From an uncultured Acidimicrobiaceae bacterium (GTDB taxonomy: Bacteria > Actinomycetota > Acidimicrobiia > Acidimicrobiales > SZUA-35), in contig CAMYLA010000007.1 of NCBI GenBank assembly GCA_947259095.1, forward strand, positions 25,601-89,600: a stretch of DNA of 64,000 bases, given 5' to 3'. A program made the position numbers and the translations under genes. The notes under the pieces are model-generated. The model searched no databases. It had not been told where the DNA came from and saw only the letters and a program-made list of their open reading frames with translations. Positions 1 to 64,000 of this stretch are shown here, piece by piece. Positions within the stretch are counted from its first letter, which is position 1, and every line of letters starts with the position of its first letter.

Positions 1-1590
1 ATTCCCGATCCGGTCCTGCAGCAGGTCGAGAACTTCGGCGAGCCGTCGGCAACCGTCAATGATGCCTTCAAACCGGTCACCAAGTTCTGGGACCGGATCA
101 TGCACCCGGCCCAGATCCTGCAGTCGTTGCCGGCGGCGTTGGCCACCATGCTCGACCCGGCCACCCGTGGCCCGGCCTTCATCGGGCTGCCCCAGGACGT
201 CCAAGCCATGGCCTACGACTATCCGGTTCGCTTCTTCGAGCCCACCGTCAACGAGGTGCCACGGCCACGAGCCGACAAGAGCGAGTTGGTGGCGGCGGCC
301 GAGGCGATCAAAGGGGCCCGCAAGCCGCTGATCATCGCCGGTGGTGGTGTGCACTATGCGGCGGCCGAGGCCACCCTGGCCGAGTTCGCCAACGGCCACA
401 ACATCCCGGTGGTGGAGACGGTGGCCGGCAAGTCCTCGATGCTCGGCGACGATCGGATGTACGTCGGCCCGGTCGGCGTCACCGGGTGCGAGGCGGCCAA
501 CAACCTGGCGGCCGAGGCCGATGTGGTGATCGTGGTCGGCTCCCGGCTGCTCGACTTCACCACCGGCTCGTGGACGATCTTCAAGAACGAGGACACCATC
601 GTCATCGGCGTGAACACCACCCGCTTCGATGCGGTCAAGCATCGGTCGCTGCCGGTGGTTGGCGACGCCAGGGAAACGCTGCGGGAGCTGATGGAGCTGG
701 TGGGGGACTGGCGGGCCCCGGATGGCTGGGTGGAGCAGGCCGGCGACGAGAAGGTCGGCTTCCGGAACTATCTCGACGCCATTGGGCTGGTCGACGGCGG
801 CAGCACCGCCCAGGCCGGGTCGGCCGGCATCGGAGCCGGGCAGCCGCCCCAACCCGTCGATCGCCAGGAATCCGAAGGGTCTGTCTTGACCTACGCCCAG
901 GTGGTGCGGGCGGTGAACGACCAGGCCGACCCTGGCGACGTCTGCCTGGCCGCCGCCGGTGGGTTCCCCGGGGAGGTCAACAATGGCTGGTGGGCCAAGG
1001 GCATCGCCACGTTCGATTGCGAGTACGGCTACTCCTGTATGGGGTATGAGATCGCAGGAGGCTGGGGCGCGGCCATGGCCTATGGCTCTGGCGGCGGGGC
1101 GGAGCGGGACGGCGAGGTCTTCGTCTTCGTTGGCGACGGCTCCTACCTGATGATGAACTCCGACCTGTACAGCTCAGTGCTGTCTGGCCACAAGATGATC
1201 GTGGTGGTCTGCGACAACGGTGGGTTCGCAGTGATCAACCGGCTTCAGACCGGTCAGGGCGGTCGGCCGTTCAACAACCTGTTGGCCGACTGTCGGCTCG
1301 GTGGCAGCCACGACGGCGAGGTGGTCGAGGTCGATTTTGCGGCCCATGCGACGGCGATGGGGGCCGGCGCCGAGAACGTATCGTCCATCGCCGAGCTGCA
1401 GGCGGCCCTGGTCCGGGCCCGGGCCTCGGATCGGACCTATGTGATCACCATGAAGGTCGACGCCTACGCCTGGACCGAAGGCGGCAGCTTCTGGGAGGTC
1501 GGCGTGCCGGAGGTCAGCGATCTCCAGTCGGTCACCGATGCCAGGGCCGACCTCGACAAGGGCAAAGCCGAACAGCGCCAAGGCTGGTAA
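1..1590 (+). CDS. iolD: 3D-(3,5/4)-trihydroxycyclohexane-1,2-dione acylhydrolase (IolD-like, ThDP-dependent), 5' truncated by window edge
   Basis: Frame open from base 1; ThDP-enzyme architecture with VGSRLLDFTTGSWTIF, AAAGGFPGEVNNGWW, EYGYSCMGYEIAGGWGAAMA and GDGSYLMMNSDL, typical of IolD. Confidence 0.85.
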   Translation: MPDPVLQQVENFGEPSATVNDAFKPVTKFWDRIMHPAQILQSLPAALATMLDPATRGPAFIGLPQDVQAMAYDYPVRFFEPTVNEVPRPRADKSELVAAAEAIKGARKPLIIAGGGVHYAAAEATLAEFANGHNIPVVETVAGKSSMLGDDRMYVGPVGVTGCEAANNLAAEADVVIVVGSRLLDFTTGSWTIFKNEDTIVIGVNTTRFDAVKHRSLPVVGDARETLRELMELVGDWRAPDGWVEQAGDEKVGFRNYLDAIGLVDGGSTAQAGSAGIGAGQPPQPVDRQESEGSVLTYAQVVRAVNDQADPGDVCLAAAGGFPGEVNNGWWAKGIATFDCEYGYSCMGYEIAGGWGAAMAYGSGGGAERDGEVFVFVGDGSYLMMNSDLYSSVLSGHKMIVVVCDNGGFAVINRLQTGQGGRPFNNLLADCRLGGSHDGEVVEVDFAAHATAMGAGAENVSSIAELQAALVRARASDRTYVITMKVDAYAWTEGGSFWEVGVPEVSDLQSVTDARADLDKGKAEQRQGW

Positions 1591-1725
1591 CTGTCGTTTG
1601 CGGTCCTTCGGTCCGCGGCACGAAGCGAGATTTTTGCTGGCGCCAAAACTCGGGGGCGGGGCAGTTTTCCCGTGGGGACGCGGCTGCATAGATCGGCTAC
1701 GCTGCGGTTCAAGAGCGGAGTAGTG

Positions 1726-4332
1726 ATGACTGACGGGCGGACGTTCGGCACGATCTTCGTCGTTGTCGAAGATTTTGGTGACAAGTTCATACGGTGGGAC
1801 GGCGACGCTTCGGTGGCCGATCTGGTTGCCGCGCTCCGCGGCTCGTCCCCGGCCACGCCGATTGCGCTCGAGGTCGATCGAACCGGGCGGCTGCTGCCAC
1901 CGGACCTGCCGGGCTCGGCGGCCGACATCCGATCCGGTGACGTCGTCCGCCTCGTCGAACTGGCAAACGGGATCGCCGCCGATCGACACAACCGGGCCGA
2001 GGCCACCGCAACCATGCGGATGCTGTCCGGCCCGCTCGGCGGTCGGCGGTTCTCGCTCGGGCCGGGGGTGAACTCCGTCGGCCGGGCGTCGGACAACGAC
2101 ATCGTGCTCGTCGAGCCGTCGGTGTCTCGCCATCACGGCGTCATCACGGTCGACCACGGCTCGGTCACGCTCAACGACAAGGGCTCGACCAACGGCATCA
2201 CCGTCAACGGCAACCGGATCACCGGCCCGACCGTCATCCGCTCCGGCCAACGGCTGCTGCTCGGTCGCAACGAGGCCTCGATCGTCCACCACTCCCCACT
2301 CGACGACGTCTGGCAGGTGGAGGACCTGGTGGTGGAGGCCCCGAGCCGGCCGGTGGCCCGCTACGAGGAGCAGACCGTCACCCTTCCCGCGCCGCCCGAT
2401 CCGAATCTCAAATGGCGGCGGACCGAGATCCTCAGTTCCGGCCGAACCCACCATCGCCAGGCGGTCGAGCTGTTCCACGCCGAGGTCCAGGCGGTGCAGG
2501 ATGGCATCGCCGAAGGACTGCGCCGAGAATCGGCGGCCCGCCTCGGCGAAGCGCCGTCGATCCACGAGCTGCTGCTCGGGGCCGACGATCGAGCCCGGCT
2601 CTGGGAGCGGCGAGCGCTCGACCCCTGCGGACTCCAGGTGCGGATCGGGCTGGCCGAGATGCCGTCCAGAACCGAGATCCGGGTGCCCGAAGGCGGCCCG
2701 GTCGAACTTCGGGAGCTGCTCACCCCGATCCCCGAGAGGTACGCCTCGGTCGGTCAGGCGCCTGCGGTGCTCGACCTTCGCCGCGTCGGCACAATCGCAC
2801 TGGTGGGCCCGGCCGAGCCTGCCGACCGGTTGGCCTACTCGATCGCCACCCAACTGGCGTGGCTACACGGCCCGGACGAGCTCGGTCTGGTCCACCGGCC
2901 GGGGGAGCGGGCCGATGCGTGGGATTGGCTCAAGTGGTTGCCCCATGTCGACTTCGTCGGGTCCCCGAACGGGGTGCCGGAGCCAGAGTTCGTCGGCTGG
3001 ATCTCGAAACTGCTCGACGAGCCGCCCCCAACCCGGACCGCCCGCCGCAGCGAGGACACAACGTCGGGTATCCACAGGCCTCCGGCCGTGGTCGTCGTCC
3101 TCGATGGCGACGGGGCGCTCCCCACCGCACTCCTGGCCCGGTTGTTGGAGGACGGGCCGGCTCTTGGCATCTACTCACTTCAGGTCGGCGGCCGGGTCGG
3201 CGGGGGCGGAGCCGCAACCGGGTCCGCCGCCTCCGCGGGCGCGGTCATCAACGTGGAGACCGGGTCGGCCCATGTCGCCCGGGGGCTCGGGTCGCCGGTC
3301 GGTCCGATCGCCGCCGAATCGATCGACCTGGGAACCGCAGCCACCATGGCTCGACGGCTCACACCGCTCCGGCTCACGAGGCCGGGCTCGAAGGGTCAGG
3401 ACGAGGGCGGGCACTCGACGGGAAAGGTTCCGGTCTCGATCGACGACACCCGGCCGACCATCGTCGGGCCGTTCCGGCTGGGTATGCCCCACGACTCGGT
3501 GGTTTCGGCCGTTGTCTCGGCGGCCGACGCTTCGGTCCCCGCACTGCGAGACCTGGCCTCGCTCCCGCACGGTGGCGACGACGCCCGCCTGGCACTGGGT
3601 GTGGCCCAGGTTCGCCGCCAGGCCGTCTCGGCGGTGTTCGCCTGCAACCTCGGGCGTGACGCCAGCCTCGGCCTGATCGGCGGCTCGGGCTCGGGAAAGA
3701 CCCAGGCCCTGCGAACGGTGGCCGCCGCAGCCCGGAGCCTCCAGGTCGAACCGCCGATGACCCCGCTGCTGTACACACTCGACGTCGGTGGCGGGCTGGC
3801 CGGACTCGATGCCCTGGCCGACTGCACCGTCGCCACCGGCCACGATGTCGACGGCTTCGCCACAGTGGTGTCGGATATCGAGCGGTTGCTCACCGACCGG
3901 GCCGCCGCCTTCGAACGGCTCGGTGTGGTCACCCTCGACGAGTACCGGCTGGCGGCCCCGGATCGATCGTTGCGGCGAGCGCTGATCCTGGTCGATGAGG
4001 TCGACCGCTTCGTCAATCTGATGGACGATGCCCATCCCGGCCGGGCCCAGGCGCTCCTCGATCGGCTGGCCGCCGACGGTGGCCCGCTCGGCGTGCACCT
4101 GGTGATCACGGCCGTCGACCGGAGCCTGATCCGGTCGACCCTGGCCGATCACATCGGCCGCTGGCTCCAGCTCGGGGTGGGGCTGCACGATCAACCGGCT
4201 CCGCCCGGCTCGGCGTTGATCGGTGGCAACGTCGTTCGATTCGCCACGCTGCAGGACTGGCCGCCACGGTCGCCGGCCGTCGGGTCGGACAAACCGCTCA
4301 TGGAACCGACCGCGGCGTCGAGCCAGAACTGA
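1726..4332 (+). CDS. Ubiquitin-like/FHA domain protein with C-terminal FtsK/SpoIIIE-type ATPase
   Basis: N-terminal Ubl-like region, FHA core (NSVGRASDNDIVLVEPSVSRHHGVI...DKGSTNGITVNG), Walker A GGSGSGKT, Walker B LILVDEVDR. ATG 1726 preceded by GGAG and TACGCT (1698-1703). Confidence 0.8.
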   Translation: MTDGRTFGTIFVVVEDFGDKFIRWDGDASVADLVAALRGSSPATPIALEVDRTGRLLPPDLPGSAADIRSGDVVRLVELANGIAADRHNRAEATATMRMLSGPLGGRRFSLGPGVNSVGRASDNDIVLVEPSVSRHHGVITVDHGSVTLNDKGSTNGITVNGNRITGPTVIRSGQRLLLGRNEASIVHHSPLDDVWQVEDLVVEAPSRPVARYEEQTVTLPAPPDPNLKWRRTEILSSGRTHHRQAVELFHAEVQAVQDGIAEGLRRESAARLGEAPSIHELLLGADDRARLWERRALDPCGLQVRIGLAEMPSRTEIRVPEGGPVELRELLTPIPERYASVGQAPAVLDLRRVGTIALVGPAEPADRLAYSIATQLAWLHGPDELGLVHRPGERADAWDWLKWLPHVDFVGSPNGVPEPEFVGWISKLLDEPPPTRTARRSEDTTSGIHRPPAVVVVLDGDGALPTALLARLLEDGPALGIYSLQVGGRVGGGGAATGSAASAGAVINVETGSAHVARGLGSPVGPIAAESIDLGTAATMARRLTPLRLTRPGSKGQDEGGHSTGKVPVSIDDTRPTIVGPFRLGMPHDSVVSAVVSAADASVPALRDLASLPHGGDDARLALGVAQVRRQAVSAVFACNLGRDASLGLIGGSGSGKTQALRTVAAAARSLQVEPPMTPLLYTLDVGGGLAGLDALADCTVATGHDVDGFATVVSDIERLLTDRAAAFERLGVVTLDEYRLAAPDRSLRRALILVDEVDRFVNLMDDAHPGRAQALLDRLAADGGPLGVHLVITAVDRSLIRSTLADHIGRWLQLGVGLHDQPAPPGSALIGGNVVRFATLQDWPPRSPAVGSDKPLMEPTAASSQN

Positions 4333-4372
4333 ACCGTCGCAGCCCCGGCAGGCTGGTCGAGGCGGTCTCCGC

Positions 4373-7069
4373 TCAGTTGTCCTGGCGTGGCACGCCGACG
4401 GTCAAGGTGACCGTCGAACCGACCGGCACCTCGGTACCGGGGTCGGGATCGATCGCCACCACCGTGCCTATCTTGTCGTTGCCCGGTGCGAACTGTTCGG
4501 TGTCGAAGTTCGGTGACAGACCTGCGGCGTTGACCACCATCGTTGCGGTCGGGCGGGTCAGCCCGACCACCCCCGGCACCTCGACGGTGCGTTCCTGGCC
4601 GTTTGAGACGATGAGCACCACCTCGGTGCCGGGTCGGACCGCCGATCCCACGGCCGGGCGGGTGGCGACGATCTGACCCTTCGGTTGCGGTGAGGGCACC
4701 TCCTCGACGTCGCCCGGCTCCAGGCCGGCATCCCGCAGTTCCCGGTTGGCCGCCCCCCGCCGGAGTCCGGCGACATCGGGCACGATCACGTCGGCCGGTC
4801 CGGTGGAGACCACCAACGTCGCCGTCGACCGGGAGACCGAGCAGGAGATGACCTCACCCTCCGGCACGGACTCCGAGGTTGCCGAGGTGACACCGACATC
4901 GGTGAAGCCGAGGTCGGCCAGGATCGTCCTGGCCTGTGACTCGCTGCGCCCCTCGACCGACGAGCACTCGTCCGGGAGCGGTGTCGTTGCGTATTCGATC
5001 GTGGCGGTCGAGCCCGACAACCGGCAGGTCACGACCTCGCCGGCTTCGACCTCGCCGTTGGGGGTACCGGTTTCGCTCACCGAATAGCCCCGGCTCTCCA
5101 GGAGCGAGGCCGCCGATGCCCTGTCGATCCCGATGGCCTGGCCACAGACGTCGGCGCCGCTGGAGATCGCCAGGCTGGCCGAGGACTCCGACTGGTCGCA
5201 GGAGATCACGTTGCCGACGCCCACGGTGTCGCTCGACCGGGGGGCCGACGACACCGCAAAACCTCCGCCGGCCAGCGTGGCGGTGGCCTGGGCTTCGGTC
5301 AGTCCGATCACGTCCGAGCACCGGGGTGGGGCCGGGCCGTCGGACAACAGGAGCGACACGGTCGTGCCGACTTCGATGGTTGAACCGGCCGCCGGTATGG
5401 AGCTGATCACTGCTCCCGATGGCAGTGAGGGGTGGAACACCCTGCCGGCGTCGGCCGCCACCAGCAGTTCGAGGCCGGCCAACGCCCGTTCGGCCTCGCC
5501 CCGGGTTCTACCGGCCAGGGGCGGGATGACGACCTCGCTTACCGGGTCGGTCGCGGTCGTCCCGGTCTCGGCGGTGGTCTCGGTGGTGGCGATCTCGTCG
5601 TCGGTGGTGGTGGTGATGGCGGGCTCGAGGGTGCCCCGGCCGCCGGCGACACCCTGGCCGGTCGACTCGTTGCCGGAACGGTCGACCGACGTCGTCGGGC
5701 CTTCCACCGACTCGATGTTCAGGCCGCCGTCGCCGTCGTCGCCCCCGGACCGACTGACGAGGTATCCCCCGACACCGACCAGCAGCAGCAGCCCGACGGC
5801 GGCACCGAGCAGTAGCGGGACGGTCATCGATCGTTCGTCTTCGATGTGGACGAGCGCCGGTCGTGGCGGCCCGGTGCCTCCGGACGGGGGGTAGATCGAC
5901 GGTCCGTCCTCGAGGACCCGGCCGCTCGGGGCCGAGGATCCCTCCCACAGTGAGGTGGCCGACGACGGGTCTTCAGCGGCCGCCTGCCCGACCGGCGTTC
6001 CGCTCGCCGACATGTGCCCGGCCACCGTGCTGGCGGCCACCGTCGAGTCCGTCGGCGCCATCGCCGGTTCCTGGGAGGTCGTGGTGGCGACGGCCATCGA
6101 TCCGGCCAGCCCTGCGGCGGCGGCCAGTCCCGGTATCGCGGCATCGTGGTTTTGCGGTCCGACTCCTGGCGCGGCGGCGCCGTTGCCCGCCGTCGGGCCC
6201 GGTGCCGATGTGGCAGCCGCCGGTGGGGCGGTCGCCGGAAGATCGCCGGTCTGCACCGCGTCCGGTCCCAACACCTCGAGCAGCAGATCCCGGAGCTCGT
6301 CAGCGGTCGGGCGGTCTTCGGGTCGCTTGGCCATCGCCGCTTCGATCACGCCGCACAGCGCATCGGGAACCCCCTCCCCCCGCAGATCGGGGACCGGATC
6401 GTTCATCACCCGCTTGGCCAGCGCCATGAGGTTCGATTGGTCGGCGGGATCGACGAACGGGGCCCGGCCGGCGACCATGTGGAACAGGGTGGCGCCGACG
6501 GCGTACACGTCGGACGCGGTGCCCGCCGACTGGTCGGTGAGGATCTCCGGGGCGACGTAGCCAACGGTGAAACCGACCGAGTTCGTCTGGCCGAGCGTGG
6601 TGCCGGTGACGGTGCTGATCCCGAAGTCGGTCACCATGTAGCGACCGGTCGGCGAGATGAGCACGTTCCCGGGCTTGATGTCGCGATGGATTACACCCTT
6701 GGCGTGGGCATCGCCGACCGCATCCGCCACCTGGGCCGCGGCTCGGCAGGCGGCCAGGGGTTCGAACCGGCCCTGGGGCCCCTGCAGGGTGTCGAGCACA
6801 GACGACTCGCACAGCTCGAGGATCAGGTACGGCTCACCGGCGGCGCTCACGCCGGTGTCGTACACGGTGACGATGCCCGGATTCTGGCTCAGCTTGCCGA
6901 GCGTCTTGGCCTCACGGTCGAATCGGCGGATGAAAGCCTCGTCGGTGACGGTGAGCACCTTGACCGCAACCTCGCGGTCGAGATCGAGCTGGCGCGCTCG
7001 ATAGACGATGGCCGATGCGCCCGCTCCGATCTTCGTGGCGTATCCCAGCCCGCCGATACCCAGATCCAC
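4373..7069 (-). CDS. Ser/Thr protein kinase with C-terminal PASTA repeats (PknB/StkP type)
   Basis: GAGASAIVYRARQ, HRDIKPGNVLIS, DFGIS kinase motifs; TM segment VPLLLGAAVGLLLLVGVGGYLV; several PASTA-like repeats. GTG start at 7069 with TAGAAT 7 nt upstream. Confidence 0.88.
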   Translation of the reverse strand: MDLGIGGLGYATKIGAGASAIVYRARQLDLDREVAVKVLTVTDEAFIRRFDREAKTLGKLSQNPGIVTVYDTGVSAAGEPYLILELCESSVLDTLQGPQGRFEPLAACRAAAQVADAVGDAHAKGVIHRDIKPGNVLISPTGRYMVTDFGISTVTGTTLGQTNSVGFTVGYVAPEILTDQSAGTASDVYAVGATLFHMVAGRAPFVDPADQSNLMALAKRVMNDPVPDLRGEGVPDALCGVIEAAMAKRPEDRPTADELRDLLLEVLGPDAVQTGDLPATAPPAAATSAPGPTAGNGAAAPGVGPQNHDAAIPGLAAAAGLAGSMAVATTTSQEPAMAPTDSTVAASTVAGHMSASGTPVGQAAAEDPSSATSLWEGSSAPSGRVLEDGPSIYPPSGGTGPPRPALVHIEDERSMTVPLLLGAAVGLLLLVGVGGYLVSRSGGDDGDGGLNIESVEGPTTSVDRSGNESTGQGVAGGRGTLEPAITTTTDDEIATTETTAETGTTATDPVSEVVIPPLAGRTRGEAERALAGLELLVAADAGRVFHPSLPSGAVISSIPAAGSTIEVGTTVSLLLSDGPAPPRCSDVIGLTEAQATATLAGGGFAVSSAPRSSDTVGVGNVISCDQSESSASLAISSGADVCGQAIGIDRASAASLLESRGYSVSETGTPNGEVEAGEVVTCRLSGSTATIEYATTPLPDECSSVEGRSESQARTILADLGFTDVGVTSATSESVPEGEVISCSVSRSTATLVVSTGPADVIVPDVAGLRRGAANRELRDAGLEPGDVEEVPSPQPKGQIVATRPAVGSAVRPGTEVVLIVSNGQERTVEVPGVVGLTRPTATMVVNAAGLSPNFDTEQFAPGNDKIGTVVAIDPDPGTEVPVGSTVTLTVGVPRQDN

Positions 7070-7254
7070 CGTTGCGATTCTATGTCGACCGAGGCGCTGG
7101 ATGAAGGTCGGGCCGGGCTGATTGGCGCCAATGCCCAACGATTGGCGCTGATTGTCATGGGATCGACACCAAGCCGGGGTCCGGAGACCCGGCCCGGGCG
7201 GTGGCTGGAGAGGTGTAGGGGGCCGGCCCTATTCACCGCCTTGGCCTCCGCCCG

Positions 7255-7260
7255 TAGGGT
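7255..7260 (+). promoter_or_regulatory. Candidate -10 box TAGGGT for a leaderless microprotein ORF
   Basis: TAGGGT, 7 nt before ATG 7268; possible -35 TTCACC 17 nt upstream. Confidence 0.45.
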
Positions 7261-7267
7261 GACATCC

Positions 7268-7330
7268 ATGAACTGGCGAATGGCAATCCTTGCCCTCCTT
7301 CTCCTCATCGCCTTCGTCATCGCCATCTGA
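7268..7330 (+). CDS. Putative 20-aa hydrophobic microprotein MNWRMAILALLLLIAFVIAI
   Basis: Complete ATG..TGA ORF between two minus-strand genes, candidate leaderless promoter, single-TM composition. Confidence 0.4.
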   Translation: MNWRMAILALLLLIAFVIAI

Positions 7331-7395
7331 GCCTCGACTCGATCGGGGGCCGGTGGCGGGCGGCCGGCCCGACCGCTGCCTCTCTGGTGGGGCAA

Positions 7396-8955
7396 CTACC
7401 GGGTTTCGAGGGTCTCCGTCGACGGCACGGTGGTCGTCACCAGTTGTCGCTCGGTGAAGAACACACCGATGGCGATGTCGCTCCCGCCAATGCGCCGCAA
7501 CTCCAGTTCCAACCTGGCGATGTCCGGTTGGCGGGACCCGGAGACGTCGAGTTCGACACGCTCGCCGTCGTAGTCGAAGGAGCGGACCACGACGTTGCGC
7601 TCGGCGGCCCACTGATCGATGACCACCCGCATGGCCTGCCCCGTCAGTTCGATCGGCGACGGTGCGGTCTCCTCGGTGATCGTGGCCAGCTTGGCCCAGT
7701 TCAAGCCGAGGGAAAGGCTGGAATCGATCTCGGCCAGGCGGGGCACCAGCAGGTCGATGTCCGGCGGCTCACCGGTGCCGGCGGCATCGATACGCACGAG
7801 GCTCCCGTCGAGGATGATGTCGTCGATCTGGTAGTCGAGGCCGCCCTCGTCAAGCCAGGCTTCGACCGCCAACCGGATCTCGGCCAGTAACTGCTCGGTT
7901 GGCTCCGGCGGTGGTTGGGTGGTCGTGGTTGCCGCCTCGGTTCGGATCCACTGGACCGGCACGTCGTAGCCGGGGAACTCGTCCTGCATGGCGGTCTCCA
8001 GCGAGCCCTGGTCCGGTGGGGCATCGAAGCCCCGAAGGTCGACGACGACCTGGCGGCTGTTGCGGCGGATGGTGACGGTCTTGTCCAGCTTGCCGTCGAG
8101 GTCGCCGAGCCAGGTGGTGACGATCTCCTCCGCGGTCCGCTGTTGGGTGTTGCGGTCGATCGACTCCACCGATGCCCGGTACAGCGGGACGGCCACCACG
8201 ATCACCGCCGCCACCATGGCCACGGTGGCCAGCGAGAACCGCAGCAGGTTGTCCGACAAGCGCCGCGGCGGGACGAACCCGGTCAACACGAACACCGCAA
8301 TGCTGGCGAAGACGATGGCGGTGAGGTTGGTCATGTAGAGCAGCAGGGCCCCGAACGCCAGGCTGTTCTCACCCGCCTCCAGCGCAATACCGACCGCCCC
8401 CAGCGGTGGCACCAGGGCGACGGCGACCGCCACGCCGGGCAATGATGCCGAGACGTCGGCCCGGACCGTGGCGTAGGCTCCGGCCGTGCCGGCGGCCAGG
8501 GCGACCACCAGGTCCTTGATGTCGGGCTGGGTCCGGGCCAGCACCTCGGGGGTCAGGTCGGTCTCGGGCAGGATCAGTGAGATCAGGTAGGCGATGGCGA
8601 TACACCACGCCGTGGCGGCGAAGACCCGACCCAGTGCGATCAACGACTTGGTGAACAGCGCCATCGACAAGCAGGCCCCGGCAGCCAGCACCGGCTGCAT
8701 CAGCGGGGCCAGCAGCATGGCACCGATCACGACGGCGGCCGAGTTGAGGCTGAGGCCCATCACCGCCACGATCACCGACAGGGTGAGCATGATGGTGAAG
8801 CGGAACGTCCAGTCCTCGACCTTGGTGACCGCCAGATCGGCCATGACCCGGCGCCGTTCCTCCGGTTCGAGACGGCGATGCCACCAGGCCCGGGTGGGGA
8901 GCGGTCTCGCTGGATCGCTGGCCGGTTTTGGCTGGGAGGTCTCGGTCGCCGACAC
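7396..8955 (-). CDS. DUF389 family integral membrane protein
   Basis: Multi-TM N-terminal half with LNSAAVVIGAMLLAPLMQPVLAAGACL and AGTAGAYATVRADVSASLPGVAVAVALVPPLGAVGIAL, typical of DUF389. GTG start with TAGACT 6 nt upstream. Confidence 0.85.
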   Translation of the reverse strand: MSATETSQPKPASDPARPLPTRAWWHRRLEPEERRRVMADLAVTKVEDWTFRFTIMLTLSVIVAVMGLSLNSAAVVIGAMLLAPLMQPVLAAGACLSMALFTKSLIALGRVFAATAWCIAIAYLISLILPETDLTPEVLARTQPDIKDLVVALAAGTAGAYATVRADVSASLPGVAVAVALVPPLGAVGIALEAGENSLAFGALLLYMTNLTAIVFASIAVFVLTGFVPPRRLSDNLLRFSLATVAMVAAVIVVAVPLYRASVESIDRNTQQRTAEEIVTTWLGDLDGKLDKTVTIRRNSRQVVVDLRGFDAPPDQGSLETAMQDEFPGYDVPVQWIRTEAATTTTQPPPEPTEQLLAEIRLAVEAWLDEGGLDYQIDDIILDGSLVRIDAAGTGEPPDIDLLVPRLAEIDSSLSLGLNWAKLATITEETAPSPIELTGQAMRVVIDQWAAERNVVVRSFDYDGERVELDVSGSRQPDIARLELELRRIGGSDIAIGVFFTERQLVTTTVPSTETLETR

Positions 8956-9097
8956 CGTCAGAGTCTAGGACCCCCGACTGTCGGCCACGAAGCAACCTTG
9001 ACGGTTGCGGGAAATCTTCGGGGCGGGCAGTATCTTCCGGCGGGAGAAGTGCGACTTGGCAAAGGTATGTTCGCGGTCAAAAGCAGGGTCCGGAACG

Positions 9098-10342
9098 GTG
9101 AAGAGCATTCTTAGGGCCGCAACCGCCGACGGCGACGAGGCGTTCGCCCGAACCCTCGATGCCGCGGTTGGCGGCGATCCGGCGATGATCGCCGAGCTGA
9201 TCGGCGAGTTCGAGCCGGGGCAGAGCAGCTTCGCACGCCGTCAGGGGGCGGCAGACGTCGAGGGGGTGGTGAACACCACGCTCTCGGACGCATTCCGCAA
9301 CCTCGGGGCCTTCCGGGCCCGGGATCGCCGGGCCTTCCGGGCCTACCTCTACCGGATTCTCCGGTGTTTCGACGGCAGGACCGGCTCCCCCGACCTCCTG
9401 CCACCCGACGGCGACCAGTCGGGCGGCGCCGGTTCGGGTGCCCTGAGGCCGCTGGTGGTCGAGGCCGACGCCGATGGCAACGACAACCACGGCGCCGAGT
9501 CGCTCATGGTTGGGGCTGCAGCCAACGCCACCGTCGAACCGAGCGAACCGAGCGAACCGAGCGAACCGAGCCAGGGTGGCGCTGACACGGCCCAGTCGGG
9601 CCCGCCCCAATCGGCCCCACCGCCGCCGTCCGACCCGGACACACCGAAGCCGACAAAACCGGCGCCACCGGCCACCGGTGAGCAGGCCGGCAGCGCCGCG
9701 GCCGCAGTGGTCGAGCGACCCCCGCTCGACGTGCCGGTGGCGCCGCTCCCCGAGTCGATCGCCCGGACCCCGTGCTCGGTGATGACCGACGGTTCACCGG
9801 CGGTTGGCGAGATCGCCTTCGTCACCTTCGACTTCGACGGTCCCTTCCAGCTCTTCCGCGGCACCTCGGTCGACATCATCGGCCCGTCGAAGCGTTCCGC
9901 CCTGATCGAGGGTCTCGGCGATCCGTCATCGGTGAAGGACGGCCAACGGTTCCCGTTCGTGATCGGCGGCAACATGATGTGGGACAAGGGGTTTGCCGTG
10001 CAGACGCTGCTGGCCGGGGGCGAGGTCAAGACCCGGTGCTCCATCTCGGACCGGCGGGTCCCGGCCCCGTGCCGGATCATCACCGACGGCGCCCCGGCCA
10101 AGGGTGAGCGCGCCTCGGTGGCCTATCGGCTCCCCGGTCCCTATGCGCCGTTCAAGGGGCAGCAGACCCACATCATGGGGTGGGGCAGGAAATCGGTGAT
10201 GACCGACGGCTCCCCGGCCGTACTCCGGGCCGAGGTCAAGGCCGACTTCGAGATCGACGGTTTCATGTTCAAGGAAGGCCCGTTCCAGGTGAGGACGGCG
10301 CTGGCCGACGGTGCGGCTCACGCCGTCTGCGAGATTTCCTAG
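9098..10342 (+). CDS. Degenerate sigma-70 region-2-like domain fused through a Pro-rich linker to two tandem ~90-aa Cys-bounded repeats; function unknown
   Basis: DVEGVVNTTLSDAFRNLGAFRARDRRAFRAYLYRILR resembles ECF sigma region 2; PSEPSEPSEPS linker; C-terminal repeats CSVMTDGSPA...CSI and CRIITDGAPA...CEI. Start codon uncertain. Confidence 0.6.
   Translation: MKSILRAATADGDEAFARTLDAAVGGDPAMIAELIGEFEPGQSSFARRQGAADVEGVVNTTLSDAFRNLGAFRARDRRAFRAYLYRILRCFDGRTGSPDLLPPDGDQSGGAGSGALRPLVVEADADGNDNHGAESLMVGAAANATVEPSEPSEPSEPSQGGADTAQSGPPQSAPPPPSDPDTPKPTKPAPPATGEQAGSAAAAVVERPPLDVPVAPLPESIARTPCSVMTDGSPAVGEIAFVTFDFDGPFQLFRGTSVDIIGPSKRSALIEGLGDPSSVKDGQRFPFVIGGNMMWDKGFAVQTLLAGGEVKTRCSISDRRVPAPCRIITDGAPAKGERASVAYRLPGPYAPFKGQQTHIMGWGRKSVMTDGSPAVLRAEVKADFEIDGFMFKEGPFQVRTALADGAAHAVCEIS
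9539..9574 (+). repeat. In-frame 9-bp tandem repeat (GAACCGAGC)n encoding (EPS)n linker
   Basis: Visible repeat gaaccgagcgaaccgagcgaaccgagcgaaccgagc. Confidence 0.8.
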
Positions 10343-10509
10343 GTTTCCATCCGTCGGCGGTATCCACGCTCCGCTCCGGTGCGACTCATCAAAGGAGTCG
10401 CCCGGCGGAAGAAGACGCGGCCCGGCTCCACCGGTGGATCGGTGCACGTCCGGAGGCCTCGTGTCTCGGACTGCCCACCCGGCGGAGTCTTTGTCGACGA
10501 CGAGATGGG

Positions 10510-11325
10510 GTGGCATTCGTGCTCGAAGGACGTGCTCTCAAGGAGCACACGCTGAACCGCCTGGGCTACGGCCCGAGCGTCTGGCACTGGAACCGATACG
10601 ACGAGCTGGGGTTCCAGAGCTACGTCGATGAGCAGTTGGCCGGCACCCTGGCCGCCATCTCGCCGACCGCTGCGGCCACCGAACCCAAGTTCCGGCGGGC
10701 GGTCCTGGCCCGCCGTCAGCTCGAGGTGGTGCTGCTCGACTTCTGGTTCAACCACTTCAACGTCGACGCCGGTGGCGGCATCGCGGAGCGAACCGTCGAC
10801 CAGCATCAGGGAGCCATCCAGAGCCATCTGTTCGGCCGGTTCTCCGACATGCTGCTGGCCACCGCCCGGTCGCCGGCCATGCTCGATTACCTCGACAACC
10901 GGATCAACTACGAGGAGGAGGTCGTCAACGGTCGGGTCTACGGCCTCAACGAGAACTACGCCCGGGAGCTGATGGAGTTGCACACCCTGGGCGTCGACGG
11001 GGGTTACAGCGAGGCCGACATCATCGAGGTGGCCAGGGTGCTGACCGGTTGGTCGGTGTCCAGCGATGCCTACAGCTTCAAGCGCAGCCGCCACGACGGT
11101 GGCCAGAAGGTGGTCATGGGGGCAACCTTCCCGGCGGGCCGGGAGGAGGAGGAAGGGGTCGAGCTGCTGAACATGCTGGCCGCCCACCCCTCGACGGCAT
11201 CGTTCCTCAGCCGCAAGCTCTGCCGCCGGTTCGTCTCCGAGGATCCGCCCCCGGCGGCGGTCGACGCCGCCGCTGCGACCTTCACCTCCTCCGGCGGCAA
11301 CCTCGGCGACACGGTTCGCCGGTGA
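10510..11325 (+). CDS. DUF1800 family protein; C-terminus apparently frameshifted
   Basis: LNRLGYGPS, FWFNHFNVD, LDNRIN...LNENYARELMELHTLGVDGGYSEADIIEVARVLTGW and FLSRKLCRRFVSEDPP match DUF1800. GTG at 10510 or 10519 possible. Confidence 0.75.
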   Translation: MAFVLEGRALKEHTLNRLGYGPSVWHWNRYDELGFQSYVDEQLAGTLAAISPTAAATEPKFRRAVLARRQLEVVLLDFWFNHFNVDAGGGIAERTVDQHQGAIQSHLFGRFSDMLLATARSPAMLDYLDNRINYEEEVVNGRVYGLNENYARELMELHTLGVDGGYSEADIIEVARVLTGWSVSSDAYSFKRSRHDGGQKVVMGATFPAGREEEEGVELLNMLAAHPSTASFLSRKLCRRFVSEDPPPAAVDAAAATFTSSGGNLGDTVRR

Positions 11326-11388
11326 CGCCCGGATCACCGCCGCCGCCGAGGCCATCCTGTCCAGCCCCGAGTTCGTGAGGTTCTAGCA

Positions 11389-13626
11389 ATGACGATCAAC
11401 CTGCTCTCCCCGAACCGGGGCCGGACCCGGTTGTCCGGCGACGCCGAGTCGGGCGGCTCGGCCCTGTTCTCCCGCCGCCAGATGCTGGCCGGCATGATGG
11501 GCGCCGGCGTGGTGACCATCATCGGGACCTCCCCCATGGCCGGCGCCCTGCGAGCGCTGGCCGTGCCCGGCGATGCCGACGATCGTGTGCTGGTGAACGT
11601 CTTCCTACGGGGCGGGGCCGATGGCCTCAACATCGTTGTCCCCCACGGCGACGACGACTACTACCGGCTGCGTCGTTCCATCGCCCAGCCCCGCAACTCG
11701 CTGTCGGACCTGGACGGCTTCTTCGGTCTCCACCAGTCCTTCGCCCCGCTGTACCCCCTGTACCAGAGCGGCGAGCTGGCCTTTGTCCACGCCACCGGCA
11801 GCAACGACCGGACCCGCTCCCACTTCTCGGCCATGGACAATATGGATCTGGCCTTCGGGAGCACCGGCTGGATGCAGCGTGCGTTGGCCTCGCAGAATGA
11901 TCGCGACCCACTGTCGGGCCTGACCATCGGCGATCGCACCGCCCCGTCGCTGCGTGGACCGAGCAGCGGGATTGCCATCGACAGGCTGAACTCGTTCCGG
12001 CAGTCCACCACTGCGCTCGGCGACATGCGCCAGGCGGTGGAGGCGATGTACGGGGCCTCCGGCGATCCCCTCACCGGGGAGGCCACGCTTCGGGCTTTCA
12101 CCTCGATCGACGCCCTGGCCGGGGTGACGGTGGACCCTGCGGTCCAGTACCCGAGTTCCTCCTTCGCCCGAGATCTCCGGGAGGCGGCGGCCCTGATCAA
12201 GGCCGACCTCGGGGTCAGGATGGTCAGCGTCAGCATCGGCGGCTGGGACCACCACAGCGACACGGTGCCCAGAATGCAGGCAAAGGGTGACCAGCTGGCC
12301 GCGGCCCTGGCCGCCTTCAAGGCCGATCTCGGCGACCAGGGCGGTCGGGTGCTGACCGTGGTCATGTCGGAGTTCGGGCGAACCGCCAAGGAGAACGGCA
12401 GCGGCGGGACCGACCACGGCCACGGCAACATGATGATGGTCATGGGCGGCGGGATGAGCGGGGCCGGCGGCGGCCGGGTCCATGTCCGGGACAATGCCTG
12501 GGTCGGCCTGTCGGAGAACCAGTTGAACGACGGGCGGGACCTGGCCATCACCACCGACTTCCGATCGGTGCTGGCCGAGCTGCTCGAGGGTCACATGGGC
12601 ATCGTCAACGGCCAGATCTTTCCCCGCTTCACCCCTCGCTATCTCGGGTTGCTGTCGGCGGGCACCACGCCACCGACCACCGCTCCGACCACCCCCACCA
12701 CCGCTCCGACCACCCCCACCACCGCGACCACCGCCCCGGGCTCGTCCACCACGGCCGGCCCGAGCACCACCGCCGGATCGTCCACCACGGAGGGGCCGAC
12801 AACGACCGCGGGGGCCAGAACCACCGTCCTGGCCTCGACCACGGTGGCCTCGACCCGACCGTCGACCACGGGCCCGAGCACCACCGGGCCGTCGACCACG
12901 GGACCGGCGACGGCCGGCCCCAGCACCACCGGCCCAACCACAACCGGCCCGAGCACCACTCGCCCCGGCACCACCGGCCCAACCACCACCGGCCGTCGTA
13001 CGACCACCACGCTGCCACCCGAAGCACGGGGTTCGATCGCCGGCGTCGTCACCTACGTCGGCGGAGGAACGGCCGCCGGGGTCAAGATCGACCTGTTCAG
13101 AGCGGTCGACGGCAAACGCAACGGGTACCTGGGAACCGCCTCCACCGATGCCGACGGCGCCTATCGTTTCACCGCCGAACCGGGGCCCCACATCCTCACC
13201 TTCATCGCACCGGATGGCGACGGGTTCGTGGCGGCACGGGGCCGGTACCACCAGCCGTCGGTCATGGTCGAGGCCGGCAAGACCTCGAGTGGCATCAACG
13301 GTCGACTGTTGGGCTCCAGCTTCGGCGACAGCTCGACCGTGGGCGGCACGATCGCCATCACCGGTGGTCGGCCTGTGGCCGAGATCCAGGTCGATCTGTT
13401 CATGGCATCGGCCGACGGTTCCCGATCGGAGTTCCTCAACACCACCAAGACCAACAGCGACGGTCGGTACCGTTTCGTGATCCCCGCCGGCTGCTACGTG
13501 CTGACCATGATCGCCCCCGACGGTCGGCGTTTCGAAAACGGTCGCCGTTGGCATCAGCCGATGACCAGCGTCGAACCGCGCCAAGCGGTGGTTGATCTCG
13601 ACGCCACACTACAGTCGCCGACCTAG
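11389..13626 (+). CDS. DUF1501 family secreted (Tat) protein with Thr/Pro-rich stalk and two C-terminal beta-sandwich (CNA-B/SdrD-B-like) repeats
   Basis: SRRQMLAGMMGAGVVTIIG Tat-like leader; LRGGADGLNIVVPHGDDDYYRLR and VMSEFGRTAKENGSGGTDHGHG of DUF1501; long TTGPSTTGPS tract; two DxxGxYRF-type repeats. Confidence 0.85.
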   Translation: MTINLLSPNRGRTRLSGDAESGGSALFSRRQMLAGMMGAGVVTIIGTSPMAGALRALAVPGDADDRVLVNVFLRGGADGLNIVVPHGDDDYYRLRRSIAQPRNSLSDLDGFFGLHQSFAPLYPLYQSGELAFVHATGSNDRTRSHFSAMDNMDLAFGSTGWMQRALASQNDRDPLSGLTIGDRTAPSLRGPSSGIAIDRLNSFRQSTTALGDMRQAVEAMYGASGDPLTGEATLRAFTSIDALAGVTVDPAVQYPSSSFARDLREAAALIKADLGVRMVSVSIGGWDHHSDTVPRMQAKGDQLAAALAAFKADLGDQGGRVLTVVMSEFGRTAKENGSGGTDHGHGNMMMVMGGGMSGAGGGRVHVRDNAWVGLSENQLNDGRDLAITTDFRSVLAELLEGHMGIVNGQIFPRFTPRYLGLLSAGTTPPTTAPTTPTTAPTTPTTATTAPGSSTTAGPSTTAGSSTTEGPTTTAGARTTVLASTTVASTRPSTTGPSTTGPSTTGPATAGPSTTGPTTTGPSTTRPGTTGPTTTGRRTTTTLPPEARGSIAGVVTYVGGGTAAGVKIDLFRAVDGKRNGYLGTASTDADGAYRFTAEPGPHILTFIAPDGDGFVAARGRYHQPSVMVEAGKTSSGINGRLLGSSFGDSSTVGGTIAITGGRPVAEIQVDLFMASADGSRSEFLNTTKTNSDGRYRFVIPAGCYVLTMIAPDGRRFENGRRWHQPMTSVEPRQAVVDLDATLQSPT

Positions 13627-13759
13627 CCATCGCCAGCACCCTGCTGGTCATCGGTCCCCCGGACCCCTGAAATTTCGGGGCCGGGGTGTCATGGCCTAGC
13701 ATGATCGCAGGGGATTGGGGCCGGAACAGGCCCGAATCCGGTCGAAAAGGGGATCGGTC

Positions 13760-14914
13760 ATGAAGTTCGGCATCTTCTACGAATTATCGGTACCGCGTCC
13801 GTTCGAGGAGAACGAGCGGTTGGTCTACGAGCGGTCGCTGGAGCAGGTCCGGCTGGCCGACGAGCTCGGTTTCGATCAGGTCTGGGCCGTCGAGCACCAC
13901 TTCCTCGAGGAGTACTCCCACTGCTCGGCACCGGAGTTGTTCCTCACGGCCTGCGCCATGCAGACCCAGAACATCCGGGTCGGGCACGGCATCGTGACCT
14001 GCGTGCCGGAATTCAACCATCCGATCCGGATAGCCGAACGGGCCGCCGTGCTCGACATCCTGTCCGGTGGTCGCCTGGAGATGGGGACGGGCCGGTCGGC
14101 GACCTGGACCGAGCTCGGAGGCTTCGAGGCCAACCCGGACGACACCAAGAAGAGCTGGGACGAGTTCGTTCACGCCCTCCCCAAGATGTGGACCCAGGAG
14201 CGGTACCGCCACGACGGCCACTTCTTCTCCATGCCGTCGCGGGCGGTACTGCCGAAACCGCTGCAGAAGCCGCACCCGCCGATGTGGGTTGCGGTGTCCT
14301 CACCGGGTACCGAAGACGACGCCGCCGATCGGGGCATGGGCTGCCTCGGGGTCAACTTCACCAGCTTCGCCGAGCAGGAGCGCAAGGTGAAGGCCTACCG
14401 CCACCGGATCCAGCATTGCGACCCGGTTGGGGAGTTCGTGAACGATCAGCTGAACACCATCAACTTCCTGTTCTGCCACGACGACTCCGAAGTCGGTGTC
14501 TCGACCGGCCGCAAGATGATGGGCCAGTTCCAGTACATGGCGGGCCAACTCGACATGGCCAAGGAGGTCTACCCGACGAGGGCCTACCTGACCGCCGGCC
14601 TCCTGTCCGGTGCCCGCAAGCGGGCCGCCAGCCCCGGAGATGTCAAGGAGCCGCCGGAGGGCATCGCCGTCGGCAGCCCCGACCAGATCATCCGGGAGCT
14701 CAAGAAGTGGGAGGCCACCGGCGTCGACCGGGTCCAGTTCCTACTGAACGCAGCCGAGACGATCCCTCAGCAGCAGGTCCTCGACAGCCTGCGGCTGTTC
14801 GCCGAGGAGGTCATGCCCCATTTCCAGGGCGACGAGGCGGCGGCGCGATCCCGTCGGGAGGCCACCGCAGATTCGCTGGCCGATGTGGCCGGCGCCGCGG
14901 CGGGCGGTGCCTAG
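13760..14914 (+). CDS. LLM-class flavin-dependent oxidoreductase (luciferase-like)
   Basis: MKFGIFYELSVPRPF...LADELGFDQVWAVEHHF...RIAERAAVLDILSGGRLEMGTGRS. ATG 13760 with AAAAGGGGA RBS. Confidence 0.9.
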   Translation: MKFGIFYELSVPRPFEENERLVYERSLEQVRLADELGFDQVWAVEHHFLEEYSHCSAPELFLTACAMQTQNIRVGHGIVTCVPEFNHPIRIAERAAVLDILSGGRLEMGTGRSATWTELGGFEANPDDTKKSWDEFVHALPKMWTQERYRHDGHFFSMPSRAVLPKPLQKPHPPMWVAVSSPGTEDDAADRGMGCLGVNFTSFAEQERKVKAYRHRIQHCDPVGEFVNDQLNTINFLFCHDDSEVGVSTGRKMMGQFQYMAGQLDMAKEVYPTRAYLTAGLLSGARKRAASPGDVKEPPEGIAVGSPDQIIRELKKWEATGVDRVQFLLNAAETIPQQQVLDSLRLFAEEVMPHFQGDEAAARSRREATADSLADVAGAAAGGA

Positions 14915-14915
14915 G

Positions 14916-15671
14916 GTGCCGCTGTTCGGAACACTCGATCTGTCAACCGCCCTGGCGTCGGCGCCGACCGTGACCGGCCTGGCCCCCGAGACCTGGAACC
15001 TGCCAGGCGCCCAGACCCTCCAGGTGAGCTACGAGGTGGAGGAGGCCCCGGCCCTGGCCGTGACCCCGCCGGCCCTGCACCCCAGCATCCCGCCATACGC
15101 CACCTTCAGCGTGTGCCACATGCCGGAGAGCCCGGTCGGCGAGTTCAACCTGGCCATGGTCCGCCTCATCGTCCGGGCCGGGATCCGCCCTCGAGCGCTG
15201 CTGATGGGGGCCTACACCGATTCCGAGGCCGCAGCCGAGCAACTGCGAGCCGGCTGGGGTTACCGCGTGTCGCAGGCCGAGGTCACGTTCTCCCGCCGCC
15301 ACAATCAGCTCCGGGGCACGGTCACCATCGACGGCCGGACCGCACTCGACGCCCGCCTGCTCGACCCGGAACCGATGGCCGGGGCCGATATCGAGCTGTT
15401 CGACAACCTCCACCTGGCAAATGTGGCCGACGGTGATCCGCTGATCGTGCAGGTCGACCCCGGGTACCAGTACCACTCTGCCGACCGGGGCGCCGCCGAT
15501 CTCCGGCAGTTCGATGCCGAGCTGCTCGGCATCGAGGGCATCGAGCCGGTGTACGCCGTGGTGGCGGTGGCCTGCCGGGCCGACGTGGAGCTGACGGCCC
15601 CCAGGTTCGTCATCGACCCCACCAAGCCGGCGATCCAGGGCACCAGGAGACTGGACACGGCGGCGAGCTGA
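14916..15671 (+). CDS. Acetoacetate decarboxylase-like family protein
   Basis: VSYEVEEAPALAVTPPALHPSIPPYATFSVCHMPESPVGEFNLAMVRLIVRAGIRPRALLMGAYTDSEAA is ADC-family-like; follows the oxidoreductase immediately. Confidence 0.55.
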   Translation: MPLFGTLDLSTALASAPTVTGLAPETWNLPGAQTLQVSYEVEEAPALAVTPPALHPSIPPYATFSVCHMPESPVGEFNLAMVRLIVRAGIRPRALLMGAYTDSEAAAEQLRAGWGYRVSQAEVTFSRRHNQLRGTVTIDGRTALDARLLDPEPMAGADIELFDNLHLANVADGDPLIVQVDPGYQYHSADRGAADLRQFDAELLGIEGIEPVYAVVAVACRADVELTAPRFVIDPTKPAIQGTRRLDTAAS

Positions 15672-15737
15672 CCCGTCCGCCGACCCCCGCCCCAGCGCGG
15701 CGCCGGCGGTGAATCGGTCCATTGTCCTAACGGTCCA

Positions 15738-17063
15738 ATGCCCACATCCGACGACCACGGCCCCACCCCGCCTGGGCCGACGCCGCTTCCGGCCCCCGAT
15801 GCCGGCAACGCACCGGATGGCGCCGACCCCCACATTCCCCACGGCGTCCGGGTGCTCATCGCCGCCCTGTTCGCCACCTCGATGGCCAACCGGGCCCAGC
15901 TGGTCGCACTGGGGTTGCTGGTGTTCGACGTCACCGGCGACGAGCTCGACCTCGGCCTGCTGGGATTGGCGGAGTTCCTCCCCATCTTCCTGCTCTCGCC
16001 GTTGACCGGTACCATCGCCGATCGTTATGACCGCCGGATCATCTACGCCATCGGTCTCGCCATTGAGATGGTCGCCGGCTTGGGATTCTTTCTCCTGGCC
16101 CGCAGCGACCTGACCTCGATCGCCCCCATCCTGGCCCTGGTGGTGGTCTTCGGTGTTGCCCGTTCGCTGACGGCCCCGGCCAGCCGGGCATTGCCGATCG
16201 ACCTGGCCCCGCCCGGACTGGTCGAGCGGGTGGTGGCACTGCGTTCGGTGTCATTCCAAACCGCGGGAATTGTCGGCCCGACGATCGCCGGGTTGCTGTT
16301 CAGCGTGGATCGATCGCTGCCGTTCGTGCTGGCCCTGGCCGGCTTCGCCGCCGCCATCGTGCTGCTGCGGTTCGTGCCGTCGACGGGCGTGAAGCGGCTG
16401 CGCAACGGGAAGGGCCCGGCCCAGGCGCTGAGGGATGCGGTGGAGGGGCTGCGGTTCATCCGCCGCACCCCGGTGCTGTTCGGCGCCATCAGCCTCGATC
16501 TTTTTGCAGTGCTGTTCGGCGGGGCCGTCGCCCTGCTGCCGGCCATCGGCGAGAAACGGCTGGGGGTCGACGAGGCTGCGGTCGGGTTCCTGTACTCGGC
16601 CATCGGGGTCGGTGCCCTGATCACCGCCGCCATCCTGTCGGTCAAACCGATCCGCCGTCATGTCGGCACCGTGCTGTTCGTGGTGGTGTCGATCTTCGGG
16701 GTGGCCACCATCGTGCTCGGCCTGACCCAGTCCTACGTGGTCGCCCTGCTGGCGCTGCTGGTGCTGAGCGCGGCCGATGCGGTCAGCGTGTTCATTCGGG
16801 CCACGATCGTGCCGCTGGCCAGCCCCGAGGACATGCGGGGCCGGGTTCTGGCGGTGGAGAACGTCTTCATCGGGGGCTCCAACGAGTTGGGGGCGTTGGA
16901 GTCCGGCCTGACCGCAGCCTGGTTCGGGCTGGTCACCGCGGTCGTGCTCGGCGGCGTCGGCACCCTGGCGGTGGTCGGGGTTTCGTTGTTCGCCTTCCCC
17001 GCACTCCGGCGGGTCGATCGTTTCGAGGATGTCCGGCCGCCTAGCCGCCAGGAAGATCGATGA
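15738..17063 (+). CDS. MFS transporter (EntS/MFS_3-like)
   Basis: 12-TM-like pattern; GTIADRYDRRIIYAIGL; SVSFQTAGIVGPTIAGLLF; SPEDMRGRVLAVENVFIGGSNELGALESG. Confidence 0.85.
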   Translation: MPTSDDHGPTPPGPTPLPAPDAGNAPDGADPHIPHGVRVLIAALFATSMANRAQLVALGLLVFDVTGDELDLGLLGLAEFLPIFLLSPLTGTIADRYDRRIIYAIGLAIEMVAGLGFFLLARSDLTSIAPILALVVVFGVARSLTAPASRALPIDLAPPGLVERVVALRSVSFQTAGIVGPTIAGLLFSVDRSLPFVLALAGFAAAIVLLRFVPSTGVKRLRNGKGPAQALRDAVEGLRFIRRTPVLFGAISLDLFAVLFGGAVALLPAIGEKRLGVDEAAVGFLYSAIGVGALITAAILSVKPIRRHVGTVLFVVVSIFGVATIVLGLTQSYVVALLALLVLSAADAVSVFIRATIVPLASPEDMRGRVLAVENVFIGGSNELGALESGLTAAWFGLVTAVVLGGVGTLAVVGVSLFAFPALRRVDRFEDVRPPSRQEDR

Positions 17064-19329
17064 TGCCCGCTTCGGCCAGACTGTCGATCTGGTCGGCCCG
17101 GTTGATCTCGGCCAGGATCGACGCCGCGTCACTGCCCGGTGTCGAAGCCGGGGCCCCGGCGGTGACCATCGAGCGAGAGAACCACGGGCCGGGCCCGGTG
17201 GTCCGCAACAGGCCGATCTTGCCTTGTTCCCGGATCACGCTCAAGCCACGACGGACCACGACCGGTTCCATCATCGTCTCGTTGAGCCAGGTCAGCTCAT
17301 GGGCCCCCATGCCGTGCTTGATCAGGTGCTCGACGGCATCGACGGCCGACCGCTGCTCACACCACTGGGCGATGTCGGACTCGAGGTCCGGCCCGATTTC
17401 TCCCAACACCGGTTCCAGCTGGTCCGGCCCGGCGGCGCCGACGTAGATCCAGTGGTCGTTGCAGCGGTAGAGCCGCTGGGTGGGATCGAATCCCCGGGCG
17501 TCGGGGCCCGACGGCTCGTTCCATTGCTTGGCGTCGTGGTCGATCAGGAACATCGACTGCAGCAGCCCTGCGGCCCGGGCCAGGGAAGTGGTCACCCGCT
17601 GGCCGTCACCGGTGCGATCCCGGTCGAGGACGGCCAGGACGACGCCGAACGCCGCGGCGTAACCGGCGGCGTAGTCGACGGCCATGCCGTATGGCCAGAC
17701 GGCCGGCTCGTCCGGCCCGCCGAGGCGACACTGCATGCCGCTGACCGCCTGGACCGTTTCGGCGTGGCCGACCAGGTCGTGCCAGGGGCCGACGTCGCCG
17801 TAGGCCGATAACGAGGCGTAGATGATGTCCGGTCGCTCGGCCTGGATGGTGTCGTAGTCGACGGCCAGTTCCTCGGCCTCGCCTGCCGGGAAGCTCTCGA
17901 TGACGACGTCGGCCGTGCCGAGGAGATCCCAGAACAGCTCGTGACCGTCGTCGTGCTCCAGGTCGATCAGGATGCTGCGCTTGCCCCGGTTGACATCGTG
18001 GTGGTAAATCACCCCGCCGCGGTTTGGATCGTCGATCTTGATCACCTCGGCACCGAGCTCGGCCAGCGTCCGCCCACATGCCGGGCCGGCCAGCGAGGTT
18101 CCGAGGTCGAGCACCCGGATGCCGTGAAGCGGGCCCTGCACTGGGGAGTTCGGTGTTGTCAGCCGGCGTTCGAGGACCGCCTCCCCGGCCAACTCCTCGA
18201 GGATCTCGATTCGCTGCCCGTCCGGTTCCGGCGCCGGTTCCGGGGAACCGTTGAACGACTTCGACAGCCGCACCAGGGCCGCCGGTTGGGTGGTCAACCC
18301 GAGGGTCGGGTCTTCGACCTCCACGAACAACTGCTCGGCCTTGGCCTGGGGGTGATCGAGCCATTCCGCCGCCGATCGGCACCGAGCCGCCGGCAGGCCC
18401 TCGTCGGTGAGCATGCGCTCCCACTCGTCTGCCGACTTGGAGGCGAAGATCTCGTCGAGGGCCAGGATCAGCTGATGCTCGCTGGCGGTGTCCGGCAGCC
18501 GTCGCTCCGTCATTCGCCGCTCGATGAACTCCGGCCGGCCCAGCAGCTCCGCCAGCGCCTCGGCATCGTCGGGATCGTTGCACACGATCTGCAGCCAGCC
18601 ACCGTCGGCGCAGCGATACTGGTGGTCCCATGGGTTCATGGCCGAGCCGAACGCCGGCTTGAACGGCAGCTGAGCCATGGCGTAGACGCCGGTGGACTGG
18701 ATGGCGGCGTCGAACAGCGGGACCTCCACCCGCTGGCCCTCGCCGGTCCGGTCTCGCAGGCTGAGCGCCGATGCGATGGCGACCGAACTGATCAAGGCGG
18801 CGTACATCGACGCCATCGGTTCGGCGGTGAAGGTCGGATCGCCGTCGCGGGCCTCCGGTTTGCGGTGGAGCTGCTGCACCATCTCCCGGTAGGGGGTGGC
18901 CGGCCGGTAGCAGTCCACCGCAGCCAGGATCGTGCCTTCCCAGCCGGGGTTGGCCGCTCTGGGGTCTTCCGGACCGAATGCCGGCATCGAGGTGTAGACC
19001 AGGCGCCGGTTGTCCGGCCTGATCTCGGCTTCCCCGAGGCCGAGGCGATCCATGACACCGGGTCGGAAGTTTTCGATGAGGACGTCGGCCCGATCGACCA
19101 GACCCCGGGCGATGGCCTGGTCGTCCGGGTTCTTGAGGTCGAGCGTGATGCTGCGTTTCCCCCGGTTCCAGGTGGCGTTGGCCTCGCTGCGGAAGCGTGG
19201 GCCGCCGGGAGGGTCGATCTTGATGACGTCCGCGCCTTGGTCGGCCAGCAGCATGCCGGCCACCGGACCCGCAACAAAGTGACCGAAGTCGATCACCCGT
19301 ATGTTGTCGAGCGCACCCACCAGGTTCAC
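17041..19329 (-). CDS. Two-domain CaiB/BaiF (family III) CoA-transferase
   Basis: Two copies of the family III start motif: IRVIDFGHFVAGPVAGMLLADQGADVIKIDPP and IRVLDLGTSLAGPACGRTLAELGAEVIKID. Confidence 0.9.
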   Translation of the reverse strand: MNLVGALDNIRVIDFGHFVAGPVAGMLLADQGADVIKIDPPGGPRFRSEANATWNRGKRSITLDLKNPDDQAIARGLVDRADVLIENFRPGVMDRLGLGEAEIRPDNRRLVYTSMPAFGPEDPRAANPGWEGTILAAVDCYRPATPYREMVQQLHRKPEARDGDPTFTAEPMASMYAALISSVAIASALSLRDRTGEGQRVEVPLFDAAIQSTGVYAMAQLPFKPAFGSAMNPWDHQYRCADGGWLQIVCNDPDDAEALAELLGRPEFIERRMTERRLPDTASEHQLILALDEIFASKSADEWERMLTDEGLPAARCRSAAEWLDHPQAKAEQLFVEVEDPTLGLTTQPAALVRLSKSFNGSPEPAPEPDGQRIEILEELAGEAVLERRLTTPNSPVQGPLHGIRVLDLGTSLAGPACGRTLAELGAEVIKIDDPNRGGVIYHHDVNRGKRSILIDLEHDDGHELFWDLLGTADVVIESFPAGEAEELAVDYDTIQAERPDIIYASLSAYGDVGPWHDLVGHAETVQAVSGMQCRLGGPDEPAVWPYGMAVDYAAGYAAAFGVVLAVLDRDRTGDGQRVTTSLARAAGLLQSMFLIDHDAKQWNEPSGPDARGFDPTQRLYRCNDHWIYVGAAGPDQLEPVLGEIGPDLESDIAQWCEQRSAVDAVEHLIKHGMGAHELTWLNETMMEPVVVRRGLSVIREQGKIGLLRTTGPGPWFSRSMVTAGAPASTPGSDAASILAEINRADQIDSLAEAGIIDLPGG

Positions 19330-19479
19330 CCTCAGCTTTCCCGGGGATAGCTCCGTCGACTAGCCCAGCAACTCGATAGTACGCCTGTTACCAATCCGTG
19401 ACGACAGGAAGGGAAGGTTTCTTGGCGATCGATGGTGTAGATGACTCATGGCGCCCCATCCTTGGGCCGGTGGGGTCGA

Positions 19480-20601
19480 TCAGCGGCCGGGGATTTCGCA
19501 GAACTGGTCGATCAGGATTTCGTTGTGGACGATGGGGTTGGCGTGGGCTCCAGCGGCCCATGACGGCATGACCGCCGAATACAACCCGGCGCCTCCGGCC
19601 ACCAGCAGCACGATGTCGTTCGGGTCACGAATCGCAGCGACGAGATCGCCGCCCCGATGGCGCCCTGCGAACGCAGGATTCAGCTCGGCCAGCACAGCGG
19701 CGGGGTTGACCGCAAGCTCTGCCAGCCGCTGTTTGACGTCGTCTCTGCCGAGGCCGGCCGCGGCCAGGACATCGGCGTGCTCCGGGTTCAGGATCACCGT
19801 CTGGGCCCCGCAGCGGAAGTGGGCGTTGTTCGATCCGAGGTTGGCCATCACCTTGGCGATGGTGGCCAACAACCGATCCGGTGAGCCGGGGTCGTCGGCG
19901 TCGTTGGTGAAGATCACGGAGTGGGGCGACTCGGCCCCGACCACGGTCACCGCCGACTGGTCCGGCCGGTAGCCCCAATCGGTGTGGAGCGGCTCCCAGG
20001 GGGAGACGTCCTCCGATTCGGCCAGGCAGTAGGTGAACTTGCCGGGATGCCCGAGCAGGGCCATGTCGGACTGGCCGGGTCGGGCCATGCCGATGTTGAT
20101 CATCGCCAACCGCAGGGCTCGGCCGATGGCCGCATTGGCCCGATGGCCGGGGCCGAGGGCACCGAAGCCGTCGGCCAGCTGTGCCGATCGGCGTGCCGGG
20201 CCGTTCACGATGACCAGTGGCGCCGTGCAGTGGGTCGTGCCCTGCATCTCGCCGAGATCGAACGCCGGTTGCAGGACCGCCTGTACCGCGGCGATCACCA
20301 CCGGCATGTGATCGGGCAGGCAGCCGGCCATGACCGCGTTGGCCGCAACCTTCTCCACCGTGGCGTCACCACCGCCGGGGCCCATGGTGCCGAGCGACAG
20401 CGCGCCGTCGAGACCCGAGGCCAGCACCAGCCGGTCGACCCGCTCCGGGGTGGGGATGATCACCGGCAGCCCGTCGGTACAGCGGTTGGTGTGGAGCCAC
20501 TCCAGGGCTGCGACATCATCGGCCGCCTCCAGCATGGCGTCTGGTTCGCCGTCTCCCGGCGGACCGGTCTCCCGGTTGGTCCCCTGCTCGATGGTGGTCA
20601 T
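19480..20601 (-). CDS. Conserved protein of unknown function encoded with the UGSC selenoprotein
   Basis: 373-aa ORF whose ATG overlaps the UGSC gene stop codon (ATGA). Confidence 0.7.
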   Translation of the reverse strand: MTTIEQGTNRETGPPGDGEPDAMLEAADDVAALEWLHTNRCTDGLPVIIPTPERVDRLVLASGLDGALSLGTMGPGGGDATVEKVAANAVMAGCLPDHMPVVIAAVQAVLQPAFDLGEMQGTTHCTAPLVIVNGPARRSAQLADGFGALGPGHRANAAIGRALRLAMINIGMARPGQSDMALLGHPGKFTYCLAESEDVSPWEPLHTDWGYRPDQSAVTVVGAESPHSVIFTNDADDPGSPDRLLATIAKVMANLGSNNAHFRCGAQTVILNPEHADVLAAAGLGRDDVKQRLAELAVNPAAVLAELNPAFAGRHRGGDLVAAIRDPNDIVLLVAGGAGLYSAVMPSWAAGAHANPIVHNEILIDQFCEIPGR

Positions 20602-21134
20602 GCCGGGGCCGGGACGTTGCGCAGGGTGGCGATCAGTTGGTCGGCGATCGTGTCGGCCAGAGCCGACATGTTGTCCTTGCCGGAGCCGGCAACCGGATGG
20701 GGCAGACGATGTCGGGGCAGATCGGGCATGCCGGCCGCACCGGCCACGAAGTCGCCCTGCGACCAGAACTGATCGGTGACGAGGGCCACCGTCGGCCGCC
20801 CCCGCTTTGCCATTTCGATTCCGTCACGCACGGTGCCGGATGTGCAGCTGCCTCAATGGCCGTAGGCCGCAATGACCGCATCACAGTGCTCGGTTACGTC
20901 GCCGAGCATGGCGTCGTCGGCCAATGTGGACGCATTACCCTTGTTGTATCGATTGAAACGCACGCCGGGAAGCCGGGTCGAGATGGCATCGGCGATGTGG
21001 TCGAGGAAGGTGTCGGAGTCGGGAAACCCGTTGGCCATCAGACCGATGGTCGCGCCGTCCTCCAGTGGATTCTCCAGGGTGTATGGCAGTGCGGCGGCCC
21101 CCGGAAGGCCGCGGGGATCGACGAAGGTAACCAT
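20598..21134 (-). CDS. UGSC-motif selenoprotein (178 aa with Sec at residue 94, in-frame TGA at 20853-20855)
   Basis: GCG GTC ATT GCG GCC TAC GGC CAT TGA GGC AGC TGC ACA TCC: AVIAAYGH-U-GSC-TSGTVRDGIEMAKRGRPTVALVTDQFW. Flanking ORFs are in the same frame with no other stop. ATG 21134 preceded by TAGCGT. Confidence 0.85.
20820..20840 (-). promoter_or_regulatory. Putative bacterial SECIS-like stem-loop downstream of UGA (UGSC gene)
   Basis: TCCG-G-CAC-[CGTGC]-GTG-A-CGGA: 4 bp + G.A mismatch + 3 bp, apical loop at nt 24-28 from the UGA. Confidence 0.6.
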
Positions 21135-21141
21135 GGTGCCA

Positions 21142-21147
21142 ACGCTA
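21142..21147 (-). promoter_or_regulatory. Candidate -10 box TAGCGT of the UGSC operon
   Basis: TAGCGT ends 7 nt before ATG 21134; TCGACC about 17 nt further upstream. Confidence 0.5.
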
Positions 21148-21376
21148 CTGGACGGCCCCGAGCCGGTCGATTCCTGTCGTTGGCATCCCAAGGGCCGCCG
21201 GTTCGGACGCCCTGAGGTTCCAGCCCGTTCTAGCCGGTCGGACGGCCCCGGGGTGCTGCGGGCCCGGTTGCCGAGTGTACCTGGCTCGCCTACATTTGAC
21301 CGCTCGGCTCGGCCGTTGGGCGAAAGTGGATCAGCAGTTCCACGGGGTTGGGCACGACGACGAAGAGGAGCAGGCA

Positions 21377-21799
21377 ATGGCAGCACAGCAGGATGCAGGT
21401 TGGTACAACGATCCGACCGGGCGTTACACCAATCGATACTGGGACGGGGTCCAGTGGACCGACTCGGTGAACAGTGGCGGCGCAAACAGCGTCGATCCCG
21501 TCCCCAGTGGCGAGGTCCTGGCACCACCTGCGCCGGGAACCGCCGCTCGCGTGGCGGCAGCGCCGGCGCAACCGGCGGCCATCAACGTCTCGGCCCAGAG
21601 CGGTCGGGGCGGAGGCGGGGGTTCCTCAATGGGTCTGATCATTGGAGCGCTGGCCGTCGTCGTCGTGGCGCTCATCGTGGTGGTCATCGTCGCGAACAAC
21701 AACGACAGCGGGGACGAGCCAACCGATACCACCGAGGCCCCCGTCCAAACCGATCCCCCCGCTGAAACCGAGCCACCGGCTGACGGGGACGGTGGCTGA
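21377..21799 (+). CDS. DUF2510 domain membrane protein
   Basis: AGWYNDPTGRYTNRYWDGVQWTDSV motif, then Gly linker, one TM and acidic tail. Confidence 0.8.
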   Translation: MAAQQDAGWYNDPTGRYTNRYWDGVQWTDSVNSGGANSVDPVPSGEVLAPPAPGTAARVAAAPAQPAAINVSAQSGRGGGGGSSMGLIIGALAVVVVALIVVVIVANNNDSGDEPTDTTEAPVQTDPPAETEPPADGDGG

Positions 21800-21943
21800 T
21801 TCGGCCCATGCAATCGCCCAGGACGCTAGAGTGGCACTCGGTCCTGATCGAAACGCCCCCGCCCGAGCCGTTGTCGGGTTGGGGGTGTTTCGCGTCCGGC
21901 CCTCGATCCCGATCGCCGCCGGACGGTCAAGGCCTTGCGATCG

Positions 21944-22642
21944 TTAGTGGCCGGCGCCCCCGCCCAGCAGTTCCCGTAGGGTGGCGGCGGAGAAGTCGGG
22001 CTTGGCGCTGGCCTCGATCAGGATCCGTTCGGCGGCCGCGATCTCGGCTGCCGCAGCCGGCACCTGATCGGCCACCTCGATCGGCACCACAACGGCCCCA
22101 TGCTGGTCGGCGTGGACCAGGTCGCCGGGGCTGACGGTCATCCCGTGCACGGTGACGGTGACGGCATGTTCCTCGATGCGGACCCAGGCATGTGATGGCC
22201 CGCTCATGCCGGCCAGCATGGCGAAGCCCTCCGCCGCATCGTCGAGGTCGCGGATGCTGCCATTGGTGATCACACCGAGGGAGCCGAGCCCCTTGTGGAT
22301 GTTGGTGTTGACCTCACCCCACCAGGCGCCGTAGCCCGGTATCGCATCGAGGTCCTCGATGATGGTGATCGTCGGGCCGGGCCCCTCGCCGATGTGCTCG
22401 TAGTAGCTCAATCGGGCCTCGGTGGCCGCCGCCGCCGATGTGTCCGGGGCCTGCATGGACCGGATCGTGGCCGTTCTGGCGTAGCCGACCATCGAGCCCA
22501 GCTCCGGCCGGGGACAGAAGAAGGGCTGCACGGTGTAGCCGTGGCCTCGACGGTTGGGGCTGACCACCTCCAGGGCGTTGCACACCGTTGGTGTGTCAAG
22601 CGATCGGAGGGCGGCCAGGTGCTCGTCGGTCAGCAGATCCAT
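21944..22642 (-). CDS. RraA-like family protein (dimethylmenaquinone methyltransferase/aldolase fold)
   Basis: LRSLDTPTVCNALE, GARTATIR-like region, LGSLGVITNGSIRDLDDA, VSPGDLVHADQHGAVVVPIEVADQV. Confidence 0.85.
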   Translation of the reverse strand: MDLLTDEHLAALRSLDTPTVCNALEVVSPNRRGHGYTVQPFFCPRPELGSMVGYARTATIRSMQAPDTSAAAATEARLSYYEHIGEGPGPTITIIEDLDAIPGYGAWWGEVNTNIHKGLGSLGVITNGSIRDLDDAAEGFAMLAGMSGPSHAWVRIEEHAVTVTVHGMTVSPGDLVHADQHGAVVVPIEVADQVPAAAAEIAAAERILIEASAKPDFSAATLRELLGGGAGH

Positions 22643-22769
22643 GGTCTCAGTCTCGCCACCGGGCCGGGCCGGAGGCAAAACGCGTCAGCTTGCCTCAACA
22701 TTACAGAACAGACCGAAAATCGTCATGGCTTCGACAGGATTCTGCAATAGGCGGCGATAGTATCGACCG

Positions 22770-24137
22770 ATGCCCACCTGGAGGATACCGCCGTTTCTCC
22801 TCGTCTTGTCGATGGCTCTTGTTGCCTGTGGCTCGGGTCTCGATCCGGAGCTGGTGGCCACCGCCGAAGAGGCGACGTCATCCAAGGTCACCCTGGTGGT
22901 CGGCGAAGAGGGCGTGGCCGATGATCTCGGGCAGCAGGCAACCGGCGAGGCGGCAACCGGTGAAGCGCTGGTCGTCGGCGATGTCGGGGACGAGACGTCC
23001 ACGGTCCATGGCGAGGGCGCCGAGAACACCGATGCCGGGGCCGAGGAAGAATCCGGGTCCGATGCCGATGCCGATGCCGGGTCCGATGCCGACGCCGACA
23101 CGGGTGCCGCCCCCGAGGCCGAGACTGCCTCGGGTGCCGGCGAGGGCGCCAAGGCCGTGAGCAAAACCCCGAGCGCCGGCAGCGCCGGCAGCGGTGTGCC
23201 GCTGGTGATCTACGACACCGACATGGGCCCCGACATCGACGACGCACTGGCGCTGGCGATGCTCCACAGCTATCAGAAGCTGGGCAAGATCGAACTGGCG
23301 GCGGTCACGGTTTCCAGGAACTCGGTGGATGGCGCCCGCTTCACCGACGCACTCAACACCTTCTATGGCCGCCCCGACATCCCGATCGGCATCAACCGGA
23401 ACAACCCTCCGTACTACGACGACCGCGTCTTCTACCCTGCGCTGGCCAACAAGTGGCCGAACGACGTGGCCCAGAAACCGATCGAGGACGGCTACAAGCT
23501 GCAGCGTCGTGTGCTGGCCGAGGCCAGGGGGTCCGGGCGTTCGGTCCTGCTGATCCAGACCGGCTTCTCCGGCAATGTCTCTCAGCTGCTCGACAGCCCC
23601 GGCGACGGGATCTCGCCCATGAGCGGCAGCGAACTGGTTCGCGAGACGGTGCCGCTGTTCTCGATCATGGCCGGATCGATCGGGCTCGGCATCGCCGAGT
23701 TCAACATCGAAAAGGAGATCGGCCCGGCCAGGAACGTGTTCGCCAAGTGGCCGGGGCCGCTGGCCATGTCGCCGTTCGAGCTCGGCAACTCGATCACCTA
23801 CCCGTACTGGGCGATCCGGGACAAGCTCACCTGGGTGTCACGCCACCCGGTGCGGGAGGCCTACGAGTTCAACGATCTGGGCTGGCACGTCGACGCCCCG
23901 CCGTTCTACAACATGCGAAGCTGGGACCTGACCTCGGTCATTGAGGCCGTGGAGCCGGGCGCCGACTACTTCCTCACCTCGACCACCGGCAAGGTGCAGG
24001 TCGACCCCACCGGGCGGACCAGCTTCCAACCAGGCCAGGGCCAGCACTATGTGCTGGATCGGGCCAACCAGTACACGGCCCAGCAACGGCAGCGGGTGGT
24101 CGACCGCATGATCGAACTGGTGTCGATGCGTCCCTGA
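22770..24137 (+). CDS. Nucleoside hydrolase-like lipoprotein
   Basis: Lipobox LVACG; acidic DA-rich linker; YDTDMGPDIDDALALAMLHSY matches the nucleoside hydrolase N-terminus. ATG 6 nt after TAGTAT. Confidence 0.8.
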   Translation: MPTWRIPPFLLVLSMALVACGSGLDPELVATAEEATSSKVTLVVGEEGVADDLGQQATGEAATGEALVVGDVGDETSTVHGEGAENTDAGAEEESGSDADADAGSDADADTGAAPEAETASGAGEGAKAVSKTPSAGSAGSGVPLVIYDTDMGPDIDDALALAMLHSYQKLGKIELAAVTVSRNSVDGARFTDALNTFYGRPDIPIGINRNNPPYYDDRVFYPALANKWPNDVAQKPIEDGYKLQRRVLAEARGSGRSVLLIQTGFSGNVSQLLDSPGDGISPMSGSELVRETVPLFSIMAGSIGLGIAEFNIEKEIGPARNVFAKWPGPLAMSPFELGNSITYPYWAIRDKLTWVSRHPVREAYEFNDLGWHVDAPPFYNMRSWDLTSVIEAVEPGADYFLTSTTGKVQVDPTGRTSFQPGQGQHYVLDRANQYTAQQRQRVVDRMIELVSMRP

Positions 24138-24145
24138 GGTCCGGG

Positions 24146-25174
24146 TCAGGTTGCGCCGTCGCCGGCCAGCACCGCGATCTCCTCGAACCGTTCGTCGTCG
24201 ATGTTCCCACCGGAGAGGATGACGCCGATCCGCAGCCGGGTTGGGCCCGAGCCACCAAGGCCCGAGCCGCCAAAGCCGGAGCCGGTGGCGCCGGACCTGG
24301 GCGATCCGGTCAGCAGCGCGGCGATGCCGACCGCCCCGCTCGGTTCGACCAACAGGCCGGTGCTTCGCCGCAGGGTGACCATGGCGGCGGCGATCTGTTC
24401 TTCGGTCACCGTCTCGATCCGCTCCACCAGCCGGTGGTTGATGGCGAAGGTGTTGGCGCCGGGGCTGGTCACCGCCAACCCGTCGGCCACGGTTGCCGGT
24501 TGTTCGATGGTGACCGGCCGCCCGGCCCGGAACGATCGGCGGGTGTCGTCGCCCAGCGACGGTTCGACGCCGATCATCCGGCACCTTGGAGACAGCGCGG
24601 CCATGGCCGAGGCGCAACCGGCCATCAGCCCACCGCCGCTCATCGGTACCAGCAGCAGGTCGAGATCGCCGACCTGGTCGTGAAACTCGAGCGCCGCCGT
24701 GCCCTGGCCGGCCATGACGTCGCGGTCCTCGAACGGGTGGACGAAGGTCGCCCCGGTGGCCTCGACCCGGGCCATTGCCAGCGCCTCACGATCGTCGCTC
24801 GAGCGATCGAAGGTCACCACCTCGGCCCCGGCGGCCTCGATGAGGCGCCGCTTGGCCACCGGGGCGTCCCGGGGGATGAACACCACCGCCGACATGTCGA
24901 GCATCCGGGCCGCGGTGGCCACCGCCGCCCCATGGTTCCCCGATGACACCGCAACCACCCCGGCCGACCGCTGGGCGATCGGGATCTTCGAGAGCCGATG
25001 GAAGGCGCCCCGGAACTTGAACGAGCCGGCCCGTTGCAGCCCCTCCACCTTGCACAACACCGTGGCCCCCACCAGATCGTCGAGTTCGTCGCATGTCACG
25101 ACCGGGGTGCGAACCACCTGATCGGCGATCACCTCGGCCGCGGCCCGCAGCTCGGCCAGCGTCAGCGGTTCCAT
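24146..25174 (-). CDS. PLP-dependent threonine/serine dehydratase family protein
   Basis: RAGSFKFRGAFHRL PLP-Lys motif, SSGNHGAAVA, PMSGGGLMAGCA. Confidence 0.88.
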   Translation of the reverse strand: MEPLTLAELRAAAEVIADQVVRTPVVTCDELDDLVGATVLCKVEGLQRAGSFKFRGAFHRLSKIPIAQRSAGVVAVSSGNHGAAVATAARMLDMSAVVFIPRDAPVAKRRLIEAAGAEVVTFDRSSDDREALAMARVEATGATFVHPFEDRDVMAGQGTAALEFHDQVGDLDLLLVPMSGGGLMAGCASAMAALSPRCRMIGVEPSLGDDTRRSFRAGRPVTIEQPATVADGLAVTSPGANTFAINHRLVERIETVTEEQIAAAMVTLRRSTGLLVEPSGAVGIAALLTGSPRSGATGSGFGGSGLGGSGPTRLRIGVILSGGNIDDERFEEIAVLAGDGAT

Positions 25175-25277
25175 GTCGAGCTCCCGCGACCCCAAGGACG
25201 TGGCAACGGCATGGGGGATCCGGCGGCTCGAAGCCCGATCGACCGTCGTTGGGCGAGGCCGGTAGCGTACGGCATCG

Positions 25278-26486
25278 TTGCATGATGTCAGAAAGCCCGT
25301 GAAAGTGAGAGGTTTTGTTGCGGTGGCACTGGTCGCCGCCGGGGCCGCGGTGGCCCAGGCCTTCGGGCGCTTCACCTACGGCGTGCTGCTGCCTGCGATT
25401 CGCGACGATCTCGGGATGTCCAACACGGTGGCGGGATCGATCGCAACGATCAACGTCGGGGCCTACCTGTTCGGCACCGTCGTCGTTGCGCTGGCCACCA
25501 GCCGTTATCGCCTGCTGGTGGTGATGCGGGTCGGGTTCCTGTTCTCGACGTCTGGCCTGATCCTGGCCGCCGTCGCCCCCGGGCCGGCGGCGCTCGGGGC
25601 CGCCATGTTCCTGGCCGGCTTCGGTGGGGCCTGCATCTGGATCCCGGCCCCGGTCATCGCCGCCGGCGCCCTGGCCCCCAGCCGGCGAGGGCTGGCGGTG
25701 GGGTTGATGGGCTCCGGGATCGGCCTGGGCATCGTCTTCTCCGGCCAGCTCAGCGGCTGGGTGCGAGCAACGCTGGGGGACGAATCGTGGCGGACCGTGT
25801 ATGTGGTGCAGGCGGCCATCGCCGTGGTGGTCCTGGTGGCGACCCTGGTCTTCATCGGCCACAGCCAGACTCGGCCCCGATCGGGGCGGGCCGGCCTGGC
25901 CGGGTTCTCGGTGCTGCGGCGGATGCGGGGGTGGTTGCCGTTGACGCTTGCCTACACCTCGTTCGGCTTCATGTACCTGCTGGTCCTGGCCTTCCTCACC
26001 ACCCGCCTGGAGGACGACAGCGGCTGGACCGGGTCCGAGGCGTCGTTGGCGTTCACCCTGCTGGGGTTCTCGGTGATCTTCGGCGGCCCGATCTTCATCT
26101 CGATGGCCAGGGTCATCGGGCCCCGGGCCAGCCTCACCCTGGCCTTTGTGCTGTGGAGTGTGCTGGTGCTCGTGGTCCTTCCCGGCTGGCTGGTCCCCGG
26201 TCTGGCCGCATCGGTGGCCCTGGGGCTGCTGTTCGGCGGCATCCCGGGCATGATCACGCTCTACGTCGTCGAGAACACGTCGATCGAGCAGTACGGGCCG
26301 AGCTTCGCCGCCGCAACCCTGGCCTTCGGGGTGGCCCAGATGCTGTCGCCCCAAGTCGGTGGGCTGATCGCCGATCTCAGCGGCTCGTTCGCCCCGGTGT
26401 TCGTGCTGTCGTCTGCGGTTGCGGTCACCGGGGCGTTTGCCGCGTTCCGGCTGCCAACCGGTGTTGCCGAGCCGCCGACCCTCTGA
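25278..26486 (+). CDS. MFS transporter (YbfB/YjiJ-like)
   Basis: AQAFGRFTYGVLLPAIRDDLGMSNTVAGSIATINVGAYLFG; 12-TM pattern. Confidence 0.8.
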   Translation: MHDVRKPVKVRGFVAVALVAAGAAVAQAFGRFTYGVLLPAIRDDLGMSNTVAGSIATINVGAYLFGTVVVALATSRYRLLVVMRVGFLFSTSGLILAAVAPGPAALGAAMFLAGFGGACIWIPAPVIAAGALAPSRRGLAVGLMGSGIGLGIVFSGQLSGWVRATLGDESWRTVYVVQAAIAVVVLVATLVFIGHSQTRPRSGRAGLAGFSVLRRMRGWLPLTLAYTSFGFMYLLVLAFLTTRLEDDSGWTGSEASLAFTLLGFSVIFGGPIFISMARVIGPRASLTLAFVLWSVLVLVVLPGWLVPGLAASVALGLLFGGIPGMITLYVVENTSIEQYGPSFAAATLAFGVAQMLSPQVGGLIADLSGSFAPVFVLSSAVAVTGAFAAFRLPTGVAEPPTL

Positions 26487-26522
26487 CGGCCCGCCCCAGC
26501 GGCTGAGGGCCCCGACCGGGAC

Positions 26523-27623
26523 TCAGCCCGAGCTGAGGGCTTTCCAGAGCGAGCGGTAGTTCGGCCACACGTACTCCCTGGTGACCCAACCCGAGTTCAC
26601 CAGCTCCCGGTGGAGCTTCGGCAGGTTCCAGCACGGCACCCCCATGTCGACATGGTGGGCCAGGTGCCAGCCGACCCGGTACGGCACCATCCAGAACCGG
26701 GCAAGCGGGCCCTGCTCGACGTGGTGGGTGGTTTTGCGCCGGTCCTTGGATCGGGTCATGCCGCCGTGCTCGGCGATGGCTCGCAGCCGGTTGGTGACCC
26801 GCCAGACAGTCATCCACGGAAGGAACCACAGCAGCAACCACAGCTCCGGGCGACCGAAGGCGGTGGCGATGGCCAGCAGCACCACCTGGAAGCCGAGGAT
26901 CCGGAGGGCCACCGAGCGGGTCCTGGCGTTCCGGGTGCCCCGGAGCAGGCCCTTGAGAATCTTCCAACCCGACTGGCCGGTGGCGTCGCGGACGAGCTTG
27001 CGCCGCATCGAAGCCTGGCTGATCGGGTAGCCGGTGTAGAGGGCGGTATCCGGTTCGGCCGGGCCCATCTCGTCCCGGTGATGGTTCATGTGGCCCCGGC
27101 GGTACAGCTCGAACGGCACCCAGGCGTGGTAGGACAGCAGCCACTTGCCGGTGAAGTCGTTCAGTTTCTTGTTGGAGAACAGGGTGCGGTGGACCGCCTC
27201 GTGGCCCAGGATGTTGAACTTGACGAGGGCCCGACCCATGAGGAAGAACGCCGCGATGTAGGCCAGGGGATTGGCCAGCCACACCGCCAGGACGAGGATG
27301 GCGATCGTTTCGACCCACACCCAGCCAACGGCCAACCCGGCCCGAAGGTTGGGGATTCGGCGCAGTTCGGCCCGGATCGCCGGCACCGGCTTGCCGTTTG
27401 CCAGCAGGCGATCCGTGGGCAAGACGTCGGTGGGGAGCGCCGAGTCTGGTGGCACCATGCCGCCGAGACCGGGATCGAGAATGAACTCGTCGGCCGCCGG
27501 CTCCGGTTGCACCGGCGATGCCCCCTGCCTGGCTGTGGCGCCCGGGTGCCGCCCCGGGCTGGTCGCCGCCAGGGGTTTGTTGTCCGGGGGGCTCGTCGGC
27601 CGCGGTTCTGTCGGAACTGCCAC
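26523..27623 (-). CDS. Fatty acid desaturase family protein
   Basis: His boxes HEAVH, HMNHH, HHVDMGVP. GTG start 6 nt downstream of TAGACT. Confidence 0.85.
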   Translation of the reverse strand: MAVPTEPRPTSPPDNKPLAATSPGRHPGATARQGASPVQPEPAADEFILDPGLGGMVPPDSALPTDVLPTDRLLANGKPVPAIRAELRRIPNLRAGLAVGWVWVETIAILVLAVWLANPLAYIAAFFLMGRALVKFNILGHEAVHRTLFSNKKLNDFTGKWLLSYHAWVPFELYRRGHMNHHRDEMGPAEPDTALYTGYPISQASMRRKLVRDATGQSGWKILKGLLRGTRNARTRSVALRILGFQVVLLAIATAFGRPELWLLLWFLPWMTVWRVTNRLRAIAEHGGMTRSKDRRKTTHHVEQGPLARFWMVPYRVGWHLAHHVDMGVPCWNLPKLHRELVNSGWVTREYVWPNYRSLWKALSSG

Positions 27624-27732
27624 GACACCAGTCTAGCGACATGGCCCTACGCCCTCGATTCGGCCCCCGTCCGTCGCCCGCTGGGGTGGGCGGGATTTCG
27701 GCCCCGGGGCCGGGTTCGGTAGCCTGGCGGCG

Positions 27733-28077
27733 ATGACCGGATTGGCGATGACGAAACCGTGGCGGCCGTTGACCGTGGCCGACGTCGCCGCAGTACCGGG
27801 CCAGCTCGGTGTGTTCGAGCTGGCGGGCGATGACCACACGGTACTGCGGATCGGCTATGCCGGTGGGCGGGAACCGTTCGGCCTTCGCAGCGCTCTGGAG
27901 CGGGCGCTGGAAGGCGGTCCGTCGGCCGGGGGGCCGAGCCTGTTCCGTTTCGAACTGACCCACGGTTACCTGACCCGGTGGGAGGAGCTGTTGATGGTCC
28001 ATCGGGCCAGGCACGGCACCCTGCCTCCCGGCAACGCCGATCATCCCCACGCCCTCGGCCGCCTCAGCCTGCCCTAG
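27733..28077 (+). CDS. Small conserved hypothetical protein (DUF7508-like)
   Basis: MTGLAMTKPWRPLTVADVAAVPGQLGVFELAGDDHTVLRIGYAGGREPFGLRSALERAL; ATG 7 nt after TAGCCT. Confidence 0.5.
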   Translation: MTGLAMTKPWRPLTVADVAAVPGQLGVFELAGDDHTVLRIGYAGGREPFGLRSALERALEGGPSAGGPSLFRFELTHGYLTRWEELLMVHRARHGTLPPGNADHPHALGRLSLP

Positions 28078-28147
28078 CCCGCACGAGCCCGGCGGGGCAT
28101 GCCCGACAGCTTGGACGCCCCGGTGTCGGAGCCAGTAGAAACTAGTG

Positions 28148-29314
28148 ATGGACTTCACGCTCTCCGACGAGCAGCAGTTGATCGTCGACACCGTCCGCCG
28201 CTTCGTTCAGACCGAGATCGCGCCACTGGAAGCCGACCTCGATCCAGACGCAGGCGCCCTCGACCCGGCAGACCAGGACCGGCTGGTGGCCAAGACCAAG
28301 GAGATGGGCTTCTACGGGTTGGACATTCCGGCCGAGTTCGGCGGCCCCGGCCTCGACGTCACCACCAGGGCGCTGATGGCGATCGAGATGAGTCAGCACC
28401 GGGCCGGGCTGTACAACCCGTGCTACGGCACCTTCGGTGGTGCCGGCCTGGCCCAGCTCTACGAGGCCACCGAGGAGCAGAAGGACAAGTACCTGTACCC
28501 GGCGTTGCGGGGGGAGAAGCGGGGCTGCTTTGCCCTGACCGAGCCGTCGGGGGGCAGCGATCCGGCCCGGGCCATCCAGACCCGGGCCCACGCCGACGGG
28601 GAGCAGTGGGTGATCAACGGCTCCAAGCTGTACATCTCCGGGGCCGACAAGGCCGACTTCGCCCTGGTGTTCGCCAGGACGTCCGACGATCCCGGTCGCA
28701 ACGGTGTCACCGCCTTCATCGTCGACACCGACACCCCCGGTTTCAACGTCCGCCGGGTGGTCCACACCCTTCGATCAACCCACTACGCAACCGAGATCGA
28801 CTTCGACGAGATGCGGGTCGACAAGACCCAGATCCTGGGCGAGCTCAACCGGGGCTTCGCCATCGCAAACGATCGCCTGTCCCGGCAGCGCATCCCCTAT
28901 GCCGCCGGTTGCCTCGGGGTGGCCATCAAGGCCCAGGAGATGGCGATCGACTGGGCCAAGAGCCGGGAGACCTTCGGGGGACCGCTGGCCGAGAAGCAGG
29001 CCATCCAGTGGATGATCGTCGACAACGAGATCGACATCCGCCACGCCCGGTACTGCATATTGGAGGCGGCCCAGAAGGCCGACCGCAACGAGCGTTTCCG
29101 GACCGAGGCCGCCATGGCGAAGCTGGTGGCCAGCGAGGGGTCCGGCCGGGTCGTTGACCGGGCCATGCAGATCCACGGCGGGCTGGGGATGACAAAGGAC
29201 CTGCCGTTGGAACGGTGGTACCGGGAGCTGCGGATCCGCCGGGTCGGTGAAGGCCCAAGTGAGGTCCAGCGGCTGATCATGGCCAGGGAGATCCTCGGCG
29301 GCAGCTTCAAATGA
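28148..29314 (+). CDS. Acyl-CoA dehydrogenase
   Basis: CFALTEPSGGSDPA, RIPYAAGCLGVA, QIHGGLGMTKDLPLERWYRELRIRRVGEGPSEVQRLIMAR. Confidence 0.93.
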   Translation: MDFTLSDEQQLIVDTVRRFVQTEIAPLEADLDPDAGALDPADQDRLVAKTKEMGFYGLDIPAEFGGPGLDVTTRALMAIEMSQHRAGLYNPCYGTFGGAGLAQLYEATEEQKDKYLYPALRGEKRGCFALTEPSGGSDPARAIQTRAHADGEQWVINGSKLYISGADKADFALVFARTSDDPGRNGVTAFIVDTDTPGFNVRRVVHTLRSTHYATEIDFDEMRVDKTQILGELNRGFAIANDRLSRQRIPYAAGCLGVAIKAQEMAIDWAKSRETFGGPLAEKQAIQWMIVDNEIDIRHARYCILEAAQKADRNERFRTEAAMAKLVASEGSGRVVDRAMQIHGGLGMTKDLPLERWYRELRIRRVGEGPSEVQRLIMAREILGGSFK

Positions 29315-30612
29315 CGTCTGGCGAAACTCGTCGGAACCCGAAGGGTTCCCGGGGCGATGTTTCGCCGTCTGGCGAAACTCGTCGGAACCCGAAGGGTTCC
29401 CGCCCCCTGCCGCTGGCCGGGATCACCGTGCTCGACCTGGGCCACATCTACCAGGGGCCATACGCCGGGTTCCTGCTCGCCACCGGCGGGGCCAGGGTCA
29501 TCAAGGTGGAGCCACTCAGCGGTGAGGGGCTGCGGGCCCGGGGGGCCAACATGGCCTTCGCCATGCTCAACTCCTGCAAGGAGTCGGTCACCATCGACCT
29601 CAAACATCCCGACGGGCTCGACGTGTTCCGCAAGCTGGCGGCCGAGGTCGATGTGGTCGTCTGCAACTTCGCCCCCGGGGTCCCCGAGCGGCTCGGCATC
29701 GGCTACGAACAGCTGGCCGAGATCAACCCCGGCCTGGTCTACGCCCACGGTTCCGGCTTCGGGGTCCGGGAGAACGACGGCTCCCTGGTCGAGACGTCGG
29801 TCCCGGCCATGGACATCACCATCCAGGCCCATGCCGGGCACATGGAGATCACCGGTTTCCCGGATCAGCCACCGGTGAAGTCGGGGGCGGCCAACATCGA
29901 CTTCCTGGGCGGCACCCACCTCTACGGGGCCATCACCACCGCCCTGTTCGAGCGGGAGCGGACCGGGCTGGGGCGGTCGTTGGAGATCCGGATGGCCGAT
30001 GCGGCCTACTTCCCGCTCACCACCGCCCTCGGGCCATGGCACACCACCGGCCATGTCAGCCGTCAGGGCAACCGTCATCCCGGCCTGGGGCTGGCGCCGT
30101 ACAACGTCTACCGCTGCGCCGACGGCTATGTGGCCCTGATCGCGGCCAGCAACCGCCACTGGCGTTCGGTGCTGGCGGTGGTCGGCCGACCGGACCTGCT
30201 CAACGACGACCGGCTCAAGGACTTCGGCGATCGGGCCAAACACATCGACGAGATCGACGACATCGTCGAGTCGTGGTCATCGTCGCGACCAAAGGCCGAG
30301 GTGGCGGCAGCGTTGCAGCAGGCCCATGTCCCGGCTGCTGCGGTCCGGGTCATCGACGAGGTGGTCAACGATCCGGTCCGTTTCCAGCAGGGGTCGATGC
30401 AGTGGGTCGACCACCCGGAGCTCGGTCGGTTGCCGCTGCCGAACAGCCCCATCCGCTGGCACGACTCGCCGCTGATCGAACTCGATCCGAGCCCGGCCCT
30501 TGGGGCCGACAACCGGACCATCCTGGCCGAACTGGCCGGCGTCGACGATGCCGGACTCGACGCACTGACGGCGGCCGGCGTCATCGGTCCGCCCCCGACG
30601 GTCGCCGGCTGA
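29311..30612 (+). CDS. CaiB/BaiF (family III) CoA-transferase with repeat-derived N-terminus
   Basis: ATGA overlap with the preceding gene; ITVLDLGHIYQGPYAGFLLATGGARVIKVEP. Confidence 0.9.
   Translation: MTSGETRRNPKGSRGDVSPSGETRRNPKGSRPLPLAGITVLDLGHIYQGPYAGFLLATGGARVIKVEPLSGEGLRARGANMAFAMLNSCKESVTIDLKHPDGLDVFRKLAAEVDVVVCNFAPGVPERLGIGYEQLAEINPGLVYAHGSGFGVRENDGSLVETSVPAMDITIQAHAGHMEITGFPDQPPVKSGAANIDFLGGTHLYGAITTALFERERTGLGRSLEIRMADAAYFPLTTALGPWHTTGHVSRQGNRHPGLGLAPYNVYRCADGYVALIAASNRHWRSVLAVVGRPDLLNDDRLKDFGDRAKHIDEIDDIVESWSSSRPKAEVAAALQQAHVPAAAVRVIDEVVNDPVRFQQGSMQWVDHPELGRLPLPNSPIRWHDSPLIELDPSPALGADNRTILAELAGVDDAGLDALTAAGVIGPPPTVAG
29316..29402 (+). repeat. REP-like palindromic repeat, two identical 36-bp copies at 51-bp spacing
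   Basis: GTCTGGCGAAACTCGTCGGAACCCGAAGGGTTCCCG at 29316-29351 and 29367-29402; hairpin GGAACCC-GAA-GGGTTCC; outer arms GGCGAAAC/GTTTCGCC. Confidence 0.85.
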
Positions 30613-30664
30613 GGGCGCCTGCCCGGCCGACCGGGCAGCCTCACCGGGGCCGAGCCGATCGATC

Positions 30665-31432
30665 TCAGCTCCGTTCGATGCTGGCGCCGCCGCTGGTGTC
30701 CACCGAGGCGTCGACCCCGTCGGGAACCGAGAGCACCGAACCTCCGCTCAGCTCACCCTCGACCCGGTCCAGCGGTCCGAATTCGACCCTCGACCCGCCG
30801 CTCAGATCGACCTCGGCGGTTCCGAGCTCGGCCTCGGTCAGGTCCGCCGACGCCGCGCCGCTGAGGTCGAGCGTCGCCTGGTCGACCGAGCCGAGGACTC
30901 GCAGGTCGGAGGCGCCGCTGCCGTCGAAGGTCAGCTGAGCGATCGTCCCCTCGAGGTCGGTCCCGGCCGCACCGGAGGTGTCCACCGACAAGCGATCGAC
31001 GTCGAGCCCCTCGACCGACACCTGCGCCGCGCCGGAGGCGTCGAGCCGGCTGAGGCTGGGCATGGTCACGACCGCGGTCGGCGAGACCTCCGGGGTTCGC
31101 CGGCCCCGATCCCAGCCGATCTTCAGCCGATCACCGTCGATGCCGACGTCGAGATCGTCGACCAGGTTGTCGTCAACGGTGACCTCGACCGTTGCCGGGC
31201 CGTCGCCGACGATCACCTCGACATCGAAGCCGTCTGAGACATCGAGCTCGTCGAACGACTCGACATCGAAGCTCACGGTTCGGGTCACCCCCGAACCTTC
31301 CTCGCCGATCGAGAAATCGGCGTTGCAGGCGGTGGCCCCGAAGGCGGCGATCGCAGCCAGGCCGAGCATGGCATGGTTCCTGTTCATGGATTCCCTGTTC
31401 GTGGATTGCCTGTTCGTGGATTGCTTGTTCAT
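30665..31432 (-). CDS. DUF2807 (GIN-like) putative lipoprotein
   Basis: Lipobox-like FGATAC; VSFDVESFDELDVSDGFDVEVIVGDGPATVEVTVDDNL, then SGA/SGG repeats. Start at 31432 or 31387. Confidence 0.75.
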   Translation of the reverse strand: MNKQSTNRQSTNRESMNRNHAMLGLAAIAAFGATACNADFSIGEEGSGVTRTVSFDVESFDELDVSDGFDVEVIVGDGPATVEVTVDDNLVDDLDVGIDGDRLKIGWDRGRRTPEVSPTAVVTMPSLSRLDASGAAQVSVEGLDVDRLSVDTSGAAGTDLEGTIAQLTFDGSGASDLRVLGSVDQATLDLSGAASADLTEAELGTAEVDLSGGSRVEFGPLDRVEGELSGGSVLSVPDGVDASVDTSGGASIERS

Positions 31433-31442
31433 GGATTGATTG
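31383..31442. repeat. 15-bp imperfect tandem repeat x4 over the start region of the DUF2807 gene
   Basis: ttcatggattccctg ttcgtggattgcctg ttcgtggattgcttg ttcatggattgattg. Confidence 0.85.
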
Positions 31443-31533
31443 TGGTCCGATCGTCGGCCACGGCCCATCGGGAATGCCCCTGATCCGGCCCTGAGAAGCC
31501 GTCCTGGTCCCGGGGGTCTGCTAAAAAACGGCC

Positions 31534-32466
31534 ATGGCTCTCGACCCGGCAATCGAACCACTGGACAAACGATTCCACCGCCTGGTGATACACAACGCCC
31601 ACATCGACCAGCTGTGGACGGGCGCCCGCTGGACCGAGGGCCCGGTCTACGTCCCGGCCGGCCGGTACCTGGTGTTCTCCGACATCCCGAACGACCGGAC
31701 CCTGCGTTACGACGAGCTGTCGGGCCAGGTCCACACCTTCGAGCAACCGGCCCGAAACCAGAACGGCCACTGCCTCGACCTCGAGGGTCGGATCGTCAGC
31801 TGCGAACATCGGGGCCGGGCCGTCAGCCGCATTGCGCACGACGGCCACCGGGAGGTCCTGGCCGACTCGTTTCAGGGCAAGCGGCTCAACTCCCCGAACG
31901 ACGTCGTTGTCCGCTCCGACGGGAGCGTCTGGTTCACCGACCCGACCTACGGCATCGACAGCGAGTACGAGGGCGACGCCGCCGAATCCGAACTGGACGG
32001 CTGCCACGTCTACCGGATCGATCCCGGCGATCGTTCGGTCACCGCAGTGGTGACCGACATGGTCAGGCCGAACGGGCTGGCGTTCTCCCCGGACGAGTCG
32101 ATCCTCTACGTCGCCGACACCGGGATCTCCCACGTCGGCCGGAAGTGCCCTCCCGACATTCGGGCCTACCGGCTGGCGGCCGACGGGCGAACCGTGAACG
32201 GCGAGCCCCAGACCTTCGCCACCTGCGACCAGGGGGTGTTCGACGGGTTCCGGGTCGATCGGGCAGGCAACATCTGGAGCTCGGCCGGCGACGGGGTGCA
32301 CTGCTTCCACCCCGACGGCACCCTGCTCGGCAAGATCCACCTGCCAGAGGTGGTGGCCAACGTGGAGTTCGGCGGACCCAAGCGCAACCGGCTCTACATC
32401 TGTGGCACCACAAGCCTGTACGCCATGTATCTCAACGCCCAGGGGGCGGGGCCGGCGCTGGTCTGA
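31534..32466 (+). CDS. SMP-30/gluconolactonase/LRE family protein
   Basis: WTEGPVYVPAGRYLVFSDIPNDRTLRY, LNSPNDVVVRSDGSVWFTDPTYGI, RPNGLAFSPDESILYVADT. Confidence 0.9.
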   Translation: MALDPAIEPLDKRFHRLVIHNAHIDQLWTGARWTEGPVYVPAGRYLVFSDIPNDRTLRYDELSGQVHTFEQPARNQNGHCLDLEGRIVSCEHRGRAVSRIAHDGHREVLADSFQGKRLNSPNDVVVRSDGSVWFTDPTYGIDSEYEGDAAESELDGCHVYRIDPGDRSVTAVVTDMVRPNGLAFSPDESILYVADTGISHVGRKCPPDIRAYRLAADGRTVNGEPQTFATCDQGVFDGFRVDRAGNIWSSAGDGVHCFHPDGTLLGKIHLPEVVANVEFGGPKRNRLYICGTTSLYAMYLNAQGAGPALV

Positions 32467-32513
32467 TGCTGGTCTGATGCGGTGCCGGCGCTGGTCTGAT
32501 GCGGGTCTGATGC
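32448..32513 (+). repeat. 33-bp near-perfect tandem duplication spanning a stop codon
   Basis: GGGGCCGGCGCTGGTCTGATGCTGGTCTGATGC followed by GGTGCCGGCGCTGGTCTGATGCGGGTCTGATGC. Confidence 0.8.
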
Positions 32514-32603
32514 GGTGCGAATTTGAAGGCAGCCGACCGGTGGAGCAGGATCTACTCTGCCGACCAACCGGGCCGCCCCCGGGGCCGATCAAGGGAGCCC
32601 ACC

Positions 32604-33428
32604 ATGACACGTACCATCGAAACCGGATCGCAGCACCTCACCGCCGTGATCGACGACGGGGTCGCCGTCATCACCATGGACCGGCCGGAGCGCCGCAACG
32701 CCATGACCGGTGACATGCTGTCGGGGCTGGCCATCGCCCTGGCCGACGTGGAAACCGCCGACGACGTACGCTGCGTGGTGTTGACCGGGGCCGGCGGGGC
32801 GTTCTGCGCCGGTGGCGACGTGAAGGGCTTCGCCGAGGGTGACGGCGCCGGCGGCGGTGGCAGCTCCTGGGACGCCGGCGTCCACGAACAGCGGATCAGC
32901 CACCACAAGACCTCGGGCGTGCTCTACAACATGCCAAAGCCCACCCTCGCCGCCCTGCCCGGTCCGGCGGCCGGGGCGGGACTGTCGCTGGCACTGGCCT
33001 GCGATATGCGGATCGCCATCGACTCCGCCATCATCACCACCGCCTTCGCCAGGGTCGGCCTGGCCGGCGACTACGGCGGGACCTGGTTCCTGACCCAGCT
33101 GGTGGGTCCGGCCAAGGCCAAGGAGCTCTACTTCCTCCCCGAGCGGATGGACATGGCCACCGCCCTCGGTCTGGGAATCGTCAACCGGGTGGTCCCGGCC
33201 GAGGACTACGAGTCGTCGTGGCGGGACGTGGCGGCCCGGTTGGCGGCCGGCCCACCCATCGCCTACCGGTACATGAAGGAGAACATCAACCGCTCCGTCA
33301 CCGGTGAGCTCTCGACCACCCTCGATCTCGAGTCGACCCACCACCGCCACACCGGCACCACCGCCGATCACAAGGAGGCGTCGAAGGCCTTCGTCGACAA
33401 GCGGGAACCGGTGTTCGAGGGCCACTGA
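32604..33428 (+). CDS. Enoyl-CoA hydratase/isomerase family protein
   Basis: VITMDRPERRNAMTGDM, VLTGAGGAFCAGGDVKGFAEG, GDYGGTWFLTQLVGPAKAKELYF. Confidence 0.92.
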   Translation: MTRTIETGSQHLTAVIDDGVAVITMDRPERRNAMTGDMLSGLAIALADVETADDVRCVVLTGAGGAFCAGGDVKGFAEGDGAGGGGSSWDAGVHEQRISHHKTSGVLYNMPKPTLAALPGPAAGAGLSLALACDMRIAIDSAIITTAFARVGLAGDYGGTWFLTQLVGPAKAKELYFLPERMDMATALGLGIVNRVVPAEDYESSWRDVAARLAAGPPIAYRYMKENINRSVTGELSTTLDLESTHHRHTGTTADHKEASKAFVDKREPVFEGH

Positions 33429-35204
33429 TCACCCGGCCCGGCCCTCCAGCTGACGGCGGAGCTGGTACTTCTGGACCTTGCCGCTCGGGGTCATCGGGAA
33501 GTCGTCGACGGTTTCCAGCGCCTCGGGCCAGAACTGCTTGGTGACCCCCTGCCCATCGAGGAAGTCGGTGAGGTCGGCCAGGGTCGGGACCGGACCGTTG
33601 GTGGTGATCACCGCACAGCCGACCTCGCCAAGCCGGTCGTGGGGCTTGGCGATCAGGGCCACCCCGGTCACCGAAGGATGGCGGAGGATCACATCCTCCA
33701 CCTCCTTGACCGGCACGTTCTCACCGCCCCGGATGATGATGTCCTTGGTCCGGCCGCTGATCGAGATGTAGCCGTCGTGGTCCATGACGGCCCGGTCGCC
33801 GGTGTCGAACCAGCCGTTCCGGAAACAGGAGTCGCTCAGCTCCCGGCCTTGGATGTAGCCGATGAAGCTCAGCGAGCCCCGGAACTGGAGATCCCCCTCG
33901 ACCCCCGGTGACACGGGCTCGCCCAAGCCGTTCACGACCCGGACCTCGTTGCCCGGTAGCACCGCCCCGTCGGTGGCCAGCTTCTCGAAGGCGTCGTCGG
34001 GCCGTCCGGTTGTGGAGAGGGCGGTTTCGGTCATGCCCCACCCCGGCATGACGGTGCAGGGCAGTCGATCCCGGGCCTGCTCCAGGACCGGCAGTGGGAT
34101 GGCGGCCCCGGCGCAGACGAAGGCCTGGAAGCTCGACAGATCACGATCGTCGAGCCCGTCGACGGCCAGCAGGTCGGCCAGGAACGGCGTGGCCCCCATC
34201 GAGGCCTCGATGCGGTGGGTCTCGATCAGCTCGGCGAACTCGACCGGATCCCACACCGCCTGGTAGATCACCTGTCCACCGGCGGTGATCGGGGCCCGGA
34301 TGCCGTAGAGGTAGCCGGTCTGGTGGGCCAGGGTCGAGCCCATGTGGAACACCGTGCAGCCGGCGGCGACCCGGGCCAGCCACAGGTCGGCGGCGACGTT
34401 GATGGTGTTCTGGGTGTGCATCACCCCCTTTGGCTGGCCGGTGGTGCCGGAGGTGAACATGATCTCGCACACGTCGTTCGGCGACGGTCGGCACAGGGCG
34501 ATGGCCCGATCCGACAGCTCGGAGCGGCGCCCGGCCGCCAACAACTCCTCCCAGCGCATCGTGTCGGCCGGGGCCGGGGCCGGGGCCGGCGCCCGGGTGG
34601 TCGTGTCGGCCGGGGCCGGGGCCCGGGTGGTCGTGTCGGCCGGGGCCGGGGCCTCATCAGCCGGGTCATCGTCGACGACGATGACCCGCTGGAGCCAGGG
34701 GAAGCGTTCCTGCAACTCCCGATGCATCTCGGCCAGGGCGAATCCCCGGTACCGGGCGACGGTGATCACCACCACCGGCCGGGACAGCTCCGACATCGCC
34801 GTCACTTCGTTCGAGCGGAAGATGGGGGCCACCGGATTGACCACCGCACCGATCCGTTCGGTCGCCAGCACCGCCAGGAGGAATTCCCTTCGGTTCGGCA
34901 ACTGCAGCTGCACGACATGACCGGGCCGGACGCCGAGCTCCAGGAGGCCCCGGGTCAGCTCATCGACCTGTTCGACCGCCCGGCCCCAGGTCAGGGTCCC
35001 GGCACTGTCGACCACCAGCGGTTGGTCTTGCCGACCGACGGCGTTGTGGTGGAAGCGGTCGATCAGGTGCTCGTCCGTCCATTGACCTGCGGTGGCCATG
35101 GCGTCGATCCTGGCCTGGGTCAGCATGGTCTCGAAGAACGGTTTCGAGCCGGCCGGCGCATCGAACGGATCGAACTCGGCGGTGCGGCTGGAGGTGTTGG
35201 CCAT
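33429..35204 (-). CDS. AMP-binding acyl-CoA synthetase family protein
   Basis: IMFTSGTTGQPKGVMHTQNT, GWGMTETA, WFDTGDRAVMDHDGYISISGRTKDIIIRGGENV, PMTPSGKVQKYQLR. Confidence 0.9.
   Translation of the reverse strand: MANTSSRTAEFDPFDAPAGSKPFFETMLTQARIDAMATAGQWTDEHLIDRFHHNAVGRQDQPLVVDSAGTLTWGRAVEQVDELTRGLLELGVRPGHVVQLQLPNRREFLLAVLATERIGAVVNPVAPIFRSNEVTAMSELSRPVVVITVARYRGFALAEMHRELQERFPWLQRVIVVDDDPADEAPAPADTTTRAPAPADTTTRAPAPAPAPADTMRWEELLAAGRRSELSDRAIALCRPSPNDVCEIMFTSGTTGQPKGVMHTQNTINVAADLWLARVAAGCTVFHMGSTLAHQTGYLYGIRAPITAGGQVIYQAVWDPVEFAELIETHRIEASMGATPFLADLLAVDGLDDRDLSSFQAFVCAGAAIPLPVLEQARDRLPCTVMPGWGMTETALSTTGRPDDAFEKLATDGAVLPGNEVRVVNGLGEPVSPGVEGDLQFRGSLSFIGYIQGRELSDSCFRNGWFDTGDRAVMDHDGYISISGRTKDIIIRGGENVPVKEVEDVILRHPSVTGVALIAKPHDRLGEVGCAVITTNGPVPTLADLTDFLDGQGVTKQFWPEALETVDDFPMTPSGKVQKYQLRRQLEGRAG
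34591..34650. repeat. Perfect 30-bp tandem repeat inside the AMP-ligase gene
   Basis: gcccgggtggtcgtgtcggccggggccggg twice; encodes APAPADTTTR repeats. Confidence 0.85.
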
Positions 35205-35300
35205 CGGCCTGTTTTACCCTCCGCCGGGCCGCCGGGCCAGCGTGCGGTGGCCGCCGGTACCGGTGCCGGTGTCAGTCGGGGTGTCTATGATCGTCAGGGC

Positions 35301-36875
35301 ATGTCGGAATCGAATCGTCAGACCAGTACCTCGGCCTTCGGGGTCGGGCGGCGGGAGGGTCACGATTCGTCTGCGTTCTACGATCGGTTCTCACCTCCGG
35401 TTCTGTCGAACGATCAGACGGTCAACCGCCCCGATGAGCTGCTGGCCGAGCTCGGTCCCGGTCGCACCTTCGTAGGCTCGATCGAGCGGCTCCGGGTGCT
35501 GCCCGAGAACAGCGTCGCCCTGGTGGTCACGTCACCGCCGTACTTCGTCGGCAAGGAGTACGAGCTGGCGGTCACGGGGGAAACCGGGGCCGAGGATCGT
35601 CTCCCCGAAACCTATTTCGACTATCTGGACATGCTGCGGGGGGTGTTCGCCGAGTGCCGTCGGGTGCTGGAACCGGGCGGCCGGATCGCGGTCAACGTTG
35701 CCAATCTCGGGCGCAAGCCATACCGGAGCCTCAGCGCCGACGTGATCTCCATCCTCCAGGACGATCTTGGCCTGTTGCTGCGGGGCGAGGTGATCTGGGA
35801 GAAGGCTGCGGTCTCGTCCGGATCCTGCGCCTGGGGGTCGTTCGCCAAGGCATCCAACCCGGTCCTGCGGGACATGACCGAGCGGGTGATCATCGCATCC
35901 AAGGGCCGGTTCTCCCGGGCACTCACGATCAAGCAGCGCCGGGATCGGGGTCTGCCTCACGAGTCTTCACTGGCCAACGACGAATTCGTCGACGTCACCA
36001 GGGATGTCTGGCGCATCGATGCCGAATCGGCAACCAGGATCGGTCATCCTGCGCCGTTCCCGGTCGAGCTGCCCCGCCGCCTGATAGACCTCTACACCTA
36101 TGAGGGCGACCTCGTGGTCGACCCGTTCGTCGGCTCCGGCACCTCCATGGTGGCCGCGGCCCGCGCCGGGCGGATCGGCGTCGGCTTCGACATCGACCCG
36201 GACTACATCGAGTTGGCGGATCGGAGGTTGGCGGCCGAGCTCGATCGCATCGCCGCCTTCGAGCACGCCACCCAGGCGCTCGACCACGCGCCGCTCCCGA
36301 TGCAGGGTGAGGTCCTGGCCGGTCTGTCGGTCGAGGATCGCCAGGAGCACTTCCAGGGCCGGGCCGTGGCCGAGGCCAAGAAGGTCCAGCACATCGCCCG
36401 GCGGCTGCTGGAGGATGCCGGCTTCACCTCGATCGACGATCGGGCCAAGCACCGATCGGGTGTGGTGGAGTTCACCTTCAGGATCGGCGGCGGTCCCGGC
36501 GGCGGTCCCGGCGATGGCGATGGCGGGTGGGGCGCCTGGGTCGACGTGTCCGGCGGTTTCACCACCAATCGCCCGGGGCTGCAGCGGATCGATGCGGTAT
36601 GGCGGCTGCTCGGCCGGTTGCATGTCCTGTCGGCCATGGCCGACGGGTCGGGCGAGAGCCCGGAGACGGTCCTGGTGCTCACACCCAGTCTGCCGAAACG
36701 TGGTTCGCCGGCGGACAAGGCCCTCCGGGCCGGTGGGCCGGGGGTCATCTTCGATGCGATCGAGCTCTACGATCCGGCCGGCCTGGCCCGTCTCCGCTGC
36801 TATGCGGCCGCCGCCCGGCCGGTACCCCAGCCCGGTTTCTGGACGCCGGAGGAAGTGGCGTCGGCCGCTGATTGA
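35301..36875 (+). CDS. Site-specific DNA methyltransferase (N4-cytosine/N6-adenine) with C-terminal extension
   Basis: VVTSPPYFVGKEY catalytic motif and DPFVGSGTSMVAAARAGRIGVGFDIDPDYIELA SAM motif; ~180-aa C-terminal region. Confidence 0.85.
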   Translation: MSESNRQTSTSAFGVGRREGHDSSAFYDRFSPPVLSNDQTVNRPDELLAELGPGRTFVGSIERLRVLPENSVALVVTSPPYFVGKEYELAVTGETGAEDRLPETYFDYLDMLRGVFAECRRVLEPGGRIAVNVANLGRKPYRSLSADVISILQDDLGLLLRGEVIWEKAAVSSGSCAWGSFAKASNPVLRDMTERVIIASKGRFSRALTIKQRRDRGLPHESSLANDEFVDVTRDVWRIDAESATRIGHPAPFPVELPRRLIDLYTYEGDLVVDPFVGSGTSMVAAARAGRIGVGFDIDPDYIELADRRLAAELDRIAAFEHATQALDHAPLPMQGEVLAGLSVEDRQEHFQGRAVAEAKKVQHIARRLLEDAGFTSIDDRAKHRSGVVEFTFRIGGGPGGGPGDGDGGWGAWVDVSGGFTTNRPGLQRIDAVWRLLGRLHVLSAMADGSGESPETVLVLTPSLPKRGSPADKALRAGGPGVIFDAIELYDPAGLARLRCYAAAARPVPQPGFWTPEEVASAAD

Positions 36876-36926
36876 ACACGCTTGGCCATGTCCGAAGCCG
36901 GGAGTGGAGGGCACTAGGTTTCCGAC

Positions 36927-37583
36927 ATGCGCCTTCGCCAATCGCTGATCTTCGTCCTGCTGTTCCTCTCGTTGATCGCCGCTTGTGGGAGTCTGGACGA
37001 GGATTCGGCCGATGCCGGCGGCGACGGCGGCTCCACCGAGCTCCCCGCCTCGGCCGACGACGACGACGAGCCGTCGGCCGCCGGCACCACCGGGTCCAGT
37101 GTGTCCACCGGCGTCGATGCCTCGGTGGCCTCCACCGTCCCCGCCGCCGACCGCACGTCCGTGGCCCAGGGTTCGACCGAGCCGAAGGCCACCGAGCAGT
37201 CCTCGACCACCGACACCGTCGGCGCCGTGCTGGAGCCGGGCCCCACCGGCAGCTTCCGCAGCCCGTCAGGCAACATCCTGTGCCTGATGCAGGAAGACCT
37301 CACCTCGTGCTGGATCGGCGAGAAGCAGTGGTCGATCGACCAGCCGCCCGACCCCGCCTGTGCCGACGCCGATTGGGGTGATGCCATCGACCTGTCGTCG
37401 GCCGAGGTGTGGTGGCCCTGTTACACCGACTTCATCTACGACCCGGGGGCCGACGTCCTCGACTACGGCGATGCCATGGTGGTGTCCGGGTTCCGCTGCG
37501 ACTCTGCCCGGGCCGGGGTCACCTGTCTCAACCAGACCGGTCAGGGGTTTCGGTTGGCCAAGTCCGAGGTTGTCGTCTTCTAG
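36927..37583 (+). CDS. Putative lipoprotein of unknown function
   Basis: MRLRQSLIFVLLFLSLIAACGS lipobox; S/T-rich linker; four Cys in the C-terminal part. ATG 6 nt after TAGGTT. Confidence 0.65.
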   Translation: MRLRQSLIFVLLFLSLIAACGSLDEDSADAGGDGGSTELPASADDDDEPSAAGTTGSSVSTGVDASVASTVPAADRTSVAQGSTEPKATEQSSTTDTVGAVLEPGPTGSFRSPSGNILCLMQEDLTSCWIGEKQWSIDQPPDPACADADWGDAIDLSSAEVWWPCYTDFIYDPGADVLDYGDAMVVSGFRCDSARAGVTCLNQTGQGFRLAKSEVVVF

Positions 37584-37626
37584 TGTCTCGGGCTTGGCAA
37601 CGGTGCTGATCGTCCGATGGTAGGGG

Positions 37627-38535
37627 GTGACCCGTCTCCGGCATCTGGCCCCGTTGGCCCTGCCGCTCATCATGGCGGCGTCGGCCTGCGCCGCCGCAGG
37701 GGCCCCGACCCCGGACGGGTCCGACGCTGCTGAAACCACCGTGGCGTCGATCGTCGAGGTCGCCGCTACCACCGGGGTCCCGACCATGCGACCCACCTCG
37801 GCCGAGAAGCTGGGGATCGTCCTCGATCCCGAAGGCAGGCCATACGACGTCGAGGAGGGCCCGGACGGCACCGTCGAGTGGCGGCTGCTGACCCGGTTGC
37901 GAATCGATCGAGGCCAGCTGGAGATCGTCGCCGGCGAGTTGCTGTACCGGTCGCCGCCGCCCGACATCGCCGACACCGAGTCGGTCAGGCTGGCCACCGA
38001 CTCGGAGCTGGAGTTGCGTCTGATTTGGCATCGACCGGGGCTCGAGGCCGGCCGGGAGGAAGCGGCATCGGTGGCGCCGGCGGCAACGGCCGAGTCGATC
38101 CTCGGGGTCCACCTGGCCGTACCCGGCTCCCGGGTTGCCCGATGGGGACGGTTCGAGCCGGCCTACACCACCACCGAAGGCCTCGGGGCGGTCACCAGCC
38201 GGGCGGTTCTGGCGTCGGCGGCCGGCAACGACGACGCCCTGGTCGAGGAAAAACCGGTCCCGGACCGGCCGTTCGTGCTCGCCGATCTGGACGACCGGCC
38301 AGGCAACGATCTGTTCCTGTTCTCCAGCGGCGACGACGAGGGCCCGGTCGTGGCGGCCGAGGGGTTCGATGCCGCCGAAAAATTGGTGGCCGTGATGCTC
38401 TGGCATCCACGCTACCCATGGCGTCTGGCGGTCCGGACCGGGTCCCCACCCCCGGACGTGGTCGAGCGTGAGCAGCAGCTGCTCGACTGCATCGAAGGCC
38501 GCAGGCTGATCGACCGGTGGGGCCGCTGCACCTGA
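37627..38535 (+). CDS. Putative lipoprotein of unknown function
   Basis: LAPLALPLIMAASACAAAG signal/lipobox; no family recognised. Confidence 0.6.
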   Translation: MTRLRHLAPLALPLIMAASACAAAGAPTPDGSDAAETTVASIVEVAATTGVPTMRPTSAEKLGIVLDPEGRPYDVEEGPDGTVEWRLLTRLRIDRGQLEIVAGELLYRSPPPDIADTESVRLATDSELELRLIWHRPGLEAGREEAASVAPAATAESILGVHLAVPGSRVARWGRFEPAYTTTEGLGAVTSRAVLASAAGNDDALVEEKPVPDRPFVLADLDDRPGNDLFLFSSGDDEGPVVAAEGFDAAEKLVAVMLWHPRYPWRLAVRTGSPPPDVVEREQQLLDCIEGRRLIDRWGRCT

Positions 38536-38597
38536 GGCCGCCGGCGGCTCGTGGCCGGATTGTGATCGAAGCGACGAGCCCGCGAGACTGGACCGCC

Positions 38598-39395
38598 ATG
38601 GCCTGGCCGATCACCGAATTCCCGCTCGTCTGCGATCTGACCGGTCTCGAGCACGTCGTCTCGGTCGGACTGCCGGTGCGTCACCGCTCGCTGGAAGAGA
38701 TGCCGCTGCTGGTCTGTCTCGACGGGCCGTGGATGTTCGGCACCACCCTCGATGCCACCAGGATCATGTCGATGTCGGGCGAGGCACCCGAGGCCGCGGT
38801 GGTGGGCCTGTCGTTCGCCGACACGTCGATGGGGGAGTACCTCCGGCAGCGGGCCCGGTGGTACACGCCGTCGCCCTGGGTGCCGCCGACCATCACCGGG
38901 GTCAAGGGTGTCACCGCCGAGGAGTGCGGCCGGGCCGCCGAGCTGCAACGGTTCATCGCCGACCAGCTGTTGCCGTTGGTCGTCGCCGACCATCTCGACG
39001 GCGTCGAGGTTTCGCAGCGGTGGCTGATCGGTCACAGCTTCGGCGCCCTGTTCGGTCTCCGAGCGCTGCTCACCGAGCCCTCGCTGTTCGACAAGTGGTT
39101 GCTGGCCAGCCCGTCGATCTGGTGGGACGATCGCTCGGTGCTGGAGTTCGAGGCCGACCATGCGGCGTCGAACGACGACCTGGCGGCCACGGTCTTCACC
39201 TGTTACGGCGAAGCCGAACGCCAGCCCGAGGAGGGCACCGACTTCCGTATGGGCGACAACGTCGAGGAACTGGTGGTCACCTTACGAGGCCGCAAGTACC
39301 CCGGCTTGGCCCTCAGCCACCAGGTGTTGTTGGGCGATGGCCATGCGTCGTCGATCGGCCCGGCCATCAGCAAGGGACTTCGAGCCCTGCTGTAG
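38598..39395 (+). CDS. Alpha/beta hydrolase esterase (IroE/Fes-like fold)
   Basis: GHSFGALFGLRAL nucleophile elbow, SPSIWWDD. Confidence 0.8.
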   Translation: MAWPITEFPLVCDLTGLEHVVSVGLPVRHRSLEEMPLLVCLDGPWMFGTTLDATRIMSMSGEAPEAAVVGLSFADTSMGEYLRQRARWYTPSPWVPPTITGVKGVTAEECGRAAELQRFIADQLLPLVVADHLDGVEVSQRWLIGHSFGALFGLRALLTEPSLFDKWLLASPSIWWDDRSVLEFEADHAASNDDLAATVFTCYGEAERQPEEGTDFRMGDNVEELVVTLRGRKYPGLALSHQVLLGDGHASSIGPAISKGLRALL

Positions 39396-39423
39396 CGACA
39401 GGACAAACCCCTCCGGTTCGGTC

Positions 39424-40815
39424 CTAGGCGGGACCGAAGCCCTCGGGCAGAAATCGTCTGGCCTCGGGAGGGCCCCAGGTCCCGGCCCGATACAGCGGCA
39501 GCTCCGCGGCCGGGCCGTGCAGCAACGGATCGATGATCCGCCACGCCTCCTCGACCCCGTCCTGGCGGGTGAAGAGCCGCTTCTCGCCGATCAGGGCATC
39601 GGCCAGGAGCCGCTGGTAGGCGTTCTCGGTGCTCTGGCCGTGCTGCTCGTTGTCCTCAACGCTCATGTCGATCGCTCGGCTGACCATTTCGTTGCCCGGC
39701 ACTTTGGCCTGCATGGTCAGGGTGATGCTGTCGTCCGGTTTCATCCTGAACCGCAACCGCGACGGCTCGGGTGGATGGACCTCGTCGCTGAACAGCATGC
39801 GGGGCGGCTGCTGGAACTCCACCACCGCCTCGGTCACCGTCTCGGCCAGCGATTTGCCGGCCCGGATGTAGAACGGCACCCCAGACCAGCGCCACGAGTC
39901 GACCTCGATCTTCATGGCAACGAAGGTCTCGGTGTTTGAGTCCTGGTCGACTCCCGGCTCCTTTCGGTAGCCCTCAACCTGGCCCCGGACCACGTTGGCC
40001 GGCTCCACCGGTCGCATGGCCCGGAAGACCTTGACCTTCTCGTCGACGAAGGCGTCCTCGTCCCGGCTGGCCGGTGGCTCCATGGTCAGCAGCGCCACCA
40101 GTTGCAGCAGGTGATTCTGCACCACGTCCCGTATCGTGCCGACCTCGTCGTAGAACCGACCCCGGCCTTCCAGCCCGAACGATTCGGCCATGGTGATGGT
40201 CACCGAGGCGATGTGATTCCGGTTCCAGACCGACTCGAGCAGGCTGTTGGCGAAGCGGAACACCAGCAGGTTCTGCACCGGCTCCTTGCCGAGGAAGTGG
40301 TCGATCCGGTAGATCTGAGGCTCGTCGAGGAACTCGTGCAGGGTGGCGTTGAGCTCCTTGGCCGATGCCAGGTCCCGGCCGAACGGCTTTTCCACCACCA
40401 CCCGGCTGTGCTCTGCCAGGCCGACCTCGGCCATGCCTCGCACCACGTCGTCGAACAGCACCGGCGGGATGGCCAGAAAGGCCACCGGGGTCTTTGCGTC
40501 CTGGGTCAGCTTCCCAAGTCGGACCCAGGTCTCCGGATCGTCGTACTCACCTGCCACGTAGCGGAGTCGCTTGCACAGCCGATGCAGGGCCTCGACGTCG
40601 GTGTCGGCGCCGAAGTACTCGGTCACCGCCAGCTTGGTCCGCTCGACGAAGTCCTTGTCGTCCCAGTCGCTGTTGGCGACACCGATGACCGGCATCTCGA
40701 GTCGGCCCTCGGTGGTCAGTTCGTAGAGGGCCGGCAGCAGCTTCTTGCGTGACAGATCGCCGGAGGCGCCGAACAGGATGAAGGCGTCGCCGGCAGGGGC
40801 GATGGGACCCGACAT
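39424..40815 (-). CDS. zwf: Glucose-6-phosphate dehydrogenase
   Basis: FGASGDLSRKKLLPALYEL, YRIDHFLGKEPVQNLLVFRFAN, RDEDAFVDEKVKVFRAM. Confidence 0.95.
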   Translation of the reverse strand: MSGPIAPAGDAFILFGASGDLSRKKLLPALYELTTEGRLEMPVIGVANSDWDDKDFVERTKLAVTEYFGADTDVEALHRLCKRLRYVAGEYDDPETWVRLGKLTQDAKTPVAFLAIPPVLFDDVVRGMAEVGLAEHSRVVVEKPFGRDLASAKELNATLHEFLDEPQIYRIDHFLGKEPVQNLLVFRFANSLLESVWNRNHIASVTITMAESFGLEGRGRFYDEVGTIRDVVQNHLLQLVALLTMEPPASRDEDAFVDEKVKVFRAMRPVEPANVVRGQVEGYRKEPGVDQDSNTETFVAMKIEVDSWRWSGVPFYIRAGKSLAETVTEAVVEFQQPPRMLFSDEVHPPEPSRLRFRMKPDDSITLTMQAKVPGNEMVSRAIDMSVEDNEQHGQSTENAYQRLLADALIGEKRLFTRQDGVEEAWRIIDPLLHGPAAELPLYRAGTWGPPEARRFLPEGFGPA

Positions 40816-41861
40816 CAGCGCCGCTCCTCGTCGTCCCGGGCACCGTCACCGGCCCCTGGTTCGCCGTGGCCACCGAACTCGCGGCGCATGGCCGAGAGCA
40901 CCTTGTTGGCGAACTGGTCATTGCCGCGGCTGGCGAATCGTGCGAACAGCGCCGCGGTGATCGTGCTGGCCGGCACGCCGAGCTCGACTGCGGCCTGGGC
41001 GGTCCAACGACCTTCACCGGAATCGGAGACCCGGCCGGCGAGGTCCGCCAGCGTCGGGTCGGCGGCGAGGGCATTGGCGGTGAGGTCGATCAGCCACGAA
41101 CTGATCACCGAGCCCCGGCGCCACACCTCGGCCACCGCTGCGGTGTCGAAGTCGTAGCGGTAGTACTGCGGATGCCGAAGTGGCGAGGTCTCGGCGTCGG
41201 CCTGGCACCGCTCGGTCCCGGCGTCGGCCGCGTCGAGCATGGCCAGCCCTTCGGCGACCGCGGCCATCATGCCGTACTCGATACCGTTGTGGACCATCTT
41301 GACAAAGTGGCCGGCCCCGTTCGGACCGCAGTGCAGCCAGCCTTGCTCGCCGGGTCTCGGCGGTCCCTCGATGCCGGCGGTCCGTGGGGCGGACTCGATG
41401 CCGGGGGCGATGGTCTCGAAGATCGGTGTGAGGCGCTCGATGACCGCGTCCTCACCGCCGATCATCAGCGAGAAACCACGTTCCAGGCCGAAGACCCCAC
41501 CGGAGGTGCCGATGTCGACGAAGTGCAGACCCCGTTCGGCCAGCTCGGACGCCTTGTCGACGTCGTCCTGCCACATCGAGTTGCCGCCGTCGATGATGAT
41601 GTCACCGGGCTCGAAGTGCTCGGCCAGGCGATCGATCGTGTCGCCGGTGAAGGCGGCCGGCACCATGACCCAGGCCACCCGAGGGGTGTCGAGGGCGGCG
41701 GCGAACTCGGCGATGGAGTGGGCGCCGATCGCCCCCTCGGCAGCGATCTTGTCCACCGCTTCGGTGTCGAGGTCATAGACCACCGCCTCGTGGCCGCCCA
41801 ACATGAGGCGCCGCACGAGGTTGGCCCCCATCCGTCCGATACCGACCATGCCGATCTGCAT
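40815..41861 (-). CDS. gnd: 6-phosphogluconate dehydrogenase (decarboxylating, short form)
   Basis: MQIGMVGIGRMGANLVRRLMLGGHEAVVYD, DGGNSMWQDD, GPNGAGHFVKMVHNGIEYGMMAA; TGATG coupling with zwf. Confidence 0.92.
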   Translation of the reverse strand: MQIGMVGIGRMGANLVRRLMLGGHEAVVYDLDTEAVDKIAAEGAIGAHSIAEFAAALDTPRVAWVMVPAAFTGDTIDRLAEHFEPGDIIIDGGNSMWQDDVDKASELAERGLHFVDIGTSGGVFGLERGFSLMIGGEDAVIERLTPIFETIAPGIESAPRTAGIEGPPRPGEQGWLHCGPNGAGHFVKMVHNGIEYGMMAAVAEGLAMLDAADAGTERCQADAETSPLRHPQYYRYDFDTAAVAEVWRRGSVISSWLIDLTANALAADPTLADLAGRVSDSGEGRWTAQAAVELGVPASTITAALFARFASRGNDQFANKVLSAMRREFGGHGEPGAGDGARDDEERR

Positions 41862-41984
41862 GGAGCCCCTATCGGCCGGCCCCATGGCCACTTGAGATAC
41901 GTGCCCGGCCGCCTGTTGGTGGGCCGGAGCGGTTTCATGTTGTTGCGACAATCGGTGATGTGACCCGACAAGTGCCGGCTGAGC

Positions 41985-43910
41985 TCAGGCCGGTTCGGTG
42001 ATGAACTCGTCGAGATCGGCGGCCTGGGTCATCTCGAAGAAGTCGACGTTTCGGTATGGCGAGTTGACCACGATCCGACCCCGGTCGTTCCGGTAGTAGG
42101 TCGACATCCCGGGATGGGTCCAGACCATCTGCTCGTGGGCCCGGTCGACCCCGTCGTTGTAGGCCCGGTGGACATCCGGTCGAACCTCGACCGAACCGAT
42201 GCCCCCGTCGGCCATCTGGCGGATCACGCTCAGGATGTACCGCATCTGCATCTCGATGACGAAGATCAGGCTGCCACCGTGGCCCGGTTGGAGGTTCGGC
42301 CCGTACAGCACAAAGAAGTTGGGGAAGTCCGGCACCACCGTCCCAAGGTAGGCCTTGGCGTTGTCGTCCTCCCAGGCATCCCGCAGCGATTGCCCGGAGC
42401 GGCCGTATGCCTCGAAGGTGGTCAGGAACCGCAACACGTCGAAGCCGGTGGCGATGACCAGGACATCGGCCTCGTGGACAGACCCGTCCTCGGTGATCAC
42501 CCGATCGGCTTCGATCCCGGCGATCGGATCGTCGACCAGCTCGACCGCCGGATTGCGAAGCATCCGGTACCAGCCGTTGTCCATCAGCATGCGCTTGCCG
42601 AACGGCGGGTAGGTCGGCAGGACCTTGTCCAGCAGATCCTGTCGCTCCCCGAGCTCGTCGGTCACATAGCGGGTGAAGTAGGCCCGGTGGCCGTCATTGG
42701 TGGCGTTCAGCGACCGATCAGGGTGCTCCCAATCGGGGTCCTTCTGCAGCGCGCTGTGCATACGGTCGTTGAAGGTCCAGCCGAGGCGGACCCGATACCA
42801 GGCCTGGTAGATCGGCATCTCCCGCAGCAGGAACCGCAGCGGCTCCGGCACCTCCCGACGGAACTGCTCGAAGGGCGCGGCCCAGTGGTTCGAGCGCTGG
42901 AAGATGGTCAACGAGGCCACATCGTCTTGGATCTCGGGGGCGGTCTGCATACAACTGGCCCCGTTGCCGATGATGGCCACCCGCTTGTCGGAGAGATCGA
43001 GATCGTCTGGCCAGCGGCTGGTGTGGAACGACGGCCCGGCGAAATCGTCGAGCCCGTCGATGTCGGGTGAGACCGGCGGGTTGAAGATGCCGGTGCCGCT
43101 GATGAGCAGGTTGGCCTCGATGGTCTCGGTGTCGCCGTCCGGCCCGGTCACCGTGACCGACCAGGTCTTCGACCCTTCGTCGTAGCGGGTGGCGGAGACG
43201 GTGGTGTCGAACCGGATGTGGCGGCGCAGATCGAAGCGGTCGGCCACCGATTCCAGGTAGCCCCACAGCTCATCACGGAGGGCGAAGAACTTGGTCCAGT
43301 CGTGTTGGGCGAACGAGTAGGAGTAGAGGTGGTTCGGCGTGTCGACCCCGGCCCCCGGGTAGCGGTTCTCCAGCCAGACACCGCCAACGGTGTGATTGCG
43401 CTCGATCACGGTGAACGGCACCCCGGCCGCCTGGAGGTTGACCGCGGCGCAGATACCGGACACGCCGGCCCCGATCACCAGCACCGAGAAACCCGTCGGC
43501 ACGTCGATCGGTTCGACGTCCACCGGCCGGTGACCGAGCTGGGCCGAGGTGAAGGGGCCGTACTCCGCCGGCACCGGCTCGCCCATCGAGCAGCTCAACA
43601 TCTCCACCAGCAGGTCCGGCGACGGCTCGGGGATGGCCACCGGACGCCCGTTCCGCCAGCCCAGGATGGCCTCCAGCGCCGCCTCCCGGACCTCGGCCTG
43701 GGCCCTGTCGCTCAGGCCCCCGCTGTCGTTGTCGCCCATTCCCTGCTGCCGCTTCGGTCGGTATGGCTCCTCCAACCAGTGCATCTCACCGGTCAGCTGG
43801 ACCAGCACCATCAACAGGGTCGGGATGTTGGCCACCGCAACCGCCTCGGTGAAGAGCTGCTCGGCGTCGTCGGCCGAGGCGGTGGGGTTGGTCGTCGTGT
43901 TCACGGTCAC
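41985..43910 (-). CDS. Flavin-containing monooxygenase, Baeyer-Villiger type
   Basis: FSVLVIGAGVSGICAAVNLQAAG; BVMO fingerprint FAGPSFHTSRWP; IIGNGASCMQTAPEI. GTG 43910 7 nt after TAAGCT. Confidence 0.9.
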   Translation of the reverse strand: MTVNTTTNPTASADDAEQLFTEAVAVANIPTLLMVLVQLTGEMHWLEEPYRPKRQQGMGDNDSGGLSDRAQAEVREAALEAILGWRNGRPVAIPEPSPDLLVEMLSCSMGEPVPAEYGPFTSAQLGHRPVDVEPIDVPTGFSVLVIGAGVSGICAAVNLQAAGVPFTVIERNHTVGGVWLENRYPGAGVDTPNHLYSYSFAQHDWTKFFALRDELWGYLESVADRFDLRRHIRFDTTVSATRYDEGSKTWSVTVTGPDGDTETIEANLLISGTGIFNPPVSPDIDGLDDFAGPSFHTSRWPDDLDLSDKRVAIIGNGASCMQTAPEIQDDVASLTIFQRSNHWAAPFEQFRREVPEPLRFLLREMPIYQAWYRVRLGWTFNDRMHSALQKDPDWEHPDRSLNATNDGHRAYFTRYVTDELGERQDLLDKVLPTYPPFGKRMLMDNGWYRMLRNPAVELVDDPIAGIEADRVITEDGSVHEADVLVIATGFDVLRFLTTFEAYGRSGQSLRDAWEDDNAKAYLGTVVPDFPNFFVLYGPNLQPGHGGSLIFVIEMQMRYILSVIRQMADGGIGSVEVRPDVHRAYNDGVDRAHEQMVWTHPGMSTYYRNDRGRIVVNSPYRNVDFFEMTQAADLDEFITEPA

Positions 43911-43998
43911 GACATCGAGCTTAGGATCCCCGACGTTCCGGCTCCCAGTCGAGGTCGGGGCGTCGGCGCCCATTGGTCAGCCCTCGGTCAACCATTGG

Positions 43999-45249
43999 TC
44001 AGCCCTCGGTGCTGGCCTGCAACACCCCGGCGGCTCGAAGGTCGTCGATGGCCGCCCGGTCGCAGCCGAGCAGCTCCGACAGCACCTGGGTGTTGTGCTG
44101 ACCGAGGAACGGGGCCGGAGGTTCGACGCTCCGGCGGGGTATGGCCGAACCATGGATCGGGAAACCGGGGACCCGCATCGGGCCGTGGACCGGGTCGTCG
44201 AGTTCGGCCAGTACCCCCCGCTCCCAGAACCAGTCGTGGTGGTGGGCGTCGGCCGGGTCGATCACCGGTGCGGCCGGGACGCGGTGGGTTTCGAGGTGGC
44301 CGAGCAGCGCATCGTCGGAAGGGAAGGTCTGCATCCACCGCTCCAGCGCATCGACCAGCTCGTTGCGGTTGGCGGCCCGATCGGCTGCGGTGGTGAACCG
44401 CTCGTCGTCGGCCAGGCCGATCGCCGATGCGGCCTGGCACAGCCGCTGCCATTGTGGCTCGAGGACCTGCAGCACCAGCCACCCGTCGGGGCCCCGGTAG
44501 GTGCCGGCCGGCGGCACGGCCCCGAAATGGCGACCGGTCCGACGCAGCCTGGCCTTGCCCCCGGTGACGCTCGGCCCCTGGATCTGGAACGGATGCATGT
44601 TGAACACCGGCTCGACCAGCGAGATGTCGAGGAATTGGCCTTGACCGGTGGCCAGCCGGTGATACAACGCGCCGGCGATCGCCCCGAAGGCCATCATCCC
44701 GGCCGCCACATCGGCGATCGGGGCCCCGGCGGCCAGTGGGGCACCATCCGGTTCGCCTGCCAGCGCCACCGAGCCGGCGACGGCCTGGCCGATCAGGTCG
44801 TAGCCGGCCAGATGGGCCTTCGACCCGGTGCGACCGTAGGCCGAGATCGAGGCGTAGATCAGCTCGGGGTGGAGCCCCCGGAGCCGGTCCGGCCCCAGCC
44901 CCCGCCGCTCCAGGACACCGGCCCCGAAGTTCTCGACCAACACATCGCATTGCCCGGCCAGCTGCTCGACGAGCCGGTGGCCCTCGGGACGGCCGAGGTC
45001 GATGCAGATGCTGCGCTTGCCCCGATTCTGCTGCACGTAATAGGAGGAGCGGGCTCCCTCCACCACCGGGAGTCCCCGGGCCGCGTCGCCACCGGGGGCG
45101 GGCTCGACCTTGATCACATCGGCGCCCAAGCCGGCCAGCAACAGGGTGCAGGCCGGGCCGCTGAGGTACTGGGTGAGGTCGAGTACCCGCACCCCGGCCA
45201 GGTTCCCCGTTGTGGTCGACGAGGAGGGTTCGGCCTGGGTCGGATCCAT
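43999..45249 (-). CDS. CaiB/BaiF (family III) CoA-transferase
   Basis: VRVLDLTQYLSGPACTLLLAGLGADVIKVEPAPGGD, QNRGKRSICIDLGRPEG. Confidence 0.92.
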   Translation of the reverse strand: MDPTQAEPSSSTTTGNLAGVRVLDLTQYLSGPACTLLLAGLGADVIKVEPAPGGDAARGLPVVEGARSSYYVQQNRGKRSICIDLGRPEGHRLVEQLAGQCDVLVENFGAGVLERRGLGPDRLRGLHPELIYASISAYGRTGSKAHLAGYDLIGQAVAGSVALAGEPDGAPLAAGAPIADVAAGMMAFGAIAGALYHRLATGQGQFLDISLVEPVFNMHPFQIQGPSVTGGKARLRRTGRHFGAVPPAGTYRGPDGWLVLQVLEPQWQRLCQAASAIGLADDERFTTAADRAANRNELVDALERWMQTFPSDDALLGHLETHRVPAAPVIDPADAHHHDWFWERGVLAELDDPVHGPMRVPGFPIHGSAIPRRSVEPPAPFLGQHNTQVLSELLGCDRAAIDDLRAAGVLQASTEG

Positions 45250-45254
45250 GCCAA

Positions 45255-45264
45255 ACCCTATGCT
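45255..45264. promoter_or_regulatory. Overlapping divergent -10 boxes of a 23-bp intergenic region
   Basis: TATGCT (+, 45259-45264) and TAGGGT (-, 45255-45260) between start codons at 45249 (-) and 45273 (+). Confidence 0.5.
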
Positions 45265-45272
45265 CTTGACCC

Positions 45273-46130
45273 ATGAGCAAGCGATCCGAGTTCCGTCGCC
45301 GCATCAACTCCGGCCAGGCCATGCTGGTGCCCCTGGCGCTCGATCCGTTGGCGGCCCGGTCGGCGGCCGCGGCCGGGTTCGAGGCGGTGTATCTCAGCGG
45401 AGGCGCCCTCGGCTACCGCTATGCGGTGTCCGAGGCGTTGTTGACCCTGACCGAGCTGTGCGACGTGGCCCGCCTCGTCACCAGACGATGCGAGCTCCCG
45501 CTGATCGTCGACGGTGGCGTCGGGTTCGGCGACGCCGTGCACCTGACCCGGGCGGTGTGGGACGTCGAGGCCACGGGGGCGGTGGCCATCGAGATCGAGG
45601 ACCAGGTGGCGCCCAAGCGGGTCAGCCATCACCGCGGCGTGGAGCACCTGATCCCGAAACAGGAGATGGTGGCCAAGATCGAACATGCGGTGGCGGCCCG
45701 ATCCGACCCCGACTTCATGATCATCGCCAGGACCGGGGCGGTGGCCAACGAGTCGTTCGACGCCGCCATCGACCGAGCCCAGGCCTATGTGGCGGCCGGG
45801 GCCGACGCCATCTTGTTGATGCCGACCGATGAGGAGCAGTGGCGGTCGGCTCCCCGGCAGCTCGACGTGCCCCTGGTGGCCTTCTCGTCGCTGGCGACCC
45901 GATCCGTCGAGGCCTGGTCGGAGCTGGGCTGGTCGATCATCCTCGATCCGTTCTCGGCCCAGGTCCTGGCCGAGCGGGCTGTGGCCGAGGCGTACCGGGC
46001 ATTGGGGCGAGATGGTGATCTCGGCCTGCCGGTGACCGAGATCATGGCCGGCTACCGGCAGCTGTCTGCCGCGGCCGGCCTGGACGAGCTGTACGACATC
46101 GAGCGGGCCACCACCGAGCCGGGGACCTGA
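45273..46130 (+). CDS. Isocitrate lyase/PEP mutase family protein
   Basis: VYLSGGALGYRYAVSEALLTLTELCDVARLV, PLIVDGGVGFGDA, IEIEDQVAPKR. Confidence 0.9.
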   Translation: MSKRSEFRRRINSGQAMLVPLALDPLAARSAAAAGFEAVYLSGGALGYRYAVSEALLTLTELCDVARLVTRRCELPLIVDGGVGFGDAVHLTRAVWDVEATGAVAIEIEDQVAPKRVSHHRGVEHLIPKQEMVAKIEHAVAARSDPDFMIIARTGAVANESFDAAIDRAQAYVAAGADAILLMPTDEEQWRSAPRQLDVPLVAFSSLATRSVEAWSELGWSIILDPFSAQVLAERAVAEAYRALGRDGDLGLPVTEIMAGYRQLSAAAGLDELYDIERATTEPGT

Positions 46131-46145
46131 GACCGACTGCGGCCG

Positions 46146-46178
<33 letters not shown>

Positions 46179-46233
46179 GCCCGGCCCCGGTCACCCTTTG
46201 CCCGGGGTCGGAGGGGGCCGGTAGTGTCCGACC

Positions 46234-47784
46234 GTGACCGATGACGATCTCGCCGAGCTGCTCGATGCCGCCGAACGGGCAGCCGGCACCGGCGGCGGCG
46301 CAGCCGATCGGGCCGACGCCCCGGCCGAGTTGTCCGTCGAGTTGTTCGATCTGCTCGATCGGCTTCGGGCCGACCAGGCCCTGTCCGAGGCCGGGCCCGA
46401 GCAGGCGTTGCGGGCGGCGAAACTGCTGGCGGGGTCCGGCGACCCTGGTGACCTGTCGGCGGTGGCCGACCTGGCCGCTCGGGCCAACACCGCCGAGCTC
46501 GACGGGGCCGGCGTGATCTATGCCGAGGCGGTCGACAAGATCGCCCTGTTCAGCGGCCGTCCCCAGCGCTACGGCACGGTCATGGTCGAACACCAGGGTG
46601 ACATCGTCCAGCCTCCGGTCGATCCCGCCGTCAGCGACGCCGAGCGGGCCGCTCTCGGCGTGCCGTCGCTGGCCGAGATGCAACGACGGATGGACGAGGT
46701 GTCACGGCGGCTGGCGGTGGAGCGGGCCGGCGAACCCGGTCGGTTGCCGGCCGGTCAGCGGTTCTGCCGGGTCTGGACCAACCCCGATCCGGTCGGGCTT
46801 CGGTCCAGGATGGCGGCCGAGGGGGCGCAGGCCTGGGCCGACGGTGACGTGCTCACCTTCGTCTGCGAGTCGGCGACGCCGGTTGCGGTGACCCCGGTCT
46901 TTCCCATCTCGACCTGGGATGCCGGCGAGGGGCTTCAGGTATTGTCGGTGCGGGTCGAGCGGCTCGAAGAAGCGGTGATCACCTACACCTTCACCCCGCT
47001 GTCGGGGGGGCAAGGGATGCGGTTCAGCCGTGGCTCCCACGACGGGCGGTTCCGGGGTCGCTCGGCGCCCGAGGAGCTGCCGTCCAACGACCCCCTCGCC
47101 GGCTCCAGCTTCGATCACGCCGTCGAGTCGCAGGCCCTCGGTGAGTCGAGGGCGGTCACCGTCTACCGGCCACCGGGGCATCGCCCCGGCGATGAGGTAC
47201 CGGTGGTCTACGCCACCGACGGGAACATGTTCGCTCCATACGCCCGCCGACTCGACGCCGCCATCGAGGCCGGGCGGTGCCCGCCGGTGGTTGTGGTGGC
47301 GGCCCACGCCGCCCCGATGGATCAGATCAGCGGCAACATCCGGGCCCTGGAGTACCTGGCCGGGTTCGACGATCGTCGGTTCGATGCCCATCAGCGGTTC
47401 TTCATCGTGGAACTGGCGGCATGGGCCGAGACCGAGTTGGGGGTTGCCACCGACCCGTCCCGCCGGGGCGTCTTCGGCTGCAGCGACGGCGGTGGTCACG
47501 CCCTGACCACCGTCATGGGCCATCCCTCCAAGTTTGGCCACGTGTTCGCCTACAGCACCGGCATGCCGCCAGACCCGTCCACGAACTGGAACCCCGAAAC
47601 CCATCCGTTCGTCCATCTCTGCGCCGGCACGCTCGAAGCCGGCTTCCATCAGGCCACCGAGGCCTGGGCCGGCTTCCTCCACCTCCAGGACGCGGGATGC
47701 CACTTCACCGAGCGGGTCTCCGGGCACGATCTGATCCAGTGGTGCGAGGAACTGCCTCGGGCCCTGGCCCGGGCCTGGGGCTGA
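46234..47784 (+). CDS. Esterase family protein (enterochelin esterase-like)
   Basis: VTVYRPPGHRPGDEVPVVYATDGNMF, GVFGCSDGGGHALTTVMGHPSKFGHVFAYSTGMPP. GTG 6 nt after TAGTGT. Confidence 0.8.
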   Translation: MTDDDLAELLDAAERAAGTGGGAADRADAPAELSVELFDLLDRLRADQALSEAGPEQALRAAKLLAGSGDPGDLSAVADLAARANTAELDGAGVIYAEAVDKIALFSGRPQRYGTVMVEHQGDIVQPPVDPAVSDAERAALGVPSLAEMQRRMDEVSRRLAVERAGEPGRLPAGQRFCRVWTNPDPVGLRSRMAAEGAQAWADGDVLTFVCESATPVAVTPVFPISTWDAGEGLQVLSVRVERLEEAVITYTFTPLSGGQGMRFSRGSHDGRFRGRSAPEELPSNDPLAGSSFDHAVESQALGESRAVTVYRPPGHRPGDEVPVVYATDGNMFAPYARRLDAAIEAGRCPPVVVVAAHAAPMDQISGNIRALEYLAGFDDRRFDAHQRFFIVELAAWAETELGVATDPSRRGVFGCSDGGGHALTTVMGHPSKFGHVFAYSTGMPPDPSTNWNPETHPFVHLCAGTLEAGFHQATEAWAGFLHLQDAGCHFTERVSGHDLIQWCEELPRALARAWG

Positions 47785-47883
47785 CCGGGCTCGGGCGGGG
47801 CCGCCTCGGGTCGAATCGCCGACCCGGCGTCGAGCCAGTAGCGTTTTGCCAGGACCACCAATGCAGCAAACGGGGGCAGCACC

Positions 47884-49620
47884 ATGCACGATCTCGCGAT
47901 TCGAAACGGCCTGGTGGTGGACGGCACCGGGGCATCGGCCCGCACCGCCGATGTGGCCATCACCGACGGTGTGATCGTGGCGGTCGGCGACGACGTCGGA
48001 CCGGCAAGCCGGGAGATCGATGCCGACGGCGCCCTCGTCACCCCTGGGTTCGTCGACGTCCACACCCACTACGACGGTCAGGCGACCTGGGATCCGGAGC
48101 TGACCCCATCATCGTGGCACGGCGTCACCACCACCGTGTTCGGGAACTGCGGCGTCGGGTTCGCCCCGGCCCGGCCAGACGAGCACGACTGGCTGATCCA
48201 GCTGATGGAAGGGGTCGAGGACATCCCCGGTGCGGCACTGGCCGACGGGATCGACTGGCGCTGGGAGACCTTCCCCCAATACCTGGACGCGCTGGAGCTC
48301 ATGCCCCGGGTGATGGACATCGCAACGCAGGTTCCCCACGGATCGGTTCGAGGCTACGTGATGGGGGAGCGGGGAGCCCGCAACGAGGACCCGACCGACG
48401 AGGAACTGCGGGCCATGGCCGACATCGTGGCCGAAGGTGTCCGGGCCGGTGCGCTGGGATTCACGACGTCTCGGACCATGCTCCATCGGGCGCTCGATGG
48501 TGAGCCCGTGCCGGGAACCTTCGCCGGTGAGGAGGAGATCCGGGCCCTGGGTCTGGCGGTCGCCGAGGCCGGTGGTGGGGTCGTCGAGGTTGCGTCCGAC
48601 ATCGGGCTCGGTGGGCTGGAGGGCCGGTTCGGCAACGACGTTGCCTGGATGCGGGACCTGGCACGCCGGCACGGGCTGACCGTGACCTACGCCCTGACCC
48701 AGGCCGATCGCCACCCCGACCAGTGGCGGGACCTGCTGGAATTGTCGGCTGCTCCGATCGATGGCGACGGTCGGGTCGTGGCCCAGGTTGCCGGCCGTCC
48801 GGCCGGACTGCTGCTGGGGTTGGAAACGTCGCTCCACCCGTTCAAGGAGCACCCCACCTACAAGGCGCTGGCCGATCTGCCGCTGGCCGACCGGGTGAGC
48901 CGGTTGCGCGAGCCCCAGGTCAAAGCGGCCATCCTGGCCGAGCAGTCCGAGTTCACCGGTCGGTTCAACCACGACATCGTCCACGGCTTCCACAAGATGT
49001 ACCCCCTCGGCGATGAGCCGAACTACGAGCCGTCACCGGATCAGTGCATCGCCGGATTGGCCGACGCGGCGGGGATCGACCCATACGAACTGGCATACGA
49101 CACATTGCTTGGCGACGAAGGTCGGGCGATGCTGTTCTTCCCCCTGACCGACTTCTCCGAGCACAGCCTCAACCCGACCCTGGAACGGCTCCGTCATCAT
49201 GGTGCGTTCCTGTCGCTCAGTGACGGCGGCGCCCACTGCCGACTGATCTGCGATGCGTCCACCCCCACGTTCATGCTCAGCCACTGGACCCGGGACCGAC
49301 GGAACGGCCCGAAGCTGGCCATCGAGGAGGCGGTCAAGCTCCAGACCCTCGACACCGCAGCGATCTACGGTCTCGGCGACCGTGGCACCCTGGAGGTCGG
49401 CAAGAAGGGCGACGTGAACGTCATCGACTACGACGGCCTGCGGCTCGGCCCGCCCCGGATGACCTACGATCTGCCGACCGGGGCGCCCCGGCTGTTGCAG
49501 AAGGCCGAGGGCTACCTGGCAACGATCGTCTCGGGCCAGGTCACCTGGCGGGACGGCGAGGCCACCGGGGCCCGGCCCGGTGTGTTGGTTCGAGGTCGCC
49601 GCCGCCGGCCGAGCGGCTAG
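47884..49620 (+). CDS. Amidohydrolase family protein (N-acyl-D-amino-acid deacylase-like)
   Basis: [58 protein letters not shown]. Confidence 0.9.
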
Positions 49621-50984
49621 GCGGACCGAATGTCGCCGTTGCCGGCGACGCTCATCGCCTCGGCCCCTTCGATCAACGGGAAGTGGCAGGCCACGTAGTG
49701 CTCGACGCCGACCTGGCGGATCGTCGGTTCCTCGGCGGCGCAACGATCGGTCGCCCGAGGGCAACGGGTCCGGAACCGACAGCCGCTCGGCGGGGCGATC
49801 GGTGATGGCAACTCGCCCTCCACCGCCTCGATCTGTCGCTGGTCGATGAGCGGGTCGGGAATCGGGATGGAGGAGATGAGCGCCGAGCTGTAGGGGTGGG
49901 CCGGGTTGGCGTAGAGCTCGTCCGGTCTGGCGACCTCGCAGATCTTGCCAAGATACATCACGGCCACCCGATCCGAGATGTTCTTCACCACCGCCAGATC
50001 GTGGGAGATGAACACCATGGTCAGCCCGTAGGCCTTCTTCATCGTCTCCAGAAGGTTGAGGATCTGGGCCTGGACCGACACGTCGAGCGCCGACACCGGC
50101 TCGTCGCAGATCAGCACTTTTGGGTCCAGGGTCAGGGCCCGGGCGATACAGATCCGTTGGGCCTGTCCGCCGGAGAACTCATGGGGTCGCTTGTCAAGGG
50201 CCACGTCCGGGTCGAGGCCGACGGTGGAGAGGACCTCCCGGACCTTGGTCTCGGCGTCCGACCAGAACCGTTGGGAGTCGCGACGCTTCCTCACGTACCG
50301 GGGTACGGCCATGATCGGGATGGCGATCCCAAGGCCAAGCCAGATCAGCGCCGTCACCGCAAAAACGACGGCGAACGGGGTGGCAACGACCAGCGCCGGC
50401 GCCCAGACGATGGCCGACAGGTCGGTCAACCAGTCAAGCGGTGAGCTCTCACCGATGATCCACAGCAGGATGCCGACCGCCAGGGCGATCAGCACGAACC
50501 GGAACCAGTGCCAGAGCCGGCGCCACAGCGGTACCAGCAGGCGGACGTAGCGCTCCCACAGCACCGACACCTTGGAGCGGCCGAGGCCTTCCAACCACTG
50601 GATGACCAGCGGCTCGGCCACGATCTCGCGGATGGTCCGGCGGGGATTGAGCGAGGACGTCGGGTCCTGGAAGATCATCTGCATCTTGGAGCGGATGTCT
50701 CGGATGTCCTCGTTGCCGAACCCGGTGAGGTCCTGGGCATCGAGCAGTACCGAGCCCGAGGTGGGGGCCGGGACCTGCATCATGGCCCGACCGGTCGTGG
50801 TCTTGCCGCAGCCGGATTCACCGACCAGTCCCAGCGTCTCCCCGTCTCGGATGTCGATGCTGACGTCGGACACCGCGTGGACCTTCAGGCCGGTGTTGCC
50901 GACCGGGAACTCCACCACCATGTGCTCGACCCGGACCACGGCGTCCTCGGGGTCCCGGAGATGTGCCTGACCGCTTCCCGCCAT
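49617..50984 (-). CDS. Dipeptide/oligopeptide ABC transporter ATPase (OppF/DppF-like) with internal transmembrane insertion
   Basis: Walker A GESGCGKTT, Q-loop IFQDPTSSLNP, signature EFSGGQAQRI, Walker B VLICDEPVSALD, OppF-type Cys tail. Insertion of ~110 aa with hydrophobic helices (about residues 135-245). Confidence 0.88.
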   Translation of the reverse strand: MAGSGQAHLRDPEDAVVRVEHMVVEFPVGNTGLKVHAVSDVSIDIRDGETLGLVGESGCGKTTTGRAMMQVPAPTSGSVLLDAQDLTGFGNEDIRDIRSKMQMIFQDPTSSLNPRRTIREIVAEPLVIQWLEGLGRSKVSVLWERYVRLLVPLWRRLWHWFRFVLIALAVGILLWIIGESSPLDWLTDLSAIVWAPALVVATPFAVVFAVTALIWLGLGIAIPIMAVPRYVRKRRDSQRFWSDAETKVREVLSTVGLDPDVALDKRPHEFSGGQAQRICIARALTLDPKVLICDEPVSALDVSVQAQILNLLETMKKAYGLTMVFISHDLAVVKNISDRVAVMYLGKICEVARPDELYANPAHPYSSALISSIPIPDPLIDQRQIEAVEGELPSPIAPPSGCRFRTRCPRATDRCAAEEPTIRQVGVEHYVACHFPLIEGAEAMSVAGNGDIRSA

Positions 50985-51940
50985 TACAGAGCCGACTCCC
51001 TGACGTCGTAGTACTGCCGCAGCCGATCACCGATGTAGTTGATGGACAGCACGGTCAAGAACATGAAGAAGGCGGGGAAGAGCACCGCATGGGGGGCGTC
51101 GTCCAGATTGTCCCGCCCGAGGGTGATCATCACCCCCCAGCTGGCCTGGTTGACATCGCTGACCCCGAGGAAAGCCAGGGCCGCTTCGACGATGATGAGG
51201 AACGACACACCGATCAGGGCGAAGGCCAGCATCGCAGGGAGCACGTTCGGCAGTACCTCCCGGATCATGATGCGGAGATCCCTGGCGCCGAGTGTCCTTG
51301 CCGCCAGCACGTACTCCCGTTCGGTGTTGACCAGCACCCCGGCCCGGGTGATGCGGGCGATGGTGGGAATGGTCAGGATGCCGAGGGCCACCACCAACGC
51401 CTTGGTCGGCGTCCCGGCGATGGTTCGCAACACCGGCAGCTCGGTACCGCCGAGGAAGATCGACAGCACCAGCGCCAGGATCAGTGCCGGGAAGGCGAGC
51501 AGCACATCGATCCCGCCGGTGAGGACACCCTCGATCCTGCCCCGGTAGTAGCCGGCCAGCAGGCCGATCGTCCCCCCGATGAAGAAGCCGATCATCTCGG
51601 CCGTGATGGCGATACCCAGTGACCGCCTGGCCCCGTAGATGGTCCGGGCGAAGACGTCCTTGCCGATGTTGTCGCTGCCGAACCAGTGCTCGGCGCTCGG
51701 GCCCTCCTTGAACGTGCCGCTGAAGGTCTGATCGGGGTCCTTCAGCGGCAGCAGATCGGCGAACAACGCCGACAACACGATGGCCGCCAGCCAGAAGACG
51801 CAGAACCAGAAGAACAAGCCCAGCTTCTTCTCCTGATACTCCCCGGCCTCGTCGTGGCGATCGTCATCGGAGAGCGACTCGAGATCGAGCCGGGCCAGGT
51901 CGGCCGCATCGTCGGTCGGTCTAGGGGTTTGCTCGAGCAT
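50984..51940 (-). CDS. ABC transporter permease (DppC/OppC-like)
   Basis: HWFGSDNIGKDVFARTIYGARRSLGIAI; EAALAFLGVSDVNQASWGVMI. Confidence 0.92.
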   Translation of the reverse strand: MLEQTPRPTDDAADLARLDLESLSDDDRHDEAGEYQEKKLGLFFWFCVFWLAAIVLSALFADLLPLKDPDQTFSGTFKEGPSAEHWFGSDNIGKDVFARTIYGARRSLGIAITAEMIGFFIGGTIGLLAGYYRGRIEGVLTGGIDVLLAFPALILALVLSIFLGGTELPVLRTIAGTPTKALVVALGILTIPTIARITRAGVLVNTEREYVLAARTLGARDLRIMIREVLPNVLPAMLAFALIGVSFLIIVEAALAFLGVSDVNQASWGVMITLGRDNLDDAPHAVLFPAFFMFLTVLSINYIGDRLRQYYDVRESAL

Positions 51941-53174
51941 GTCGGATCCGTGGGTCGAGGACGGCGTAGATCACGTCGACGGCGAAGTTGGCGAACACGA
52001 AGCCCACCGCCAGCGCCACCACCACGCCCTGGACCACCAACCAGTCCCGTTGGAAGATGGCGGTGGCGAGGTAGGAACCGACGCCGGGTATGTTGAAGAT
52101 CAGTTCCAGGATGAGTGAGCCGCCGACCAGGGCACCGAGGTTGACCCCGGCCACGGTCAGCAGCGTGAAGCTCGACGGCCGCAGGGCGTGGACCAGCAGG
52201 ATCCGCCGGTTGCTCATGCCCTTGGCCTTGGCCACGTTGATGAACTCCTCCTGGAGGGTACTGATCATGTCGGTGCGCAACAGACGCATGTAGACCACCG
52301 CCTGCCCGGCGCCGAGGGCCAGCACCGGCAGAGCCCAGTGCCGGAAATGGTCGACCACGGATTCGCTGAGCGGCACATAACCGGTTGCGGGCAGGAAGGT
52401 GGTGCCCCAATCCCGCCCGAGGAGCGAGAAGCCGCCGAGGGCGACGAAGAAGATCAACAGGATGGCCAGCACGAAGTTGGGGATGGCCAGGATCCCGAAT
52501 GCGGTGGTTGAGATCAGGTTGTCGGCCCGGCTCCCCGATCGGTATGCGGTGTAGATCCCCAGTGGGATGGCCACCGCCAGCGCAAACAGCTGGGCGTAGA
52601 TCATCAGTTGCAGCGAGACCGGAAGGGTTCTGGCCAGGCCGTCGGCAACCGGCTCCCGAAGGAACGGCGACTCGCCGAGATCACCTTTTGCCGCGTCGCC
52701 GAGCCATCGGAAGTAGCGGGTCGCCACCGGGTCGTCGAGCTGATTCTCGACCCGGAACTCTTCGATGGCCTCCGGGGTGGCGCCGTTGCCCAGGATGTTG
52801 ATGGCGGGGTCGCCCGGCAACAGGCTCAGCATGATGAAGGTGGTGAAGGTCACGGCCAGCATCACCGGGAGGAGCGACAGCAGCCGGAAGGCAACGTAGC
52901 GCCGGCTGACCTGGGCCGCACCGGCGGTGAAGATCACCAGGATGGCGAAGATGATCAGCACCAAGGGGAGATCGAACAGCTGACCGACCACCAGCACCGT
53001 CAGGCAGGCGACGGTGGCGATGAACCCGACACTCCGCATGAATCGTGGCAACCTTCTCCCCCTTTCCGGTCGAACGGCCTCAGGGTGAGATCCGTTGCCG
53101 ACCGCTGGAAGCGAAACCGATTCCTCTGTCCGCAGACCCCCGTCGCGGTTTGTTGCCACATGATGGCACAACAT
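51921..53174 (-). CDS. ABC transporter permease (DppB/OppB-like) with N-terminal extra hydrophobic segments; start uncertain
   Basis: LLPGDPAINILG, ARTLPVSLQLMIYAQLFALAVAIPLGIYTAYRSGSRADN, EEFINVAKAKGMSNRRILLVHALRPS. Confidence 0.9.
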   Translation of the reverse strand: MLCHHVATNRDGGLRTEESVSLPAVGNGSHPEAVRPERGRRLPRFMRSVGFIATVACLTVLVVGQLFDLPLVLIIFAILVIFTAGAAQVSRRYVAFRLLSLLPVMLAVTFTTFIMLSLLPGDPAINILGNGATPEAIEEFRVENQLDDPVATRYFRWLGDAAKGDLGESPFLREPVADGLARTLPVSLQLMIYAQLFALAVAIPLGIYTAYRSGSRADNLISTTAFGILAIPNFVLAILLIFFVALGGFSLLGRDWGTTFLPATGYVPLSESVVDHFRHWALPVLALGAGQAVVYMRLLRTDMISTLQEEFINVAKAKGMSNRRILLVHALRPSSFTLLTVAGVNLGALVGGSLILELIFNIPGVGSYLATAIFQRDWLVVQGVVVALAVGFVFANFAVDVIYAVLDPRIRHARANP

Positions 53175-53233
53175 TCACCACTCCTGCATTTCGGCTTGGG
53201 GTCGCCGCGGCCGAGCCGATCTACGCTGTCGGG

Positions 53234-53611
53234 GTGTGGATCATTGCCGCCATCGTGGTCATCGCCGTGGTGCTGATCATGGTGGCCGGGCGCAAGGAGA
53301 CGTCGGTCTCGGCCCCGGCGGTTGCCGCCATCTCGGCCGACGGGCTGCTGCTCGAGTGCGGCGCCGAGCCGCAACTCGTGCCCTGGTCGTCGATCTTCGA
53401 GATCACGGTGACGACCCGGCGGGAGTTGCGCCGAACCTGGTTCGGGTTCGAGATCCTGGCCGAGGGCCATGGCCTGTTGCTACTGGACGGATCGGAAGGA
53501 CCGGGCGTCGACTTCCTGGCCGAGTCGTACCGATTCCAGGGGTTCGATCATCGCCGGCTCGGGCGGGCGCTGGCCCGTCGTGGCTCCCGGGTGGTGTGCT
53601 ACTCCCGCTGA
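53234..53611 (+). CDS. Small single-TM protein of unknown function
   Basis: GTG 6 nt after TACGCT; N-terminal TM VWIIAAIVVIAVVLIMVAG then a soluble domain with LVPWSSIFEITVTTRRELRRTWFGFEI. Confidence 0.6.
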   Translation: MWIIAAIVVIAVVLIMVAGRKETSVSAPAVAAISADGLLLECGAEPQLVPWSSIFEITVTTRRELRRTWFGFEILAEGHGLLLLDGSEGPGVDFLAESYRFQGFDHRRLGRALARRGSRVVCYSR

Positions 53612-53692
53612 TCGTTGTGGTGGCCGCCGGCCAAGGTGTGCTAGTTCAAGTAGAACGAGAACAATGTCGCCCGAGAATTGACAAGGGGAACG

Positions 53693-54799
53693 ATGGCCAC
53701 CGTCGATGAGGTTCGAACGGCCCAGGAGCTGGCGCCGGACCGCAGGCTGTTGGACGTGGTCGATCTCAAGACCCACTTCCGAACGCCGCGTGGTCTGGTC
53801 AAGGCGGTTGACGGTGTCTCCCTGCGTCTCGATCGGGGCCGAACCCTTGGCCTGGTCGGTGAGTCCGGGTCCGGCAAGAGTGTGCTGTCCCGGTCGATCA
53901 TGCAGCTGTTCCCCAAGCGGAACGTGTACACCTCGGGCAAGGTGATCTTCCAGGGTCAGGACATCACCGACATGAGCGACAAGGACCTCCGGGAGTTCTG
54001 GGGCACCCAGATGTCGATGGTTTTCCAGGACCCGATGACGTCGCTCAACCCGGTGATGACGATCGGCAAGCAGCTGACCGAGGGGTTGCGAAAGCACTTG
54101 AACTTCACCCGGGACGAGGCCGAGGCAACGGCGCTGGAGTTGATGCGCAGCGTGCACATCCCCGAGCCCCAGCAGCGGCTCGAGGAGTACCGTCATCAAC
54201 TGTCGGGCGGGATGCGGCAGCGGGTCACGATCGCCATGGCCCTGGCCTGCGGGCCGAAACTGTTGTTCGCCGACGAGGCAACCACCGCGCTCGACGTGAC
54301 CGTGCAGGCCCAGATCCTCAACCTGCTCCAGGACCTCCAGCAGGAGCGGGACATGGGCATGATCCTGGTCACCCACGATCTGGGCGTGGTTGCCGGCCGG
54401 TCCCACGAGATCGCAGTGATGTACGCGGGCAAGATCGTCGAGAAGGCCCCGACCAGCGTGCTGTTCTCCAACATGAAGATGCCGTACACCGAGGCGCTGC
54501 TGCGGTCGATCCCCAAGCTGGAGAACCCGAGCCACACCACGCTGCGGGCCATCGGCGGCCGCCCCCCGGATCTGATCGCCCCGCCGAACGGCTGCAACTT
54601 CAGCCCCCGCTGCCCCTACGCCCAGGACCGGTGCCATGAGGAGGAGCCACCGCTGGTGTCGGCAGACGAGCCCGGCCACAACTATGCGTGTTGGTATCCG
54701 GTCGGCACCAAGGCCAACCAGGAGGCGCTGGAGCTGAACCTCTCGAAAGGACTGCCCCAGGCAAGGGTGGTGGTCGAGTCGGGGCCTGTCGACGTTTGA
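53693..54799 (+). CDS. Dipeptide/oligopeptide ABC transporter ATPase (OppD/DppD-like)
   Basis: [76 protein letters not shown]. Confidence 0.95.
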
Positions 54800-54918
54800 A
54801 CGCCGCAGCCGCAATCCCGCAATCCCGCAATCCCGCAATATGACGGCCCTTGTCGTGGCGAATAGGGTGATGCACAACCAGGTCGAATGACCGCATGATG
54901 GATCCAGGGGGAACAGTC

Positions 54919-56823
54919 ATGAAGTTCAAATCCAAAGCAAAGCTGTTGAGGTTCTTGGCCCTGGTGGCTGCGTTGTCTGCTTTGGCCTCGGCCTGTAGTT
55001 CCAGCGACGATTCCGGTAGTACCGAGGTCGATGCGGTCGACGATTCGGCCGAGGAGCAGCAATCGGAGGAGGTCCAGGCCGGTGAGTCAGCCGGTGAGGA
55101 CATCCGTGACGGCGATGACGCCGGCCCCGAATACGGCGGCAAGGTGATCTACGGTATCGAGGCCGACGTTGCCAACCCGTGGGCCCCGTACGGGCTCACC
55201 TGCTCGATCTCCTGCGCCATGCCGCTGGGAGCGATCTCGGATCCGCTGTTCGACTTCGACCCCGACGGCGGCCTGGTCCCGGTGTTGGCCGCCGGTATCG
55301 AGAGCAACGAAGAAGCCAGCGAATGGACCATGACGATGCGGGAAGGGGTCATGACCCACGACGGCGACGTGTTCGACGCCAACGCCGTGGCATACAACAT
55401 CAACCTCTGCCGGGCATCGGCGGGACGGGGTCAGGACTTCATCCTGGTCGACGATGTCGAGGTGATCGACGATCTGACGGTGAAGTTCACCCTGTCCCAG
55501 GGTTGGGCCGCCTTCCCGGCCGCCGCACTCGACACGCCGTGCGGCACCCACATGATGTCGCCGAAATGGCTGCGGACGCTGGAATCCAACCCGTTGCGGG
55601 CGGAGAGCCCATTCACCGGTACCGACCTCATCGACCAGGAGACGATCGACACCCCGCCCGACGGCGATCAGGCCGCCCCGATCTCAATGGGGGCCTTCGA
55701 GTTCGTCGAGTACACCCCGGGTAACGGCAACGGCATGCTGGTCAAGCGGTTCGAGGACTACTGGCGTGGCAGCGGACCGAACAGCCTGACCGATGAGGGT
55801 CTGCCGTACCTCGACGAGATCGAATTCGTGATCGCGGTCGACATCGCCTCCCGCTCGGCGGCGCTGAAGTCCGGCCAGTTCGACATCATGCACACCGCAA
55901 ACGCCGACGAGGTCGCCGACTTCCGGGACAACAACCCGGAGTTCGTCCGCATCGAGGCCAACAAGTTCGGTGAGACCAGCTACTTCCTGATCAATCAGGC
56001 TGACAACCCCGAGCTCGACCCGGAGGGCAGGAACGCCACCAACCCCACCATCGACCTTCGGGTCCGCCGGGCTCTGGCTCACGCCATGGACCGCCAGCGG
56101 GTGGCGGACGAGCGCCAGGCGGGCATCGTCCAACCGGCGCAGGGTCCGTTCGCTCCCGGCCAGCCCGGCTACCTGGACGACAACGGCTTCCCCGAGTTCG
56201 ACCCGGAAGCGGGCTTGGCGTTGCTGGATGAGTACATCAACGACCCGGAGCGGTCCGATGGCAAGGCCGTCGGCGACCCGATCGGTTTCGAGTTCAATAC
56301 CACCAACGACGCCTTCAACGTCGAGACCAACCAGCTGGTGGCCTCGATGTGGACCGACGCCTTCGGCGACCTGATCGACGTCGAGATCAACCCGATCGAG
56401 CAGGGCCAGTACGTTGGTCTTGCCGTTGTCGGTGAGTACCAGGTGCAGGGCTGGCGCCAGCACGGTGGCACCGATCACGACACCCAGTTGCGGTTCTGGA
56501 CCAGCGACACGGTGGCCCCGATCGGCACCCCGACCTTCAACTTCGGTCGGTTCCACGACCCCGATCTCGATGCGCTGGCTGCGGCGTCGCGAACCGAGAC
56601 CGATCCGGCGGCCCGGATCGCCATCTTCGAGGACATGAACCGGCTGTTCGGCGAGAAGGTCTACATCCTGCCCACCTATCACACCCTGTGGGGCATCATC
56701 GCCGGGCCATACGTTCGAGATATCGCACCGCTGCCGTTGCCCGACGGCGGTGAGACCTTCCCGGTCATCTCCGGATCCCATTCGGTGACCCAGATGTGGT
56801 GCGAAGGGGGAACCTGCGAGTAG
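54919..56823 (+). CDS. Family 5 extracellular solute-binding lipoprotein of ABC transporter
   Basis: Lipobox LASACSS; SBP_bac_5 pattern LRVRRALAHAMDRQRV...; adjacent to the ABC ATPase. Confidence 0.92.
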   Translation: MKFKSKAKLLRFLALVAALSALASACSSSDDSGSTEVDAVDDSAEEQQSEEVQAGESAGEDIRDGDDAGPEYGGKVIYGIEADVANPWAPYGLTCSISCAMPLGAISDPLFDFDPDGGLVPVLAAGIESNEEASEWTMTMREGVMTHDGDVFDANAVAYNINLCRASAGRGQDFILVDDVEVIDDLTVKFTLSQGWAAFPAAALDTPCGTHMMSPKWLRTLESNPLRAESPFTGTDLIDQETIDTPPDGDQAAPISMGAFEFVEYTPGNGNGMLVKRFEDYWRGSGPNSLTDEGLPYLDEIEFVIAVDIASRSAALKSGQFDIMHTANADEVADFRDNNPEFVRIEANKFGETSYFLINQADNPELDPEGRNATNPTIDLRVRRALAHAMDRQRVADERQAGIVQPAQGPFAPGQPGYLDDNGFPEFDPEAGLALLDEYINDPERSDGKAVGDPIGFEFNTTNDAFNVETNQLVASMWTDAFGDLIDVEINPIEQGQYVGLAVVGEYQVQGWRQHGGTDHDTQLRFWTSDTVAPIGTPTFNFGRFHDPDLDALAAASRTETDPAARIAIFEDMNRLFGEKVYILPTYHTLWGIIAGPYVRDIAPLPLPDGGETFPVISGSHSVTQMWCEGGTCE

Positions 56824-56877
56824 TCAGCGCCTGCGACATCGATCGGGCCCGGCCCATCGGAGAGGGTGACGCCGGGC

Positions 56878-57366
56878 CTACTCGCGGTGGTAGTACCGCT
56901 TCGACCACACGGCGAGGCGGTCCTCGCCCTTGCCCGGCATGCGCCAGGTCGCCACCTCGGCGATGTCGAGATCGAGCGACCACAGCGCCCTCGGCTCGTC
57001 ATGGGTGTCGGCCAGGTAGGCGTCGGCGAACGACTCGGGGGTGTAGCGGAGGGCAATGGTGCGGTACCTGTCACGCCAATGGTCGTCGTCGCCGAGGTCG
57101 TGCTCCAGCACGGCGTTGCCCCTGGCGATCAGCTTGCGGACGAGGCCGCCGGACTCGTCGATCGTGCAGCACACCGCGGGGTTGGCCCGCAGATCCTCGA
57201 GCCATGCCGAACGGGCCCGAGGGGTGAACCAGATCTTGTTGTCGTCGTGCACAAACCAGATCGGGACCACCCTCGGCAAACCGTCGGCGCCGATCGTGCC
57301 GAGCCGCAGCAGGTGCCCCGGCTCGTCGAGGAACTCCCGCAGTTCGGCCTCGGTCATGCCGGGCAC
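56878..57366 (-). CDS. Pyridoxamine 5'-phosphate oxidase-like (FMN/F420-binding split barrel) protein
   Basis: LLRLGTIGADGLPRVVPIWFVHDDNKIWFTPRARSAWLEDLRANPAVCCTID. Confidence 0.85.
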   Translation of the reverse strand: MPGMTEAELREFLDEPGHLLRLGTIGADGLPRVVPIWFVHDDNKIWFTPRARSAWLEDLRANPAVCCTIDESGGLVRKLIARGNAVLEHDLGDDDHWRDRYRTIALRYTPESFADAYLADTHDEPRALWSLDLDIAEVATWRMPGKGEDRLAVWSKRYYHRE

Positions 57367-57430
57367 GGTGCAGCCCCCGGGTCGGGCGGGGCGGCGGGAC
57401 CGAACATCGTGGTCGGTCCGTCGGCCACCG

Positions 57431-58543
57431 CTACGGCACCCACTTCGGGTAGTAGTTCTCGGCCCCCATCTCCCGGACGTCGGTCAGCCAGTCGCCCTGG
57501 TACGGCCAGGCGTCTTCCTGGCCCTCCACCGGACCCTGCCAGAACCGGGTGATCGGACCGTCGAGCCCACCACCGCTCGGTTCCAGTGACCAGGCCTGGC
57601 GCTTGTAGCTGAAGTTGTCCGGTACCAGTCGGTGGGCCTCCCGGTAGTGGGGAATCGCATCGTCGTGGTGGCCGAGACCCTCGAGGTGGGCCGCCAGCTC
57701 GAAGTGGGCCTGGCCCCGAGCGGCATCGGCGTCTCGGGGTTGGGACCGGGCCACGACCTCCTCCGGCGACAGGGCGAACTCGCTGTCGGGACCGTTCGCC
57801 ACCCAGTCCCGGATGGCGGCCTCGTAGTCGGCGGGGCTGGTTTCGATCTTCGACGCCTCACCCATGATGTCCAGCAGGTGCTGGGGTGGCTCGAAGCCCG
57901 AGAGGGCGCTGCCGGCTTTTCGCTCGATCGACGTCGGTCCCGGGGCGGCCTCGGCCGGCCGAACGATGATGCCCTGCTCGTCGATCCAGACCGCGTTCGG
58001 GATGTTCACGAAGCCGAACAGCTCGGCGGTCTTGTGGTACTGGTCGATCAGCGACGGATGCTCGGGGTTCGCCGCCTCGATGTATGGCCGGCAGGCCTCG
58101 GGCCCGGAGGTCTCCAACCCGACGGTGACCACTTCGAGGCCCTGATCATGCAGCTCGTCACGGAACTTCTGCCACACGGGCAGATCGCCGGAGCAGCCTC
58201 AATAGGGGCTCCACGCCACCATGAGCACCTTCTGTCCTCGCAGCGAGGCCAGCTCGAACATGTTGCCGTCGAGGCCCGGCAGGCGTATCGCCGGCGCCTC
58301 TGCGCTGATCAGGGTCCTGGAGTCGACGGCGTCGGGCCCCACCGACCAGATGGCGTGCTTCTCGTCGGCCACCAGCGGCAGCCCCATCTGGCCGGCCAGT
58401 GACGCCACGTCGACCGTGTCTCCTTCCGGTGGATCGAGCAGCGGAATGCAGACGTCACCCTTGCATGCCCCTTCCGGTTTCAGTTCCCAGCCGGTGCCGG
58501 CCTCGAAGGCCTGGCGTGACATGACGAGCGATTCGGTGAGCAT
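57431..58543 (-). CDS. ResA/thioredoxin-like selenoprotein (370 aa with Sec at residue 115, in-frame TGA at 58199-58201)
   Basis: GTG GCG TGG AGC CCC TAT TGA GGC TGC TCC GGC GAT CTG CCC: KVLMVAWSPY-U-GC-SGDLPVWQKFRDELHDQGLEVVTVGLE. Flanking ORFs in the same frame; thioredoxin-fold sequence continues across the TGA. ATG 58543 7 nt after TACGTT. Confidence 0.88.
58168..58184 (-). promoter_or_regulatory. Putative bacterial SECIS-like stem-loop downstream of UGA (ResA-like gene)
   Basis: Perfect 6-bp stem TCTGCC-[CGTGT]-GGCAGA, apical loop at nt 24-28 from the UGA. Confidence 0.65.
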
Positions 58544-58593
58544 GGGGCCAAACGTAGTTTCTCGACCCGGGCCGTGCGAAAACCGGAGCGGAT

Positions 58594-59400
58594 CTACTCG
58601 ACCAGGAGCCGTCGCAGCTCCCGGCCATCGGCCGGGTCGAGGCCGAGGGCCTGTTCGAGATAGGCGGCCCGGCTGGGCCAGCCGGCATCCACCGCGGCCA
58701 GCCCGTCCCGGAGGAACCGTTCGTGGACCATCAGAAACGGCCGCACCACCTCGGCGTCGATACCCCGGGCTGCATAGTGAGCCAGGCGGCTTTCCACCGG
58801 GCGGTGGATGTTGCTGGCCAGATAGTGCTCGACGAGGGCATCGTCGGGGACGCCGAGCGCCATGCCCAACACCGTGGCGGCCCACCCGGCCCGGTCCTTG
58901 CCGGCCGAGCAATGCCACAGCACCGGGCCGCCGTCGGCCTCCAGGATCACCCGGAGGAACCGGCTGAAGACCCGCTGCTTGGTCTCGTCGAGGGCCATGT
59001 CGGTCACGAACAGCCCGGCCAGCTCCTCGGCCCGACCGCCGCCGAACCGTTCCTCGATCAGCGCCTGGTCGCCACTCATCAGGGTGGTCCGGAGCAACGC
59101 GCCGTTGCCGCCGGTGTCGACCATCTCCAGCTGGAGGTAGTCCGGACCGTCGGGGATGCGGTTCGGGCCGCCGTCGCCTCGTCTGTCGATGTCGCTCCGG
59201 AAATCGACGATCGCCGTCAGGTCATAGGCGGCCAGCGCGGCCACATCGTCGTCGCTGGCCTGACTCCAATGGCCGCTGCGGAACAGCCGGCCACCGCGGA
59301 CGGTGCCGCCGTCGGAGGTGGGCAGGCCACCCATCTCACGGAAGTTGACCACCCCGTCGAAACGCGGCACGGCCGGGGCCCGGTCTGTTCGATCGGTCAC
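58594..59400 (-). CDS. Tyrosine-protein phosphatase (MptpB-like dual-specificity family)
   Basis: FREMGGLPTSDGGTVRGGRLFRSGHW, VLWHCSAGKDRAGWAATVLG. GTG start 59400. Confidence 0.88.
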   Translation of the reverse strand: MTDRTDRAPAVPRFDGVVNFREMGGLPTSDGGTVRGGRLFRSGHWSQASDDDVAALAAYDLTAIVDFRSDIDRRGDGGPNRIPDGPDYLQLEMVDTGGNGALLRTTLMSGDQALIEERFGGGRAEELAGLFVTDMALDETKQRVFSRFLRVILEADGGPVLWHCSAGKDRAGWAATVLGMALGVPDDALVEHYLASNIHRPVESRLAHYAARGIDAEVVRPFLMVHERFLRDGLAAVDAGWPSRAAYLEQALGLDPADGRELRRLLVE

Positions 59401-59404
59401 CGGG

Positions 59405-60655
59405 TCAGGAGGACTTCGGCACGTCTCGGAACGGCATCTCCCGATCGACCGCAACGTCCTTTGGCAGCCCGAGGCCCCGCTCCCCGATGATGTTGCGCTG
59501 GATCTCGTCGGTGCCGCCGGCGATCGATCCCGATGGAACGCTGAGTGCCATTTCGGTGACCTGCCCGCTGTGCGGGGCGTCATCGCCGGCCAGCATGCCG
59601 CCGGCCCCCAGCGTTCTCGGCCCCAGGTGCTGAGCGGCCCGACCGATGTGCGACCCCTGGAGTTTTGCGGTGTTGGCGAACGATCCCGGCGACTGGCCGG
59701 CCTTTGCCGCCTCCCTGGCCCGCTGCGCCGACCAGTTCGACACCATGCCCATCGTCTTGAGTTTCATCAGCTCCTGACGCAGGAGCCGGTCGCCGAGAAT
59801 GTTCCGCTCCTCGGCCAACCCGGCGATCTCGGTCGATGACCGGAAGGCCCGGCTGCCGAGCCCGGTGTCGGAAGGACCGGCCGCCACCTGCCCCGCAGGT
59901 CGATCGAGCATGCGGCCCTTCTCGCCGGGTAGTGCCACCGACAGCCCCGGCACCCGATTGGACAGACCGGACCGCTCGAAGGCCAAGGTGGCCACCGCCG
60001 CGGCCCAACCGTTGCCCTCGTCGCCGATCAGGTTGTCATTCGACACCCGGGCGTCTGTGAAGAACACCTCGTTGAAATGGGCCTGGCCGTTCATCTGCCT
60101 CAGCGGTCGGATCTCGATCCCGGGCTGGTCGACGTCGATGATGAAGTAGCTCAGGCCCCGGTGCTTGGGTACATCCCAGTTCGACCTGGCCACCAGCATG
60201 CCCCGGGAGGCGGCCAACGCCCCCGAGGTCCAGACCTTCTGACCGTTGATCACCCACTCGTCGCCGTCCCGCTCGGCGTTTGTGCGAAGCCCGGCCAGGT
60301 CGGACCCGGCCTCCGGCTCGCTGAAGAATTGGCACCACGACTCGGTCCCGTTTGCCAGCGGCGGGACCAGCCTGGCCCGTTGCTCGTCGGAGCCCTGCTG
60401 GATCACCACCGGTGCGCCCATCACCTGGCCGAGACTGAACGGGGGGCCGAGGGCCCCGACCTCGACCAACTCGGCGGCAACGGCCCGCCCTTCGGCCGCG
60501 GTCAACCCGCGACCACCCAACCCATCGGGCCAGGTCGGGAACTGCCAACCGGCGGTGGCGATTCGCGACCACCACTGCCGAACCGTCAGGTCCGGATCCC
60601 AGTTCTCGGCCAGCCAGCTTCGTACATCGGATCGGAGATCATCGAGCGCTGCCAT
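59405..60655 (-). CDS. Acyl-CoA dehydrogenase
   Basis: CQFFSEPEAGSDLAGLRTNAERDGDEWVINGQKVWTSGA; SIAGGTDEIQRNIIGERGLGLPKD. Confidence 0.93.
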   Translation of the reverse strand: MAALDDLRSDVRSWLAENWDPDLTVRQWWSRIATAGWQFPTWPDGLGGRGLTAAEGRAVAAELVEVGALGPPFSLGQVMGAPVVIQQGSDEQRARLVPPLANGTESWCQFFSEPEAGSDLAGLRTNAERDGDEWVINGQKVWTSGALAASRGMLVARSNWDVPKHRGLSYFIIDVDQPGIEIRPLRQMNGQAHFNEVFFTDARVSNDNLIGDEGNGWAAAVATLAFERSGLSNRVPGLSVALPGEKGRMLDRPAGQVAAGPSDTGLGSRAFRSSTEIAGLAEERNILGDRLLRQELMKLKTMGMVSNWSAQRAREAAKAGQSPGSFANTAKLQGSHIGRAAQHLGPRTLGAGGMLAGDDAPHSGQVTEMALSVPSGSIAGGTDEIQRNIIGERGLGLPKDVAVDREMPFRDVPKSS

Positions 60656-60715
60656 GGCCCAGACGCTAGTGGCAACGGCTTCCGCGACGCCAAGGCCGGT
60701 GGGGTTCAGTTCGGT

Positions 60716-61270
60716 TCAGTTCGGTTCAGTGAACGGCCGGGTATCGCCGGGAGAACTCGAGGCCACCGAGCACCCGGTTTCCACGTGGTCGCCGAGTTCG
60801 GTCGTGCGGTCCGGCCGGTCGGACCAGGCCGAGATGGCGGCGGCGGAGTCTCCGGGCAGAAGCGAACCGGGCGGCCGGCAGCAGGCTCCGGACCGTCGGG
60901 GTCGAACAGGTCGAGGTCCTCGTAGACGGGTGCACCTTCCGACAACCAGGGAAGGTCGGGCGACTGGGCCGATGACAGGAATGCCGCCGCCCGCTCCGGT
61001 CCCTGCCGTGTCGGCGGTGTTGTGGAGGGACGGCACCACGTTGGTGATGGCGCCGGCCACCTCCGGTTCCAGATCGGCGGCGTAGCCCGCGAGGTTATCC
61101 GCCAACAGCGTTGGCAAGAACCGCCAGTAGTGCACTCATGACGGGGGCGAGCGTCCGGTCAGCGGCTCGGCTCGGATCCATCGCTCGATGGCGTCCATGT
61201 GTTCCGGACTCAGGCGCCGTTCCAGCGACGCCGGATGCTCGAGTACCTCCCGATGCGATCGATCTGTCAT
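60716..61270 (-). pseudogene. Possible decayed gene: 44-aa ORF, in-frame TGA, then frame-disrupted sequence
   Basis: MTDRSHREVLEHPASLERRLSPEHMDAIERWIRAEPLTGRSPPS* VHYWRFLPTLLADNLAGYAADLEPEVAGAITNVVPSLHNTADTAGTG, after which coding-like sequence seems to continue in another frame (RAAAFLSSAQSPDLPWLSEGAPVYEDLDLFDPDGPEP). Confidence 0.35.
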
Positions 61271-61345
61271 CGACCGCCGACCGCCATGACGGGCCACCCG
61301 ATGTGGGCCGAGCGACGTGGGATCACGGTTGACCTCGCCCGGGGA

Positions 61346-62899
61346 TCACGGTCGGAAGCTCGGCCCCGCGGTCGGACCCAGCTGGATGGCCAGCATCGAC
61401 TGGGCCTGCTCGACGAACTCGTAGACCAACGGTCTGGTGTCGCGGGGGTCGATGATGTTCTCGATGTCATAGGCGTGGGCATTGCGGAACGGAGAGGCGA
61501 TGGCCTCCAGCCGGGCTTCGATGGCCTCCCGGTGGGCCTGGGGATCATCGGCGGCCTCGATCTCCCGCCGGTAGGCGACCATGGTGCCGCCCTCGATGTG
61601 CATCGATCCGGCGTGGGTCGATGGCCAGGCGTAGCGTTGGTACATGCCGTTGCCCCGAAAGTGAAGCCCGCCGGCCACGCCGTAGAGCTGGCGCATCACC
61701 ACCGACAGCATCGGCATTCGGCTGGTGGAGAACACGGTCACCGCCCTGGCCCCGGCCCGGAGGATGCCCTGGCGCTCCATCTCCGGCCCGACATGGAAAC
61801 CGGGCTCGTCGGCCAGCCACACGAACGGCAGGTGGAACGTGTCGCACAGCTGCACGATTCGCATCGCCTTCTCGCCCTCGAGGATGCCCATCGCCCCGCC
61901 GTAGTAGCGGGGGTTGTTGATCATGACCCCGATCGGATAGCCCCCGACCCGGCCCAGGCCAACGATGTTGCCCCGACCGGACAGCGGGGCGATCTCGAAG
62001 AACGAACCGTGGTCGAGCACCGAGTCCAGGATCGGGTAGGGATCGTAGATCCGTCGCCGGCTGCGGGGGATGGCCGACACCAGCGAGTCGTCCCGCCGGT
62101 CGACGGGATCGTCGTTGTCGAGCTTCGGCGCCATCTCCCACACGTTCGACGGCAGGTACGAAAGGAAGCGGCGGATCTGGGCGAAGGCGTCCTCCTCGGA
62201 TTCGGCAAGGTTGTCGACGACGCCGTTGGGAATCTGGACCCGCTCGTCACCGAGGTCTTCTTTTGTGATGTCGATCCCGGTGCCCTCCTTGACCACGGCC
62301 GGCCCGGCAACGAACACCTGGGTTGTGTCCTTGACCATCACATTGAAGTGGGCCAGGCAGGCCTGGACTGCGGGGAGCCCGGCCACCGAGCCCAGGATGG
62401 CCGACACCACCGGCACCTGGGACAGCAGTTCCGAGGCCACGTCCGGCACCGGGTTCTGGGGCAGGTAGGTGTGGCCCAGCTTCTCGAAGGTCTTGACGCT
62501 GCCCCCGGTCGCATCCAGCAGCCTGACCAGCGGCATCCGATGGTCGCGGGCCAGCTGCTCGGCGGTGACGTATTTCTGGCCGACCGAGCCGTCGCCGGCC
62601 CCACCCCGGATGGTGAAATCGCCACCGGTCACCGAGACCCGCCGACCGTCGAGCTCGACGGTGCCGATCACGTGGTTGGCCGGAGTGATCGACGCCAGGG
62701 TGCCGTCGTCGTTCCACACCGGGGTGCCGGCCAGAGCTCCGATCTCGCGGAACGAATCGGGGTCCTGCAGCAGATCGATCCGTTCCCGGACCGTCAGCTT
62801 GCCCCGGCTGTGGTGGAAGGCCACGCTGTCCGGGCCGCCCATCGCTTCGATCATCTTCTTCCGTCGATGGAGCTCATCGACTTCGGGCTGCCATGTCAT
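61346..62899 (-). CDS. Acyl-CoA carboxylase beta (carboxyltransferase) subunit
   Basis: HSRGKLTVRERIDLLQDPDSFREIGALAG; GSVKTFEKLGHTYLPQNP; VGGYPIGVMINNPRYYGGAM; GMYQRYAWPSTHAGSMHIEGGTMVAYR. Confidence 0.92.
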   Translation of the reverse strand: MTWQPEVDELHRRKKMIEAMGGPDSVAFHHSRGKLTVRERIDLLQDPDSFREIGALAGTPVWNDDGTLASITPANHVIGTVELDGRRVSVTGGDFTIRGGAGDGSVGQKYVTAEQLARDHRMPLVRLLDATGGSVKTFEKLGHTYLPQNPVPDVASELLSQVPVVSAILGSVAGLPAVQACLAHFNVMVKDTTQVFVAGPAVVKEGTGIDITKEDLGDERVQIPNGVVDNLAESEEDAFAQIRRFLSYLPSNVWEMAPKLDNDDPVDRRDDSLVSAIPRSRRRIYDPYPILDSVLDHGSFFEIAPLSGRGNIVGLGRVGGYPIGVMINNPRYYGGAMGILEGEKAMRIVQLCDTFHLPFVWLADEPGFHVGPEMERQGILRAGARAVTVFSTSRMPMLSVVMRQLYGVAGGLHFRGNGMYQRYAWPSTHAGSMHIEGGTMVAYRREIEAADDPQAHREAIEARLEAIASPFRNAHAYDIENIIDPRDTRPLVYEFVEQAQSMLAIQLGPTAGPSFRP

Positions 62900-62987
62900 C
62901 GTTGCTCGAACCTCCCCAAGCGCCGGTCCCACCGGCTGCCGACCATCCTGGCCCATCCGGTTCGGCGATCTGAAATTGCGGTGTCGC

Positions 62988-64000
62988 TCAGGCCGGCGCG
63001 GTGTCGGGGCCGGGCTCGACACCGCCCGGGGACACCGTCGCACGGCGGGAGATCCAGAACGAACCGATGGTCACCGTCAGACAGGACAACCCCACCGCGC
63101 AAGCGAAGAACAGGTTGGCCCGGTCGTAGGCCGACAGCACATCTGCTCGGTCTGCGGAGCCGACGATGGTCACCGCGGTGGAGACGCCGACCGCCCCTCC
63201 GAGGTTTCTGATCGTGTTGAACGAGGCGTTGACCTCACCGTAGGCCTCCGGCGGTACCCGGCCGAGGGCCCAGGAGTTCATGCTGGGATTGGAGATGCCC
63301 CAGCCCAGCCCGAACCCCATGATCGTCGGCAGGAACTCCCGCACATAGTCCGGCTCCGGGCCCAACATGAAGTAGCTCCACAACACCGCGGCGGTGGTGA
63401 TGGCGGTCCCGCCGATCATGAGCCACCGTTGGCCGTAGCGATCGGCCAGCCGGCCGCCGGCCAGGGTCGCCAGCCCGGCGCAGATCGGTCCGACGGTGAT
63501 GGCCAGCCCGATCCTGCTGGTGGAGTAGCCCCAGACCCGGCCGAGCCACAGCGGCCAGACCAGCCAGATCGACAGCGAGGTGACCGAGATGAACAGGTTG
63601 GCCAGGTTGGCCACTGCGACCTCGGGAATCCGGAACAGGGAGAGGTTGATCAGTGGTGTCGGATGATGGCTCGATCGTCTGATGAAGTACACCGCCAGAA
63701 CGGCGGCGGTGACCAGGACCCCGATGGTGGTGGGGGAGGCGATCCCCCAGCTCGTGCTCTGGCTGATGCCGACGATGATCAGGGCGATCGATGCGGTTGC
63801 CACCACCGTGCCTAGCAGGTCCAGCCGGCCCGGGTCGTCGTCGGCCTTGGATCTCGAGACGAACCGCAGCGACGCGGCGAGGACCAGCATGGCGAACGGC
63901 GCGCTCAGGAAGTAGACCCAACGCCAGCTACTGACCTGGAGCAGGGCGGCGGCGATGCTGGGGGCGAGGGCCGATGCCAGCGGCCCGGCGGCGGCCCAGG
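62988..64000 (-). CDS. MFS transporter (DHA2-like), 5' truncated by window edge
   Basis: Frame open to the window end (...SSWRWVYFLSAPFAMLVLAASLRFV); multi-TM with ADRYGQRWLMIGGTAITT, VNASFNTIRNLGGAVGVSTAVTIVG. Confidence 0.85.
   Translation of the reverse strand, partial: WAAAGPLASALAPSIAAALLQVSSWRWVYFLSAPFAMLVLAASLRFVSRSKADDDPGRLDLLGTVVATASIALIIVGISQSTSWGIASPTTIGVLVTAAVLAVYFIRRSSHHPTPLINLSLFRIPEVAVANLANLFISVTSLSIWLVWPLWLGRVWGYSTSRIGLAITVGPICAGLATLAGGRLADRYGQRWLMIGGTAITTAAVLWSYFMLGPEPDYVREFLPTIMGFGLGWGISNPSMNSWALGRVPPEAYGEVNASFNTIRNLGGAVGVSTAVTIVGSADRADVLSAYDRANLFFACAVGLSCLTVTIGSFWISRRATVSPGGVEPGPDTAPA

Follow-up and report, generated by a model that had tools for sequence, protein, structure and literature searches.

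What is the role of a bacterial gene that encodes sigma-70 region 2 without region 4, and joins it to a pair of domains of an exported kind? The question is raised by a 414-codon open reading frame in the window, as we call the whole 64,000-nucleotide stretch of DNA analysed here. The initial annotation described a degenerate region 2 in an unfamiliar architecture, and hesitated between a repurposed sigma relic and a regulator. We give a probability of roughly 0.55 to the first option in a more precise form: the gene would be the relic of a membrane-tethered extracytoplasmic function (ECF) sigma factor, lying in a decaying sigma/DUF1800/DUF1501 locus.

The reading frame begins with GTG and remains open throughout, with a codon-position GC content that is gene-like from end to end. 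The predicted protein consists of an N-terminal sigma-70 region 2, a Pro/(EPS)n linker and two Cys-bounded repeats of about 90 residues (Table 1), and the linker and repeats are as first annotated. Searches of Pfam and NCBIfam returned no family above cut-off, the C-terminal half being blank in Pfam, and PHROGs gave no match. No relative was found in the plasmid records searched or in a genome-contig scan using the whole protein as query. An AlphaFold model of the full-length protein, computed without alignment, is too poor to be of use (pLDDT 39); it places helices in region 2 and strands in the repeats.

Table 1. Features of the sigma/DUF1800/DUF1501 locus (window positions)
Feature	Position	Strand	Remarks
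Gene under study	9098..10342	+	414 aa; truncated ECF sigma / outer-domain fusion
Sigma-70 region 2.1-2.3, residues 12-89	9131..9364	+	57-58% identity to intact fusion L003/L032
Lesion	9363..9380	+	~16 nt missing vs L003 (RRIADE codons)
Pro/acidic/(EPS)4 linker	9380..9769	+	
Cys-bounded repeat 1, P225-I316	9770..10045	+	predicted all-beta
Cys-bounded repeat 2, P324-I413	10067..10336	+	
DUF1800 gene, truncated	10518..11325	+	Pfam positions 1-282 of 419, then stop
Likely DUF1800 C-terminal end (RFAGDARITAAAEAILSSPEFVRF*)	11312..11386	+	other frame; out-of-frame internal deletion
DUF1501 gene	11389..13626	+	DUF1501 part intact; two SdrD/CNA-B-like domains

Identification of the N-terminus as a sigma domain comes from its relatives. 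The Pfam Sigma70_r2 model reaches 15.8 bits over residues 50-89 (17.8 for the N-terminal part alone), below its cut-off of 24 bits, and the sigma match in NCBIfam is also weak and below cut-off. A profile of the relatives, built with the protein itself excluded, matches residues ~12-89 at E = 2e-20 (70 bits in another run). In leave-one-out comparisons the protein scores 73-88 bits, inside the range of 56-89 bits covered by intact members, and "degenerate" is therefore the wrong word: regions 2.1-2.3 are present and as well conserved as in intact members, region 2.4 is absent, and the domain is truncated after region 2.3. Over region 2, the identity to the intact fusion L003 (a gene in locus L032) compares with 31-40% to the other members, and L003 itself shares 24-39% with those.

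The relatives also reveal the layout from which the gene departs. A first search in 60 related genomes gave many matches to residues 12-89, several of them in long reading frames of the same genus; further members were found with a profile spanning region 2 to the transmembrane (TM) helix, and their loci were fetched. The 27 intact relatives thus gathered, from nine sister genomes of the same uncultured Acidimicrobiales lineage, all combine ECF regions 2 and 4, a single TM helix, a Pro/Thr/acidic linker and a variable C-terminal domain. In all of them region 4 leads directly into the helix (Kyte-Doolittle 1.85-2.94), and Pfam recognises region 4 in each of the 19 intact relatives scanned. Their outer domains are of RTX, ricin-B lectin, pentapeptide, DUF642 and other or unrecognised types. 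Pfam detected no zinc-finger or other anti-sigma domain in 20 relatives scanned, and no zinc-finger match in the protein under study. Across the order, 118 scanned genomes yielded ordinary ECF factors and no further match through the TM part, and a genome-contig scan with a tight RTX-type alignment placed the RTX type, among GenBank MAGs, only in Acidimicrobiales or unassigned actinobacteria. Among the sigma-like reading frames scanned in the window genome, the gene is the only member of the fused family, and none of the 24 others has a hydrophobic segment after region 4.

Set against the 27 relatives in which regions 2 and 4 are immediately followed by a single TM helix, the protein has neither of the last two elements, as the initial annotation had recognised. 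Pfam and profile searches found no region 4 in its reading frame or in the other frames just downstream, and its best 19-residue Kyte-Doolittle mean is 0.96. Region 2.4, region 4 and the TM helix, all present in every intact relative, are absent on the upstream side of the linker. At this junction the DNA follows L003 in frame up to ATTCTCCG, after which L003 has its RRIADE codons and then TTTCGACGACAGG. In the window, positions 9367-9379 (TTTCGACGGCAGG) match the FRRQ codons of L003 at 12 of 13 nucleotides, out of frame. When both strands of the 64 kb are searched with at most one mismatch allowed, this 13-mer has a single occurrence (0.09 expected), and we estimate the chance of such a match at the exact spot of the lesion at about 3e-5. 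The displaced stretch is explained by two losses, one of ~16 nt that shifted the frame and then a larger one that restored it. A multiple alignment also suggested a scrambled trace of region 4 at residues ~117-145; it has no profile support and we do not claim it.

The part that follows the lesion is of an extracytoplasmic kind. The two repeats share 35% identity, and a profile made from the five repeats of one secreted protein of genome G010 matches both of them (29.2 bits for the protein; the best of 200 shuffled sequences reached 5.4 bits). Five copies of the same repeat are found in proteins of 805-814 residues, only in G000, G006, G008 and G010 among 39 genomes of the family, and L006, the one read over its whole length, has a signal-like hydrophobic helix at its N-terminus. 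Since the repeats recur in signal-peptide-bearing proteins, those of the window protein represent an exported-type outer domain. Pfam/NCBIfam and PHROGs hold nothing for them; an AlphaFold model of one repeat is all-beta at low confidence (pLDDT 58), and its best PDB matches, mostly Ig-like sandwiches at a TM-score of ~0.4, are only suggestive of an Ig-like fold. When the linker was compared with the post-TM linkers of relatives, 2 of 11 comparisons exceeded the 95% shuffle level and none exceeded all shuffles. Common descent with the fusion family is supported by the homologous region 2 and by a layout of linker plus exported-type C-terminal domain. On the nucleotide level, a 29-nt near-repeat (90%) encoding SVMTDGSPAV does not keep to the repeat unit: its copy at 9776-9804 opens repeat 1, but the one at 10193-10221 lies midway through repeat 2.

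The damage extends to the neighbouring gene. The sigma-like gene had been placed directly upstream of a DUF1800/DUF1501 pair, and it does end 175 nt before the likely DUF1800 start; what escaped the first reading is that DUF1800 is itself broken. Just past its premature stop, another frame encodes AILSSPEFVRF*, which resembles the ends of DUF1800 proteins. The two other DUF1800 genes of the window genome are full length, and among the genes sampled elsewhere in the window, most of those with strong Pfam matches span the model in full. The sigma and DUF1800 genes bear the brunt of the damage, which seems confined to this locus. The DUF1501 protein carries a long Thr/Pro linker ahead of its two C-terminal SdrD/CNA-B-like domains.

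Co-occurrence with this pair, whose examination had been proposed, is real for one subtype and is not general. Four of the five RTX-type fusions (L110, L112, L119 and L120, in four genomes) lie, intact, directly after DUF1800-DUF1501 on the same strand, and no such sigma gene was present within the stretch fetched around the other nearest DUF1501 loci examined. The sigma gene comes first in the window and last in these four relatives, and the outer domain differs too. Elsewhere, DUF1800/DUF1501 pairs have been associated with operons for chitin synthase, and Tat export is predicted for DUF1501 (PMC5122149); in the window, DUF1800 is broken. In the DNA ahead of the fusions and of DUF1800, canonical ECF promoter motifs are no commoner than chance would give (1 of 21, against 1.7 expected).

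Taken as the relic of a tethered sigma factor, the gene would descend from an ancestor that had regions 2 and 4 inside the cell and, beyond a single TM helix, an external linker and sensor domain. In the intact relatives, the most likely signal for the outer domain is a surface or polymer ligand. Cleavage by a protease at or close to the TM helix would then release the sigma domain, which would switch on a few surface or secretion genes; this model follows ECF52 and IutY, and for release by proteolysis also RsgI. In the window genome, internal deletions would have removed everything from region 2.4 to the TM helix, so that region 2.1-2.3 now leads, still in frame, into the outer linker and the pair of outer domains. 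A protein lacking region 4 could not recognise a -35 element, and with neither TM helix nor signal peptide its outer domains would stay in the cytoplasm. Lacking both the -35-binding domain and the tether, it is most likely an inactive relic and probably no longer works as a gene switch.

Several observations favour this reading. All 27 long relatives have regions 2 and 4 and the TM helix, the gene is the sole member in its genome, its repeats are extracytoplasmic in kind, its DNA resumes out of frame relative to L003 after region 2.3, and the adjoining DUF1800 gene has an internal frame-breaking deletion of its own among otherwise whole sampled genes. The relic option of the initial annotation is thereby favoured, the closest relatives being complete ECF factors and the DNA lesions visible, and the architecture, unfamiliar as read, makes sense when region 4 and the TM helix are seen to have been lost. 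Against it stand the open frame of 414 codons, the conserved region 2 and the codon-position bias kept to the end, so that either the decay is recent or something is still under selection. L135, another long relative in which region 4 is lacking, also speaks against it, since such a loss may be tolerated. No intact orthologue carrying the same repeats was found in the related genomes, the family genomes or the contig scan; the ancestor is therefore reconstructed and not seen.

An assembly fault could produce a similar picture: the true gene would be an intact sigma-TM-outer-domain fusion beside an intact DUF1800, a few hundred bases having been lost when the contig was built. Two separate coding deletions at a distance of 2 kb, each of which seems to have taken out a few hundred bases and spared both flanks, suit this explanation, as do the draft state of the assembly (229 contigs, 7.1% contamination), the local GC-rich inverted repeats and the lack of visible decay in region 2. 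The sampled genes elsewhere in the window look whole, however, and the sigma lesion is apparently composite, a ~16-nt frameshift with a larger frame-restoring loss, for which the collapse of a simple gap is insufficient. We regard such a fault as unlikely.

That the protein works as it stands, as a cytoplasmic region-2-only factor docking on the RNA polymerase beta-prime clamp as decoy or modulator, with its beta domains as an internal binding module, is quite unlikely. Its region 2 and repeats are conserved and in frame, and a second long relative without recognisable region 4 exists in another genus (L135, G017:C75:75528-77033, minus strand, 502 aa), so that loss of region 4 may be tolerated; yet L135 keeps its TM helix, and the repeats belong to exported proteins although they would here be cytoplasmic. 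Furthermore, no orthologue of such a layout was found in the related genomes, with the family profile or in the contig scan, the neighbouring DUF1800 is broken, and an out-of-frame DNA remnant marks the truncation. A regulatory role, as first considered, is possible, but a cytoplasmic protein with region 2 only and an extracytoplasmic-type domain is hard to see working. We hold it very improbable that the window protein and L135 represent a functional class that docks on RNA polymerase, former activators which, having lost region 4, became decoys or inhibitors linked to a ligand-binding domain. Finally, a chance resemblance of the N-terminus to sigma, suggested by the Pfam and NCBIfam scores below cut-off, is refuted by the match to a true ECF sigma profile that excludes the protein and by its identity to a bona fide ECF region 2, and has a negligible probability.

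The intact family is a variation on the theme of ECF48, ECF52 and ECF53, and a little-described kind of sigma factor. ECF52 (SCO4117 of Streptomyces coelicolor), ECF48 and ECF53 are actinobacterial ECF factors with C-terminal TM segment(s), and ECF52 has a Pro-rich linker and an outer carbohydrate-binding domain, with proteolytic activation proposed (PMC5826349, PMC8999054). The relatives likewise are ECF factors with a C-terminal TM helix, and have a linker and an outer domain, as ECF52 does. These three groups carry a zinc-finger, anti-sigma-like domain between sigma and membrane, whereas none of the 20 scanned relatives has one, their TM helix starts at the end of region 4 and their outer domains vary widely; the window protein is without region 4, C-terminal TM helix and zinc finger. 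In IutY (ECF243) of Pseudomonas putida, sigma and membrane part also share a single polypeptide, activated by regulated proteolysis (PMC8999054), but its extension is a fused anti-sigma factor, of which none was seen in the relatives. The RsgI anti-sigma factors of Clostridium thermocellum resemble the relatives in their TM helix and in substrate-sensing parts that differ among the nine RsgI proteins, with release by intramembrane cleavage (PMC12203970); RsgI is a separate anti-sigma protein, whereas in the relatives the sigma factor itself bears the TM helix and outer domain.

The relic thus points to a lineage-restricted set of sigma factors with seemingly complete signalling on one polypeptide, from a sensor outside through the membrane to sigma inside. 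If confirmed, the family would be about the simplest conceivable switch from outside to promoter, no anti-sigma domain being seen in between. Its freely varying sensors (lectins, RTX, pentapeptide repeats, DUF642 and others) make it well suited to studying how a sigma factor pinned to the membrane is held off and released.

Further variants were encountered on the way. Two more sigma-TM fusions, L136 (G010:C303) and one on G010:C373, are split by apparent frameshifts, so that members of the family may be easily disrupted or misassembled. L135 has a region-2-like N-terminus and a long Pro/Thr linker; by eye its C-terminal domain resembles crystallin/I36, and Pfam gives no match. In the window genome itself, the fused layout occurs in split form at L039 (G000:C63, sigma reading frame near 7627-8139), where an ECF sigma gene stands on its own and the next reading frame encodes a TM protein with RTX-type repeats. 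Elsewhere in the window, an oligopeptide ABC transporter ATPase (49620-50984, minus strand) has an ABC match extending over 259 residues for 135 profile positions, a span that suggests an insertion of ~120 residues.
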